Source of the DNA: Brachionus manjavacas
Lineage: Eukaryota > Rotifera > Eurotatoria > Ploima > Brachionidae
Assembly: GCA_019054805.1 (NCBI GenBank)
Contig: JAHQIY010000049.1
Span: forward strand, 1-64,000
Direction: 5' to 3'
Length of the DNA: 64,000 nt
The notes under the pieces are model-generated. The model did not search any database. It was not told the origin of the DNA and saw only the letters and a program-made list of their open reading frames with translations. The position numbers and the translations under genes were made by a program. Below are positions 1 to 64,000 of this stretch, in pieces (position 1 is the stretch's first letter; the number at the start of each line of letters is the position of its first letter).

Positions 1-1410
1 AAATTAAAGATATTTGAAATGAAAGATAAATTAAAAAATCATTATTATTTCAATTTTTTTTTTCTTGAAAAAAAATTTCAATGCAAAATCTTAAAGTTTT
101 TTGATATGATCAATTTTAATTTTTTACAAAACCAAAAATCAAACCATTCGTAAATCAGATCACGAAAAATGCTTTCGCAATACTCTTGAATCGTAGAGAA
201 TAACAATTCGTCTGGAAGATACCAGATTGTCAAAAATTTTGATGTTTGGTTTTATTAATAAGCAACTAAACATTTTTAAAATGAAAGATAAAGTTTAAAG
301 TCATTCTTATTTCAAACTTTTTTTTCTTGAAAAAAAATTTTCAATGCAAAATCTTAAAGTTTCTAGATATGATCTATTTAAATTTTTTACAAAATCAAAA
401 ATCAAACCATTCGTAAATCAGATCACGAAAAATGCTTTCGCATGACTCTAGAATCGTAAAGAATAACAATTCGTCTGGAAGATACCAGATTGTCAAAAAT
501 TTTGATGTTTGGTTTTATTAATAAGCAACTAAACATTTTTAAAATGAAAGATAAAGTTTAAAGTCATTCTTATTTCAATTTTTTTTTTTTGAAAAAAAAA
601 TTTTCAATGCAAAATCTTAAAGTTTTTAGATATGATCAATTTAAATTTATTACAAAACCAAAAATCAAACCATTCGTAAATCAGATCACGAAAAATGCTT
701 TTGCATGACTCTAGAATCGAAAAGAATAACAATTCGTCTGGAAGATCCATATTTGTCAAAAATTTTAATATTTCGTTTTATTAATAAGCAAATAAACATA
801 TTTGTAATGAAAGATAAAGTAAAAAATCAGTCTTATTTTAAAATTTTTTTTCTTGAAAAAAAATTTCAATGCAAAATCTTAAAGTTTTTAGATATGATCA
901 ATTTAAATTTATTACAAAACTAAAAATCAAACCATTCGTAAATCAGATCACGAAAAATGCTTTCGCATGACTCTAGAATCGTAAAGAATAACAATTCGTC
1001 TGGAAGATAACAGATTGTCAAAAATTTTGATGTTTCGTTTTATTAATAAGAAATTAAAGATATTTGAAATGAAAGATAAAGCAAAAAATCATTCTTATTT
1101 TAAACTTTTTTTTCTTGAAAAAAAATTTCATTGCAAAATCTTAAAGTTTTTAGATATGATCAATTTAAATTTTTTACAAAATCAAAAATCAAACCATTCG
1201 TAAATCAGATCACGAAAAATGCTTTCGCAATACTCTTGAATCGTAGAGAATAACAATTCGTCTGGAAGATACCAGATTGTCAAAAATTTTGATGTTTGGT
1301 TTTATTAATAAGCAACTAAACATTTTTAAAATGAGAGATAAAGTTTAAAGTCATTCTTATTTCAAACTTTTTTTTCTTGAAAAAAAATTTTCAATGCAAA
1401 ATCTTAAAGT
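1..1410 (+). repeat. Four-monomer-offset duplication
   Basis: Sequence at 1 to about 350 matches 1,051 to about 1,400 with an exact 1,050-bp offset (four monomers). Shared rare markers are AAATTAAAGATATTTGAAATG at 1 and 1,051, and the unusual box GCAATACTCTTGAATCGTAGAG at 177-198 and 1,227-1,248, which lacks both TCTAGA and ATG. The match fades after about 1,420, so only part of a tetramer pair is preserved or the earlier part lies outside the window. Confidence 0.85.
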
Positions 1411-4400
1411 TTTTTGATTTAATCAACTTAAATTTATTACAAAACTAAAAATCAAACCATTCGTAAATCAGATCACGAAAAATGCTTTCGCATGACTCTA
1501 GAATCGTAGAGAATAACAATTCGTCTGGCAGATACCAGATTTTCAAAAATTTTGATGTTTCGTTTTAATAATAAGCAAATAAACATATTTCTTATGAAAG
1601 ATAAAGTAAAAAATCATTATTATTTCAAACTTTTTTTTCTTGAAAAAAAATTTTCAATGCAAAATCTTAAAGTTTTTAGATTTGATCAATTTAAATTTAT
1701 TACAAATCTTAAAATCAAACCATTCGTAAATCAGATCACGAAAAATGCTTTTGCATGACTCTAGAATCGAAAAGAATAACAATTCTTCTGGAAGATTCCA
1801 GTTTGACAAAAATTTTTATGTTTCGTTTTATTAATAAGCAAATAAACATATTTGAAATGAAAGATAAAGTAAAAAATCAGTCTTATTTCGAACCTCTTTT
1901 TCTTGAAAAAAAATTTTCAATGCAAAATCTTAAAGTTTTTAGATATGATCAATTTAAATTTATTACAAAACCAAAAATCAAACCATTCGTAAATCAGATC
2001 ACGAAAAATGCTTTTGCATGACTCTAGAATCGAAAAGAATAACAATTCGTCTGGAAGATGTTAGATTGTCAAAAATTTTGAGGTTTCGTTTTATTAATAA
2101 GCAACTAAACATTTTTAAAATGAGAGATAAAGTTTAAAGTCATTCTTATTTCAAACTTTTTTTTCTTGAAAAAAAATTTTCAATGCAAAATCTTAAAGTT
2201 TTTAGATATGATCAATTTAAATTTATTACAAAACCAAAAATCAAATCATTCGTAAATCAGATCACGAAAAATGCTTTCGCATGATTCTAGAATCGTAAAG
2301 AATAACAATTCGTCTGGCAGATACCAGATTTTCAAAAATTTTGATGTTTGGTTTTATTAATAAGCAACTAAACATTTTTAAAATGAAAGATAAAGTTTAA
2401 AGTCATTCTTATTTCAAACTTTTTTTTCTTGAACAAAAATTTTCAATGCAAAATCTTAAAGTTTTTAGATATGATCAATTTAAATTTATTACAAAACCAA
2501 AAATCAAACCATTCGTAAATCAGATCACGAATAATGCTTTTGCATGACTCTAGAATCGTAAAGAATAATAATTCGTCTGGAAGATACCAGATTTTCAAAA
2601 ATTTTGATGTTTGTTTTTATAAATAAACAAATAAACATATTTCTAATGAAAGATAAAGTAAAAAATCAGTCTTATTTCGAACCTCTTTTTCTTGAAAAAA
2701 AATTTTCAATGCAAAATCTTAAAGTTTTTAGATATGATCAATTTAAATTTATTACAAAACCAAAAATCAAATCATTCGTAAATCAGATCACGAAAAATGC
2801 TTTCGCATGATTCTAGAATCGTAGAGAATAACAATTCGTCTGGAAGATACCAGATTGTCAAAAATTTTGACGTTTCGTTTTATTAATAAGCAAATAAACA
2901 TATTTGTAATGAAAGATAAATTAAAAAATCATTCTTATTTTAAACTATTTTTTCTTGAAAAAAAATTTTCAATGCAAAATCTTAAAGTTTTTAGATATGA
3001 TCAATTTAAATTTATTACAAAACCAAAAATCAAACCATTCGTAAATCAGATCACGAATAATGCTTTTGCATGACTCTAGAATCGTAAAGAATAATAATTC
3101 GTCTGGAAGATGCCAGATTTTCAAAAATTTTGATGTTTCGTTTTATTTTAATAAGCAAATATATATGTAATGAAAGATAAAGTAAAAAATCATTCGTATT
3201 TCAAACTTTTTTTCTTGAAAAAAAATTTTCAATGATAAATCTTAAAGTTTTTAGATATGATCAATTTAAATATATTACAAGACCAAAAATCAAACCATAC
3301 GTAAATCAGATCACGAATAATGCTTTTGCATGACTCTAGAATCGTAAAGAATAATAATTCGTCTGGAAGATACCAGATTTTCAAAAATTTTGACGTTTCG
3401 TTTTATTAATAAGCAAATAAACATATTTGTAATGAAAGATAAAGTAAAAAATCATTCTTATTTCAAACTTTTTTTTCTTGAAAAATAATTTTCAATGCAA
3501 AATCTTAAAGTTTTTAGAAATGATCAATTTAAATTTATTACAAAACCAAAAATCAAACCATTCGTAAATCAGATCACGGAAAATGCTTTTGCATGACTCT
3601 AGAATCGAAAAGAATAACAATTCCTCTTGAAGATACCAAGTTTTCAAAAATTTTGATGTTTCGTTTTTATAAATAAGCAAATAAACATATTTCTAATGAA
3701 AGATAAAGTAAAAAATCATTCTTATTTCAAACTTTTTTATTGAAAAAAAATTTTCAATGCAAAATCTTAAAGTTTTTAGAAATGATCAATTTAAATTTTA
3801 TTACAAAACCAAAAATCAAACCATTCGTAAATCAGATCACGAAAAATGCTTTTGCATGACTCTAGAATCGGAAAGAATAACAATTCTTCTGGAAGATACC
3901 AGATTGTCAGTAATTTTAATGTTTGTTTTTATTAATAAGCAAATAAACATATTTGAAATGAAAGATAAACTAAAAAATCAGTCTTATTTCGAACTTTTTT
4001 TCTTTAAAAAAATTTTCAATGCAAAATCTTAAAGTTTTTAGATATGATCAATTTAAATTTATTACAAAACCAAAAATCAAACCATTCGTAAATCAGATCA
4101 CGAAAAATGCTTTCGCATGACTCTAGAATCGTAGAGAATAACAATTCGTCTGGCAGATACCAGATTGTCAGTAATTTTGATGTTTGGTTTTATTAATAAG
4201 CAACTGAACATTTTTAAAATGAAAGATAAAGTTTAAAGTCATTCTTATTTCAAACTTTTTTTTCTTGAAAAAAAATTTCAATGCAAAATCTTAAAGTTTT
4301 TAGATATGATCAATTTAAATTTATTACAAAACCAAAAATCAAACCATTCGTAAATCAGATCACGAAAAATGCTTTTGCATGACTCTAGAATCGTAAAGAA

Positions 4401-7000
4401 TAACAATTCGTCTGGAAGATACCAGATTGTCAAAAATTTTGATGTTTCGTTTTATTAATAAGCAAATAAACATATATGAAGTGAAAGATAAAGTAAAAAA
4501 TCATTCTTATTTCAACTTTTTCTTTTGAAAAAAAAATTTTCAATGCAAAATCTTAAAGTTTTGAGATATGATCAATTTAAATTTATTACAAAACCAAAAA
4601 TCAAACCATTCGTAAATCAGATCACGAAAAATGATTCGCATGACTCTAGAATCGTAAAGAATAACAATTCGTCTGGCAGATACCAGATTTTCAAAAATTT
4701 TGATGTTTCGTTTTTATTAATAAGCAAATAAACATATTTCTAATGAAAGATAAAGTAAAAAATTTATATTATTTCAAACTTTTTTTTCTTGAAAAAATAT
4801 TTCAATGCAAAATCTTAAAGTTTTTAGAAATGATCAATTTTAATTTATTACGAAACCAAAAATAAAACCATTCGTAAATCAGATCACGAAAAATGCTTTT
4901 GCATGACTCTAGAATCGTAAAGAATAACAATTCGTCTGGAAGATACCAGATTGTCAAAAATTTTGAAGTTTCGTTCTATTAATAAGCAAATAAACATATT
5001 TGTAATGAAAAGATAAAGTAAAAAATCATTCTTATTTCAAAACTTTTTCTGAAAAAAATTTTCAATGCAAAATCTTAAAGTTTTTAGATATGATCAATTT
5101 TAAATTTTATTACAAAACCAAAAATCAAACCATTCGTAAATCAGATCACGAAAAATGCTTTTGCATGACTCTAGAATCGGAAAGAATAACAATTCTTCTG
5201 AAGATACCAGATTGTCAAAAATTTTGAAGTTTGTTTTTATTAATAAGCAAATAAACATATTTGTAATGAAAGATAAAGTAAAAATCATTCTTATTTTTAA
5301 ATTTTTATTCTTGAAAAAAAATTTTCAATGCAAAATCTTAAAGTTTTTAGATATGATCAATTTAAATTTATTACAAAACCAAAAATCAAACCATTCGTAA
5401 ATCAGATCACGAAAAATGCTTTTGCATGACTCTAGAATCGTAAAGAATAACAATTCGTCTGGAAGATCAGTATTTGTCAAAAATTTTAATATTTCGTTTT
5501 ATTAATAAGCAAATAAACATATTTGTAATGAAAGATAAAGTAAAAAATCAGCGTTATTTTAAAATATTTTTTCTTGAAAAAAAATTTCAATGCAAAATCT
5601 TAAAGTTTTTAGATATGATCAATTTTAATTTATTACAAAACCAAAAATCAAACCATTCGTAAATCAGATCACGAAAAATGCTTTTGCATGACTCTAGAAT
5701 CGTAAAGAATAACAATTCGTCTGGAAGATAACATATTGTAAAAAATTTTAATGTTTGTTTTTATAATTAATTATATAAACATATTTCTAATGAAAGATAA
5801 TGTAAAAAATCATTCTTATTTTAAACTTTTTTTTCTTGAAAAAAAATTTCAATGCAAAATCTAAAAGTTTTTAGAAATGATCAATTTAAATTTATTCAAA
5901 AAATAAAAATTAAACAATTCGTAAATCAGATCACGAATAATGCTTTTGCATGACTCTAGAATCGTAAAGAATAACAATTCGTCTGTAAGATACCAGATTG
6001 TCAGAAATTTTGATGTTTCGTTTTACTAATAAGCAAATAAACATATTTGTAATGAAAAGATAAAGTAAAAAATCATTCTTAATTCAATTTTTTTATTCTT
6101 GAACAAAAATTTTCAATGCAAAATCTTAAAGTTTTTAGATATGATCAATTTAAATTTATTACAAAACCAAAAATCAAACCATTCGTAAATCAGATCACGA
6201 AAAATTTTTTTGCATGACACTAGAATCGTAAAGAATAACAATTCGTCTGGAAGATACCAGATTGTCAAAAATTTTGATGTTTGGTTTTATTAATAAGCAA
6301 CTAAACATATTTGAAATGAAAGATAAAGTTTAAAGTCATTCTTATTTCAAACTTTTTTTTCTTGAAAAAAAATTTTCAATGCAAAATCTTAAAGTTTTTA
6401 GAAATGATCAATTTAAATTTTATTACAAAACAAAAAATCAAACCATTCGTAAATCAGATCACGAAAAATGCTTTTGCATGACTCTAGAATCGTAAAGAAT
6501 AACAATTCGTCTAGAAGATACCAGATTGTCAAAAATTTTAATGTTTGTTTTTATAAATAATTAAATAAACATATTTCTAATGAAAGATAAAGTAAAAAAT
6601 CATTCTTATTTCAAACTTTTTTTTCTTGAAAAAAAATTTCAATGCAAAATCTTAAAGTTTTTAGAAATGATCAATTTAAATTTATTACAAAACCAAAAAT
6701 CAAACCATTCGTAAATCAGATCACGGAAAATGCTTTTGCATGACTCTAGAATCGAAAAGAATAACAATTCGTTTGGAAGATACCAGATTGTCAAAAATTT
6801 TGAAGTTTCGTTCTATTAATAAGCAAATAAACATATTTCTAATGAAAGATAAAGTATAAAATCATTCTTATTTCAAACTTTTTTATTGAAAAAAAATTTT
6901 CAATGCAAAATCTTAAAGTTTTTAGATATGATCAATTTAAATTTATTACAAAACCAAAAATCAAACCATTCGTAAATCAGATCACGAAAAATGCTTTTGC

Positions 7001-7500
7001 ATGACTCTAGAATCGAAAAGAATAACAATTCGTCTGGAAGATACCAGATTTTCAAAAATTTTGACGTTTCGTTTTATTAATAAGCAAATAAACATATTTG
7101 AAATGAACGAAAATGTAAAAAATCATTCTTATTTCAAACTTTTTTTTCTTGAAAAAAAATTTTCAATGCAAAATCTTAAAGTTTTTAGAAATGATCAATT
7201 TAAATTTATTACAAAACCAAAAATCAAACCATTCGTAAATCAGATCACGAAAAATGCTTTTGCATGACTCTAGAATCGAAAAGAATAACAATTCGTCTGG
7301 AAGATACCAGATTGTCAGTAATTTTAATGTTTGTTTTTATAAATAAGCAAATAAACATATTTCTAATGAAAGATAAAGTAAAAAATCAGTCTTATTTTAA
7401 AATTTTTTTCTTGAAAAAAAATTTACAATGCAAAATCTTTAATTTTAAAGATTTGATCAATTTAAATTTATTACAATACCAAAAATCAAACCATTCGTAA
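7001..7500 (+). other. Overlapping open frames, judged not to be genes
   Basis: Open frames at 7,001-7,267 (88 codons) and 7,264-7,500 overlap by ATGA, as in translationally coupled genes. This arises because each monomer carries GCATGACTC, and because in these copies the codon after TCG is AAA, where most copies have TAA. The monomer length of 263 is not a multiple of 3, so each following frame is different. One-base changes in the A run switch the tail between KKFSMQNLKVF and KKFQCKILKFL in about equal numbers across the array. No domain, signal peptide or family is recognisable. I treat all such frames in the window as repeat by-products. Confidence 0.9.
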
Positions 7501-8677
7501 ATCAGATCACGGAAAATGCTTTTGCAAGACTCTAGAATCGTAAAGAATAACAATTCGTCTTGAAGATACCAGATTTTCAAAAATTTTGATGTTTCGTTTT
7601 TATAAATAAGCAAATAAACATATTTCTAATGAAAGATAAAGTAAAAAATCATTCTTATTTCAATTTTTTTTTTCTTGAAAAAAATTTTCAATGCAAAATC
7701 TTAAATTTTTTGATATGATCAATTTAAATTTATTATAAAACCAAAAATCAAACCATTCGTAAATCAGATCACGAAAAATGCTTTCGCATGACTCTAGAAT
7801 CGTAAAGAATAACAATTCGTCTGGCAGATACCAGATTTTCAAAAATTTTGATGTTTCGTTTTACTAATAAGCAAATAAACATATTTTAAATGAAAGATAT
7901 AGTAAAAAATCATTCTTATTTCAATTTTTTTATTCTTGAAAAAAAATTTTCAATGCAAAATCTTAAATTTTAAAGATATGATCAATTTAAATTTATTACA
8001 AAACCAAAAATCAAACCATTCGTAAATCAGATCACGAATAATGCTTTTGCATGACTATAGAATCGTAAAGAATAATAATTCGTCTGGAAGATACCAGATT
8101 GTCAAAAATTTTAATGTTTCGTTTTATTAATAAGCAAATAAACATATTTCTAATGAAAGATAAAGTAAAAAATCATTCTTATTTCAAACTTTTTTATTGA
8201 AAAAAAATTTTCAATGCAAAATCTTAAAGTTTTTAGATATGATCAATTTAAATTTATTACAAAACCAAAAATCAAACCATTCGTAAATCAGATCACGAAT
8301 AATGCTTTTGCATGACTATAGAATCGTAAAGAATAATAATTCGTCTGGAAGATACCAGATTGTCAAAAATTTTAATGTTTCGTTTTATTAATAAGCAAAT
8401 AAACATATTTGTAATGAAAAGATAAAGTAAAAAATCATTCTTATTTCAAACTTTTTTTCTTGAAAAAAATTTTCAATGCAAAATCTTAAAGTTTTTAGAA
8501 ATGATCAATTTAAATTTATTACAAAACCAAAAAATCAAACCATTCGTAAATCAGATCACGAAAAATGCTTTTGCATGACTCTAGAATCGTAAAAGAATAA
8601 CAATTCGTCTGGAGATACCAGATTTTTCAAAAATTTTGATGTTTGTTTTTATAAATGAGCAAATAAACATATTTCTT

Positions 8678-8740
8678 ATGAAAAATAAAGAAAAAAATCA
8701 TTCTTATTTTTAACTTTTTTTTCTCGAATAAAAATTTTCA
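8678..8740 (+). repeat. Rare variant monomer shared with the right arm (copy at 22,921-22,985)
   Basis: Linked rare changes: ATGAAAAATAAAGAAAAAAATC in place of the usual ATGAAAGATAAAGT, and TTCTCGAATAAAAATTTTC in place of the plain A run. The reverse complement of the same combination occurs at about 22,921-22,985. A second left-arm copy with CTCGAATAAAA lies near 9,252. Confidence 0.8.
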
Positions 8741-8879
8741 ATGCAAAATCTTAAATTTTTTTAGATATGATCAATTTAAATTTATTATAACAACCAAAAT
8801 CAAACCATTCGTAAATCAGATCACGAAAAATGCTTTCGCATGACTCTAGAATCGTAAAGAATAATAATTCGTCTGGAAG

Positions 8880-8900
8880 ATACCATGGTGATCTGTCAAA
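8880..8900 (+). repeat. Small insertion in a monomer
   Basis: GAAGATACCATGGTGATCTGTCAAAA replaces the usual GAAGATACCAGATTGTCAAAA or GAAGATCCATATTTGTC. The extra bases create CCATGG and disrupt the TCTGG/CCAGA dyad in this copy. I saw it only once. Confidence 0.7.
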
Positions 8901-9140
8901 AATTTTAATATTTCTTTTTATTAATAAGCAAATAAACATATTTGAAATGAAGGATAAAGTAAAAAATCATTCTTATTTCAAACTTTTTTTTCTTGAAAAA
9001 AATTTTCAATGCAAAATCTTAAAGTTTTTAGATATGATCAATTTAAATTTATTACAAAACCAAAAATCAAACCATTCGTAAATCAGATCACGAAAAATGC
9101 TTTTGCATGACTCTAGAATCGTAAAGAATAACAATTCGTC

Positions 9141-9210
9141 TGGAAGATCCATATTTGTCAAAAATTTTAATGTTTCGTTTTATTAATAAGCATATAAACA
9201 TATTGAAATG
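9141..9210 (+). repeat. Rare variant monomer shared with the right arm (copy at 56,246-56,314)
   Basis: Three rare changes are linked here: GATCCATATTTGTC, AAGCATATAAACATATTGAAATG and TTTTAATGTTTCG. The reverse complement of this stretch, 69 nt, occurs at 56,246-56,314 with no difference that I can see. The two copies lie in opposite arms, 47 kb apart. Confidence 0.85.
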
Positions 9211-12200
9211 AAGATAAAGAAAAAAATCATTCTTATTTTAAACTTTTTTTTCTCGAATAAAAATTTTCAATGCAAAATCTTAAAGTTTTTTAGATATGAT
9301 CAATTTAAATTTATTACAAAACCAAAAATCAAACCATTCGTAAATCAGATCACGAAAAATGCTTTTGCATGACTCTAGAATCGTAAAGAATAACAATTCG
9401 TCTTGAAGATACCAGATTTTCAAAAATTTTGATGTTTCGTTTTTAAAAATAAGCAAATAAACATATTTCTAATGAAAGATAAAGTAAAAAATCATTCTTA
9501 TTTCAAATTTTTTCTTGAAAAATTTTCAATGCAAAATCTTAAATTTTTTGATATGATCAATTTAAATTTATTATAAAACCAAAAATCAAACCATTCGTAA
9601 ATCAGATCACGAAAAATGCTTTGCATGACTCTAGAATCGGAAAGAATAACAATTCTTCTGGAAGATAACTGATTTTCAAAAATTTTGAAGTTTCGTTTTA
9701 TAAATAAGCAAATAAACATTATTTGAAATGAAAGATAAAGTAAAAAATCAATTCTTATTTTCAAACTTTTATTTCTTGAAAAAAAATTTCCAATGCAAAA
9801 TCTTAAAGTTTTTAGATATGATCAATTTAAATTTATTACAATACCAAAAATCAAACCATTCGTAAATCAGATCACGAAAAATGCTTTTGCATGACTCTAG
9901 AATCGTAAAGAATAACAATTCGTCTGGAAGATACCAGATTTTCAAAAATTTTGACGTTTCGTTTTATTAATAAGCAAATAAACATATTTGTAATGAAAGA
10001 TAAAGTAAAAAATCAGTCTTATTTCGAACTTTTTTTTCTTGAAAAAAAATTTTCAATGCAAAATCTTAAATTTTAAAGAAATGATCAATATAAATTTATT
10101 ACAAAACCAAAAATAAAACCATTCGTAAATCAGATCACGAAAAATGCTTTTGCATGACTCTAGAATCGAAAAGAATAACAATTCGTCTGGAAGATCCATA
10201 TTTGTCAAAAATTTTAATATTTCTTTTTATTAATAAGCAAATAAACATATTTGAAATGAAGGATAAAGTAAAAAATCATTCTTATTTCAAACTTTTTTTT
10301 CTTGAAAAAAAATTTTCAATGCAAAATCTTAAAGTTTTTAGAAATGATCAATTTAAATTTATTACAAAACCAAAAATCAAACCATTCGTAAATCAGATCA
10401 CGAAAAATGCTTTTGCAAGACTCTAGAATCGTAAAGAATAACAATTCGTCTAGAAGATACCAGATTGTCAAAAATTTTAATGTTTGTTTTTATAAATAAT
10501 TAAATAAACATATTTCTAATGAAAGATAAAGTAAAAAATCATTCTTATTTTCGAACTTTTTTTTCTTAAAAAAAAATTTTCAATGCAAAATCTTAAATTT
10601 TTTAGATATGATCAATTTAAATTTATTACAAAACCAAAAATCAAACCATTCGTAAATCAGATCACGAAAAATGCTTTTGCATGACTCTAGAATCGGAAAG
10701 AATAACAATTCTTCTGGAAGATACCAGATTTTCAAAAATTTTGACGTTTCGTTTTATTAATAAGCAAATAAACATATTTGTAATGAAAGATAAAGTAAAA
10801 AATCATTCTTATTTTAAACTATTTTTTCTTGAAAAAAAATTTTCAATGTAAAATCTTAAAGTTTTTAGATATGATCAATTTAAATTTATTACAAAACCAA
10901 AAATCAAATCATTCGTAAATCAGATCACGAAAAATGCTTTCGCATGATTCTAGAATCGTAGAGAATAACAATTCGTCTGGAAGATACCAGATTGTCAAAA
11001 ATTTTGATGTTTGGTTTTATTAATAAGCAACTAAACATTTTTAAAATGAGAGATAAAGTTTAAAGTCATTCTTATTTCAAACTTTTTTTTCTTGAAAAAA
11101 AATTTTCAATGCAAAATCTTAAAGTTTTTTGAAATGATGACAATTTAAATTTTATTACAAAACTAAAAATCAAACCATTCGTAAATCAGATCACGAAAAA
11201 TGCTTTTGCATGACTTCTAGAATCGTAAAGAATAACAATTCGTCTGGAATATACCAGATTGTCAAAAATTTTGATGTTTGGTTTTATTAATAAGCAACTA
11301 AACATTTTTAAAATGAGAGATAAAGTAAAAAATCATTCTTATTTCAAACTTTTTTCTTGAAAAAATTTTCAATGCAAAATCTTAAAGTTTTTAGATATGA
11401 TCAATTTAAATTTATTACAAAACCAAAAATCAAACCATTCGTAAATCAGATCACGAAAAATGCTTTTGCATGACTCTAGAATCGTAAAGAATAACAATTC
11501 GTCTGGAAGATACCAGATTGTCAAAAATTTTAATGTTTGTTTTTATTAATAAGCAAATAAACATATTTGTAATGAAAGATAAAGTAAAAAATCAGTTCTT
11601 ATTTCAAACTTTTTTTTCTTGAAAAAATTTTCAATGCAAAATCTTAAAGTTTTTAGATATGATCAATTTAAATTTTATTACAAAACCAAAAATCAAACCA
11701 TTCGTAAATCAGATCACGAAAAATGCTTTGCATGACTCTAGAATCGTAAAGAATAATAATTCGTCTGTAAGATACCAGATTGTCAGTAATTTTGATGTTT
11801 GTTTTTATAAATAAGCAAATAAACATATTTCTAATGAAAGATAAAGTAAAAAATCATTCTTATTTCAAATTTTTTTTTCTTAAAAAAAAAATTTTTAATG
11901 CAAAATCTTAAAGTTTTTAGATATGATCAATTTAAATTTATTACAATACCAAAAATCAAACCATTCGTAAATCAGATCACGGAAAATGCTTTTGCAAGAC
12001 TCTAGAATCGTAAAGAATAACAATTAGTCTGTAAGATACCAGATTGTCAGTAATTTTGATGTTTGGTTTTATTAATAAGCAAATAAAAATTTTTGAAATG
12101 AAAGATAAAGTTTAAAGTCATTCTTATTTCAAACTTTTTTTTCTTGAAAAAAAATTTTCAATGCAAAATCTTAAAGTTTTTTGATATGATCAATTTAAAT

Positions 12201-13570
12201 TTATTACAAAACCAAAATTCAAACCATTCGTAAATCAGATCACGAAAAATGCTTTCGCATGACTCTAGAATCGGAAAGAATAACAATTCTTCTGGAAGAT
12301 ACCAGATTTTCAAAAATTTTGACGTTTCGTTTTATTAATAAGCAAATAAACATATTTGTAATGAAAGATAAAGTAAAAAATCAGTCTTATTTCAAACTTT
12401 TTTTTCTTGAAAAAAAATTTTCAATGCAAAATCTTAAAGTTTTTAGATATGATCAATTTAAATTTATTACAAAACCAAAAATCAAACCATTCGTAAATCA
12501 GATCACGAAAAATGCTTTTGCATGACTCTAGAATCGTAAAGAATAACAATTCGTCTGGAAGATACCAGATTGTCAAAAATTTTGATGTTTCGTTTTATTA
12601 ATAAGCAAATAAACATATTTGTAATGAAAGATAAAGTAAAAAATCATTCTTATTTCAAACTTTTTTCTCTTGATCAAAAATTTTCAATGAAAAATCTTAA
12701 AGTTTTTAGATATGATCAATTTAAATTTATTACAAAACCAAAAATCAAACCATTCGTAAATCAGATCACGAAAAATTCTTTTCTTAGACTCTAGAATCGT
12801 AAAGAATAACAATTCGTCTGGCAGATACCAGATTTTCAAAAATTTTGATGTTTCGTTTTACTAATAAGCAAATAAACATACTTGAAATGAAAGATAAAGT
12901 AAAAAATCATTCTTATTTCAAACTTTTTTTTCTTGAAAAAAATTTTCAATGCAAAATCTTAAAGTTTTTAGATATGATCAATTTAAATTTATTACAAAAC
13001 CAAAAATCAAACCATTCGTAAATCAGATCACGAAAAATGATTCGCATGACTCTAGAATCGTAAAGAATAACAATTCGTCTGGCAGATACCAGATTGTCAA
13101 AAATTTTGATGTTTCGTTTTATTAATAAGCAAATAAACATATTTGAAATGAAAGATAAAGTAAAAAATCATTCTTATTTCAAACTTTTTTTTCTTGAAAA
13201 AAAATTTCAATGCAAAATCTTAAAGTTTTTAGATATGATCAATTTAAATTTATTACAAAACCAAAAATCAAACCATTCGTAAATCAGATCACGAAAAATG
13301 CTTTTGCATGACTCTAGAATCGTAAAGAATAACAATTCGTCTGGAAGATACCAGATTTTCAAAAATTTTGACGTTTCGTTTTATTAATAAGCAAATAAAC
13401 ATATTTGTAATGAAAGATAAAGTAAAAAATCATTCTTATTTCAAACTTTTTTATTGAAAAAAAATTTTCAATGCAAAATCTTAAAGTTTTTAGATATGAT
13501 CAATTTAAATTTATTACAAAACCAAAAATCAAACCATTCGTAAATCAGATCACGAAAAATGCTTTTGCAT

Positions 13571-13833
13571 GACTCTAGAATCGTAAAGAATAACAATTCG
13601 TCTGGAAGATACCAGATTGTCAAAAATTTTGATGTTTCGTTTTATTAATAAGCAAATAAACATATTTGTAATGAAAGATAAAGTAAAAAATCATTCTTAT
13701 TTCGAACTTTTTCTTCTTGAAAAAAAATTTTTAATGCAAAATCTTAAAGTTTTTAGATATGATCAATTTAAATTTATTACAAAACCAAAAATCAAACCAT
13801 TCGTAAATCAGATCACGAAAAATGCTTTTGCAT
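13571..13833 (+). repeat. Representative left-arm monomer, 263 bp
   Basis: A complete copy in the + orientation bounded by two GACTCTAGAATCG boxes. It matches the right-arm reference copy closely once reverse-complemented. Its private differences lie around the T/A tract, where TTTTTCTTCTTG replaces the pure T run and a C of the usual TTTTCAATG is T. It shows that both arms belong to one family and differ in orientation only. Confidence 0.93.
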
Positions 13834-16800
13834 GACTCTAGAATCGTAAAGAATAACAATTCGTCTGGAATATACCAGATTGTCAAAAATTTTAATGTTT
13901 CGTTTTATTAATAAGCAAATAAACATATTTGAAATGAAAGATAAAGTAAAAAATCAGTCTTATTTTAAAACTTTTTTTTCTTGAAAAAATTTTTAATGCA
14001 AAATCTTAAAGTTTTTAGAAATGATCAATTTAAATTTATTACAAAACCAAAAATCAAACCATTCGTAAATCAGATCACGAAAAATGCTTTTGCATGACTC
14101 TAGAATCGTAAAGAATAATAATTCGTCTGGAAGATACCAGATTTTCAAAAATTTTAATATTTCGTTTTATTAATAAGCAAATAAACATATTTCTAATGAA
14201 AGATAAAGTAAAAAATCATTCTTATTTCAAACTTTTTTATTGATAAAAAATTTTCAATGCAAAATCTTAAAGTTTTTAGATATGATCAATTTAAATTTAT
14301 TACACAACCAAAAATCAAACCATTCGTAAATCAGATCACGAATAATGCTTTTGCATGACTCTAGAATCGAAAAGAATAACAATTCGTCTGGAAGATTCCA
14401 GTTTGACAAAAATTTTTATGTTTCGTTTTATTAATAAGCAAATAAACATATTTGAAATGAAAGATAAAGTAAAAAATCATTCTTATTTCAAACTTTTTTT
14501 TCTTGAAATAAAATTTTTAATGCAAAATCTTAAAGTTTTTAGATATGATCAATTTAAATTTATTACAAAACCAAAAATCAAACCATTCGTAAATCAGATC
14601 ACGAATAATGCTTTTGCATGACTCTAGAATCGTAAAGAATAACAATTCGTCTGGAAGATACCAGATTGTCAAAAATTTTGATGTTTCGTTTTATTAATAA
14701 GCAAATAAACATATTTGTAATGAAAGATAAAGTAAAAACCAGTCTTATTTCCCATTTTTTTTCTTGAAAAAAAATTTCAATGCAAAATCTTAAAGTTTTT
14801 AGATATGATCAATTTAAATTTATTACAATACCAAAAATCAAACCATTCGTAAATCAGATCACGAAAAATGCTTTTGCATGACTATAGAATCGTAAAGAAT
14901 AATAATTCGTCTGGAAGATACCAGATTGTCAAAAATTTTAATGTTTCGTTTTATTAATAAGCAAATAAACATATTTGTAATGAAAGATAAAGTAAAAAAT
15001 CATTCTTATTTCAAACTTTTTTTCTTGAAAAAAAATTTTCAATGCAAAATCTTAAAGTTTTTAGATATGATCAATTTAAATTTATTACAAAACCAAAAAT
15101 CAAACCATTCGTAAATCAGATCACGAAAAATGCTTTTGCATGACTCTAGAATCGTAAAGAATAACAATTCGTCTGGAAGATACCAGATTGTCAGTTATTT
15201 TGATGTTTGTTTTTATTAATAAGCAAATAAACATATTAGTAATGAAAGATAAAGTAAAAAATCAGTCTTATTTCAAACTTTTTCTTGAAAAAAATTTTCA
15301 ATGCAAAATCTTAAAGTTTTTAGATATGATCAATTTAAATTTATTACAAAACCAAAAATCAAACCATTCGTAAATCAGATCACGAAAAATGCTTTTGCAT
15401 GACTCTAGAATCGTAAAGAATAACAATTCGTCTGGAAGATACCAGATTGTCAAAAATTTTGATGTTTCGTTTTATTAATAAGCAAATAAACATATTTGTA
15501 ATGAAAGATAAAGTAAAAAATCAGTCTTATTTCGAACCTCTTTTTCTTGAAAAAAAATTTTCAATGCAAAATCTTAAAGTTTTTAGATATGATCAATTTA
15601 AATTTATTACAAAACCAAAAATCAAACCATTCGTAAATCAGATCACGAAAAATGCTTTTGCATGACTCTAGAATCGTAAAGAATAACAATTCGTCTGGAA
15701 GATACCAGATTGTCAAAAATTTTGATGTTTCGTTTTATTAATAAGCAAATAAACATATTTGTAATGAAAGATAAAGTAAAAAATCAGCCTTATTTTAAAA
15801 TTTTTTTTAATGAAAAAAATTTTCAATGCAAAATCTTAAAGTTTTTAGATATGATCAATTTAAATTTATTACAAAACCAAAAATCAAACCATTCGTAAAT
15901 CAGATCACGAAAAATGCTTTTGCATGACTCTAGAATCGTAAAGAATAACAATTCGTCTGGAAGATACCAGATTGTCAGTAATTTTGATGTTTGTTTTTAT
16001 AAATAAGCAAATAAACATATTTCTTATGAAAGATAATGTAAAAAATCATTCTTATTTTAAACTTTTTTTTCTTGAAAAAAAATTTTCAATGCAAAATCTT
16101 AAAGTCTTTTAGATATGATCAATTTAAATTTATTACAAAACCAAAAATCAAACCATTCGTAAATCAGATCACGAAAAATGCTTTTGCAAGACTCTAGAAT
16201 CGTAAAGAATAACAATTCGTCTGGAAGATACCAGATTGTCAAAAATTTTGATGTTTCGTTTTATTAATAAGCAAATAAACATATTTCTTATGAAAGATAA
16301 GGTAAAATTCAGTCTTATTTCAAACTTTTTTTCTTGAAAAATATTTCAATGCAAAATCTTAAAGTTTTTAGATATGATCAATTTAAATTTATTACAAAAC
16401 CAAAAATCAAACCATTCGTAAATCAGATCACGGAAAATGCTTTTGCATGACTCTAGAATCGTAAAGAATAACAATTCGTCTGGAAGATACCAGATTGTCA
16501 GTAATTCTGACGTTTCGTTTTATTAATAAGCAAATAAACATATTTCTTATGAAAGATAAAGTAAAAAATCATTCTTATTTCAAACTTTTTTTTCTTGAAA
16601 AAAAATTTTCAATGCAAAATCTTAAAGTTTTTAGATATGATCAATTTAAATTTATTACAAAACCAAAAATCAAACCATTCGTAAATCAGATCACGAAAAA
16701 TGCTTTTGCAAGACTCTAGAATCGTAAAGAATAACAATTCGTCTAGAAGATACCAGATTGTCAAAAATTTTAATGTTTGTTTTTATTAATAAGCAAATAA

Positions 16801-16971
16801 ACATATTTCTAATGAAAGATAAAGTAAAAAATCATTCTTATTTCAAACTTTTTTTCTTGAAAAAAAATTTCAATGCAAAATCTTAAAGTTTTTAGAAATG
16901 ATCAATTTAAATTTATTACAAAACCAAAAATCAAACCATTCGTAAATCCGATCACGAAAAATGCTTTTGCA

Positions 16972-16983
16972 TCTTCACTACGA
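16972..16983 (+). repeat. Divergent TCTAGA box in the last left-arm monomer
   Basis: The usual GCATGACTCTAGAATCG is replaced by GCATCTTCACTACGAATCG. The TCTAGA palindrome and the ATG are lost in this copy, the closest complete box to the junction on the left side. I noticed no other copy with this form. Confidence 0.8.
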
Positions 16984-17088
16984 ATCGTAAAGAATAATAA
17001 TTCGTCTGGAAGATACCAGATTGTCAAAAATTTTAATGTTTCGTTTTATTAATAAGCAAATAAACATATTTCTAATGAAAGATAAAGT

Positions 17089-17180
17089 AAAAAAATTTAA
17101 ATTGATCATATTTCAAACTTTTTTTCTTGAAATAAAAGTTTGCATTGAAAATTTTATTTCAAGAAAAAAAAGTTTGAAAT
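17089..17180. other. Orientation-switch junction of the array
   Basis: Left-arm sequence runs normally to GATAAAGT plus an A run (to about 17,095). Then AAATTTAAATTGATCATAT (17,093-17,111) appears, which belongs to the opposite orientation. At 17,109 the sequence returns to + orientation (TATTTCAAAC and the T run, to 17,137). From about 17,139 (TTTGCATTG) it is in minus orientation for good. That makes three orientation changes in under 60 bp. Short overlaps are visible at two of them: AAA near 17,093-17,095 and TAT at 17,109-17,111. The short inverted insert replaces the usual TCATTCTT. This pattern is what template switching or microhomology-mediated joining leaves; that mechanism is inference. 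Confidence 0.9.
17110..17180. repeat. Fold-back inverted repeat at the junction
   Basis: Left arm 17,110-17,137 (28 nt) and right arm 17,152-17,180 (29 nt) are reverse complements apart from one base in the homopolymer (7 T against 8 A). The 14-nt spacer is GTTTGCATTGAAAA. Both arms carry the uncommon CTTGAAATAAAA form of the tract in place of the usual uninterrupted A run, so one arm looks like a copy of the other. The same form is seen in a left-arm copy near 14,505-14,516. Confidence 0.9.
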
Positions 17181-17296
17181 AAGAATGATTTTTTACTTTA
17201 TCTTTCATTACAAATATGTTTATTTGCTTATTAATAAAACGAAACATCAAAATTTTTGACAATCTGGTATCTTCCAGAAGAATTGTTATTCTTTCC

Positions 17297-17325
17297 GATT
17301 CTAGATTCATGCAAAAAAGATTTTT
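17297..17325 (-). repeat. Divergent box in the first right-arm monomer
   Basis: The common right-arm form GATTCTAGAGTCATGCAAAAGC appears here with CTAGATTCATGC and then CAAAAAAGATTTTTCG. Two private changes therefore sit in the first box to the right of the junction, matching the divergent box on the left side. Confidence 0.75.
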
Positions 17326-17892
17326 CGTGATCTGATTTACGAATGGTTTGATTTTTGGTTTTGTAATAAATTTAAATTGATCATATCCAAAAACTTTAAG
17401 ATTTTGCATTGAAAATTTTTTTTCAAGAAAAAAAGTTTGAAATAAGAATGATTTTTTACTTTATCTTTCATTACAAATATGTTTATTTGCTTATTAATAA
17501 AACGAAACATCAAAATTTTTGACAATCTGGTATCTTCCAGACGAATTGTTATTCTTTACGATTCTAGAGTCATGCAAAAGCATTTTTCGTGATCTGATTT
17601 ACGAATGGTTTGATTTTTGGTTTTGTAATAAATTTAAATTGATCATATCTAAAAACTTTAAGATTTTGCATTGAAAATTTTTTTTCAAGAAAAAAAAGTT
17701 TGAAATAAGAATGATTTTTTACTTTATCTTTCATTAGAAATATGTTTATTTGCTTATTTATAAAAACGAAACATCAAAATTTTTGAAAATCTGGTATCTT
17801 CCAGACGAATTGTTATTCTTTACGATTCTAGAGTCATGCAAAAGCATTTTTCGTGATCTGATTTACGAATGGTTTGATTTTTGGTTTTGTAA

Positions 17893-18896
17893 TAAATTTA
17901 AATTGATCATATCTAAAAATTTTAAGATTTTGCATTGAAATTTTTTTTCAAGAAAAAAAATGCTGAAAATAAGAATGATTTTTTACTTTATCTTTCATTA
18001 CAAATATGTTTATTTGCTTATTAATAAAACGAAACGTCAAAATTTTTGAAAATCTGGTATCTTCCAGACGAATTGTTATTCTTTACGATTCTAGAGTCAT
18101 GCAAAAGCATTTTTCGTGATCTGATTTACGAATGGTTTGATTTTTGGTTTTGTAATAAATTTAAATTGATCATATCTAAAAACTTTAAGATTTTGCATTG
18201 AAAATTTTTTTCAAGAAAAAATATTTGAAATAAGAATGATTTTTTACATTATCTTTCATTTCAAATATGTTTATTTGCTTATTAATAAAACGAAACATCA
18301 AAATTTTTGACAATCTGGTATCTTCCAGACGAATTGTTATTCTTTACGATTCTAGAGTCATGCAAAAGCATTTTTCGTGATCTGATTTACGAATGGTTTG
18401 ATTTTTGGTTTTGTAATAAATTTAAATTGATCATATCTAAAAACTTTAAGATTTTGCATTGAAAATTTTTTTCAAGAAAAAAAGTTTGAAATAAGAATGA
18501 TTTTTTACTTTATCTTTCATTTACAAATATGTTTATTTGCTTATTAATAAAAACAAACATCAAAATTTTTGACAATCTGGTATCTTCCAGACGAATTATT
18601 ATTCTTTTCGATTCTAGAGTCATGCAAAAGCATTTTTCGTGATCTGATTTACGAATGGTTTGATTTTTGGTTTTGTAATAAATTTAAATTGATCATATCT
18701 AAAAATTTTAAGATTTTGCATTGAAATTTTTTTTCAAGAAAAAAAATGCTGAAAATAAGAATGATTTTTTACTTTATCTTTCATTACAAATATGTTTATT
18801 TGCTTATTAATAAAACGAAACGTCAAAATTTTTGAAAATCTGGTATCTTCCAGACGAATTGTTGTTCTTTACGATTCTAGAGTCATGCAAAAGCAT
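17893..18896 (-). repeat. Three-monomer-offset duplication (786 bp)
   Basis: Rare markers CTAAAAATTTTAAG, AAAATGCTGAAAATAAG and CGAAACGTC followed by TTTTTGAAAATC occur together at about 17,893-18,060 and again at about 18,679-18,846. The TGCTG marker sits at 17,961 and 18,747, exactly 786 bp (3 x 262) apart. A third copy at +786 is absent, so this is a single local duplication, not a long higher-order array. Confidence 0.85.
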
Positions 18897-19533
18897 TTTT
18901 CGTGATCTGATTTACGAATGGTTTTATTTTTGGTTTTGTAATAAATTTAAATTGATCATATCTAAAAACTTTAAGATTTTGCATTGAAAATTTTTTTTCA
19001 AGAAAAAAAGTTTGAAATAAGAATGATTTTTTACTTTATCTTTCATTACAAATATGTTTATTTGCTTATTAATAAAACGAAACATTAAAATTTTTGACAA
19101 TCTGGTATCTTCCAGACGAATTGTTATTCTTTACGATTCTAGAGTCATGCAAAAGCATTTTTCGTGATCTGATTTACGAATGGTTTGATTTTTGGTTTTG
19201 TAATAAATTTAAATTGATCATATCTAAAAACTTTAAGATTTTGCATTGAAAATTTTTTTTCAAGAAAAAAAAGTTTGAAATAAGAATGATTTTTTACTTT
19301 ATCTTTCATTAGAAATATGTTTATTTGCTTATTTATAAAAACGAAACATCAAAATTTTTGAAAATCTGGTATCTTCCAGACGAATTGTTATTCTTTACGA
19401 TTCTAGAGTCATGCAAAAGCATTTTTCGTGATCTGATTTACGAATGGTTTGATTTTTGGTTTTGTAATAAATTTAAATTGATCATATCTAAAAACTTTAA
19501 GATTTTGCATTGAAAATTTTTTTTCAAGAAAAA

Positions 19534-19541
19534 GAGGTTCG
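19534..19541 (-). repeat. GAGGTTCG variant subfamily, one of nine copies
   Basis: A distinctive change turns the usual T run into CGAACCTC (GAGGTTCG here). Copies were seen in both arms: about 1,889, 2,678 and 15,533 on the left; 19,534, 25,818, 28,443, 47,822, 54,101 and 59,356 on the right. Most right-arm copies also have TTTTTGTCAAACTGGAATC (GTCAATCTGGAATC at 25,905) about 85 bp further on, while 28,443 lacks it. Conversely 39,000 and 48,430 carry the second marker alone, showing recombination or conversion between types. Confidence 0.8.
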
Positions 19542-19673
19542 AAATAAGACTGATTTTTTACTTTATCTTTCATTTCAAATATGTTTATTTGCTTATTAAT
19601 AAAACGAAACATAAAAATTTTTGTCAAACTGGAATCTTCCAGACGAATTGTTATTCTTTACGATTCTAGAGTC

Positions 19674-19685
19674 ATGCAAAAGCAT
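19674..19685 (+). repeat. ATGC-AAAA-GCAT mini-hairpin (reference copy)
   Basis: A 4-bp stem with a four-base loop. Two loop alleles dominate the array: AAAA as here, and GAAA (ATGCGAAAGCAT, for example in copies at 36.4 kb). On an RNA copied from this strand GAAA would be a GNRA-type tetraloop. The GAAA allele is common in 29-46 kb and beyond 51 kb and rare in 17-27 kb. Confidence 0.6.
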
Positions 19686-19779
19686 TTTTCGTGATCTGAT
19701 TTACGAATGGTTTGATTTTTGGTTTTGTAATAAATTTAAATTGATCATATCTAAAAACTTTAAGATTTTGCATTGAAAA

Positions 19780-19799
19780 TTTTTTTTCAAGAAAAAAAA
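19780..19799 (-). repeat. T8-CTTG-A8 self-complementary tract (reference copy)
   Basis: Minus-strand reading is eight T, CTTG, eight A: a perfect stem of A/T pairs closed by C-G around two T, or a stem with a CTTG tetraloop. Run lengths vary from copy to copy by one to several bases and account for most monomer length variation, as expected from replication slippage. The array inversion junction falls in this tract. Confidence 0.85.
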
Positions 19800-19890
19800 G
19801 TTTGAAATAAGAATGATTTTTTACTTTATCTTTCATTACAAATATGTTTATTTGCTTATTAATAAAACGAAACATCAAAATTTTTGACAA

Positions 19891-19906
19891 TCTGGTATCT
19901 TCCAGA
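19891..19906 (-). promoter_or_regulatory. Conserved dyad TCTGG-N6-CCAGA (reference copy)
   Basis: In the reference monomer this site reads as TCTGG, six bases (AAGATA on the minus strand), then CCAGA: a perfect 5-bp inverted repeat and one of the most GC-rich points of the monomer. The same dyad is in most copies in both arms. Common variants change the spacer (GCAGATA, ATCTGCC) and keep the stem; others such as TCTAG, TCTTG or TCTGT break one pair. Such a dyad could bind a dimeric protein or form a hairpin. Binding is not shown by the sequence. Confidence 0.5.
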
Positions 19907-19971
19907 CGAATTGTTATTCTTTACGATTCTAGAGTCATGCAAAAGCATTTTTCGTGATCTGATTTACGAAT
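19897..19971 (-). promoter_or_regulatory. Paired motif ATTCGT-N5-AGAT, 60 bp apart (reference copy)
   Basis: On the minus strand ATTCGT, five bases and AGAT occur at 19,971-19,957 and again at 19,911-19,897, in direct orientation and exactly 60 bp apart. The first ends the preceding monomer and the second is in the next, with the TCTAGA and ATGC-N4-GCAT boxes between them. The arrangement repeats in nearly every monomer. It may be the trace of an ancestral internal duplication or a pair of binding sites; both ideas are inference. Confidence 0.5.
19925..19936 (-). repeat. Near-palindromic GACTCTAGAATC box (reference copy)
   Basis: Twelve bases of the form GA-x-TCTAGA-x-TC, palindromic apart from one symmetric pair. 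It contains a six-base TCTAGA site (XbaI recognition sequence) in most monomers, so the array should cut into a ladder with a step of about 262 bp. Loss variants exist, including TTCTTGAG, CTAAAG and TTCCAGAG. Confidence 0.85.
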
Positions 19972-22770
19972 GGTTTGATTTTTGGTTTTGTAATAAATTT
20001 AAATTGATCATATCTAAAAACTTTAAGATTTTGCATTGAAAATTTTTTTTCAAGAAAAAAAGTTTGAAATACGAATGATTTTTTACTTTATCTTTCATTC
20101 AAATATGTTTATTTGCTTATTTATAAAAACGAAACATCAAAATTTTTGACAATCTGGTATCTTCCAGACGAATTATTATTCTTTACGATTCTAGAGTCAT
20201 GCAAAAGCATTTTTCGTGATCTGATTTACGAATGGTTTGATTTTTGGTTTTGTAATAAATTAAAATTGATCATATCTAAAAACTTTAAGATTTTGCATTG
20301 AAAATTTTTTTTTCAAGAAAAAAAAGTTTGAAATAAGACTGATTTTTTACTTAATCTTTCATTACAAATATGTTTATTTGCTTATTAATAAAACGAAACG
20401 TCAAAATTTTTGAAAATCTGGTATATTCCAGACGAATTGTTGTTCTTTACGATTCTAGAGTCATGCAAAAGCATTTTTCGTGATCTGATTTACGAATGGT
20501 TTGATTTTTGGTTTTGTAATAAATTTAAATTGATCATATCTAAAAACTTTAAGATTTTGCATTGAAAATTTTTTTTCAAGAAAAAAAAGTTTGAAATAAG
20601 AATGATTTTTTACTTTATCTTTCATTACAAATATGTTTATTTGCTTATTAATAAAACGAAACATCAAAATTTTTGACAATCTGGTATCTTCCAGACGAAT
20701 TGTTATTCTTTACGATTCTAGAGTCTTGCAAAAGCATTTTTCGTGATCTGATTTACGAATGGTTTGATTTTTGGTATTGTAGTAAGTTTAAATTGATCAT
20801 TTCTAAAAACTTTAAGATTTTGCATTGAAATTTTTTTTCAAGAAAAAAAGTTTGAATAAGAATGATTTTTTACTTTATCTTTCATTACAAATATGTTTAT
20901 TTGCTTATTAATAAAAACAAACATTAAAATTTTTGACAATCTGGTATCTTCTAGACGAATTGTTATTCTTTACGATTCTAGAGTCATGCAAAAGCATTTT
21001 TCGTGATCTGATTTACGAATGGTTTGATTTTTGGTATTGTAATAAATTTAAATTGATCATATCTAAAAACTTTAAGATTTTGCATTGAAAATTTTTTTTC
21101 AAGAAAAAAAAGTTTGAAATAAGAATGATTTTTTACTTTATCTTTCATTAGAAATATGTTTATTTGCTTATTAATAAAACGAAACATTAAAATTTTTGAC
21201 AATCTGGTATCTTCCAGACGAATTGTTATTCTTTACGATTCTAAAGTCATGCAAAAGCATTTTTCGTGATCTGATTTACGAATGGCTTGATTTTCGGTTT
21301 TGTATTAATTTTAAATTGATCATATCTAAAAACTTTAAGATTTTGCATTGAAAATTTTTTTTCAAGAAAAAAAAGTTTGAAATAAGAATGATTTTTTACT
21401 TTATCCTTCATTTCAAATATGTTTATTTGCTTATTAATAAAAAGAAATATTAAAATTTTTGAAAATCTGGTATCTTCCAGACGAATTGTTATTCTTTACG
21501 ATTCTAGAGTCATGCAAAAGCATTTTTCGTGATCTGATTTACGAATGGTTTGATTTTTGGTTTTGTAATAAATTTAAATTGATCATATCTAAAAACTTTA
21601 AGATTTTGCATTGAAAATTTTTTTTCAAGAAAAAAAAGTTCGAAATAAGAATGATTTTTTACTTTATCTTTCATTAGAAATATGTTTATTTAATTATTTA
21701 TAAAAACAAACATTAAAATTTTTGACAATCTGGTATCTTCTAGACGAATTGTTATTCTTTACGATTCTAGAGTCATGCAAAAGCATTTTCCGTGATCTGA
21801 TTTACGAATGGTTTGATTTTTGGTTTTGTAATAAATTTAAATTGATCATTTCTAAAAACTTTAAGATTTTGCATTGAAATATTTTTTCAAGAAAAAAAAG
21901 TTTGAAATAAGAATGATTTTTTACTTTATCTTTCATTAGAAATATGTTTATTTGCTTATTTATAAAAACGAAACATCAAAATTTTTGAAAATCTGGTATC
22001 TTCCAGACGAATTGTTATTCTTTACGATTCTAGAGTCTTGCAAAAGCATTTTCCGTGATCTGATTTACGAATGGTTTGATTTTTGGTTTTGTAATAAATT
22101 TAAATTGATCATATCTAAAAACTTTAAGATTTTGCATTGAAAATTTTTTTTAAGAAAAAAAGTTTGAAATAAGAATGATTTTTTACTTAATCTTTCATTA
22201 CAAATATGTTTATTTGCTTATTAATAAAACGAAACATCAAAATTTTTGACAATCTGGTATCTTCCAGACGAATTGTTATTCTTTACGATTCTAGAGTCAT
22301 GCAAAAGCATTTTTCGTGATCTGATTTACGAATGGTTTGATTTTTGGTTTTGTAATAAATTTAAATTGATCATATCTAAAAACTTTAAGATTTTGCATTG
22401 AAAATTTTTTTTTCAAGAAAAAAATTGAATTAAGAATGATTTTTTACTATATCTTTCATTTCAAATATGTTTATTTGCTTATTAATAAAACGAAACATCA
22501 AAATTTTTGACAATCTGGTATCTTCCAGACGAATTGTTATTCTTTACGATTCTAGAGTCATGCAAAAGCATTTTTCGTGATCTGATTTACGAATGGTTTG
22601 ATTTTTGGTTTTGTAATAAATTTAAATTGATCATATCTAAAAACTTTAAGATTTTGCATTGAAAATTTTTTTCAAGAAAAAAAAGTTTGAAATAAGACTG
22701 ATTTTTTACTTTATCTTTCATTTCTTATATGTTTATTTGCTTATTAATAAAACGAAACATCAAAATTTTC

Positions 22771-22985
22771 GACAATCTTGTATCTTCCAGACGAATTGTT
22801 ATTCTTTTCGATTCTTGAGTCATGCAAAAGCATTTTTCGTGATCTGATTTACGAATGGTTTGATTTTTGGTTTTGTAATAAATTTAAATTGATCATATCT
22901 AAAAACTTTAAGATTTTGCATTGAAAATTTTTATTCGAGAAAAAAAAGTTTAAAATAAAATGATTTTTTTCTTTATTTTTCATTT
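22771..22985 (-). repeat. Variant monomer, first copy of a 15-monomer-offset pair
   Basis: Linked rare markers are GACAATCTTGTATC, TTTTCGATTCTTGAGTC and TTTTTATTCGAG. All three recur in the same order from 26,696. The offset is 3,925 bp, about 15 monomers. The 3' part (22,921-22,985) also matches the left-arm monomer at 8,678-8,740. Confidence 0.8.
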
Positions 22986-24759
22986 CAAATATGTTTATTT
23001 GCTTATTAATAGAACGAAACTTCAAAATTTTTGACAATCTGGTATCTTCCAGACGAATTGTTATTCTTTACGATTCTAGAGTCATGCAAAAGCATTTTTC
23101 GTGATCTGATTTACGAATGGTTTGATTTTTGGTTTTGTAATAAATTTAAATTGATCATATCTAAAAACTTTAAGATTTTGCATTGAAATTTTTTTTCAAG
23201 AAAAAAAGTTTGAAATAAGAATGATTTTTTACTTTATCTTTCATTACAAATATGTTTATTTGCTTATTAATAAAACGAAACATCAAAATTTTTGACAATC
23301 TGGTATCTTCCAGACGAATTGTTATTCTTTACGATTCTAGAGTCATGCAAAAGCATTTTTCGTGATCTGATTTACGAATGGTTTGATTTTTGGTTTTGTA
23401 ATAAATTTAAATTGATCATATCTAAAAACTTTAAGATTTTGCATTGAAAATTTTTTTCAAGAAAAAAATTTTGAAATAAGAATGATTTTTTACTTTATCT
23501 TTCATTACAAATATGTTTATTTGCTTATTAATAAAACGAAACATCAAAATTTTTGACAATCTGGTATCTTCCAGACGAATTGTTATTCTTTACGATTCTA
23601 GAGTCATGCAAAAGCATTTTCCGTGATCTGATTTACGAATGGTTTGATTTTTGGTTTTGTAATAAATTTAAATTGATCATATCTAAAAACTTTAAGATTT
23701 TGCATTGAAAATTTTTTTTCAATAAAAAAGTTTGAAATAAGAATGATTTTTTACTTTATCTTTCATTTCAAATATGTTTATTTGCTTATTAATAAAACGA
23801 AACATCAAAATTTTTGACAATCTGGTATCTTCCAGACGAATTGTTATTCTTTACGATTCTAGAGTCATGCAAAAGCATTTTTCGTGATCTGATTTACGAA
23901 TGGTTTGATTTTTGGTTTTGTAATAAATTTAAATTGATCATATCTAAAAACTTTAAGATTTTGCATTGAAAATTTTTTTTCAAGAAAAAAAAGTTTGAAA
24001 TAAGAATGATTTTTTACTTTATCTTTCATTACAAATATGTTTATTTGCTTATTAATTAAACCAAACATCAAAATTATTGAAAATCTGGTATCTTCCAGAC
24101 GAATTATTATTCTTTTCGATTCTAGAGTCATGCAAAAGCATTTTTCGTGATCTGATTTACGAATTGTTTAATTTTTGTTTTGTAATAAATTTAAATTGAT
24201 CATATCTAAAAACTTTAAGATTTTGCATTGAAAATTTTTTTCAAGAAAAAAAGTTTGAAATAAGAATAATTTTTTACTTTATCTTTCATTTCAAATATGT
24301 TTATTTGCTTATTAATAAAAAGAAAATTCAAAATTTTTGACAATCTGGTATCTTCCAGACGAATTGTTATTCTTTACGATTCTAGAGTCATGCAAAAGCA
24401 TTTTTCGTGATCTGATTTACGAATGGTTTGATTTTTGGTTTTGTAATAAATTTAAATTGATCATATCTAAAAACTTTAAGATTTTGCATTGAAAATTTTT
24501 TTTCAAGAAAAAAAAGTTTGAAATAAGAATGATTTTTTACTTTATCTTTCATTACAAATATGTTTATTTGCTTATTAATAAAACGAAACATCAAAATTTT
24601 TGACAATCTGGTATCTTCCAGACGAATTGTTATTCTTTACGATTCTAAAGTCATGCAAAAGCATTATTCTTGATCTGATTTACGAATGGGTTGATTTTTG
24701 GTTTTGTAATAAATTTAAATTGATCATATCTAAAAACTTTAAGTTTTTGCATTGAAAAT

Positions 24760-25160
24760 TTTTTCAAGAAAAAAAGTTTGAAATAAGAATGATTTTTTAC
24801 TTTATCCTTCATTTCAAATATGTTTATTTGCTTATTAATAAAAACAAACATTAAAATTTTTGACAATCTGGTATCTTCCAGACGAATTGTTATTCTTTAC
24901 GATTCTAGAGTCATGCAAAAGCATTTTTCGTGATCTGATTTACGAATGGTTTGATTTTTGGTTTTGTAATAAATTTAAATTGATCATATCTAAAAACTTT
25001 AAGATTTTGCATTGAAAATTTTTTCAAGAAAAAAAGTTTGAAATAAGAATGATTTTTTACTTTATCCTTCATTTCAAATATGTTTATTTGCTTATTAATA
25101 AAAACAAACATTAAAATTTTTGACAATCTGGTATCTTCCAGACGAATTGTTATTCTTTAC
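24760..25160 (-). repeat. Adjacent near-identical monomers (260-bp step)
   Basis: The stretch GAAAATTTTTTCAAG, TTTATCCTTC and AAAAACAAACATTAAAATT is identical at about 24,752-24,890 and 25,012-25,150, offset 260 bp. Both share the rarer CCTTC and ATTAAAAT forms, pointing to a recent single-monomer duplication. Confidence 0.8.
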
Positions 25161-26695
25161 GATTCTAGAGTCATGCAAAAGCATTTTTCGTGATCTGATT
25201 TACGAATGGTTTGATTTTTGGTTTTGTAATAAATTTAAATTGATCATATCTAAAAACTTTAAGATTTTGCATTGAAAATTTTTTCAAGAAAAAAAAGTTC
25301 GAAATAAGAATGATTTTTTACTTTATCTTTCATTACAAATATGTTTATTTGCTTATTAATAAAACGAAACATCAAAATTTTTGACAATCTGGTATCTTCC
25401 AGACGAATTGTTATTCTTTACGATTCTAGAGTCATGCAAAAGCATTTTTCGTGATCTGATTTACGAATGGTTTGATTTTTGGTTTTGTAATAAATTTAAA
25501 TTGATCATATCTAAAAACTTTAAGATTTTGCATTGAAAATTTTTTTCAAGAAAAAAAGTTTGAAATAAGAATAATTTTTTACTTTATCTTTCATTTCAAA
25601 TATGTTTATTTGCTTATTAATAAAAACAAACATTAAAATTTTTGACAATCTGGTATCTTCCAGACGAATTGTTATTCTTTACGATTCTAGAGTCATGCAA
25701 AAGCATTTTTCGTGATCTGATTTACGAATGGTTTGATTTTTGGTTTTGTAATAAATTTAAATTGATCATATCTAAAAACTTTAAGATTTTGCATTGAAAA
25801 TTTTTTTTCAAGAAAAAGAGGTTCGAAATAAGACTGATTTTTTACTTTATCTTTCATTTCAAATATGTTTATTTGCTTATTAATAAAACGAAACATAAAA
25901 ATTTTTGTCAATCTGGAATCTTCCAGACGAATTGTTATTCTTTACGATTCTAGAGTCATGCAAAAGCATTTTTCGTGATCTGATTTACGAATGGTTTGAT
26001 TTTTGGTTTTGTAATAAATTTAAATTGATCATATCTAAAAACTTTAAGATTTTGCATTGAAAATTTTTTTTTCAAGAAAAAAAAGTTTGAAATAAGAATG
26101 ATTTTTTACTTTATCTTTCATTTCAAATATGTTTATTTGCTTATTAATAAAACGAAACATCAAAATTTTTGACAATCTGGTATCTTCCAGACGAATTGTT
26201 ATTCTTTACGATTCTAGAGTCATGCAAAAGCATTTTTCGTGATCTGATTTACGAATGGTTTGATTTTTGGTTTTGTAATAAATTTAAATTGATCACATCT
26301 AAAAACTTTAAGATTTTGCATTGAAAATTTTTTTTCAAGAAAAAAAGTTTAAAATAAGAATGATTTTTTAATTTATCTTTCATTACAAATATGTTTATTT
26401 GCTTATTAATAAAACGAAACGTCAAAATTTTTGACAATCTGGTATCTTCCAGACGAATTGTTATTCTTTACGATTCTAGAGTCATGCAAAAGCATTTTTC
26501 GTGATCTGATTTACGAATGGTTTGATTTTTGGTTTTGTAAAAATTTAAATTGATCATATCTAAAAACTTTAAGATTTTGCATTGAAAATTTTTTTTTCAA
26601 GAAAAAAAAGTTTAAAATAAGAATGATTTTTTACATTATCGTTCATTTCAAATATGTTTATTTGCTTATTAATAAAACGAAACATCAAAATTTTT

Positions 26696-26890
26696 GACAA
26701 TCTTGTATCTTCCAGACGAATTGTTATTCTTTTCGATTCTTGAGTCATGCAAAAGCATTTTTCGTGATCTGATTTACGAATGGTTTGATTTTTGGTTTTG
26801 TAATAAATTTAAATTGATCATATCTAAAAACTTTAAGATTTTGCATTGAAAATTTTTATTCGAGAAAAAAAAGTTTGAAATAAGACTGAT
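26696..26890 (-). repeat. Variant monomer, second copy of a 15-monomer-offset pair
   Basis: Carries GACAATCTTGTATC, TTTTCGATTCTTGAGTC and TTTTTATTCGAG like the copy at 22,771. After the CGAG marker the two copies diverge (GTTTGAAATAAGACTG here, GTTTAAAATAAAATG there), so the shared block ends near 26,870. Confidence 0.8.
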
Positions 26891-29365
26891 TTTTAACTTT
26901 ATCTTTCATTTCAAATATGTTTATTTGCTTATTAATAAAACGAAACATCAAAATTATTGAAAATCTGGTATCTTCCAGACGAATTATTATTCTTTACGAT
27001 TCTAGAGTCATACAAAAGCATTTTTCGTGATCTGATTTACGAATGGTTTGATTTTTGGTTTTGTAATAAATTTAAATTGATCATATCTAAAAACTTTAAG
27101 ATTTTGCATTGAAAATTTTTTTCAAGAAAAAAAAAGTTTGAAATAAGAATAATTTTTTACTTTATCTTTCATTTCAAATATGTTTATTTGCTTATTAATA
27201 AAAACAAACATTAAAATTTTTGACAATCTGGTATCTTCCAGACGAATTGTTATTCTTTACGATTCTAGAGTCATGCAAAAGCATTTTTCGTGATCTGATT
27301 TACGAATGGTTTGATTTTTGGTTTTGTAATAAATTTAAATTGATCATATCTAAAAACTTTAAGATTTTGCATTGAAAATTTTTTCAAGAAAAAAAGTTTG
27401 AAATAAGAATGATTTTTTACTTTATCTTTCATTTCAAATATGTTTATTTGCTTATTAATAAAACGAAACATCAAAATTTTTGACAATCTGGTATCTTCCA
27501 GACGAATTGTTATTCTTTACGATTCTAGAGTCATGCGAAAGCATTTTTCGTGATCTGATTTACGAATGGTTTGATTTTTGGTTTTGTAATAAATTTAAAT
27601 TGATCATATCTATAAACTTTAAGATTTTGCATTGAAAATTCTTTTCAAGAAAAAAAGTTTGAAATAAGAATGATTTTTTACTTTATCTTTCATTTCAAAT
27701 ATGTTTATTTGCTTATTAAGTAAAACGAAACATCAAAATTTTTGACAATCTGGTATCTTCCAGACGAATTGTTATTCTTTACGATTCTAGAGTCATGCAA
27801 AAGCATTTTTCGTGATCTGATTTACGAATGGTTTGATTTTTGGTTTTGTAATAAATTTAAATTGATCATATCTAAAAACTTTAAGATTTTGCATTGAAAA
27901 TTTTTTTTCAAGAAAAAAAAGTTTGAAATAAGAATGATTTTTTACTTTATCTTTCATTAGAAATATGTTTATTTGCTTATTTATAAAAACAAACATCAAA
28001 ATTTTTGACAATCTGGTATCTTCCAGACGAATTGTTGTTCTTTACGATTCTAGAGTCATGCAAAAGCATTTTTCGTGATCTGATTTACGAATGGTTTGAT
28101 TTTTGGTTTTGTAATAAATTTAAATTGATCATATCTAAAAACTTTAAGATTTTGCATTGAAAATTTTTTTCAAGAAAAAAAAGTTTGAAATAAGAATGAT
28201 TTTTTACTTTATCTTTCATTTCAAATATGTTTATTTGCTTATTAATAAAACGAAACATCAAAATTTTTGACAATCTGGTATCTTCCAGACGAATTGTTAT
28301 TCTTTACGATTCTAGAGTCATGCAAAAGCATTTTTCGTGATCTGATTTACGAATGGTTTTATTTTTGGTTTTGTAATAAATTTAAATTGATCATATCTAA
28401 AAACTTTAAGATTTTGCATTGAAAATTTTTTTTCAAGAAAAAGAGGTTCGAAATAAGACTGATTTTTTACTTTATCTTTCATTTCAAATATGTTTATTTG
28501 CTTATTAATAAAACGAAACATAAAAATTACTGACAATCTGGTATCTTCCAGACGAATTGTTATTCTTTACGATTCTAGAGTCATGCAAAAGCATTTTTCG
28601 TGATCTGATTTACGAATGGTTTGATTTTTGGTTTTGTAATAAATTTAAATTGATCATATCTAAAAACTTTAAGATTTTGCATTGAAAATTTTTTTTCAAG
28701 AAAAAAAAGTTTGAAATAAGAATGATTTTTTACTTTATCTTTCATTACAAATATGTTTATTTGCTTATTAATAAAACGAAACATCAAAATTTTTGACAAT
28801 CTGGTATCTTCCAGACGAATTGTTATTCTTTACGATTCTAGAGTCATGCAAAAGCATTTTTCGTGATCTGATTTACGAATGGTTTGATTTTTGGTTTTGT
28901 AATAAATTTAAATTGATCATATCTAAAAACTTTAAGATTTTGCATTGAAAATTTTTTTCAAGAAAAAAAGTTTGAAATAAGAATGATTTTTTACTTTATC
29001 TTTCATTTCAAATATGTTTATTTGCTTATTAATAAAACGAAACATCAAAATTTTTGACAATCTGGTATCTTCCAGACGAATTGTTATTCTTTACGATTCT
29101 AGAGTCATGCGAAAGCATTTTTCGTGATCTGATTTACGAATGGTTTGATTTTTGGTATTGTAATAAATTTAAATTGATCATATCTAAAAACTTTAAGATT
29201 TTGCATTGAAAATTTTTTTTCAAGAAAAAAAAGTTCGAAAAAAGAATGATTTTTTACTTTATCTTTCATTAGAAATATGTTTATTTGCTTATTTATAAAA
29301 ACGAAACATCAAAATTTTTGACAATCTGGTATCTTCCAGACGAATTGTTATTCTTTACGATTCTA

Positions 29366-29392
29366 AACTAATGCAAAATTATTATTCGTGAT
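29366..29392 (-). repeat. Divergent box in one monomer
   Basis: The usual CTAGAGTCATGCAAAAGCATTTTTCG reads CTAAACTAATGC followed by AAAATTATTATTCG. Several changes in 27 bases make this box unlike any other I saw. The rest of the monomer is canonical. Confidence 0.7.
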
Positions 29393-29484
29393 CTGATTTA
29401 CGAATGGTTTGATTTTTGGTATTGTAATAAATTTAAATTGATCATATCTAAAAACTTTAAGATTTTGCATTGAAAATTTTTTTC

Positions 29485-29740
29485 AAGAAAAAAAAGTTTG
29501 AAATAAGAATGATTTTTTACTTCATCTTTCATTTCAAATATGTTTATTTGCTTATTAATAAAACGAAACATCAAAATTTTTGACAATCTGGTATCTTCCA
29601 GACGAATTGGTATTCTTTACGATTCTAGAGTCATGCGAAAGCATTTTTCGTGATCTGATTTACGAATGGTTTGATTTTTGGTTTTGTAATAAATTTAAAT
29701 TGATCATATCTAAAAACTTTAAGATTTTGCATTGAAAATT
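29485..29740 (-). repeat. Variant monomer, first copy of a 28-monomer-offset pair
   Basis: ACTTCATCTTTC at 29,519 and GACGAATTGGTATTC at 29,601 are linked here and again at exactly +7,320 bp (36,839 and 36,921). The shared window includes the following GCGAAAGC box. Confidence 0.8.
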
Positions 29741-32700
29741 TTTTTCAAGAAAAAAAGTTTGAAATAAGAATGATTTTTTACTTTATCTTTCATTTCAAAT
29801 ATGTTTATTTGCTTATTAATAAAACGAAACATCAAAATTTTTGACAATCTGGTATCTTCCAGACGAATTGTTATTCTTTACGATTCTAGAGTCATGCGAA
29901 AGCATTTTTCGTGATCTGATTTACGAATGGTTTGATTTTTGGTTTTGTAATAAATTTAAATTGATCATATCTAAAAACTTTAAGATTTTGCATTGAAAAT
30001 TTTTTTTCAAGATAAAAAAAGTTCGAAATAAGACTGATTTTTTAGTTTATCTTTCATTTCAAATATGTTTATTTGCTTATTAATAAAACGAAACATCAAA
30101 ATTTTTGAAAATCTGGTATCTTCCAGAAGAATTGTTATTCTTTTCGATTCTAGAGTCATGCAAAAGCATTTTTCGTGATCTGATTTACGAATGGTTTGAT
30201 TTTTGGTTTTGTAATAAATTTAAATTGATCATATCTAAAAACTTTAAGATTTTGCATTGAAAATTTTTTTTCAAGAAAAAAAAGTTTAAAATAAGAATGA
30301 TTTTTTACTTTATCTTTCATTTCAAATATGTTTATTTTCTTATTAATAAAACGAAACATAAAAATTACTGACAATCTGGTATCTTCCAGACGAATTGTTA
30401 TTCTTTACGATTCTAGAGTCATGCAAAAGCATTTTTCGTGATCTGATTTACGAATGGTTTGATTTTTGGTTTTGTAATAAATTTAAATTGATCATATCTA
30501 AAAACTTTAAGATTTTGCATTGAAAATTTTTTCAAGAAAAAAAGTTTGAATTAAGAATGATTGTTTACTTTATCTTTCATTTCAAATATGATTATTTGCT
30601 TATTAATAAAACGAAACATCAAAATTTTTGACAATCTGGTATCTTCCAGACGAATTGTTATTCTTTACGATTCTAGAGTCATGCAAAAGCATTTTTCGTG
30701 ATCTGATTTACGAATGGTTTGATTTTTGGTTTTGTAATAAATTTAAATTGATCATATCTAAAAACTTTAAGATTTTGCATTAAAAATTTTTTTTCAAGAA
30801 AAAAGTTTGAAATAAGAATGATTTTTTACTTTATCTTTCATTTCAAATATGTTTATTTGCTTATTAATAAAACGAAACATCAAAATTTTTGACAATCTGG
30901 TATCTTCCAGACGAATTGTTATTCTTTACGATTCTAGAGTCATGCGAAAGCATTTTTCGTGATCTGATTTACGAATGGCTTGATTTTTGGTTTTGTAATA
31001 AATTTAAATTTATCATATCTAAAAACTTTAAGATTTTGCATTGAAAATTTTTTTTCAAGAAAAAAAGTTCGAAATAAGACTGATTTTTTAGTTTATCTTT
31101 CATTTCAAATATGTTTATTTGCTTATTAATAAAACGAAACGTCAAAATTTTTGAAAATCTGGTATCTTCCAGAAGAATTGTTATTCTTTCCGATTCTAGA
31201 GTCATGCAAAAGCATTTTTCGTGATCTGATTTACGAATGGTTTGATTTTTGGTTTTGTAATAAATTTAAATTGATCATATCTAAAAACTTTAAGATTTTG
31301 CATTGAAATTTTTTTTCAAGAAAAAAAGTTTGAAACAAGAATGATTTTTTACTTTATCTTTCATTAGAAATATGTTTATTTGCTTATTTATAAAAACGAA
31401 ACATCAAAATTTTTGAAAATCTGGTATCTTCCAGACGAATTGTTATTCTTTACGATTCTAGAGTCATGCAAAAGCATTTTTCGTGATCTGATTTACGAAT
31501 GGTTTGATTTTTGGTTTTGTAATAAATTTAAATTGATCATATCTAAAATTTTTAAGATTTTGCGTTGAAATTTTTTTTCAAGAAAAAAAAGTTCGAAATA
31601 AGACTGATTTTTTAGTTTATCTTTCATTTCAAATATGTTTATTTGCTTATTAATAAAACGAAACATCAAAATTTTTGAAAATCTGGTATCTTCCAGAAGA
31701 ATTGTTATTCTTTCCGATTCTAGAGTCATGCAAAAGCATTTTTCGTGATCTGATTTACGAATGGTTTGATTTTTGGTTTTGTAATAAATTTAAATTGATC
31801 ATATCTAAAAACTTTAAGATTTTGCATTGAAAATTTTTTTCAAGAAAAAAAAATTGAGATAAGAATGATTTTTTACTTTATCATTCATTTCAAATATGTT
31901 TATTTGCTTATTAGTAAAACGAAACATCAAAATTTTTGAAAATCTGGTATCTTCCAGACGAATTGTTATTCTTTACGATTCTAGAGTCATGCGAAAGCAT
32001 TTTTCGTGATCTGATTTACGAATGGTTTGATTTTTGGTTTTGTAATAAATTTAAATTGATCATATCTAAAAACTTTAAGATTTTGCATTGAAATTTTTTT
32101 TCAAGAAAAAAAGTTTGAAATAAAAATGATTTTTTACTTTATCTTTCATTTCAAATATGTTTATTTGCTTATTAGTAAAACGAAACATCAAAATTTTTGA
32201 AAATCTGGTATCTTCCAGACGAATTGTTATTCTTTACGATTCTAGAGTCATGCGAAAGCATTTTTCGTGATCTGATTTACGAATGGTTTGATTTTTGGTT
32301 TTGTAATAAATTTAAATTGATCATATCTAAAAACTTTAAGATTTTGCATTGAAAATTTTTTTTAAAGAAAAAAAAGTTTGAAAATAAGAATGATTTTTTA
32401 CTTTATCTTTCATTTCAAATATGTTTATTTGCTTATTAATAGAACGAAACTTCAAAATTTTTGACAATCTGGTATCTTCCAGACGAATTGTTATTCTTTA
32501 CGATTCTAGAGTCATGCAAAAGCATTTTTCGTGATCTGATTTACGAATGGTTTGATTTTTGGTATTGTAATAAATTTAAATTGATCATATCTAAAAACTT
32601 TAAGATTTTGCATTGAAATATTTTTTAAAGAAAAAAAGTTTGAAATAAGAATGATTTTTTACTTTATCTTTCATTTCAAATATGTTTATTTGCTTATTAA

Positions 32701-34250
32701 TAAAACGAAACATCAAAATTTTTGACAATCTGGTATCTTCCAGACGAATTGTTATTCTTTACGATTCTAGAGTCATGCGAAAGCATTTTTCGTGATCTGA
32801 TTTACGAATGGTTTGAATTTTGGTTTTGTAATAAATTTAAATTGATCATATCTAAAAACTTTAAGATTTTGCATTGAAAATTTTTTTCAAGAAAAAAAAG
32901 TTTGAAATAAGAATGATTTTTTACTTTATCTTTCATTTCAAATATGTTTATTTGCTTATTAATAAAACGAAACATCAAAATTTTTGACAATCTGGTATCT
33001 TCCAGACGAATTGTTATTCTTTACGATTCTAGAGTCATGCAAAAGCATTTTTCGTGATCTGATTTACGAATGGTTTGATTTTTGGTTTTGTAATAAATTT
33101 AAATTGATCATATCTAAAAACTTTAAGATTTTGCATTGAAAATTTTTTTCAAGAAAAAAAATTGAAATAAGAGATGATTTTTTACTTTATCTTTCATTTC
33201 AAATATGATTATTTGCTTATTAATAAAACGAAACAACAAAATTTTTGACAATCTGGTATCTTCCAGACGAATTGTTATTCTTTACGATTCTAGAGTCATG
33301 CAAAAGCATTTTTCGTGATCTGATTTACGAATGGTTTGATTTTTGGTTTTGTAATAAATTTAAATTGATCATATCTAAAAACTTTAAGATTTTGCATTGA
33401 AAATTTTTTTTCAAGAAAAAAAGTTTGAAATAAGTATGATTTTTTACTTTATCTTTCTTCAAATATGATTATTTGCTTATTAATAAAACGAAACAACAAA
33501 ATTTTTGACAATCTGGTATCTTCCAGACGAATTGTTATTCTTTACGATTCTAGAGTCATGCAAAAGCATTTTTCGTGATCTGATTTACGAATGGTTTGAT
33601 TTTTGGTTTTGTAATAAATTTAAATTGATCATATCTAAAAACTTTAAGATTTTGCATTGAAAATTTTTTTCAAGAAAAAAAAGTTTGAAATAAGAATGAT
33701 TTTTTACTTTATCTTTCATTTCAAATATGTTTATTTGCTTATTAATAAAACGAAACATCAAAATTTTTGACAATCTGGTATCTTCCAGACGAATTGTTAT
33801 TCTTTACGATTCTAGAGTCATGCGAAAGCATTTTTCGTGATCTGATTTACGAATGGTTTGATTTTTGGTTTTGTAATAAATTTAAATTGATCATATCTAA
33901 AAACTTTAAGATTTTGCATTGAAAATTTTTTTTCAAGAAAAAAAGTTTGAAATAAGAATGATTTTTTACTTTATCTTTCATTTCAAATATGTTTATTTGC
34001 TTATTAGTAAAACGAAACATCAAAATTTTTGACAATCTGGTATCTTCCAGACGAATTGTTATTCTTTACGATTCTAGAGTCATGCAAAAGCATTTTTCGT
34101 GATCTGATTTACGAATGGTTTGATTTTTGGTTTTGTAATAAATTTAAATTGATCATATCTAAAAACTTTAAGATTTTGCATTGAAATTTTTTTTCAAGAA
34201 AAAAAGTTTGAAATAAGAATGATTTTTTACTTTATCTTTCATTTCAAATA

Positions 34251-34350
34251 TGTTATTTTGCCTATTAATAAAACGAAACATCAAAATTTTTGAAAATCTG
34301 GTATCTTCTAGACGAATTGTTATTCTTTACGATTCTAGAGTCATGCGTAA
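34251..34350 (-). repeat. Variant monomer, first copy of a 36-monomer-offset pair
   Basis: Three linked rare markers: TGTTATTTTGCCTATT, CTTCTAGACG and CATGCGTAAGC. All recur at 43,683-43,782, an offset of exactly 9,432 bp (36 x 262). The first marker alone also occurs at 35,292 without the other two. Confidence 0.85.
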
Positions 34351-35799
34351 GCATTTTTCGTGATCTGATTTACGAATGGTTTGATTTTTGGTTTTGTAAT
34401 AAATTTAAATTGATCATATCTAAAAACTTTAAGATTTTGCATTGAAAATTTTTTCAAGAAAAAAGTTTGAAATAAGAATGATTTTTTACTTTATCTTTCA
34501 TTTCAAATATGTTTATTTGCTTATTAATAAAACGAAACATCAAAATTTTTGACAATCTGGTATCTTCCAGACGAATTGTTATTCTTTAGGATTCTAGAGT
34601 CATGCAAAAGCATTTTTCGTGATCTGATTTACGAATGGTTTGATTTTTGGTTTTGTAATAAATTTAAATTGATCATATCTAAAAACTTTAAGATTTTGCA
34701 TTGAAAATTTTTTCAAGAGAAAAAAGTTTGAAATAAGAATGATTTTTTACTTTATCTTTCATTTCAAATATGTTTATTTGCTTATTAGTAAAACGAAACA
34801 TCAAAATTTTTGAAAATCTGGTATCTGCCAGACGAATTGTTATTCTTTACGATTCTAGAGTCATGCGAAAGCATTTTTCGTGATCTGATTTACGAATGGT
34901 TTGATTTTTGGTTTTGTAATAAATTTAAATTGATCATATCTAAAAACTTTAAGATTTTGCATTGAAAATTTTTTTCAAGAAAAAAAGTTTGAAATAAGAA
35001 TAATTTTTCTTTATCTTTCATTTCAAATATGTTTATTTGCTTATTAGTAAAACGAAACATCAAAATTTTTGACAATCTGGTATCTTCCAGACGAATTGTT
35101 ATTCTTTAGGATTCTAGAGTCATGCAAAAGCATTTTTCGTGATCTGATTTACGAATGGTTTGATTTTTGGTTTTGTAATAAATTTAAATTGATCATATCT
35201 AGAAACTTTAAGATTTTGCATTGAAAATTTTTTTTTCAAGAAAAAAGTTTGAAATAAGAATGATTTTTTACTTTATCTTTCATTTCAAATATGTTATTTT
35301 GCCTATTAATAAAACGAAACATCAAAATTTTTGAAAATCTGGTATCTTCCAGACGAATTGTTATTCTTTACGATTCTAGAGTCATGCGAAAGCATTTTTC
35401 GTGATCTGATTTACGAATGGTTTGATTTTTGGTTTTGTAATAAATTTAAATTGATCATATCTAAAAACTTTAAGATTTTTCATTGAAAATTTTTGTTCAA
35501 GAAAAAAAAGTTTGAAATAAGAATGATTTTTTACTTTATCTTTCATTTCAAATATGTTTATTTGCTTATTAGTAAAACGAAACATCAAAATTTTTGAAAA
35601 TCTGGTATCTGCCAGACGAATTGTTATTCTTTACGATTCTAGAGTCATGCGAAAGCATTTTTCGTGATCTGATTTACGAATGGTTTGATTTTTGGTTTTG
35701 TAATAAATTTAAATTGATCATATCTAGAAACTTTAAGATTTTGCATTGAAAATTTTTTTTTCAAGAAAAAAAAATTGAAATAAGAATGATTTTTTACTT

Positions 35800-36696
35800 T
35801 ATCTTTCATTTCAAATATGTTTATTTGCTTATTAGTAAAACGAAACATCAAAATTTTTGAAAATCTGGTATCTGCCAGACGAATTGTTATTCTTTACGAT
35901 TCTAGAGTCATGCGAAAGCATTTTTCGTGATCTGATTTACGAATGGTTTGATTTTTGGTTTTGTAATAAATTTAAATTGATCATATCTAAAAACTTTAAG
36001 ATTTTGCATTGAAAATTTTTTCAAGAAAAAAAGTTTGAAATAAGAATGATTTTTTACTTTATCTTTCATTTCAAATATGTTTATTTGCTTATTAATAAAA
36101 CGAAACATCAAAATTTTTGACAATCTGGTATCTTCCAGACGAATTGTTATTCTTTACGATTCTAGAGTCATGCGAATCATTTTTCGTGATCTGATTTACG
36201 AATGGTTTGATTTTTGGTTTTGTAATAAATTTAAATTGATCATATCTAAAAACTTTAAGATTTTGCATTGAAAATTTTTGTTCAAGAATAAAAAAATTGA
36301 ATTAAGAATGATTTTTCTTTATCTTTCATTTCAAATATGTTTATTTGCTTATTAGTAAAACGAAACATCAAAATTTTTGAAAATCTGGTATCTGCCAGAC
36401 GAATTGTTATTCTTTACGATTCTAGAGTCATGCGAAAGCATTTTTCGTGATCTGATTTACGAATGGTTTGATTTTTGGTTTTGTAATAAATTTAAATTGA
36501 TCATATCTAAAAACTTTAAGATTTTGCATTGAAAATTTTTTCAAGAAAAAAAGTTTGAAATAAGAATGATTTTTTACTTTATCTTTCATTTCAAATATGT
36601 TTATTTGCTTATTAATAAAACGAAACATCAAAATTTTTGACAATCTGGTATCTTCCAGACGAATTGTTATTCTTTACGATTCTAGAGTCATGCGAA
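35800..36696 (-). repeat. Dimer duplication, 520-bp offset
   Basis: About 375 bases at 35,800-36,176 are identical by eye to 36,320-36,696. Each copy is a TTAGT/CTGCC monomer followed by a TTAAT/CTTCC monomer with a short A/T run. They part at 36,177, where the first copy reads GCGAATCATT and the second GCGAAAGCATT. This is the clearest local dimeric unit in the window. Confidence 0.9.
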
Positions 36697-36804
36697 AGCA
36701 TTTTTCGTGATCTGATTTACGAATGGTTTGATTTTTGGTTTTGTAATAAATTTAAATTGATCATATCTAAAAACTTTAAGATTTTGCATTGAAAATTTTT
36801 TTTC

Positions 36805-37060
36805 AAGAAAAAAAAGTTTGAAATAAGAATGATTTTTTACTTCATCTTTCATTTCAAATATGTTTATTTGCTTATTAATAAAACGAAACATCAAAATTTT
36901 TGACAATCTGGTATCTTCCAGACGAATTGGTATTCTTTACGATTCTAGAGTCATGCGAAAGCATTTTTCGTGATCTGATTTACGAATGGTTTGATTTTTG
37001 GTTTTGTAATAAATTTAAATTGATCATATCTAAAAACTTTAAGATTTTGCATTGAAAATT
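36805..37060 (-). repeat. Variant monomer, second copy of a 28-monomer-offset pair
   Basis: Has ACTTCATCTTTC and GACGAATTGGTATTC, as in the copy 7,320 bp upstream. The TTCATCTTTC marker alone is also present near 39,205 and 43,401, without the GAATTGG change. Confidence 0.8.
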
Positions 37061-40000
37061 TTTGTTCAAGAAAAAAAAGTTCGAAATAAGACTGATTTTT
37101 TAGTTTATCTTTCATTTCAAATATGTTTATTTGCTTATTAATAAAACGAAACATCAAAATTTTTGAAAATCTGGTATCTTCCAGACGAATTGTTATTCTT
37201 TACGATTCTAGAGTCATGCAAAAGCATTTTTCGTGATCTGATTTACGAATGGTTTGATTTTTGGTTTTGTAATAAATTTAAATTGATCATATCTAAAAAC
37301 TTTAAGATTTTGCATTGAAAATTTTTTTTTCAAGAAAAAAAAAATTGAAATAAGAATGATTTTTTACTTTATCTTTCATTTCAAATATGTTTATTTGCTT
37401 ATTAGTAAAACGAAACATCAAAATTTTTGAAAATCTGGTATCTGCCAGACGAATTGTTATTCTTTACGATTCTAGAGTCATGCGAAAGCATTTTTCGTGA
37501 TCTGATTTACGAATGGTTTGATTTTTGGTTTTGTAATAAATTTAAATTGATCATATCTAAAAACTTTATTATTTTGCATTGAAAATTTTTGTTCAAGAAA
37601 AAAAAAATTGAATTAAGAATGATTTTTCTTTATCTTTCATTTCAAATATGTTTATTTGCTTATTAATAAAACGAAACATCAAAATTTTTGACAATCTGGT
37701 ATCTTCCAGACGAATTGTTATTCTTTACGATTCTAGAGTCATGCGAAAGCATTTTTCGTGATCTGATTTACGAATGGTTTGATTTTTGGTTTTGTAATAA
37801 ATTTAAATTGATCATATCTAAAAACTTTAAGATTTTGCATTGAAAATTTTTTTCAAGAAAAAAAAGATTGAAATAAGAATGATTTTTTACTTTATCTTTC
37901 ATTTCAAATATGTTTATTTGCTTATTAGTAAAACGAAACATCAAAATTTTTGAAAATCTGGTATCTTCCAGACGAATTGTTATTCTTTACGATTCTAGAG
38001 TCATGCAAAAGCATTTTTCGTGATCTGATTTACGAATGGTTTGATTTTTGGTTTTGTAATAAATTTAAATTGATCATATCTAAAAACTTTAAGATTTTGC
38101 ATTGAAAATTTTTGTTCAAGAAAAAAAAAATTGAATTAAGAATGATTTTTTACTATATCTTTCATTTCAAATATGTTTATTTGCTTATTAATAAAACGAA
38201 ACATCAAAATTTTTGACAATCTGGTATCTTCCAGACGAATTGTTATTCTTTAGGATTCTAGAGTCATGCAAAAGCATTTTTCGTGATCTGATTTACGAAT
38301 GGTTTGATTTTTGGTTTTGTAATAAATTTAAATTGATCATATCTAAAAACTTTAAGATTTTGCATTGAAAATTTTTGTTCAAGAAAAAAATTTTGAAATA
38401 AGACCGATTTTTTACTTTATCTTTCATTTCAAATATGTTTATTTGCTTATTAGTAAAACGAAACATCAAAATTTTTGAAAATCTGGTATCTTCCAGACGA
38501 ATTGTTATTCTTTACGATTCTAGAGTCATGCGAAAGCATTTTTCGTGATCTGATTTACGAATGGTTTGATTTTTGGTTTTGTAATAAATTTAAATTGATC
38601 ATATCTAAAAACTTTAAGATTTTTCATTGAAAATTTTTGATCAAGAAAAAAAAGTTTGAAATAAGAATAATTTTTTACTTTATCTTTCATTTCAAATATG
38701 TTTATTTGCTTATTAATAAAACGAAACATCAAAATTTTTGACAATCTGGTGTCTTCCAGACGAATTGTTATTCTTTACGATTCTAGAGTCATGCGAAAGC
38801 ATTTTTCGTGATCTGATTTACGAATGGTTTGATTTTTGGTTTTGTAATAAATTTAAATTGATCATATCTAAAAACTTTAAGATTTTGCATTGAAAATTTT
38901 TTTTCAAGAAAAAAAATTACGAAATAAGCCTGATTTTTTTCTTTATCTTTCATTTCAAATATGTTTATTTGCTTATTAATAAAACGAAACATAAAAATTT
39001 TTGTCAAACTGGAATCTTCCAGACGAATTGTTATTCTTTACGATTCTAGAGTCATGCGAAAGCATTTTTCGTGATCTGATTTACGAATGGTTTGATTTTT
39101 GGTTTTGTAATAAATTTAAATTGATCATATCTAAAAACTTTAAGATTTTGCATTGAAAATTTTTTTTCAAGAAAAAAAAGTTTGAAATAAGAATGATTTT
39201 TTACTTCATCTTTCATTTCAAATATGTTTATTTGCTTATTAATAAAACGAAACATCAAAATTTTTGACAATCTGGTATCTTCCAGACGAATTGTTATTCT
39301 TTACGATTCTAGAGTCATGCGAAAGCATTTTTCGTGATCTGATTTACGAATGGTTTGATTTTTGGTTTTGTAATAAATTTAAATTGATCATATCTAAAAA
39401 CTTTAAGATTTTGCATTGAAAATTTTTGTTCAAGAAAAAAAAAATTGAATTAAGAATGATTTTTTACTTTATCTTTCATTTCAAATATGTTTATTTGCTT
39501 ATTAGTAAAACGAAACATCAAAATTTTTGAAAATCTGGTATCTGCCAGACGAATTGTTATTCTTTACGATTCTAGAGTCATGCGAAAGCATTTTTCGTGA
39601 TCTGATTTACGAATGGTTTGATTTTTGGTTTTGTAATAAATTTAAATTGATCATATCTAAAAACTTTAAGATTTTGCATTGAAAATTTTTGTTCAAGAAA
39701 AAAAAGTTTGAAATAAGAATGATTTTTTACTTTATCTTTCATTTCAAATATGTTTATTTGCTTATTAATAAAACGAAACATCAAAATTTTTGACAATCTG
39801 GTATCTTCCAGACGAATTGTTATTCTTTACGATTCTAGAGTCATGCGAAAGCATTTTTCGTGATCTGATTTACGAATGGTTTGATTTTTGGTTTTGTAAT
39901 AAATTTAAATTGATCATATCTAAAAACTTTAAGATTTTGCATTGAAAATTTTTGTTCAAGAAAAAAAAATTGAAATAAGAATGATTTTTTACTTTATCTT

Positions 40001-43000
40001 TCATTTCAAATATGTTTATTTGCTTATTAATAAAACGAAACATCAAAATTTTTGACAATCTGGTATCTTCCAGACGAATTGTTATTCTTTACGATTCTAG
40101 AGTCATGCAAAAGCATTATTCGTGATCTGATTTACGAATGGTTTTATTTTTGGTTTTGTAATAAATTTAAATTGATCATTTCTAAAATTTTAAGATTTTG
40201 CATTGAAAATTTTTTCAAAGAAAAAAAAGTTCGAAATAAGACTGATTTTTTAGTTTATCTTTCATTTCAAATATGTTTATTTGCTTATTAATAAAACGAA
40301 ACATCAAAATTTTTGAAAATCTGGTATCTTCCAGACGAATTGTTATTCTTTACGATTCTAGAGTCATGCAAAAGCATTTTTCGTGATCTGATTTACGAAT
40401 GGTTTGATTTTTGGTTTTGTAATAAATTTAAATTGATCATATCTAAAAACTTTAAGATTTTGCATTGAAAATTTTTGTTCAAGAATAAAAAAATTGAAAT
40501 AAGAATGATTTTTTACTTTATCTTTCATTTCAAATATGTTTATTTGCTTATTAGTAAAACGAAACATCAAAATTTTTGAAAATCTGGTATCTTCCAGACG
40601 AATTGTTATTCTTTACGATTCTAGAGTCATGCGAAAGCATTTTTCGTGATCTGATTTACGAATGGTTTGATTTTTGGTTTTGTAATAAATTTAAATTGAT
40701 CATATCTAAAAACTTTAAGATTTTGCATTGAAAATTTTTTTTCAAGAATAAAAAGTTTGAAATAAGAATGATTTTTTACTTTATCTTTCATTTCAAATAT
40801 GTTTATTTGCTTATTAGTAAAACGAAACATCAAAATTTTTGAAAATCTGGTATCTTCCAGACGAATTGTTATTCTTTACGATTCTAGAGTCATGCAAAAG
40901 CATTTTTCGTGATCTGATTTACGAATGGTTTGATTTTTGGTTTTGTAATAAATTTAAATTGATCATATCTAGAAACTTTAAGATTTTGCATTGAAAATTT
41001 TTTTCAAGAATAAAAAAATTGAATTAAGAATGATTTTTTACTTTATCTTTCATTTCAAATATGTTTATTTGCTTATTAGTAAAACGAAACATCAAAATTT
41101 TTGAAAATCTGGTATCTGCCAGACGAATTGTTATTCTTTACGATTCTAGAGTCATGCGAAAGCATTTTTCGTGATCTGATTTACGAATGGTTTGATTTTT
41201 GGTTTTGTAATAAATTTAAATTGATCATATCTAAAAACTTTAAGATTTTGCATTGAAAATTTTTGTTCAAGAAAAAAAATTGAATTAAGAATGATTTTTT
41301 AGTTTATCTTTCATTTCAAATATGTTTATTTGCTTATTAATAAAACGAAACATCAAAATTTTTGAAAATCTGGTATCTTCCAGACGAATTGTTATTCTTT
41401 ACGATTCTAGAGTCATGCAAAAGCATTTTTCGTGATCTGATTTACGAATGGTTTGATTTTTGGTTTTGTAATAAATTTAAATTGATCATATCTAAAAACT
41501 TTAAGATTTTGCATTGAAAATTTTTTTCAAGAAAAAAAATTACGAAATAAGCCTGATTTTTTTCTTTATCTTTCATTTCAAATATGTTTATTTGCTTATT
41601 AATAAAACGAAACATCAAAATTTTTGACAATCTGGTATCTTCCAGACGAATTGTTATTCTTTACGATTCTAGAGTCATGCGAAAGCATTTTTCGTGATCT
41701 GATTTACGAATGGTTTGATTTTTGGTTTTGTAATAAATTTAAATTGATCATATCTAAAAACTTTAAGATTTTGCATTGAAAATTTTTGTTCAAGAAAAAA
41801 AAATTGAAATAAGAATGATTTTTTACTTTATCTTTCATTTCAAATATGTTTATTTGCTTATTAGTAAAACGAAACATCAAAATTTTTGAAAATCTGGTAT
41901 CTGCCAGACGAATTGTTATTCTTTACGATTCTAGAGTCATGCGAAAGCATTTTTCGTGATCTGATTTACGAATGGTTTGATTTTTGGTTTTGTAATAAAT
42001 TTAAATTGATCATATCTAAAAACTTTAAGATTTTGCATTGAAAATTTTTTTTCAAGAATAAAAAAATTGAAATAAGAATGATTTTTTACTTTATCTTTCA
42101 TTTCAAATATGTTTATTTGCTTATTAATAAAACGAAACATCAAAATTTTTGACAATCTGGTAACTTCCAGACGAATTGTTATTCTTTACGATTCTAGAGT
42201 CATGCAAAAGCATTTTTCGTGATCTGATTTACGAATGGTTTGATTTTTGGTTTTGTAATAAATTTAAATTGATCAAATCTAAAAACTTTAAGATTTTGCA
42301 TTGAAAATTTTTTTCAAGAAAAAAAATTGAAATAAGAATGATTTTTTACTTTATCTTTCATTTCAAATATGTTTATTTGCTTATTAGTAAAACGAAACAT
42401 CAAAATTTTTGAAAATCTGGTATCTGCCAGACGAATTGTTATTCTTTACGATTCTAGAGTCATGCGAAAGCATTTTTCGTGATCTGATTTACGAATGGTT
42501 TGATTTTTGGTTTTGTAATAAATTTAAATTGATCATATCTAAAAACTTTAAGATTTTGCATTGAAAATTTTTTTTCAAGAAAAAAAATTACGAAATAAGA
42601 CTGATTTTTTACTTTATCTTTCATTACAAATATGTTTATTTGCTTATTAATAAAACGAAACGTCAAAATTTTTGAAAATCTGGTATCTTCCAGACGAATT
42701 ATTATTCTTTACGATTCTAGAGTCATGCAAAAGCATTTTTCGTGATCTGATTTACGAATGGTTTGATTTTTGGTTTTGTAATAAATTTAAATTGATCATA
42801 TCTAAAAACTTTAAGATTTTGCATTGAAAATTTTTGTTCAAGAAAAAAAAGTTTGAAATAAGAATGATTTTTTACTTTATCTTTCATTTCAAATATGTTT
42901 ATTTGCTTATTAGTAAAACGAAACATCAAAATTTTTGAAAATCTGGTATCTTCCAGACGAATTGTTATTCTTTACGATTCTAGAGTCATGCAAAAGCATT

Positions 43001-43682
43001 TTTCGTGATCTGATTTACGAATGGTTTGATTTTTGGTTTTGTAATAAATTTAAATTGATCATATCTAAAAACTTTAAGATTTTGCATTGAAAATTTTTGT
43101 TCAAGAAAAAAAGTTTGAAATAAGAATGATTTTTTACTTTATCTTTCATTTCAAATATGTTTATTTGCTTATTAGTAAAACGAAACATCAAAATTTTTGA
43201 AAATCTGGTATCTGCCAGACGAATTGTTATTCTTTACGATTCTAGAGTCATGCGAAAGCATTTTTCGTGATCTGATTTACGAATGGTTTGATTTTTGGTT
43301 TTGTAATAAATTTAAATTGATCATATCTAAAAACTTTAAGATTTTGCATTGAAAATTTTTTTTCAAGAAAAAAAAGTTTGAAATAAGAATGATTTTTTAC
43401 TTCATCTTTCATTTCAAATATGTTTATTTGCTTATTAATAAAACGAAACATCAAAATTTTTGAAAATCTGGTATCTTCCAGACGAATTGTTATTCTTTAC
43501 GATTCTAGAGTCATGCAAAAGCATTTTTCGTGATCTGATTTACGAATGGTTTGATTTTTGGTTTTGTAATAAATTTAAATTGATCATATCTAAAAACTTT
43601 AAGATTTTGCATTGAAAATTTTTGTTCAAGAAAAAAAGTTTGAAATAAGAATGATTTTTTACTTTATCTTTCATTTCAAATA

Positions 43683-43782
43683 TGTTATTTTGCCTATTAA
43701 TAAAACGAAACATCAAAATTTTTGAAAATCTGGTATCTTCTAGACGAATTGTTATTCTTTACGATTCTAGAGTCATGCGTAA
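43683..43782 (-). repeat. Variant monomer, second copy of a 36-monomer-offset pair
   Basis: Carries TGTTATTTTGCCTATT, CTTCTAGACG and CATGCGTAAGC, exactly 9,432 bp from the first copy at 34,251. Confidence 0.85.
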
Positions 43783-45310
43783 GCATTTTTCGTGATCTGA
43801 TTTACGAATGGTTTGATTTTTGGTTTTGTAATAAATTTAAATTGATCATATCTAAAAACTTTAAGATTTTGCATTGAAATTTTTTTTCAAGAAAAAAAAA
43901 ATTGAAATAAGAATGATTTTTTACTTTATCTTTCATTTCAAATATGTTTATTTGCTTATTAGTAAAACGAAACATCAAAATTTTTGAAAATCTGGTATCT
44001 TCCAGACGAATTGTTATTCTTTACGATTCTAGAGTCATGCAAAAGCATTTTTCGTGATCTGATTTACGAATGGTTTGATTTTTGGTTTTGTAATAAATTT
44101 AAATTGATCATATCTAAAAACTTTAAGATTTTGCATTGAAAATTTTTGTTCAAGAAAAAAAAGTTTGAAATAAGAATGATTTTTTACTTTATCTTTCATT
44201 TCAAATATGTTTATTTGCTTATATATAAAAACAAACATCAAAATTTTTGAAAATCTGGTATCTTCCAGACGAATTGTTATTCTTTACGATTCTAGAGTCA
44301 TGCGAAAGCATTATTGGTGATCTGATTTACGAATGGTTTGATTTTTGGTTTTGTAATAAATTTAAATTGATCATATCTAGAAACTTTAAGATTTTGCATT
44401 GAAAATTTTTTTCAAGAATAAAAAAATTGAATTAAGAATGATTTTTCTTTATCTTTCATTTCAAATATGTTTAGTTGCTTATTAGTAAAACGAAACATCA
44501 AAATTTTTGAAAATCTGGTATCTTCCAGACGAATTGTTATTCTTTACGATTCTAGTGTCATGCAAAAAAATTTTTCGTGATCTGATTTACGAATGGTTTG
44601 ATTTTTGGTTTTGTAATAAATTTAAATTGATCATATCTAAAAACTTTAAGATTTTGCATTGAAAATTTTTGTTCAAGAAAAAAAAGTTTGAAATAAGAAT
44701 GATTTTTTACTTTATCTTTCATTTCAAATATGTTTATTTGCTTATTAATAAAACGAAACATCAAAATTTTTGACAATCTGGTATCTTCCAGACGAATTGT
44801 TATTCTTTACGATTCTAGAGTCATGCGAAAGCATTTTTCGTGATCTGATTTACGAATGGTTTGATTTTTGGTTTTGTAATAAATTTAAATTGATCATATC
44901 TAAAAACTTTAAGATTTTGCATTGAAAATTTTTGTTCAAGAAAAAAAAGTTTGAAATAAGAATGATTTTTTACTTTATCTTTCATTTCAAATATGTTTAT
45001 TTGCTTATTAATAAAACGAAACATCAAAATTTTTGACAATCTGGTATCTTCCAGACGAATTGTTATTCTTTACGATTCTAGAGTCATGCAAAAGCATTTT
45101 TCGTGATCTGATTTACGAATGGTTTGATTTTTGGTTTTGTAATAAATTTAAATTGATCATATCTAAAAACTTTAAGATTTTGCATTGAAAATTTTTTTAA
45201 AAAAAAAAAATTGAAATAAGAATGATTTTTTACTTTATCTTTCATTTCAAATATGTTTATTTGCTTATTAGTAAAACGAAACATCAAAATTTTTGAAAAT
45301 CTGGTATCTT

Positions 45311-48300
45311 CCAGACGAATTGTTATTCTTTACGATTCTAGAGTCATGCAAAAGCATTTTTCGTGATCTGATTTACGAATGGTTTGATTTTTGGTTTTGT
45401 AATAAATTTAAATTGATCATATCTAAAAACTTTAAGATTTTGCATTGAAAATTTTTTTCAAGAAAAAAGTTTGAAATAAGAATGATTTTTTACTTTATCT
45501 TTCATTTCAAATATGTTTATTTGCTTATTAAGTAAAAACAAACATCAAAATTTTTGACAATCTGGTATCTTCCAGACGAATTGTTATTCTTTACGATTCT
45601 AGAGTCATGCAAAAGCATTTTTCGTGATCTGATTTACGAATGGTTTGATTTTTGGTTTTGTAATAAATTTAAATTGATCATATCTAAAAACTTTAAGATT
45701 TTGCATTGAAAATTTTTTTTCAAGAAAAAAAAGTTCGAAATAAGACTGATTTTTTACTTTATCTTTCATAACAAATATGTTTATTTGCTTATTTATAAAA
45801 ACGAAACATCAAAATTTTTGAAAATCTGGTATCTTCCAGACGAATTGTTATTCTTTACGATTCTAGAGTCATGCAAAAGCATTTTTCGTGATCTGATTTA
45901 CGAATGGTTTGATTTTTGGTTTTGTAATAAATTTAAATTGATCATATCTAAAAACTTTAAGATTTTGCATTGAAAATTTTTTATTTCAAGAAAAAAGTTT
46001 GAAATAAGAATGATTTTTTACTTTATCTTTCATTTCAAATATGTTTATTTGCTTATTAATAAAACGAAACATCAAAATTTTTGACAATCTGGTATCTTCC
46101 AGACGAATTGTTATTCTTTACGATTCTAGAGTCATGCGAAAGCATTTTTCGTGATCTGATTTACGAATGGTTTGATTTTTGGTTTTGTAATAAATTTAAA
46201 TTGATCATATCTAAAAACTTTAAGATTTTGCATTGAAAATTTTTTTCAAGAAAAAAAGTTTGAAATAAGAATGATTTTTTACTTTATCTTTCATTTCAAA
46301 TATGTTATTTTGCTTATTAATAAAACGAAACATCAAAATTTTTGAAAATCTGGTATCTTCCAGACGAATTGTTATTCTTTACGATTCTAGAGTCATGCGA
46401 AAGCATTTTTCGTGATCTGATTTACGAATGGTTTGATTTTTGGTTTTGTAATAAATTTAAATTGATCATATCTAAAAACTTTAAGATTTTGCATTGAAAA
46501 TTTTTTTCAAGAAAAAAAGTTTGAAATAAGAATGATTTTTTACTTTATCTTTCATTTCAAATATGTTTATTTGCTTATTAATAAAACGAAACATCAAAAT
46601 TTTTGACAATCTGGTATCTTCCAGACGAATTGTTATTTTTACGATTCCAGAGTCATGCGAAAGCATTTTCGTGATCTGATTTACGAATGGTTTGATTTTT
46701 GGTTTTGTAATAAATTTAAATTGATCATATCTAAAAACTTTATTATTTTGCATTGAAAATTTTTTTCAAGAAAAAAGTTCGAAATAAGACTGATTTTTTA
46801 CTTTATCTTTCATTTCAAATATGTTTATTTGCTTATTAATAAAAACAAACATTAAAATTTTTGACAATCTGGTATCTTCCAGACGAATTGTTATTCTTTA
46901 CGATTCTAGAGTCATGCAAAAGCATTTTTCGTGATCTGATTTACGAATGGTTTGATTTTTGGTTTTGTAATAAATTTAAATTGATCATTTCTAAAAACTT
47001 TAAGATTTTGCATTGAAAATTTTTTTTCAAGAAAAAAAAGTTTGAAATAAGAATGATTTTTTACTTTATCTTTCATTAGAAATATGTTTATTTGCTTATT
47101 AATAAAAACAAACATTAAAATTTTTGACAATCTGGTATCTTCCAGACGAATTGTTATTCTTTACGATTCTGAGTCATGTAAAAGCATTATTCGTTATCTG
47201 ATTTACGAATGGTTTGATTTTTGGTTTTGTAATAAATTTAAATTGATCATGTCTAAAAACTTTAAGATTTTGCATTGAAAATTTTTTTTCAAGAAAAAAA
47301 AATTGAAATAAGAATGATTTTTTACTTTATCTTTCATTTCAAATATGTTTATTTGCTTATTAATAAAACGAAACATCAAAATTTTTGACAATCTGGTATC
47401 TTCCAGACGAATTGTTATTCTTTACGATTCTAGAGTCATGCGAAAGCATTTTTCGTGATCTGATTTACGAATGGTTTGATTTTTGGTTTTGTAATAAATT
47501 TAAATTGATCATATCTAAAAACTTTAAGATTTTGCATTGAAATTTTTTTTCAAGAAAAAAAAGTTTGAAATAAGAATGATTTTTTACTTTATCTTTCATT
47601 ACAAATATGTTTATTTGCTTATTTATAAAAACAAACATCAAAATTTTTGACAATCTGGTATCTTCCAGACGAATTGTTATTCTTTACGATTCTAGAGTCA
47701 TGCAAAAGCATTTTCGTGATCTGATTTACGTATGGTTTTATTTTTGGTTTTGTAATAAATTTAAATTGATCATATCTAAAAACTTTAAGATTTTGCATTG
47801 AAAATTTTTTTTCAAGAAAAAGAGGTTCGAAATAAGACTGATTTTTTACTTTATCTTTCATTTCAAATATGTTTATTTGCTTATTAATAAAACGAAACAT
47901 AAAAATTTTTGTCAAACTGGAATCTTCCAGACGAATTGTTATTCTTTACGATTCTAGAGTCATGCGAAAGCATTTTCGTGATCTGATTTACGAATGGCTT
48001 GATTTTAGGTTTTGTATTAACTTTAAATTGATCATATCTAAAAACTTTAAGATTATGCATTGAAAATTTTTTTCAAGAAAAAAAGTTTGAAATAAGAATG
48101 ATTTTTTACTTTATCCTTCATTTCAAATATGTTTATTTGCTTATTAATAAAAACAAACATCAAAATTTTTGACAATCTGGTATCTTCCAGACGAATTGTT
48201 ATTCTTTACGATTCTAGAGTCATGCAAAAGCATTTTTCGTGATCTGATTTACGAATGGTTTGATTTTTGGTTTTGTAATAAATTTAAATTGATCATATCT

Positions 48301-51300
48301 AAAAACTTTAAGATTTTGCATTGAAAATTTTTTTTCAAGAAAAAAAAGTTTGAAATAAGAATGATTTTTTACTTTATCCTTCATTTCAAATATGTTTATT
48401 TGCTTATTAATAAAAACAAACATAAAAATTTTTGTCAAACTGGAATCTTACAGACGAATTGTTATTCTTTACGATTCTAGAGTCATGCAACAGCATTTTT
48501 CGTGATCTGATTTACGAATGGTTTGATTTTTGGTATTGTAATAAATTTAAATTGATCATATCTAAAAACTTTAAGATTTTGCATTGAATTTTTTTTTCAA
48601 GAAAAAAAGTTTGAAATAAGAATGATTTTTTACTTTATCTTTCATTAGAAATATGTTTATTTGCTTATTTATAAAAAAAAACATCAAAATTTTTGACAAT
48701 CTGGTATCTTCTAGACGAATTGTTATTCTTTACGATTCTAGAGTCTTGCAAAAACATTTTTCGTGATCTGATTTACGAATGGTTTGATTTTTGGTTTTGT
48801 AATAAATTTAAATTGATCATTTCTAAAAACTTTAAGATTTTGCATTGAAATTTTTTTTCAAGAAAAAAAAGTTTGAAATAAGAATGATTTTTTACTTTAT
48901 CTTTCATTAGAAATATGTTTATTTGCTTATTTATAAAAACAAACATCAAAATTTTTGACAATCTGGTATCTTCCAGACGAATTGTTGTTCTTTACGATTC
49001 TAGAGTCTTGCAAAAGCATTTATCGTGATCTGATTTACGAATGGTTTGAGTTTTGGTTTTGTAATAAATTTAAATTGATCATATCTAAAAACTTTTAGAT
49101 TTTGCATTGAAATTTTTTTTCAAGAAAAGAAAGTTTGAAATAAGAATGACTTTAAACTTTATCTTTCATTTCAAATATTTTTATTTGCTTATTAATAAAA
49201 CCAAACATCTAAATTTTTGAAAATCTGGTATCTGCCAGACGAATTGTTATTCTTTACGATTCTAGAGTCATGCGAAAGCATTTTTCGTGATCTGATTTAC
49301 GAATGGTTTGATTTTTGGTTTTGTAATAAATTTAAATTGATCATATCAAAAAATTTAAGATTTTGCATTGAAAATTTTTTTCAAGAAAAAAAAAATTGAA
49401 ATAAGAATGATTTTTTACTTTATCTTTCATTTCAAATATGTTTATTTGCTTATTAGTAAAACGAAACATCAAAATTTTTGACAATCTGGTATCTTCCAGA
49501 CGAATTGTTATTCTTAAGGATTCTAGAGTCATTCAAAAGCATTATTCGTGATCTGATTTACGAATGGTTTGATTTTTGGTTTTGTAATAAATTTAAATTG
49601 ATCATATCGAAAAACTTTAAGATTTTGCATTGAAAATTTTTTTCAAGAAAAAAAGTTTGAAATAAGAATGATTTTTTACTTTATCTTTCATTTCAAATAT
49701 GTTTATTTGCTTATTAATAAAACGAAACATCAAAATTTTTGACAATCTGGTATCTTCCAGACGAATTGTTATTCTTTACGATTCTAGAGTCATGCGAAAG
49801 CATTTTTCGTGATCTGATTTACGAATGGTTTGATTTTTGGTTTTGTAATAAATTTAAATTGATCATATCTAAAAACTTTAAGATTTTGCATTGAAAATTT
49901 TTTTCAAGAAAAAATTTAAGAATGATTTTTACTTTATCTTTCATTTCAAATATGTTTATTTGCTTATTATTAAAACGAAACATCAAAATTTTTGACAATC
50001 TGGTATCTTCCAGACGAATTGTTATTCTTTACGATTCTAGAGTCATGCGAAAGCATTTTTCGTGATCTGATTTACGAATGGTTTGATTTTTGGTTTTGTA
50101 ATAAATTTAAATTGATCATATCAAAAAACTTTAAGATTTTGCATTGAAAATTTTTTTTTCAAGAAAAAAAAATTGAAATAAGAATGATTTTTTACTTTAT
50201 CTTTCATTTCAAATATGTTAAGTTGCTTATTAATAAAAACAAACATCAAAATTTTTGACAATCTGGTATCTTCCAGACGAATTGTTGTTCTTTACGATTC
50301 CAGAGTCATGCAAAAGCACTATTCGTGATCTGATTTACGAATGGTTTGCTTTTTGGTATTGTAATAAATTTAAATTGATCATATCTAAAAACTTTAAGAT
50401 TTTGCATTGAAATTTTTTTTCAAGAAAAAAAAGTTTGAAATAAGAATGATTTTTTACTTTATCCTTCATTTCAAATATGTTTATTTGCTTATTAATAAAA
50501 ACAAACATCAAAATTTTTGACAATCTGGTATCTTCCAGACGAATTGTTATTCTTTACGATTCTAGAGTCATGCAAAAGCATTTTTCGTGATCTGATTTAC
50601 GAATGGTTTGATTTTTGGTTTTGTAATAAATTTAAATTGATCATATCTAAAAACTTTAAGATTTTGCATTGAAAATTTTTTTTTCAAGAAAAAAAAGTTT
50701 GAAATAAGAATGATTTTTTACTTTATCTTTCATTTCAAATATGTTTATTTGCTTATTTATAAAAACAAACATTAAAATTTTTGACAATCTGGTATCTTCT
50801 AGACGAATTGTTATTCTTTACGATTCTAGAGTCATGCGAAAGCATTTTTCGTGATCTGATTTACGAATGGTTTGATTTTTGGTTTTGTAATAAATTTAAA
50901 TTGATCAAATCTAAAAACTTTAAGATTTTGCATTAAAATTTTTTTTCAAGAAAAAAAGTTTGAAATAAGACTGATTTTTTACTTTATCTTTCATTTCAAA
51001 TATCTTAAATTTCTTATTAATAAAACGAAACATCAAAATTTTTGACAATCTGGTATCTTCCAGACGAATTGTTATTCTTAACGATTCTAGAGTCATGCGA
51101 AAGCATTTTCGTGATCTGATTTACGAATGGTTTTATTTTTGGTTTTGTAATAAATTAAAATTGATCATATCTAAAAACTTCAAGATTTTGTATTGAAAAT
51201 TTTTTTTCAAGAAAAATAGTTTGAAATAAGAATGATTTTTTACTTTATCCTACATTTCAAATATGTTTATTTGCTTATTAATAAAAACAAACATCAAAAT

Positions 51301-51800
51301 TTTTGACAATCTGGAATCTTCCAGACAAATTCTTATTCTTTACGATTCTAGAGTCATGCAGAAGCATAATTCGTGATCTGATTTACGAATGGTTTGATTT
51401 TTGGTTTTGTAATAAATTTAAATTGATCATGTCTAAAAACTTTAAGATTTTGCATTGAAAATTTTTTTTCAAGAAAAAAAAATTGAAATAAGAATGATTT
51501 TTTACATTATCTTTCATTTCAAATATGTTTATTTGCTTATTTATAAAAACAAACATCAAAATTTTTGACAATCTGGTATCTTCCAGACGAATTGTTATTC
51601 TTTCCGATTCTAGAGTCATGCAAAAGCATTATTCGTGATCTGATTTACGAATGGTTTGATTTTTGGTTTTGTAATAAATTTAAATTGATCATTTCAAAAA
51701 ACTTTAAGATTTTGCATTGAAAATTTTTTTTCAAGAAAGAAATTTTTGAAATAAGAATGATTTTTTACTTTATCCTTCATTTCAAATATGTTTATTTGCT
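45311..51800 (-). repeat. Mixed right-arm zone
   Basis: About 25 monomers combining canonical copies with AAAAACAAACAT copies and single examples of types typical of other zones: GAGGTTCG (47,822), TTAGTAAAACG (49,455) and the left-arm GTTTAAAG type (49,149). Several shortened units occur; near 49,908 the run AAGAAAAAATTTAAGAATG has lost GTTTGAAA. No gene is seen. Confidence 0.75.
49149..49208 (-). repeat. Left-arm-type GTTTAAAG monomer in the right arm
   Basis: GACTTTAAACTTTATC, CAAATATTTTTATTTGC and TAAAACCAAACATC are linked. The reverse complement closely matches the left-arm copy at about 12,059-12,120. It is the only clear member of this haplotype that I found in the right arm. Confidence 0.8.
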
Positions 51801-54800
51801 TATTAATAAAAACAAACATTAAAATTACTGACAATCTCGTATCTTCCAGACGAATTGTTATTCTTTCCGATTCTAGAGTCATGCAAAAGCATTTTTCGTG
51901 ATCTGATTTACGAATGGTTTGATTTTTGGTTTTGTAATAAATTTAAATTGATCATATCTAAAAACTTTAAGATTTTGCATTGAAAATTTTTTTTTCAAGA
52001 AAAAAAAATTGAAATAAGAATGATTTTTTACTTTATCTTTCATTTCAAATATGTTTAGTTGCTTATTAATAAAACCAAACATCAAAATTTTTGACAATCT
52101 GGTATCTTCCAGACGAATTGTTATTCTTTACGATTCTAGAGTCATGCGAAAGCATTTTTCGTGATCTGATTTACGAATGGTTTGATTTTTGGTTTTGTAA
52201 TAAATTTAAATTGATCATATCTAAAAACTTTAAGATTTTGCATTGAAAATTTTTTTTTCAAGAAAAAAAAAATTGAAATAAGAATGATTTTTTACTTTAT
52301 CTTTCATTTCAAATATGTTTATTTGCTTATATATAAAAACGAAACATCAAAATTTTTGACAATCTGGTATCTTCCAGACGAATTGTTATTCTTTACGATT
52401 CTAGAGTCATGCGAAAGCATTTTTCGTGATCTGATTTACGAATGGTTTGATTTTTGGTTTTGTAATAAATTTAAATTGATCATATCTAAAAACTTTAAGA
52501 TTTTGCATTGAAAATTTTTTTCAAGTAAAAAGGTTTGAAATAAGAATGATTTTTTACTTTATCTTTCATTTCAAATATGTTTATTTGCTTATTAATAAAA
52601 ACAAACATTAAAATTTTTGACAATCTGGTATCTTCCAGACGAATTGTTATTCTTTACGATTCTAGAGTCATGCAAAAGCATTTTTCGTGATCTGATTTAC
52701 GAATGGTTTGATTTTTGGTTTTGTAATAAATTTAAATTGATCATATCTAAAAACTTTAAGATTTTTCATTGAAAATTTTTGTTCAAGAAAAAAAAGTTTG
52801 AAATAAGAATGATTTTTTACTTTATCTTTCATTTCAAATATGTTTAGTTGCTTATTAATAAAACCAAACATCAAAATTTTTGACAATCTGGTATCTTCCA
52901 GACGAATTGTTATTCTTTACGATTCTAGAGTCATGCGAAAGCATTTTTCGTGATCTGATTTACGAATGGTTTGATTTTTGGTTTTGTAATAAATTTAAAT
53001 TGATCATATCTAAAAACTTTAAGATTTTGCATTGAAATTTTTTTTCAAGTAAAAAGGTTTGAAATAAGAATGATTTTTTACTTTATCTTTCATTTCAAAT
53101 ATGTTTAGTTGCTTATTAATAAAACCAGACATCAAAATTTTTGACAATCTGGTTTCTTCCAGACGAATTGTTATTCTTTACGATTCCAGAGTCATGCGAA
53201 AGCATTTTTCGTGATCTGATTTACGAATGGTTTGATTTTTGGTTTTGTAATAAATTTAAATTGATCATATCTAAAAACTTTAAGATTTTGCATTGAAAAT
53301 TTTTTTTCAATAAAAAAGTTTGAAATAAGTATGATTTTTTACTTTATCTTTCATTAGAAATATTTTTATTTGCTTATTAATAAAAAGAAACATCAAAATT
53401 TTTGACAATCTGGTATCTTCCAGACGAATTGTAATTTTTACGATTCTAGAATCATGCGAAAGCATTTTTCGTGATCTGATTTACGAATGGTTTGATTTTT
53501 GGTTTTGTAATAATTTAAATTGATCATATCTAAAAACTTTAAGATTTTGCATTGAAAATTTTTTTCAAGAAAAAAAAGTTTGAAATAAGAATGATTTTTT
53601 ACTTTATCTTTCATTTCAAATATGTTTATTTGCTTATTAATAAAAACAAACATCAAAATTACTGACAATCTGGTATCTTCCAGACGAATTGTTATTCTTT
53701 TCGATTCTAGAGTCATGCAAAAGCATTTTCCGTGATCTGATTTACGAATGGTTTGATTTTTGGTTTTGTGATAAATTTAAATTGATCATTTCTAAAAACT
53801 TTAAGATTTTGCATTGAAAATTTTTTTTCAAGAAAGAAAAGTTTGAAATAAGACTGATTTTTTACTTTATCTTTCATTACAAATATGTTTATTTGCTTAT
53901 TAATAAAAACAAACATCAAAATAACTGACAATCTGGTATCTTCCAGACGAATTATTATTCTTTACGATTCTAGAGTCATGCGAAAGCATTTTCCGTGATC
54001 TGATTTACGAATGGTTTGATTTTTGGTTTTGTAATAAATTTAAATTTATCATATCTAAAAACTTTAAGATTTTGCATTGAAAATTTTTTTTCAAGAAAAA
54101 GAGGTTCGAAATAAGACTGATTTTTTACTTTATCTTTCATTTCAAATATGTTTATTTGCTTATTAATAAAACGAAACATAAAAATTTTTGTCAAACTGGA
54201 ATCTTCCAGACGAATTGTTATTCTTTACGATTCCAGAGTCATGCGAAAGCATTTTCTGTGATCTGATTTACGAATGGTTTGATTTTTGGTTTTGTAATAA
54301 ATTTAAATTGATCATTTCAAAAAACTTTAAGATTTTGCATTGAAAATTTTTTTTCAAGAAAAAAAAGTTTGAAATAAGAATGATTTTTTACTTTATCCTT
54401 CATTTCAAATATGTTTATTTGCTTATTAATAAAAACAAACATCAAAATAACTGACAATCTGGTATCTTCCAGAAGAATTGTTATTCTTTCCGATTCTAGA
54501 GTCATGCAAAAGCATTTTTCGTGATCTGATTTACGAATGGTTTGATTTTTGGTTTTGTAATAAATTTAAATTGATCATATCTAAAAACTTTAAGATTTTG
54601 CAATGAAAATTTTTTTTTCAAGAAAAAAAAGTTTGAAATAAGACTGATTTTTTACTTTATCTTTCATAAGAAATATGTTTATTTGCTTATTTATAAAAAC
54701 AAACATCAAAATTACTGACAATCTGGTATCTTCCAGACGAATTGTTATTCTTTACGATTCTAGAGTCATGCAAAAGCATTTTTCGTGATCTGATTTACGA

Positions 54801-56245
54801 ATGGTTTGATTTTTGGTTTTGTAATAAATTTAAATTGATCATATCTAAAAAACTTTAAGATTTTGCATTGAAAATTTTTTTTCAAGAAAAAAAAATTTGA
54901 AATAAGAATGATTTTTTACTTTATCTTTCATTAGAAATATGTTTATTTGCTTATTTATAAAAACAAACATCAAAATTTTTGACAATCTGGTATCTTCCAG
55001 ACGAATTGTTATTCTTTACGATTCTAGAGTCATGCGAAAGCATTTTTCGTGATCTGATTTACGAATGGTTTGATTTTTGGTTTTGTAATAAATTTAAATT
55101 GATCATATCTAAAAACTTTAAGATTTTGCATTGAAAATTTTTTTTTCAAGAAAAAAAAGTTTGAAATAAGAATGATTTTTTTACTTTATCTTTCATTTCA
55201 AATATGTTTATTTGCTTATTTATAAAACGAAACATCAAAATTTTTGACAATCTGGTATGTTCCAGACGAATTGTTATTTTTACGATTCTAGAGTCATGCG
55301 AAAGCATTTTCTGTTATCTGATTTACGAATGGTTTGATTTTTAATTTTGTACTAAATTTAAGTTGATCATATCTAAAAACTTTAAGATTTTGCATTGAAA
55401 ATTTTTTTTTCAAGAAAAAATAGTTTGAAATAAGAATGATTTTTTACTTTTTCTTTCATTTCAAATATGTTTATTTGCTTATTAATAAAACGAAACATCA
55501 AAATTTTTGACAATCTGGTATCTTCCAGACGAATTGTTATTCTTTACGATTCTAGAGTCATGCGAAAGCATTTTTCGTGATCTGATTTACGAATGGTTTG
55601 ATTTTTGGTTTTGTAATAAATTTAAATTGATCATATCTAAAAACTTTAAGATTTTGCATTGAAAATTTTTTTTTCAAGAGAAAAAAGTTTGAAATAAGAA
55701 TGATTTTTTACATTATCTTTCATTTCAAATATGTTTATTTGCTTATTTATAAAAACAAACATCAAAATTACTGACAATCTGGTATCTTCCAGACGAATTG
55801 TTATTCTTTACGATTCTAGAGTCATGCGAAAGCATTTTCTGTCATCTGATTTACGAATGGTTTGATTATTTGTATTGTAATAAATTTAAATTGATCATTT
55901 CTAAAAACTTTAAGATTTTGCATTGAAAATTTTTTTTCAAGAAAAAAAGTTTGAAACAAGAATGATTTTTTACTTTATCTTTCATTACAAATATGTTTAT
56001 TTGCTTATTTATAAAAACAAACATCAAAATTACTGACAATCTGGTATCTTCCAGACGAATTGTTATTCTTTACGATTCTAGAGTCATGCGAAAGCATTAT
56101 TTGTGATCTGATTTACGAATGGTTTGATTTTTGGTTTTGTAATAAATTTAAATTGATCATTTCTAAAAACTTTAAGATTTTGCATTGAAATTTTTTTTCA
56201 AGAAAAAATATTTTTATAATAAGACTGATTTTTCACTTTATCTTT

Positions 56246-56314
56246 CATTTCAATATGTTTATATGCTTATTAATAAAACGAAACATTAAAATTTTTGACA
56301 AATATGGATCTTCC
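56246..56314 (-). repeat. Left-arm rare variant found in the right arm
   Basis: CATTTCAATATGTTTATATGC, CGAAACATTAAAATT and GACAAATATGGATC are linked. This is the reverse complement of the left-arm segment 9,141-9,210. Confidence 0.85.
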
Positions 56315-59300
56315 AGACGAATTGTTATTCTTTACGATTCTAGAGTCATGCAAAAGCATTTTTCGTGATCTGATTTACGAATGGTTTGATTTTTGGTTTT
56401 GTAATAAATTTAAATTGATCATATCAAAAAACTTTAAGATGTTGCATTGAAAATTTTTTCAAGAAAAAATAGTTTGAAAAAAGACTGATTTTTTACTTTT
56501 TCTTTCATTACAAATATGTTTATTTGCTTATATATAAAAACAAACATCAAAATTTTTGAAAATCTGGTATCTTCCAGACGAATTGTTATTCTTTACGATT
56601 CTAGAGTCATGCGAAAGCATTTTCTGTGATCTGATTTACGAATGGTTTGATTTTTTGGTTTTGTAAAAAATTTAAATTGATCATATCTAAAAACTTTAAG
56701 ATTTTGCATTGAAAATTTTTTTTCAAGAAAAAAAAGTTTGAAATAAGAATGATTTTTTACTTTATCTTTCATTGGAAATTTGTTTATTTGCTTATTTATA
56801 AAAACAAACATCAAAATTACTGACAATCTGGTATCTTCCAGACGAATTGTTATTCTTTACGATTCTAGAGTCATGCGAAAGCATTTTTCGTGATCTGATT
56901 TACGAATGGTTTGATTTTTGGTTTTGTAATAAATTTAAATTGATCATATCTAAAAACTTTAAGATTTTGCATTGAAAATTTTTTCTCAAGAAAAAAATTG
57001 AAATAAGAATGATTTTTTACTTTATCTTTCATTAGAAATATGTTTATTTGCTTATTTATAAAAACAAACATTAAAATTTTTGACAATCTGGTATCTTCCA
57101 GACGAATTGTTATTCTTTACGATTCTAGAGTCATGCGAAAGCATTTTTCGTGATCTGATTTACGAATGGTTTGATTTTTGGTTTTGTAATAAATTTAAAT
57201 TGATCATATCTAAAAACTTTAAGATTTTGCATTGAAAATTTTTTTTTCAAGAAAAAAAAGTTTGAAATAAGAATGATTTTTTACTTTATCTTTCATTTCA
57301 AACATGTTTATTTGCTTATTTATAAAAACAAAATTCAAAATTACTGACAATCTGGTATCTTCCAGACGAATTGTTATTCTTTACGATTCTAGAGTCATGC
57401 AAAAGCATTTTTCGTGATCTGATTTACGAATGGTTTGATTTTTTGGTTTTGTAATAAATTTAAATTGATCATATCTAAAAACTTTAAGATTTTGCATTGA
57501 AAATTTTTTTTCAAGAAAAAAAAGTTTGAAATAAGAATGATTTTTTACTTTATCTTTCATTTCAAATATCTTGAATTTCTTATTAATAAAACGAAACATC
57601 AAAATTTTTGACAATCTGTTTTCTTCCAGACGAATTGTTATTCTTTACGATTCCAGAGTCATGCGAAAGCATTATTCGTGATCTGATTTACGAATGGTTT
57701 GATTTTTGGTTTTGTACTAAATTTAAGTTGATCATATCTAAAAACTTTAAGATTTTGCATTGAAAATTTTTTTTTCAAGAAAAAATAGTTTGAAATAAGA
57801 ATGATTTTTTACTTTTTCTTTCATTTCAAATATGTTTATTTGCTTATTAATAAAACCAAACATCAAAATTTTTGACAATCTGGTATCTGCCAGACGAATT
57901 GTTATTCTCTACGATTCTAGAGTCATGCGAAAGCATTTTTCGTGATCTGATTTACGAATGGTTTGATTTTTGGTTTTGTAATAAATTTAAATTGATCATA
58001 TCTAAAAACTTTAAGATTTTGCATTGAAAATTTTTTTCAAGAAAAAAAAGTTTGAAATAAGAATGATTTTTTACTTTATCTTTCATTGGAATTTTGTTTA
58101 TTTGCTTATTTATAAAAACAAACATCAAAATTTTTGACAATCTGGTATCTTCCAGACGAATTGTTATTCTTTACGATTCTAGAGTCATGCGAAAGCATTA
58201 TTCGTGATCTGATTTACAAATGGTTTGAATTTTGGTTTTGTAATAAATTTAAATTGATCATATCTAAAAACTTTAAGATTTTGCATTGAAATTTTTTTTC
58301 AAGAAAAAAAGTTTGAAATAAGAATGATTTTTTACATTATCGTTCATTTCAAATATGTTTATTTGCTTATTTATAAAAACAAACATCAAAATTACTGACA
58401 ATCTGGTATCTTCCAGACGAATTGTTATTCTTTACGATTCTAGAGTCATGCAAAAGCATTTTTCGTGATCTGATTTACGAATGGTTTGATTTTTGGTTTT
58501 GTAATAAATTTAAATTGATCATATCTAAAAACTTTAAGATTTTGCATTGAAAATTTTTTTCAAGAAAAAAGTTTGAAATAAGACTGATTTTTCCTTTATC
58601 TTTCATTACAAATATTTTTTTTTGCTTATTAATAAAACGAAACATCAAAATTTTTGACAATCTGGTATCTTCCAGACGAATTGTTATTCTTTACGATTCT
58701 AGAGTCATGCGAAAGCATTTTCCGTGATCTGATTTACGAATGGTTTGATTTTTGGTTTTGTAATAAATTTAAATTGATCATATCTACAAACTTTAAGATT
58801 TTGCATTGAAAATTTTTTTTCAAGAAAAAAAAGTTGAAATAAGACTGATTTTTTACTTTATCTTTCATTACAAATATGTTTATTTGCTTATTTATAAAAA
58901 CGAAACATCAAAATTTTTGAAAATCTGGTATCTTCAAGACGAATTGTTATTCTTTACGATTCTAGAGTCATGCAAAAGCATTTTCCGTGATCTGATTTAC
59001 GAATGGTTTGATTTTTGGTTTTGTAATAAATTTAAATTGATCATATCTAAAAACTTTAAGATTTTGCATTGAAAATTTTTTTTCAAGAAAAAAAGTTTGA
59101 AATAAGAATGATTTTTTACTTTATCTTTCATTAGAAATATGTTTATTTGCTTATTTATAAAAACAAACATCAAAATTTTTGACAATCTGGTATCTTCCAG
59201 ACGAATTATTATTCTTTACGATTCTATAGTCATGCAAAAGCATTTTCTGTGATCTGATTTACGAATGGTTTGATTTTTTGGTTTTGTAATAAATTTAAAT

Positions 59301-61817
59301 TTATCATATCTAAAAACTTTAAGATTTTGCATTGAAAATTTTTTTTCAAGAAAAAGAGGTTCGAAATAAGACTGATTTTTTACTTTATCTTTCATTTCAA
59401 ATATGTTTATTTGCTTATTAATAAAACGAAACATAAAAATTTTTGTCAAACTGGAATCTTCCAGACGAATTGTTATTCTTTACGATTCTAGAGTCATGCG
59501 AAAGCATTTTCTGTAATCTGATTTACGAATGGTTTGATTTTTGGTTTTGTAATAAATTTAAATTGATCATATCTAAAAACTTTAAGATTTTGCATTGAAA
59601 ATTTTTTTTTCAAGAAAAAAAAAATTGAAATAAGAATGATTTTTTACTTTATCTTTCATTTCAAATATGTTTAGTTGCTTATTAATAAAACCAAACATCA
59701 AAATTTTTGACAATCTGGTATCTTCCAGACGAATTGTTATTCTTTACGATTCTAGAGTCATGTAAAAGCATTATTCGTGATCTGATTTACGAATGGTTTG
59801 ATTTTTGGTTTTGTAATAAATTTAAATTGATCATGTCTAAAAGCTTTAAGATTTTGCATTGAAAATCTTTTTTCAAGAAAAAATAGTTTGAAATAAGAAT
59901 GATTTTTTACATTATCTTTCATTTCAAATATGTTTATTTGCTTATTAATAAAACGAAACATCAAAATTTTTGACAATCTGGTATCTTCCAGACGAATTGT
60001 TATTCTTTACGATTCTAGAGTCATGCGAAAGCATTTTTCGTGATCTGATTTACGAATGGTTTGATTTTTGGTTTTGTAATAAATTTAAATTGATCATATC
60101 TAAAAACTTTAAGATTTTGCATTGAAAATTTTTTTTTCAAGAAAAAATAGTTTGAAATAAGAATGATTTTTTACTTTTTCTTTCATTTCAAATATGTTTA
60201 TTTGCTTATTTATAAAAACAAAATTCAAAATTACTGACAATCTGGTATCTGCCAGACGAATTGTTATTCTTTACGATTCCAGAGTCATGCGAAAGCATTT
60301 TTCGTGATCTAATTAACAAATGGTTTGATTTTTGGTTTTGTAATAAATTTAAATTGATCATATCTAAAAACTTTAAGATTTTGCATTGAAAATTTTTTTC
60401 AAGAAAAAAAGTTTGAAATAAGAATGATTTTTTACTTTATCTTTCATTTCAAATATGTTTATTTGCTTATTTATAAAAACAAAATTCAAAATTTTTGACA
60501 CTCTGGTATCTTCCAGACGAATTGTTATTCTTTACGATTCTAGAGTCATGCGAAAGCATTATTCGTGATCTGATTTACGAATGGTTTGATTTTTGGTTTT
60601 GTAATAAATTTAAATTGATCATATCTAAAAACTTTAAGATTTTGCATTGAAAATTTTTTTTCAAGAAAAAAAAGTTTGAAATAAGAATGATTTTTTACAT
60701 TATCTTTCATTTCAAATATGTTTATTTGCTTATTTATAGAAACAAACATCAAAATTACTGACAATCTGTTTTCTTCCAGACGAATTGTTATTCTTTACGA
60801 TTCCAGAGTCATGCGAAAGCATTATTCGTGATCTGATTTACGAATGGTTTGATTTTTGGTTTTGTAATAAATTTAAATTGATCAAATCTAAAAACTTTAA
60901 GATTTTGCATTAAAATTTTTTTTCAAGAAAAAAAGTTTGAAATAAGAATGATTTTTTTACTTTATCTTTCATTTCAAATATGTTTATTTGCTTATTTATA
61001 AAAACAAAATTCAAAATTACTGACAATCTGGTATCTTCCAGACGAATTGTTATTCTTTACGATTCTAGAGTCATGCGAAAGCATTATTCGTGATCTGATT
61101 TACGAATGGTTTGATTTTTGGTTTTGTAATAAATTTAAATTGATCATATCAAAAAACTTTAAGATTTTGCATTGAAAATTTTTTTTTCAAGAAAAAAAAA
61201 ATTGAAATAAGAATGATTTTTTACTTTATCTTTCATTACAAATATGTTTATTTGCTTATTTATAAAAACAAAATTCAAAATTACTGACAATCTGGTATCT
61301 TCCAGACGAATTGTTTTTCTTTACGATTCTAGAGTCATGCGAAAGCATTATTGGTGATCTGATTTACGAATGGTTTGATTTTTGGTTTTGTAATAAATTT
61401 AAATTGATCATATATAAAAACCTTTAAGATTTTGCATTGAAAATTTTTTTTTTCAAGAAAAAAAAAATTGAAATAAGAATGATTTTTTACTTTATCTTTT
61501 ATTTCAAATATGTTTATTTGCTTATTAATAAAACGAAACATCAAAATTTTTGACAATCTGGTATCTTCCAGACGAATTGTTATTCTTTACGATTCCAGAG
61601 TCATGCGAAAGCATTTTCTGTTATCTGATTTACGAATGGTTTGATTTTTGGTTTTGTAATAAATTTAAATTGATCATATCTAAAAACTTTAAGATTTTGC
61701 ATTGAAAATTTTTATTCGAGAAAAAAAAGTTTAAAATAAGAATGATTTTTTACATTTTCGTTCATTTCAAACATGTTTATTTGCTTATTTATAAAAACAA
61801 AATTCAAAATTACTGAC

Positions 61818-64000
61818 AATCTGGTATCTTCCAGACGAATTGTTATTCTTTACGATTCCAGAGTCATGCGAAAGCATTTTCTGTTATCAGATTTACGAAT
61901 GGTTTGATTTTTGGTTTTTAATAAATTTAAATTGATCATATCTAAAAACTTTAAGATTTTGCATTGAAAATTTTTTTTCAAGAAACAATAGTTTGAAAAA
62001 AGACTGATTTTTTACTTTTTCTTTCATTTCAAATATGTTTATTTGCTTATTAGTAAAACGAAATATCAAAATTTTTGAAAATCTGGTATCTGCCAGACGA
62101 ATTGTTATTCTTTACGATTCTAGAGTCATGCAAAAGCATTTTTCGTGATCTGATTTACGAATGGTTTGATTTTTGGTTTTGTAATAAATTTAAATTGATC
62201 ATATCTAAAAACTTTAAGATTTTGCATTGAAAATTTTTTTTCAAGAAAAAAAGTTTGAAATAAGCATGATTTTTTACTTTATCTTTCATTAAAAATATGT
62301 TTATTTGCTTATTTATAAAAACAAAATTCAAAATTACTAACAATCTGGTATCTTCCAGACGAATTGTTTTTCTTTACGATTCTAGAGTCATGCGAAAGCA
62401 TTTTCTGTTATCTGATTTACGAATGGTTTGATTTTTGGTTTTGTAATAAATTTAAATTGATCATATCTAAAAACTTTAAGATTTTGCATTGAAAATTTTT
62501 TTCAAGAAAAAAAAGTTTGAAATAAGAATGATTTTTTACTTTATCTTTCATTACAAATATGTTTATTTGCTTATTTATAAAAACAAAATTCAAAATTACT
62601 GACAATCTGGTATCTTCCAGACGAATTGTTTTTCTCTACGATTCTAGAGTCATGCTGAAAGCATTTTTCGTGATCTGATTTACGAATGGTTTGATTTTTA
62701 ATTTTGTAATAAATTTAAATTGATCAAATCTAAAAACCTTAAGATTTTGCATTGAAAATTTTTTTTCAAGAAAAAAAAGTTTGAAATAAGAATGATTTTT
62801 TTACTTTATCTTTCATTTCAAATATGTTTATTTGCTTATTTATAAAAACAAAATTCAAAATTACTGACAATCTGGTATCTTCCAGACGAATTGTTATTCT
62901 TTACGATTCTAGAGTCATGCGAAAGCATTATTCGTGATCTGATTTACGAATGGTTTGATTTTTGGTTTTGTAATAAATTTAAATTGATCATATCTAAAAA
63001 CTTTAAGATTTTGCATTGAAAATTTTTTTTTCAAGAAAAAAAAAATTGAAATAAGAATGATTTTTTACTTTATCTTTCATTTCAAATATGTTTAGTTGCT
63101 TATTAATAAAACGAAACATCAAAATTTTTGACAATCTGGTATCTTCCAGACGAATTGTTATTCTTTACGATTCCAGAGTCATGCGAAAGCATTTTCTGTT
63201 ATCAGATTTACGAATGGTTTGATTTTTGGTTTTTAATAAATTTAAATTGATCATATCTAAAAACTTTAAGATTTTGCATTGAAAATTTTTTTTTTCAAGA
63301 AAAAATAGTTTGAAAAAAGACTGATTTTTTACTTTTTCTTTCATTTCAAATATGTTTATTTGCTTATTAGTAAAACGAAATATCAAAATTTTTGAAAATC
63401 TGGTATCTGCCAGACGAATTGTTATTCTTTACGATTCTAGAGTCATGCAAAAGCATTTTTCGTGATCTGATTTACGAATGGTTTGATTTTTGGTTTTGTA
63501 ATAAATTTAAATTGATCATATCTAAAAACCTTAAGATTTTGCATTGAAAATTTTTTTTTTCAAGAAAAAAAAGTTTGAAATAAGCATGATTTTTTACTTT
63601 ATCTTTCATTAAAAATATGTTTATTTGCTTATTTATAAAAACAAAATTCAAAATTACTAACAATCTGGTATCTTCCAGACGAATTGTTTTTCTTTACGAT
63701 TCTAGAGTCATGCGAAAGCATTTTCTGCTATCTGATTTACGAATGGTTTGATTTTTGGTTTTGTAATAAATTTAAATTGATCATATCTAAAAACTTTAAG
63801 ATTTTGCATTGAAAATTTTTTTTTCAAGAAAAAAAAGTTTGAAATAAGAATGATTTTTTACTTTATCTTTCATTACAAATATGTTTATTTGCTTATTTAT
63901 AAAAACAAAATTCAAAATTACTGACAATCTGGTATCTTCCAGACGAATTGTTATTCTTTACGATTCTAGAGTCATGCGAAAGCATTATTGGTGATCTGAT
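61818..64000 (-). repeat. Five-monomer-offset tandem duplication
   Basis: The block starting near 61,818 repeats from about 63,137 with an offset of 1,315-1,320 bp (five monomers). Shared rare markers in order: CTGTTATCAGATTTACG then GGTTTTTAATAAATT (61,888 and 63,203); GTTTGAAAAAAGACTG; TTAGTAAAACGAAATATC (62,050 and 63,368); AAGCATGATTTTTTAC; CATTAAAAATATG (62,287 and 63,607); TTACTAACAATC; GAATTGTTTTTC. The second copy is cut by the window end. Small differences (GTTATCTG against GCTATCTG near 62,407 and 63,727) show that the copies are not identical. Confidence 0.9.

Follow-up and report, generated by a model that had tools for sequence, protein, structure and literature searches.

The window, by which we mean the whole 64,000-nt stretch of DNA analyzed, consists of a single satellite family with a 263-bp monomer and has an A+T content of 76.8%. 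TRF reported a 263-bp period on the plus side at 5–17094 (65.1 copies) and the reverse complement of this repeat at 17139–64000 (178.7 copies). Together with jump decoding and an alignment of the full monomers (n = 64 on the left, n = 178 on the right), this gives a plus-oriented array at 1–17092 and a minus-oriented array at 17139–64000 that starts from about monomer position 103–105. Each array is clipped by an edge of the window. The majority consensus sequences of the two sides differ in one alignment column, and mean pairwise identity between monomers is 0.909 on the left, 0.937 on the right, and 0.921 between sides. The signs of both GC skew and AT skew reverse at the junction because the orientation of the array changes there.

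We also followed identity to the consensus along the window in blocks of eight monomers. Identity is highest at approximately 23.5–29.8 kb (0.974–0.978) and drops toward the ends of the window (0.931–0.947 on the left and 0.936–0.950 on the far right), a profile as in a homogenized core with older flanks. There is no step in identity at the junction (0.958 on its left, 0.964 on its right), so the junction sits on the shoulder of one homogenized domain and not between two unlike arrays. Within the right array (17139–64000), rare variants recur at a lag of five monomers (z = 6.5), and single pairs of monomers, for example those at 17507 and 19082, are 99.6% identical; these are traces of local block duplication. 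A literature search using the repeat length found no published name for a 263-bp satellite, and a text match of monomer pieces (n = 6, 14–17 bases) against the literature led to one rice-marker paper. Searches for relatives of the locus gave no matches with a 21-mer against viral contigs and none with 786 bp in a blastn search against phages. An 18-mer compared with genome contigs gave five single matches, all in bacterial records, which is about the chance level (7.5 expected with equal base use).

The window was decoded with a Viterbi algorithm that used the monomer profile in both orientations and a fixed cost for each jump to any position. In this jump alignment the turn takes up about 50 bp, over which the orientation goes from plus to minus, back to plus, and again to minus. 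At a penalty of –18 the segments are plus to 17092, minus at 17093–17108, plus at 17109–17140, and minus from 17141. Exact matches were used to extend the pieces beyond these boundaries, and the switch points together span about 17089–17141. The first-pass annotation had described a change from + to –, – to +, and + to – that contained a short inverted fragment, all at 17089–17180. The three steps and the fragment are both there; as for the range, the switch points end at about 17141 and the stretch to 17180 also includes the right arm of a hairpin.

The first piece, at 17093–17111 on the minus strand, is 19 nt long and is the reverse complement of monomer positions 122–140. At its site the plus monomer is without positions 56–62 (TCATTCT). 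The second piece (17109–17137, plus strand) is 29 nt long, corresponds to monomer positions 63–92, carries a rare A-to-T variant, and forms the left hairpin arm. The two pieces overlap by TAT at 17109–17111. A single G at 17138 departs from the consensus in either orientation, and GTTTGCATTG, the sequence around it, occurs once in the window. By eye, a fourth switch via AAAAGTTTG is possible as the source of this G, but it would add one base and we did not adopt it. This G is the first base of a 14-nt spacer between the hairpin arms (17138–17151), and the right arm follows at 17152–17181 on the minus strand. The right arm is the complement of 17109–17137 except for one homopolymer base and has the same rare variant. 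In monomer coordinates, the path is plus to about 55, inverted from 140 to 122, plus from 63 to 92, and minus from about 105. Allowing up to one mismatch, AAATTTAAATTGATCATAT occurs 238 times in the window, 178 times on the plus strand and 60 times on the minus strand. All minus copies are at or to the left of 16896, and the plus copies begin at 17093, where the first copy is isolated from a regular series beginning at 17368.

The uniform array around the seam supplies its own null model. We scanned 16600–17700 with a free number of jumps, taking the best log-likelihood for each number, and compared the results with 200 clean joins built from real pieces of the left and right arrays. The gains for one to six jumps were 923.8, 23.9, 22.9, 10.2, 13.1, and 8.1 nats. 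The corresponding maxima in the clean joins were 15.7 nats for the second jump and 15.8 nats for the third. Taken jointly, jumps two and three gained 46.8 nats at the real junction, a value reached by 0 of the 200 clean joins (maximum 31.5, 95% quantile 16.6). Because these gains lie above those of all clean joins, jumps two and three are real; later jumps are not demonstrable. We then varied the monomer set and the parameters (four sets by four parameter pairs), with sets that included those without monomers within 2.2 kb, from the left only, and from the right only. Three orientation changes were returned in all 16 settings, with boundaries that shifted by up to four bases. The 19-nt piece at 17093–17111 thus reverse-complements nearby sequence at a level above the clean-alignment null, as a four-point template switch does. 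If the assembly is right, the junction is real in the sequence as given and stands well above chance.

Apart from the junction, no jump was decoded in the 64 kb at a penalty of –18. At –15 one extra piece of 10 nt at 8886–8895 (TGGTGATCTG) was decoded as inverted; it also appears at –12 and is absent at –18, and we regard it as a weak candidate for a micro-inversion. A penalty of –12 also gave a small plus-to-plus shift at 11137/11138. Closer to the turn, the last full plus monomer has a divergent box at 16971–16985, where ATCTTCACTACGAAT, unique in the window, stands in place of the consensus. We considered 16973–16981 as a further inverted piece of 9 nt and rejected it, the gains of jumps four and five (given above) being within the control range. 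The first minus monomer is likewise divergent in the corresponding part (17290–17330), and a weak same-strand jump at 17316/17317 was seen at the lowest penalty.

The bases at which the pieces meet are informative about how the seam was closed. At the first switch the microhomology is two A when compared with the consensus, and it would be three A with a seven-A plus donor like the copies at 55175, 60951, and 62795. An AAA microhomology proposed earlier thus depends on a seven-A donor; a TAT microhomology, also proposed, is found in full (3 nt) at the second switch. At the third switch there is no microhomology. The insert has the form of a templated insertion, made of local pieces of 19 and 29 nt with end homology of 2–3 nt on the left and 0 nt on the right.

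A stretch of about 90 bp in a single 263-bp unit contains all the switch points, and they fall in the region of the monomer where the T8/A8 tracts are. Among the short inverted repeats in the consensus, the strongest (73–81/84–92 and 82–88/93–99) are also at the turn. The plus strand is left at monomer position 55 and resumed at 63, eight positions on; random landing within eight positions has a chance of about 0.015, calculated post hoc as a simple proportion. The last switch comes down no more than 13 positions from the mirror point (chance about 0.05, also a post hoc simple proportion). Thus, the first two switches return near the point of departure and the third involves no return. On the left, the closest copy of the 19-nt piece, at 16896, has a mismatch, and exact copies begin at 16635 leftward and at 17368 rightward, which indicates that the donor was not strictly adjacent. 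Individual donors cannot be named because more than 240 near-identical units are present.

Both hairpin arms carry a T inside an A8 tract. The 12-nt pattern around this variant has 137 copies, with A in 133 and T in four: the two arms and the copies at 14502 and 45979. Outside the arms T therefore occurs at 2 of 135 comparable sites, and a T in the second arm would be expected at about 1.5% under independence. Because the variant is common to both arms yet rare elsewhere, one arm was likely copied from the other, either at the event or later. Against such copying, one homopolymer is of unequal length in the two arms (seven T versus eight A), although each of these lengths is frequent in both arrays. 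The predicted energy of the junction hairpin is –27.3 kcal/mol (z = –7.3), which was matched by 0 of 200 shuffles. This hairpin exists because the orientation changes, since any plus piece beside its minus copy will pair, and its stability was left out as independent evidence. A search of 3.5 kb against Rfam returned nothing besides a sub-threshold match to mir-5444 (30.5 bits versus a gathering threshold of 90); we rejected an RNA identity and read this as the match of an A+T-rich hairpin.

It is possible, but on balance not probable, that the seam arose in two events, a simple inverted join and then a short-range switch that replaced 7 nt by the 19-nt inverted piece. The variant in both arms may then stem from later copying between them. 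Such a history is supported by the 19-nt piece, which by itself makes up a full four-point event inside a single monomer (55, 140, 122, 63). The junction hairpin is also strong, and hairpins provoke switches of this kind, which are described as widespread in apes (Walker et al., 2021; PMC7954356). However, with no other jump in the 64 kb at –18, it would be a coincidence for two independent ones to fall within 50 bp of each other, unless the hairpin gave rise to the second.

A different history is predicted if replication folded back (of the MMBIR/FoSTeS or ODIRA type) and copied the array in reverse, which would leave an extended inverted duplication around a small loop. The short inverted repeats at the turn and the rare variant common to the 29/30-nt arms would suit this, and it makes a prediction about the flanks. 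The mirror identity of the flanks is 93.2% over 260 bp, 95.4% over 520 bp, and 94.7% over 1040 bp. For these three lengths, the left flank was matched as well or better by 64 of 177, 8 of 176, and 26 of 174 other right segments, and the right flank by 26 of 60, 11 of 59, and 14 of 57 other left segments. In a separate comparison of 200 pairs at about 530 bp, the mirror pair ranked in the top 5.5%. An eroded palindrome finds its best evidence in the 520-bp values, which are rather high, but the match is ordinary at 260 bp and unremarkable at 1040 bp. A mirror diagonal of rare variants is also absent at the junction (z from –1.2 to 1.2 at offsets 61–66), and no top antidiagonal was found at the expected sum of 34,290. 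Mirrored flanks that extend well past the loop, as in a palindromic duplication, are thus not seen, and we consider replication fold-back of the array unlikely. A variant of it, an old palindrome blurred by homogenization, would still be compatible with these data. A simple fold-back copy of the array does not fit the flanks: outside the 29/30-nt arms, many unrelated register-matched pairs resemble each other at least as closely as the two sides do.

The arrays on the two flanks do not mirror each other with near-identity, and this disfavors both a recent long palindrome and a fold-back read artifact. We consider it quite improbable that the junction is an artifact of assembly or reads, be it a chimeric read, a fold-back read, or a misjoin of two contigs. 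Satellite arrays are difficult to assemble, which gives some weight to this explanation. However, a fold-back read predicts near-identical flanks and is unlikely at the mirror identities observed. A plain misjoin does not predict a two-piece insert that is bounded by microhomology and shares a rare variant, and the consensus identity in eight-monomer blocks is smooth across the junction.

One large-scale signal was found in these comparisons. An inverted offset of 182 pairs the left array at 1.5–16.8 kb with the right array at 48.4–63.6 kb with a rare-variant z of 5.97, which was reached in 0 of 300 block permutations (largest 5.76). With row and column means removed z was 4.58, and with broader variant sets it was 2.4–2.9 and no longer above other offsets. 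The best run of four pairs at this offset scored 8.61, and a direct-order control scored 8.60. The signal comes mainly from two neighboring monomers on each side, at 8912–9438 and 56020–56543, which have rare variants in common in mirrored order. A direct-order run with the right monomer 56281 and the left monomer 8912 scores equally to the mirrored run. We do not claim a large-scale mirror copy from this.

Taken together, the junction is probably, although by no means certainly, the breakpoint of an inverted join within the satellite array that was sealed by a patchwork of about 46 nt of locally copied satellite. An end on the minus-array side would have broken or stalled, folded back with a loop of 14 nt, and used its own terminal 30 nt, rare variant included, as the template. 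Next, the copying end would have picked up 19 nt from satellite close by, in the opposite direction, before the patched end joined the plus array through 2–3 nt of microhomology. The third switch would be the lasting inversion. In four-point notation the first two switches would read 1-4-3-2 from left to right and 3-2-1-4 from right to left.

Serial template switching during replication repair had been suggested for this site. Copying from nearby templates remains the best reading because of the shared rare variant, the return to nearly the same monomer position, and the confinement of the switches to about 90 bp. The attribution to replication repair was not borne out, because a double-strand-break route (fold-back synthesis and end-joining) leads to a product of this kind as well, and microhomology is absent from the third switch. 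The same absence is a point against fold-back priming, since there is no overlap at the third switch to act as an inverted-microhomology primer. Both replication switching and break end-joining would be consistent with an inverted join that was patched by copying short local templates. The junction has no evident function and records a repair event, and the seam is explained by known processes.

Changes in the orientation of satellite arrays are also known from complete centromere assemblies of humans and plants. To our knowledge, they are rarely read at the level of bases. The record here is legible, with two pieces that alternate in direction, microhomology at two switches, and a rare variant common to the arms, and it neatly illustrates, base by base, a patched inversion seam of an ordinary kind. 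The same jump decoding is applicable to the satellite arrays of complete genomes, where it could address whether inversions are usually clean or patched.

The closest outward likeness is to the macro-dyads of Tribolium madens (PMC13081366), where plus and minus subarrays also meet at an aberrant, hairpin-capable unit. That satellite is different from the 263-bp repeat and its sites occur in thousands of near-identical copies (2044 INV_1a and 3486 INV_1b), as opposed to one in our 64 kb. We did not class the junction with such sites because there is one turn in the window. It is extremely improbable that it is a standing, amplified inversion site of this type kept for its hairpin: the form is the same, but the copy is single and the change of orientation by itself accounts for the hairpin. 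It is also very doubtful, if somewhat less so, that we are looking at one copy of a recurrent inversion site amplified with its 30-bp hairpin, the patched seam being an inherited unit. Were this true, the 263-bp satellite would form macro-dyads outside the published cases, which according to the authors are documented only in Tribolium (PMC13081366).

As here, the turn in ODIRA inverted triplications (PMC10766186) and in small inverted triplications (PMC13334657) lies at short inverted repeats separated by a small spacer. Both need inverted copies of one sequence on both sides, which the flanks here are not demonstrably, and no second junction was found in the 64-kb window.

Insertions at yeast breaks are closer in scale. 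Yu et al. (2024; PMC11724301) report inverted fold-back insertions of 5–34 bp, as well as double insertions that derive from a single locus and are in inverted orientation, with 0–4 nt of homology to the ends and 2–11 nt between pieces. As here, the pieces are tens of bases long, of opposite orientation, and of the same local origin, and the small end homologies are alike (2–3, 0, and 3 nt here). By contrast, the yeast break was induced, double insertions were mainly found in mutants, and fold-back there uses inverted microhomology, which is lacking at our third switch. The two joined ends are also in inverted orientation here.

The first two switches resemble the four-point switches of Walker et al. 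(PMC7954356), in which 1-4-3-2 needs switching between strands and 3-2-1-4 allows switching within a strand. In those events copying returns to the original strand, whereas here the third switch leaves the array inverted, and the comparison here was with the monomer consensus and not with an ancestral sequence. In both, a few bases have given way to a short inverted piece of nearby origin. T8 is enriched around the switch points described in that study, much like the T8/A-rich surroundings of this junction, and 1-4-3-2, the order seen here, is among the majority patterns there.
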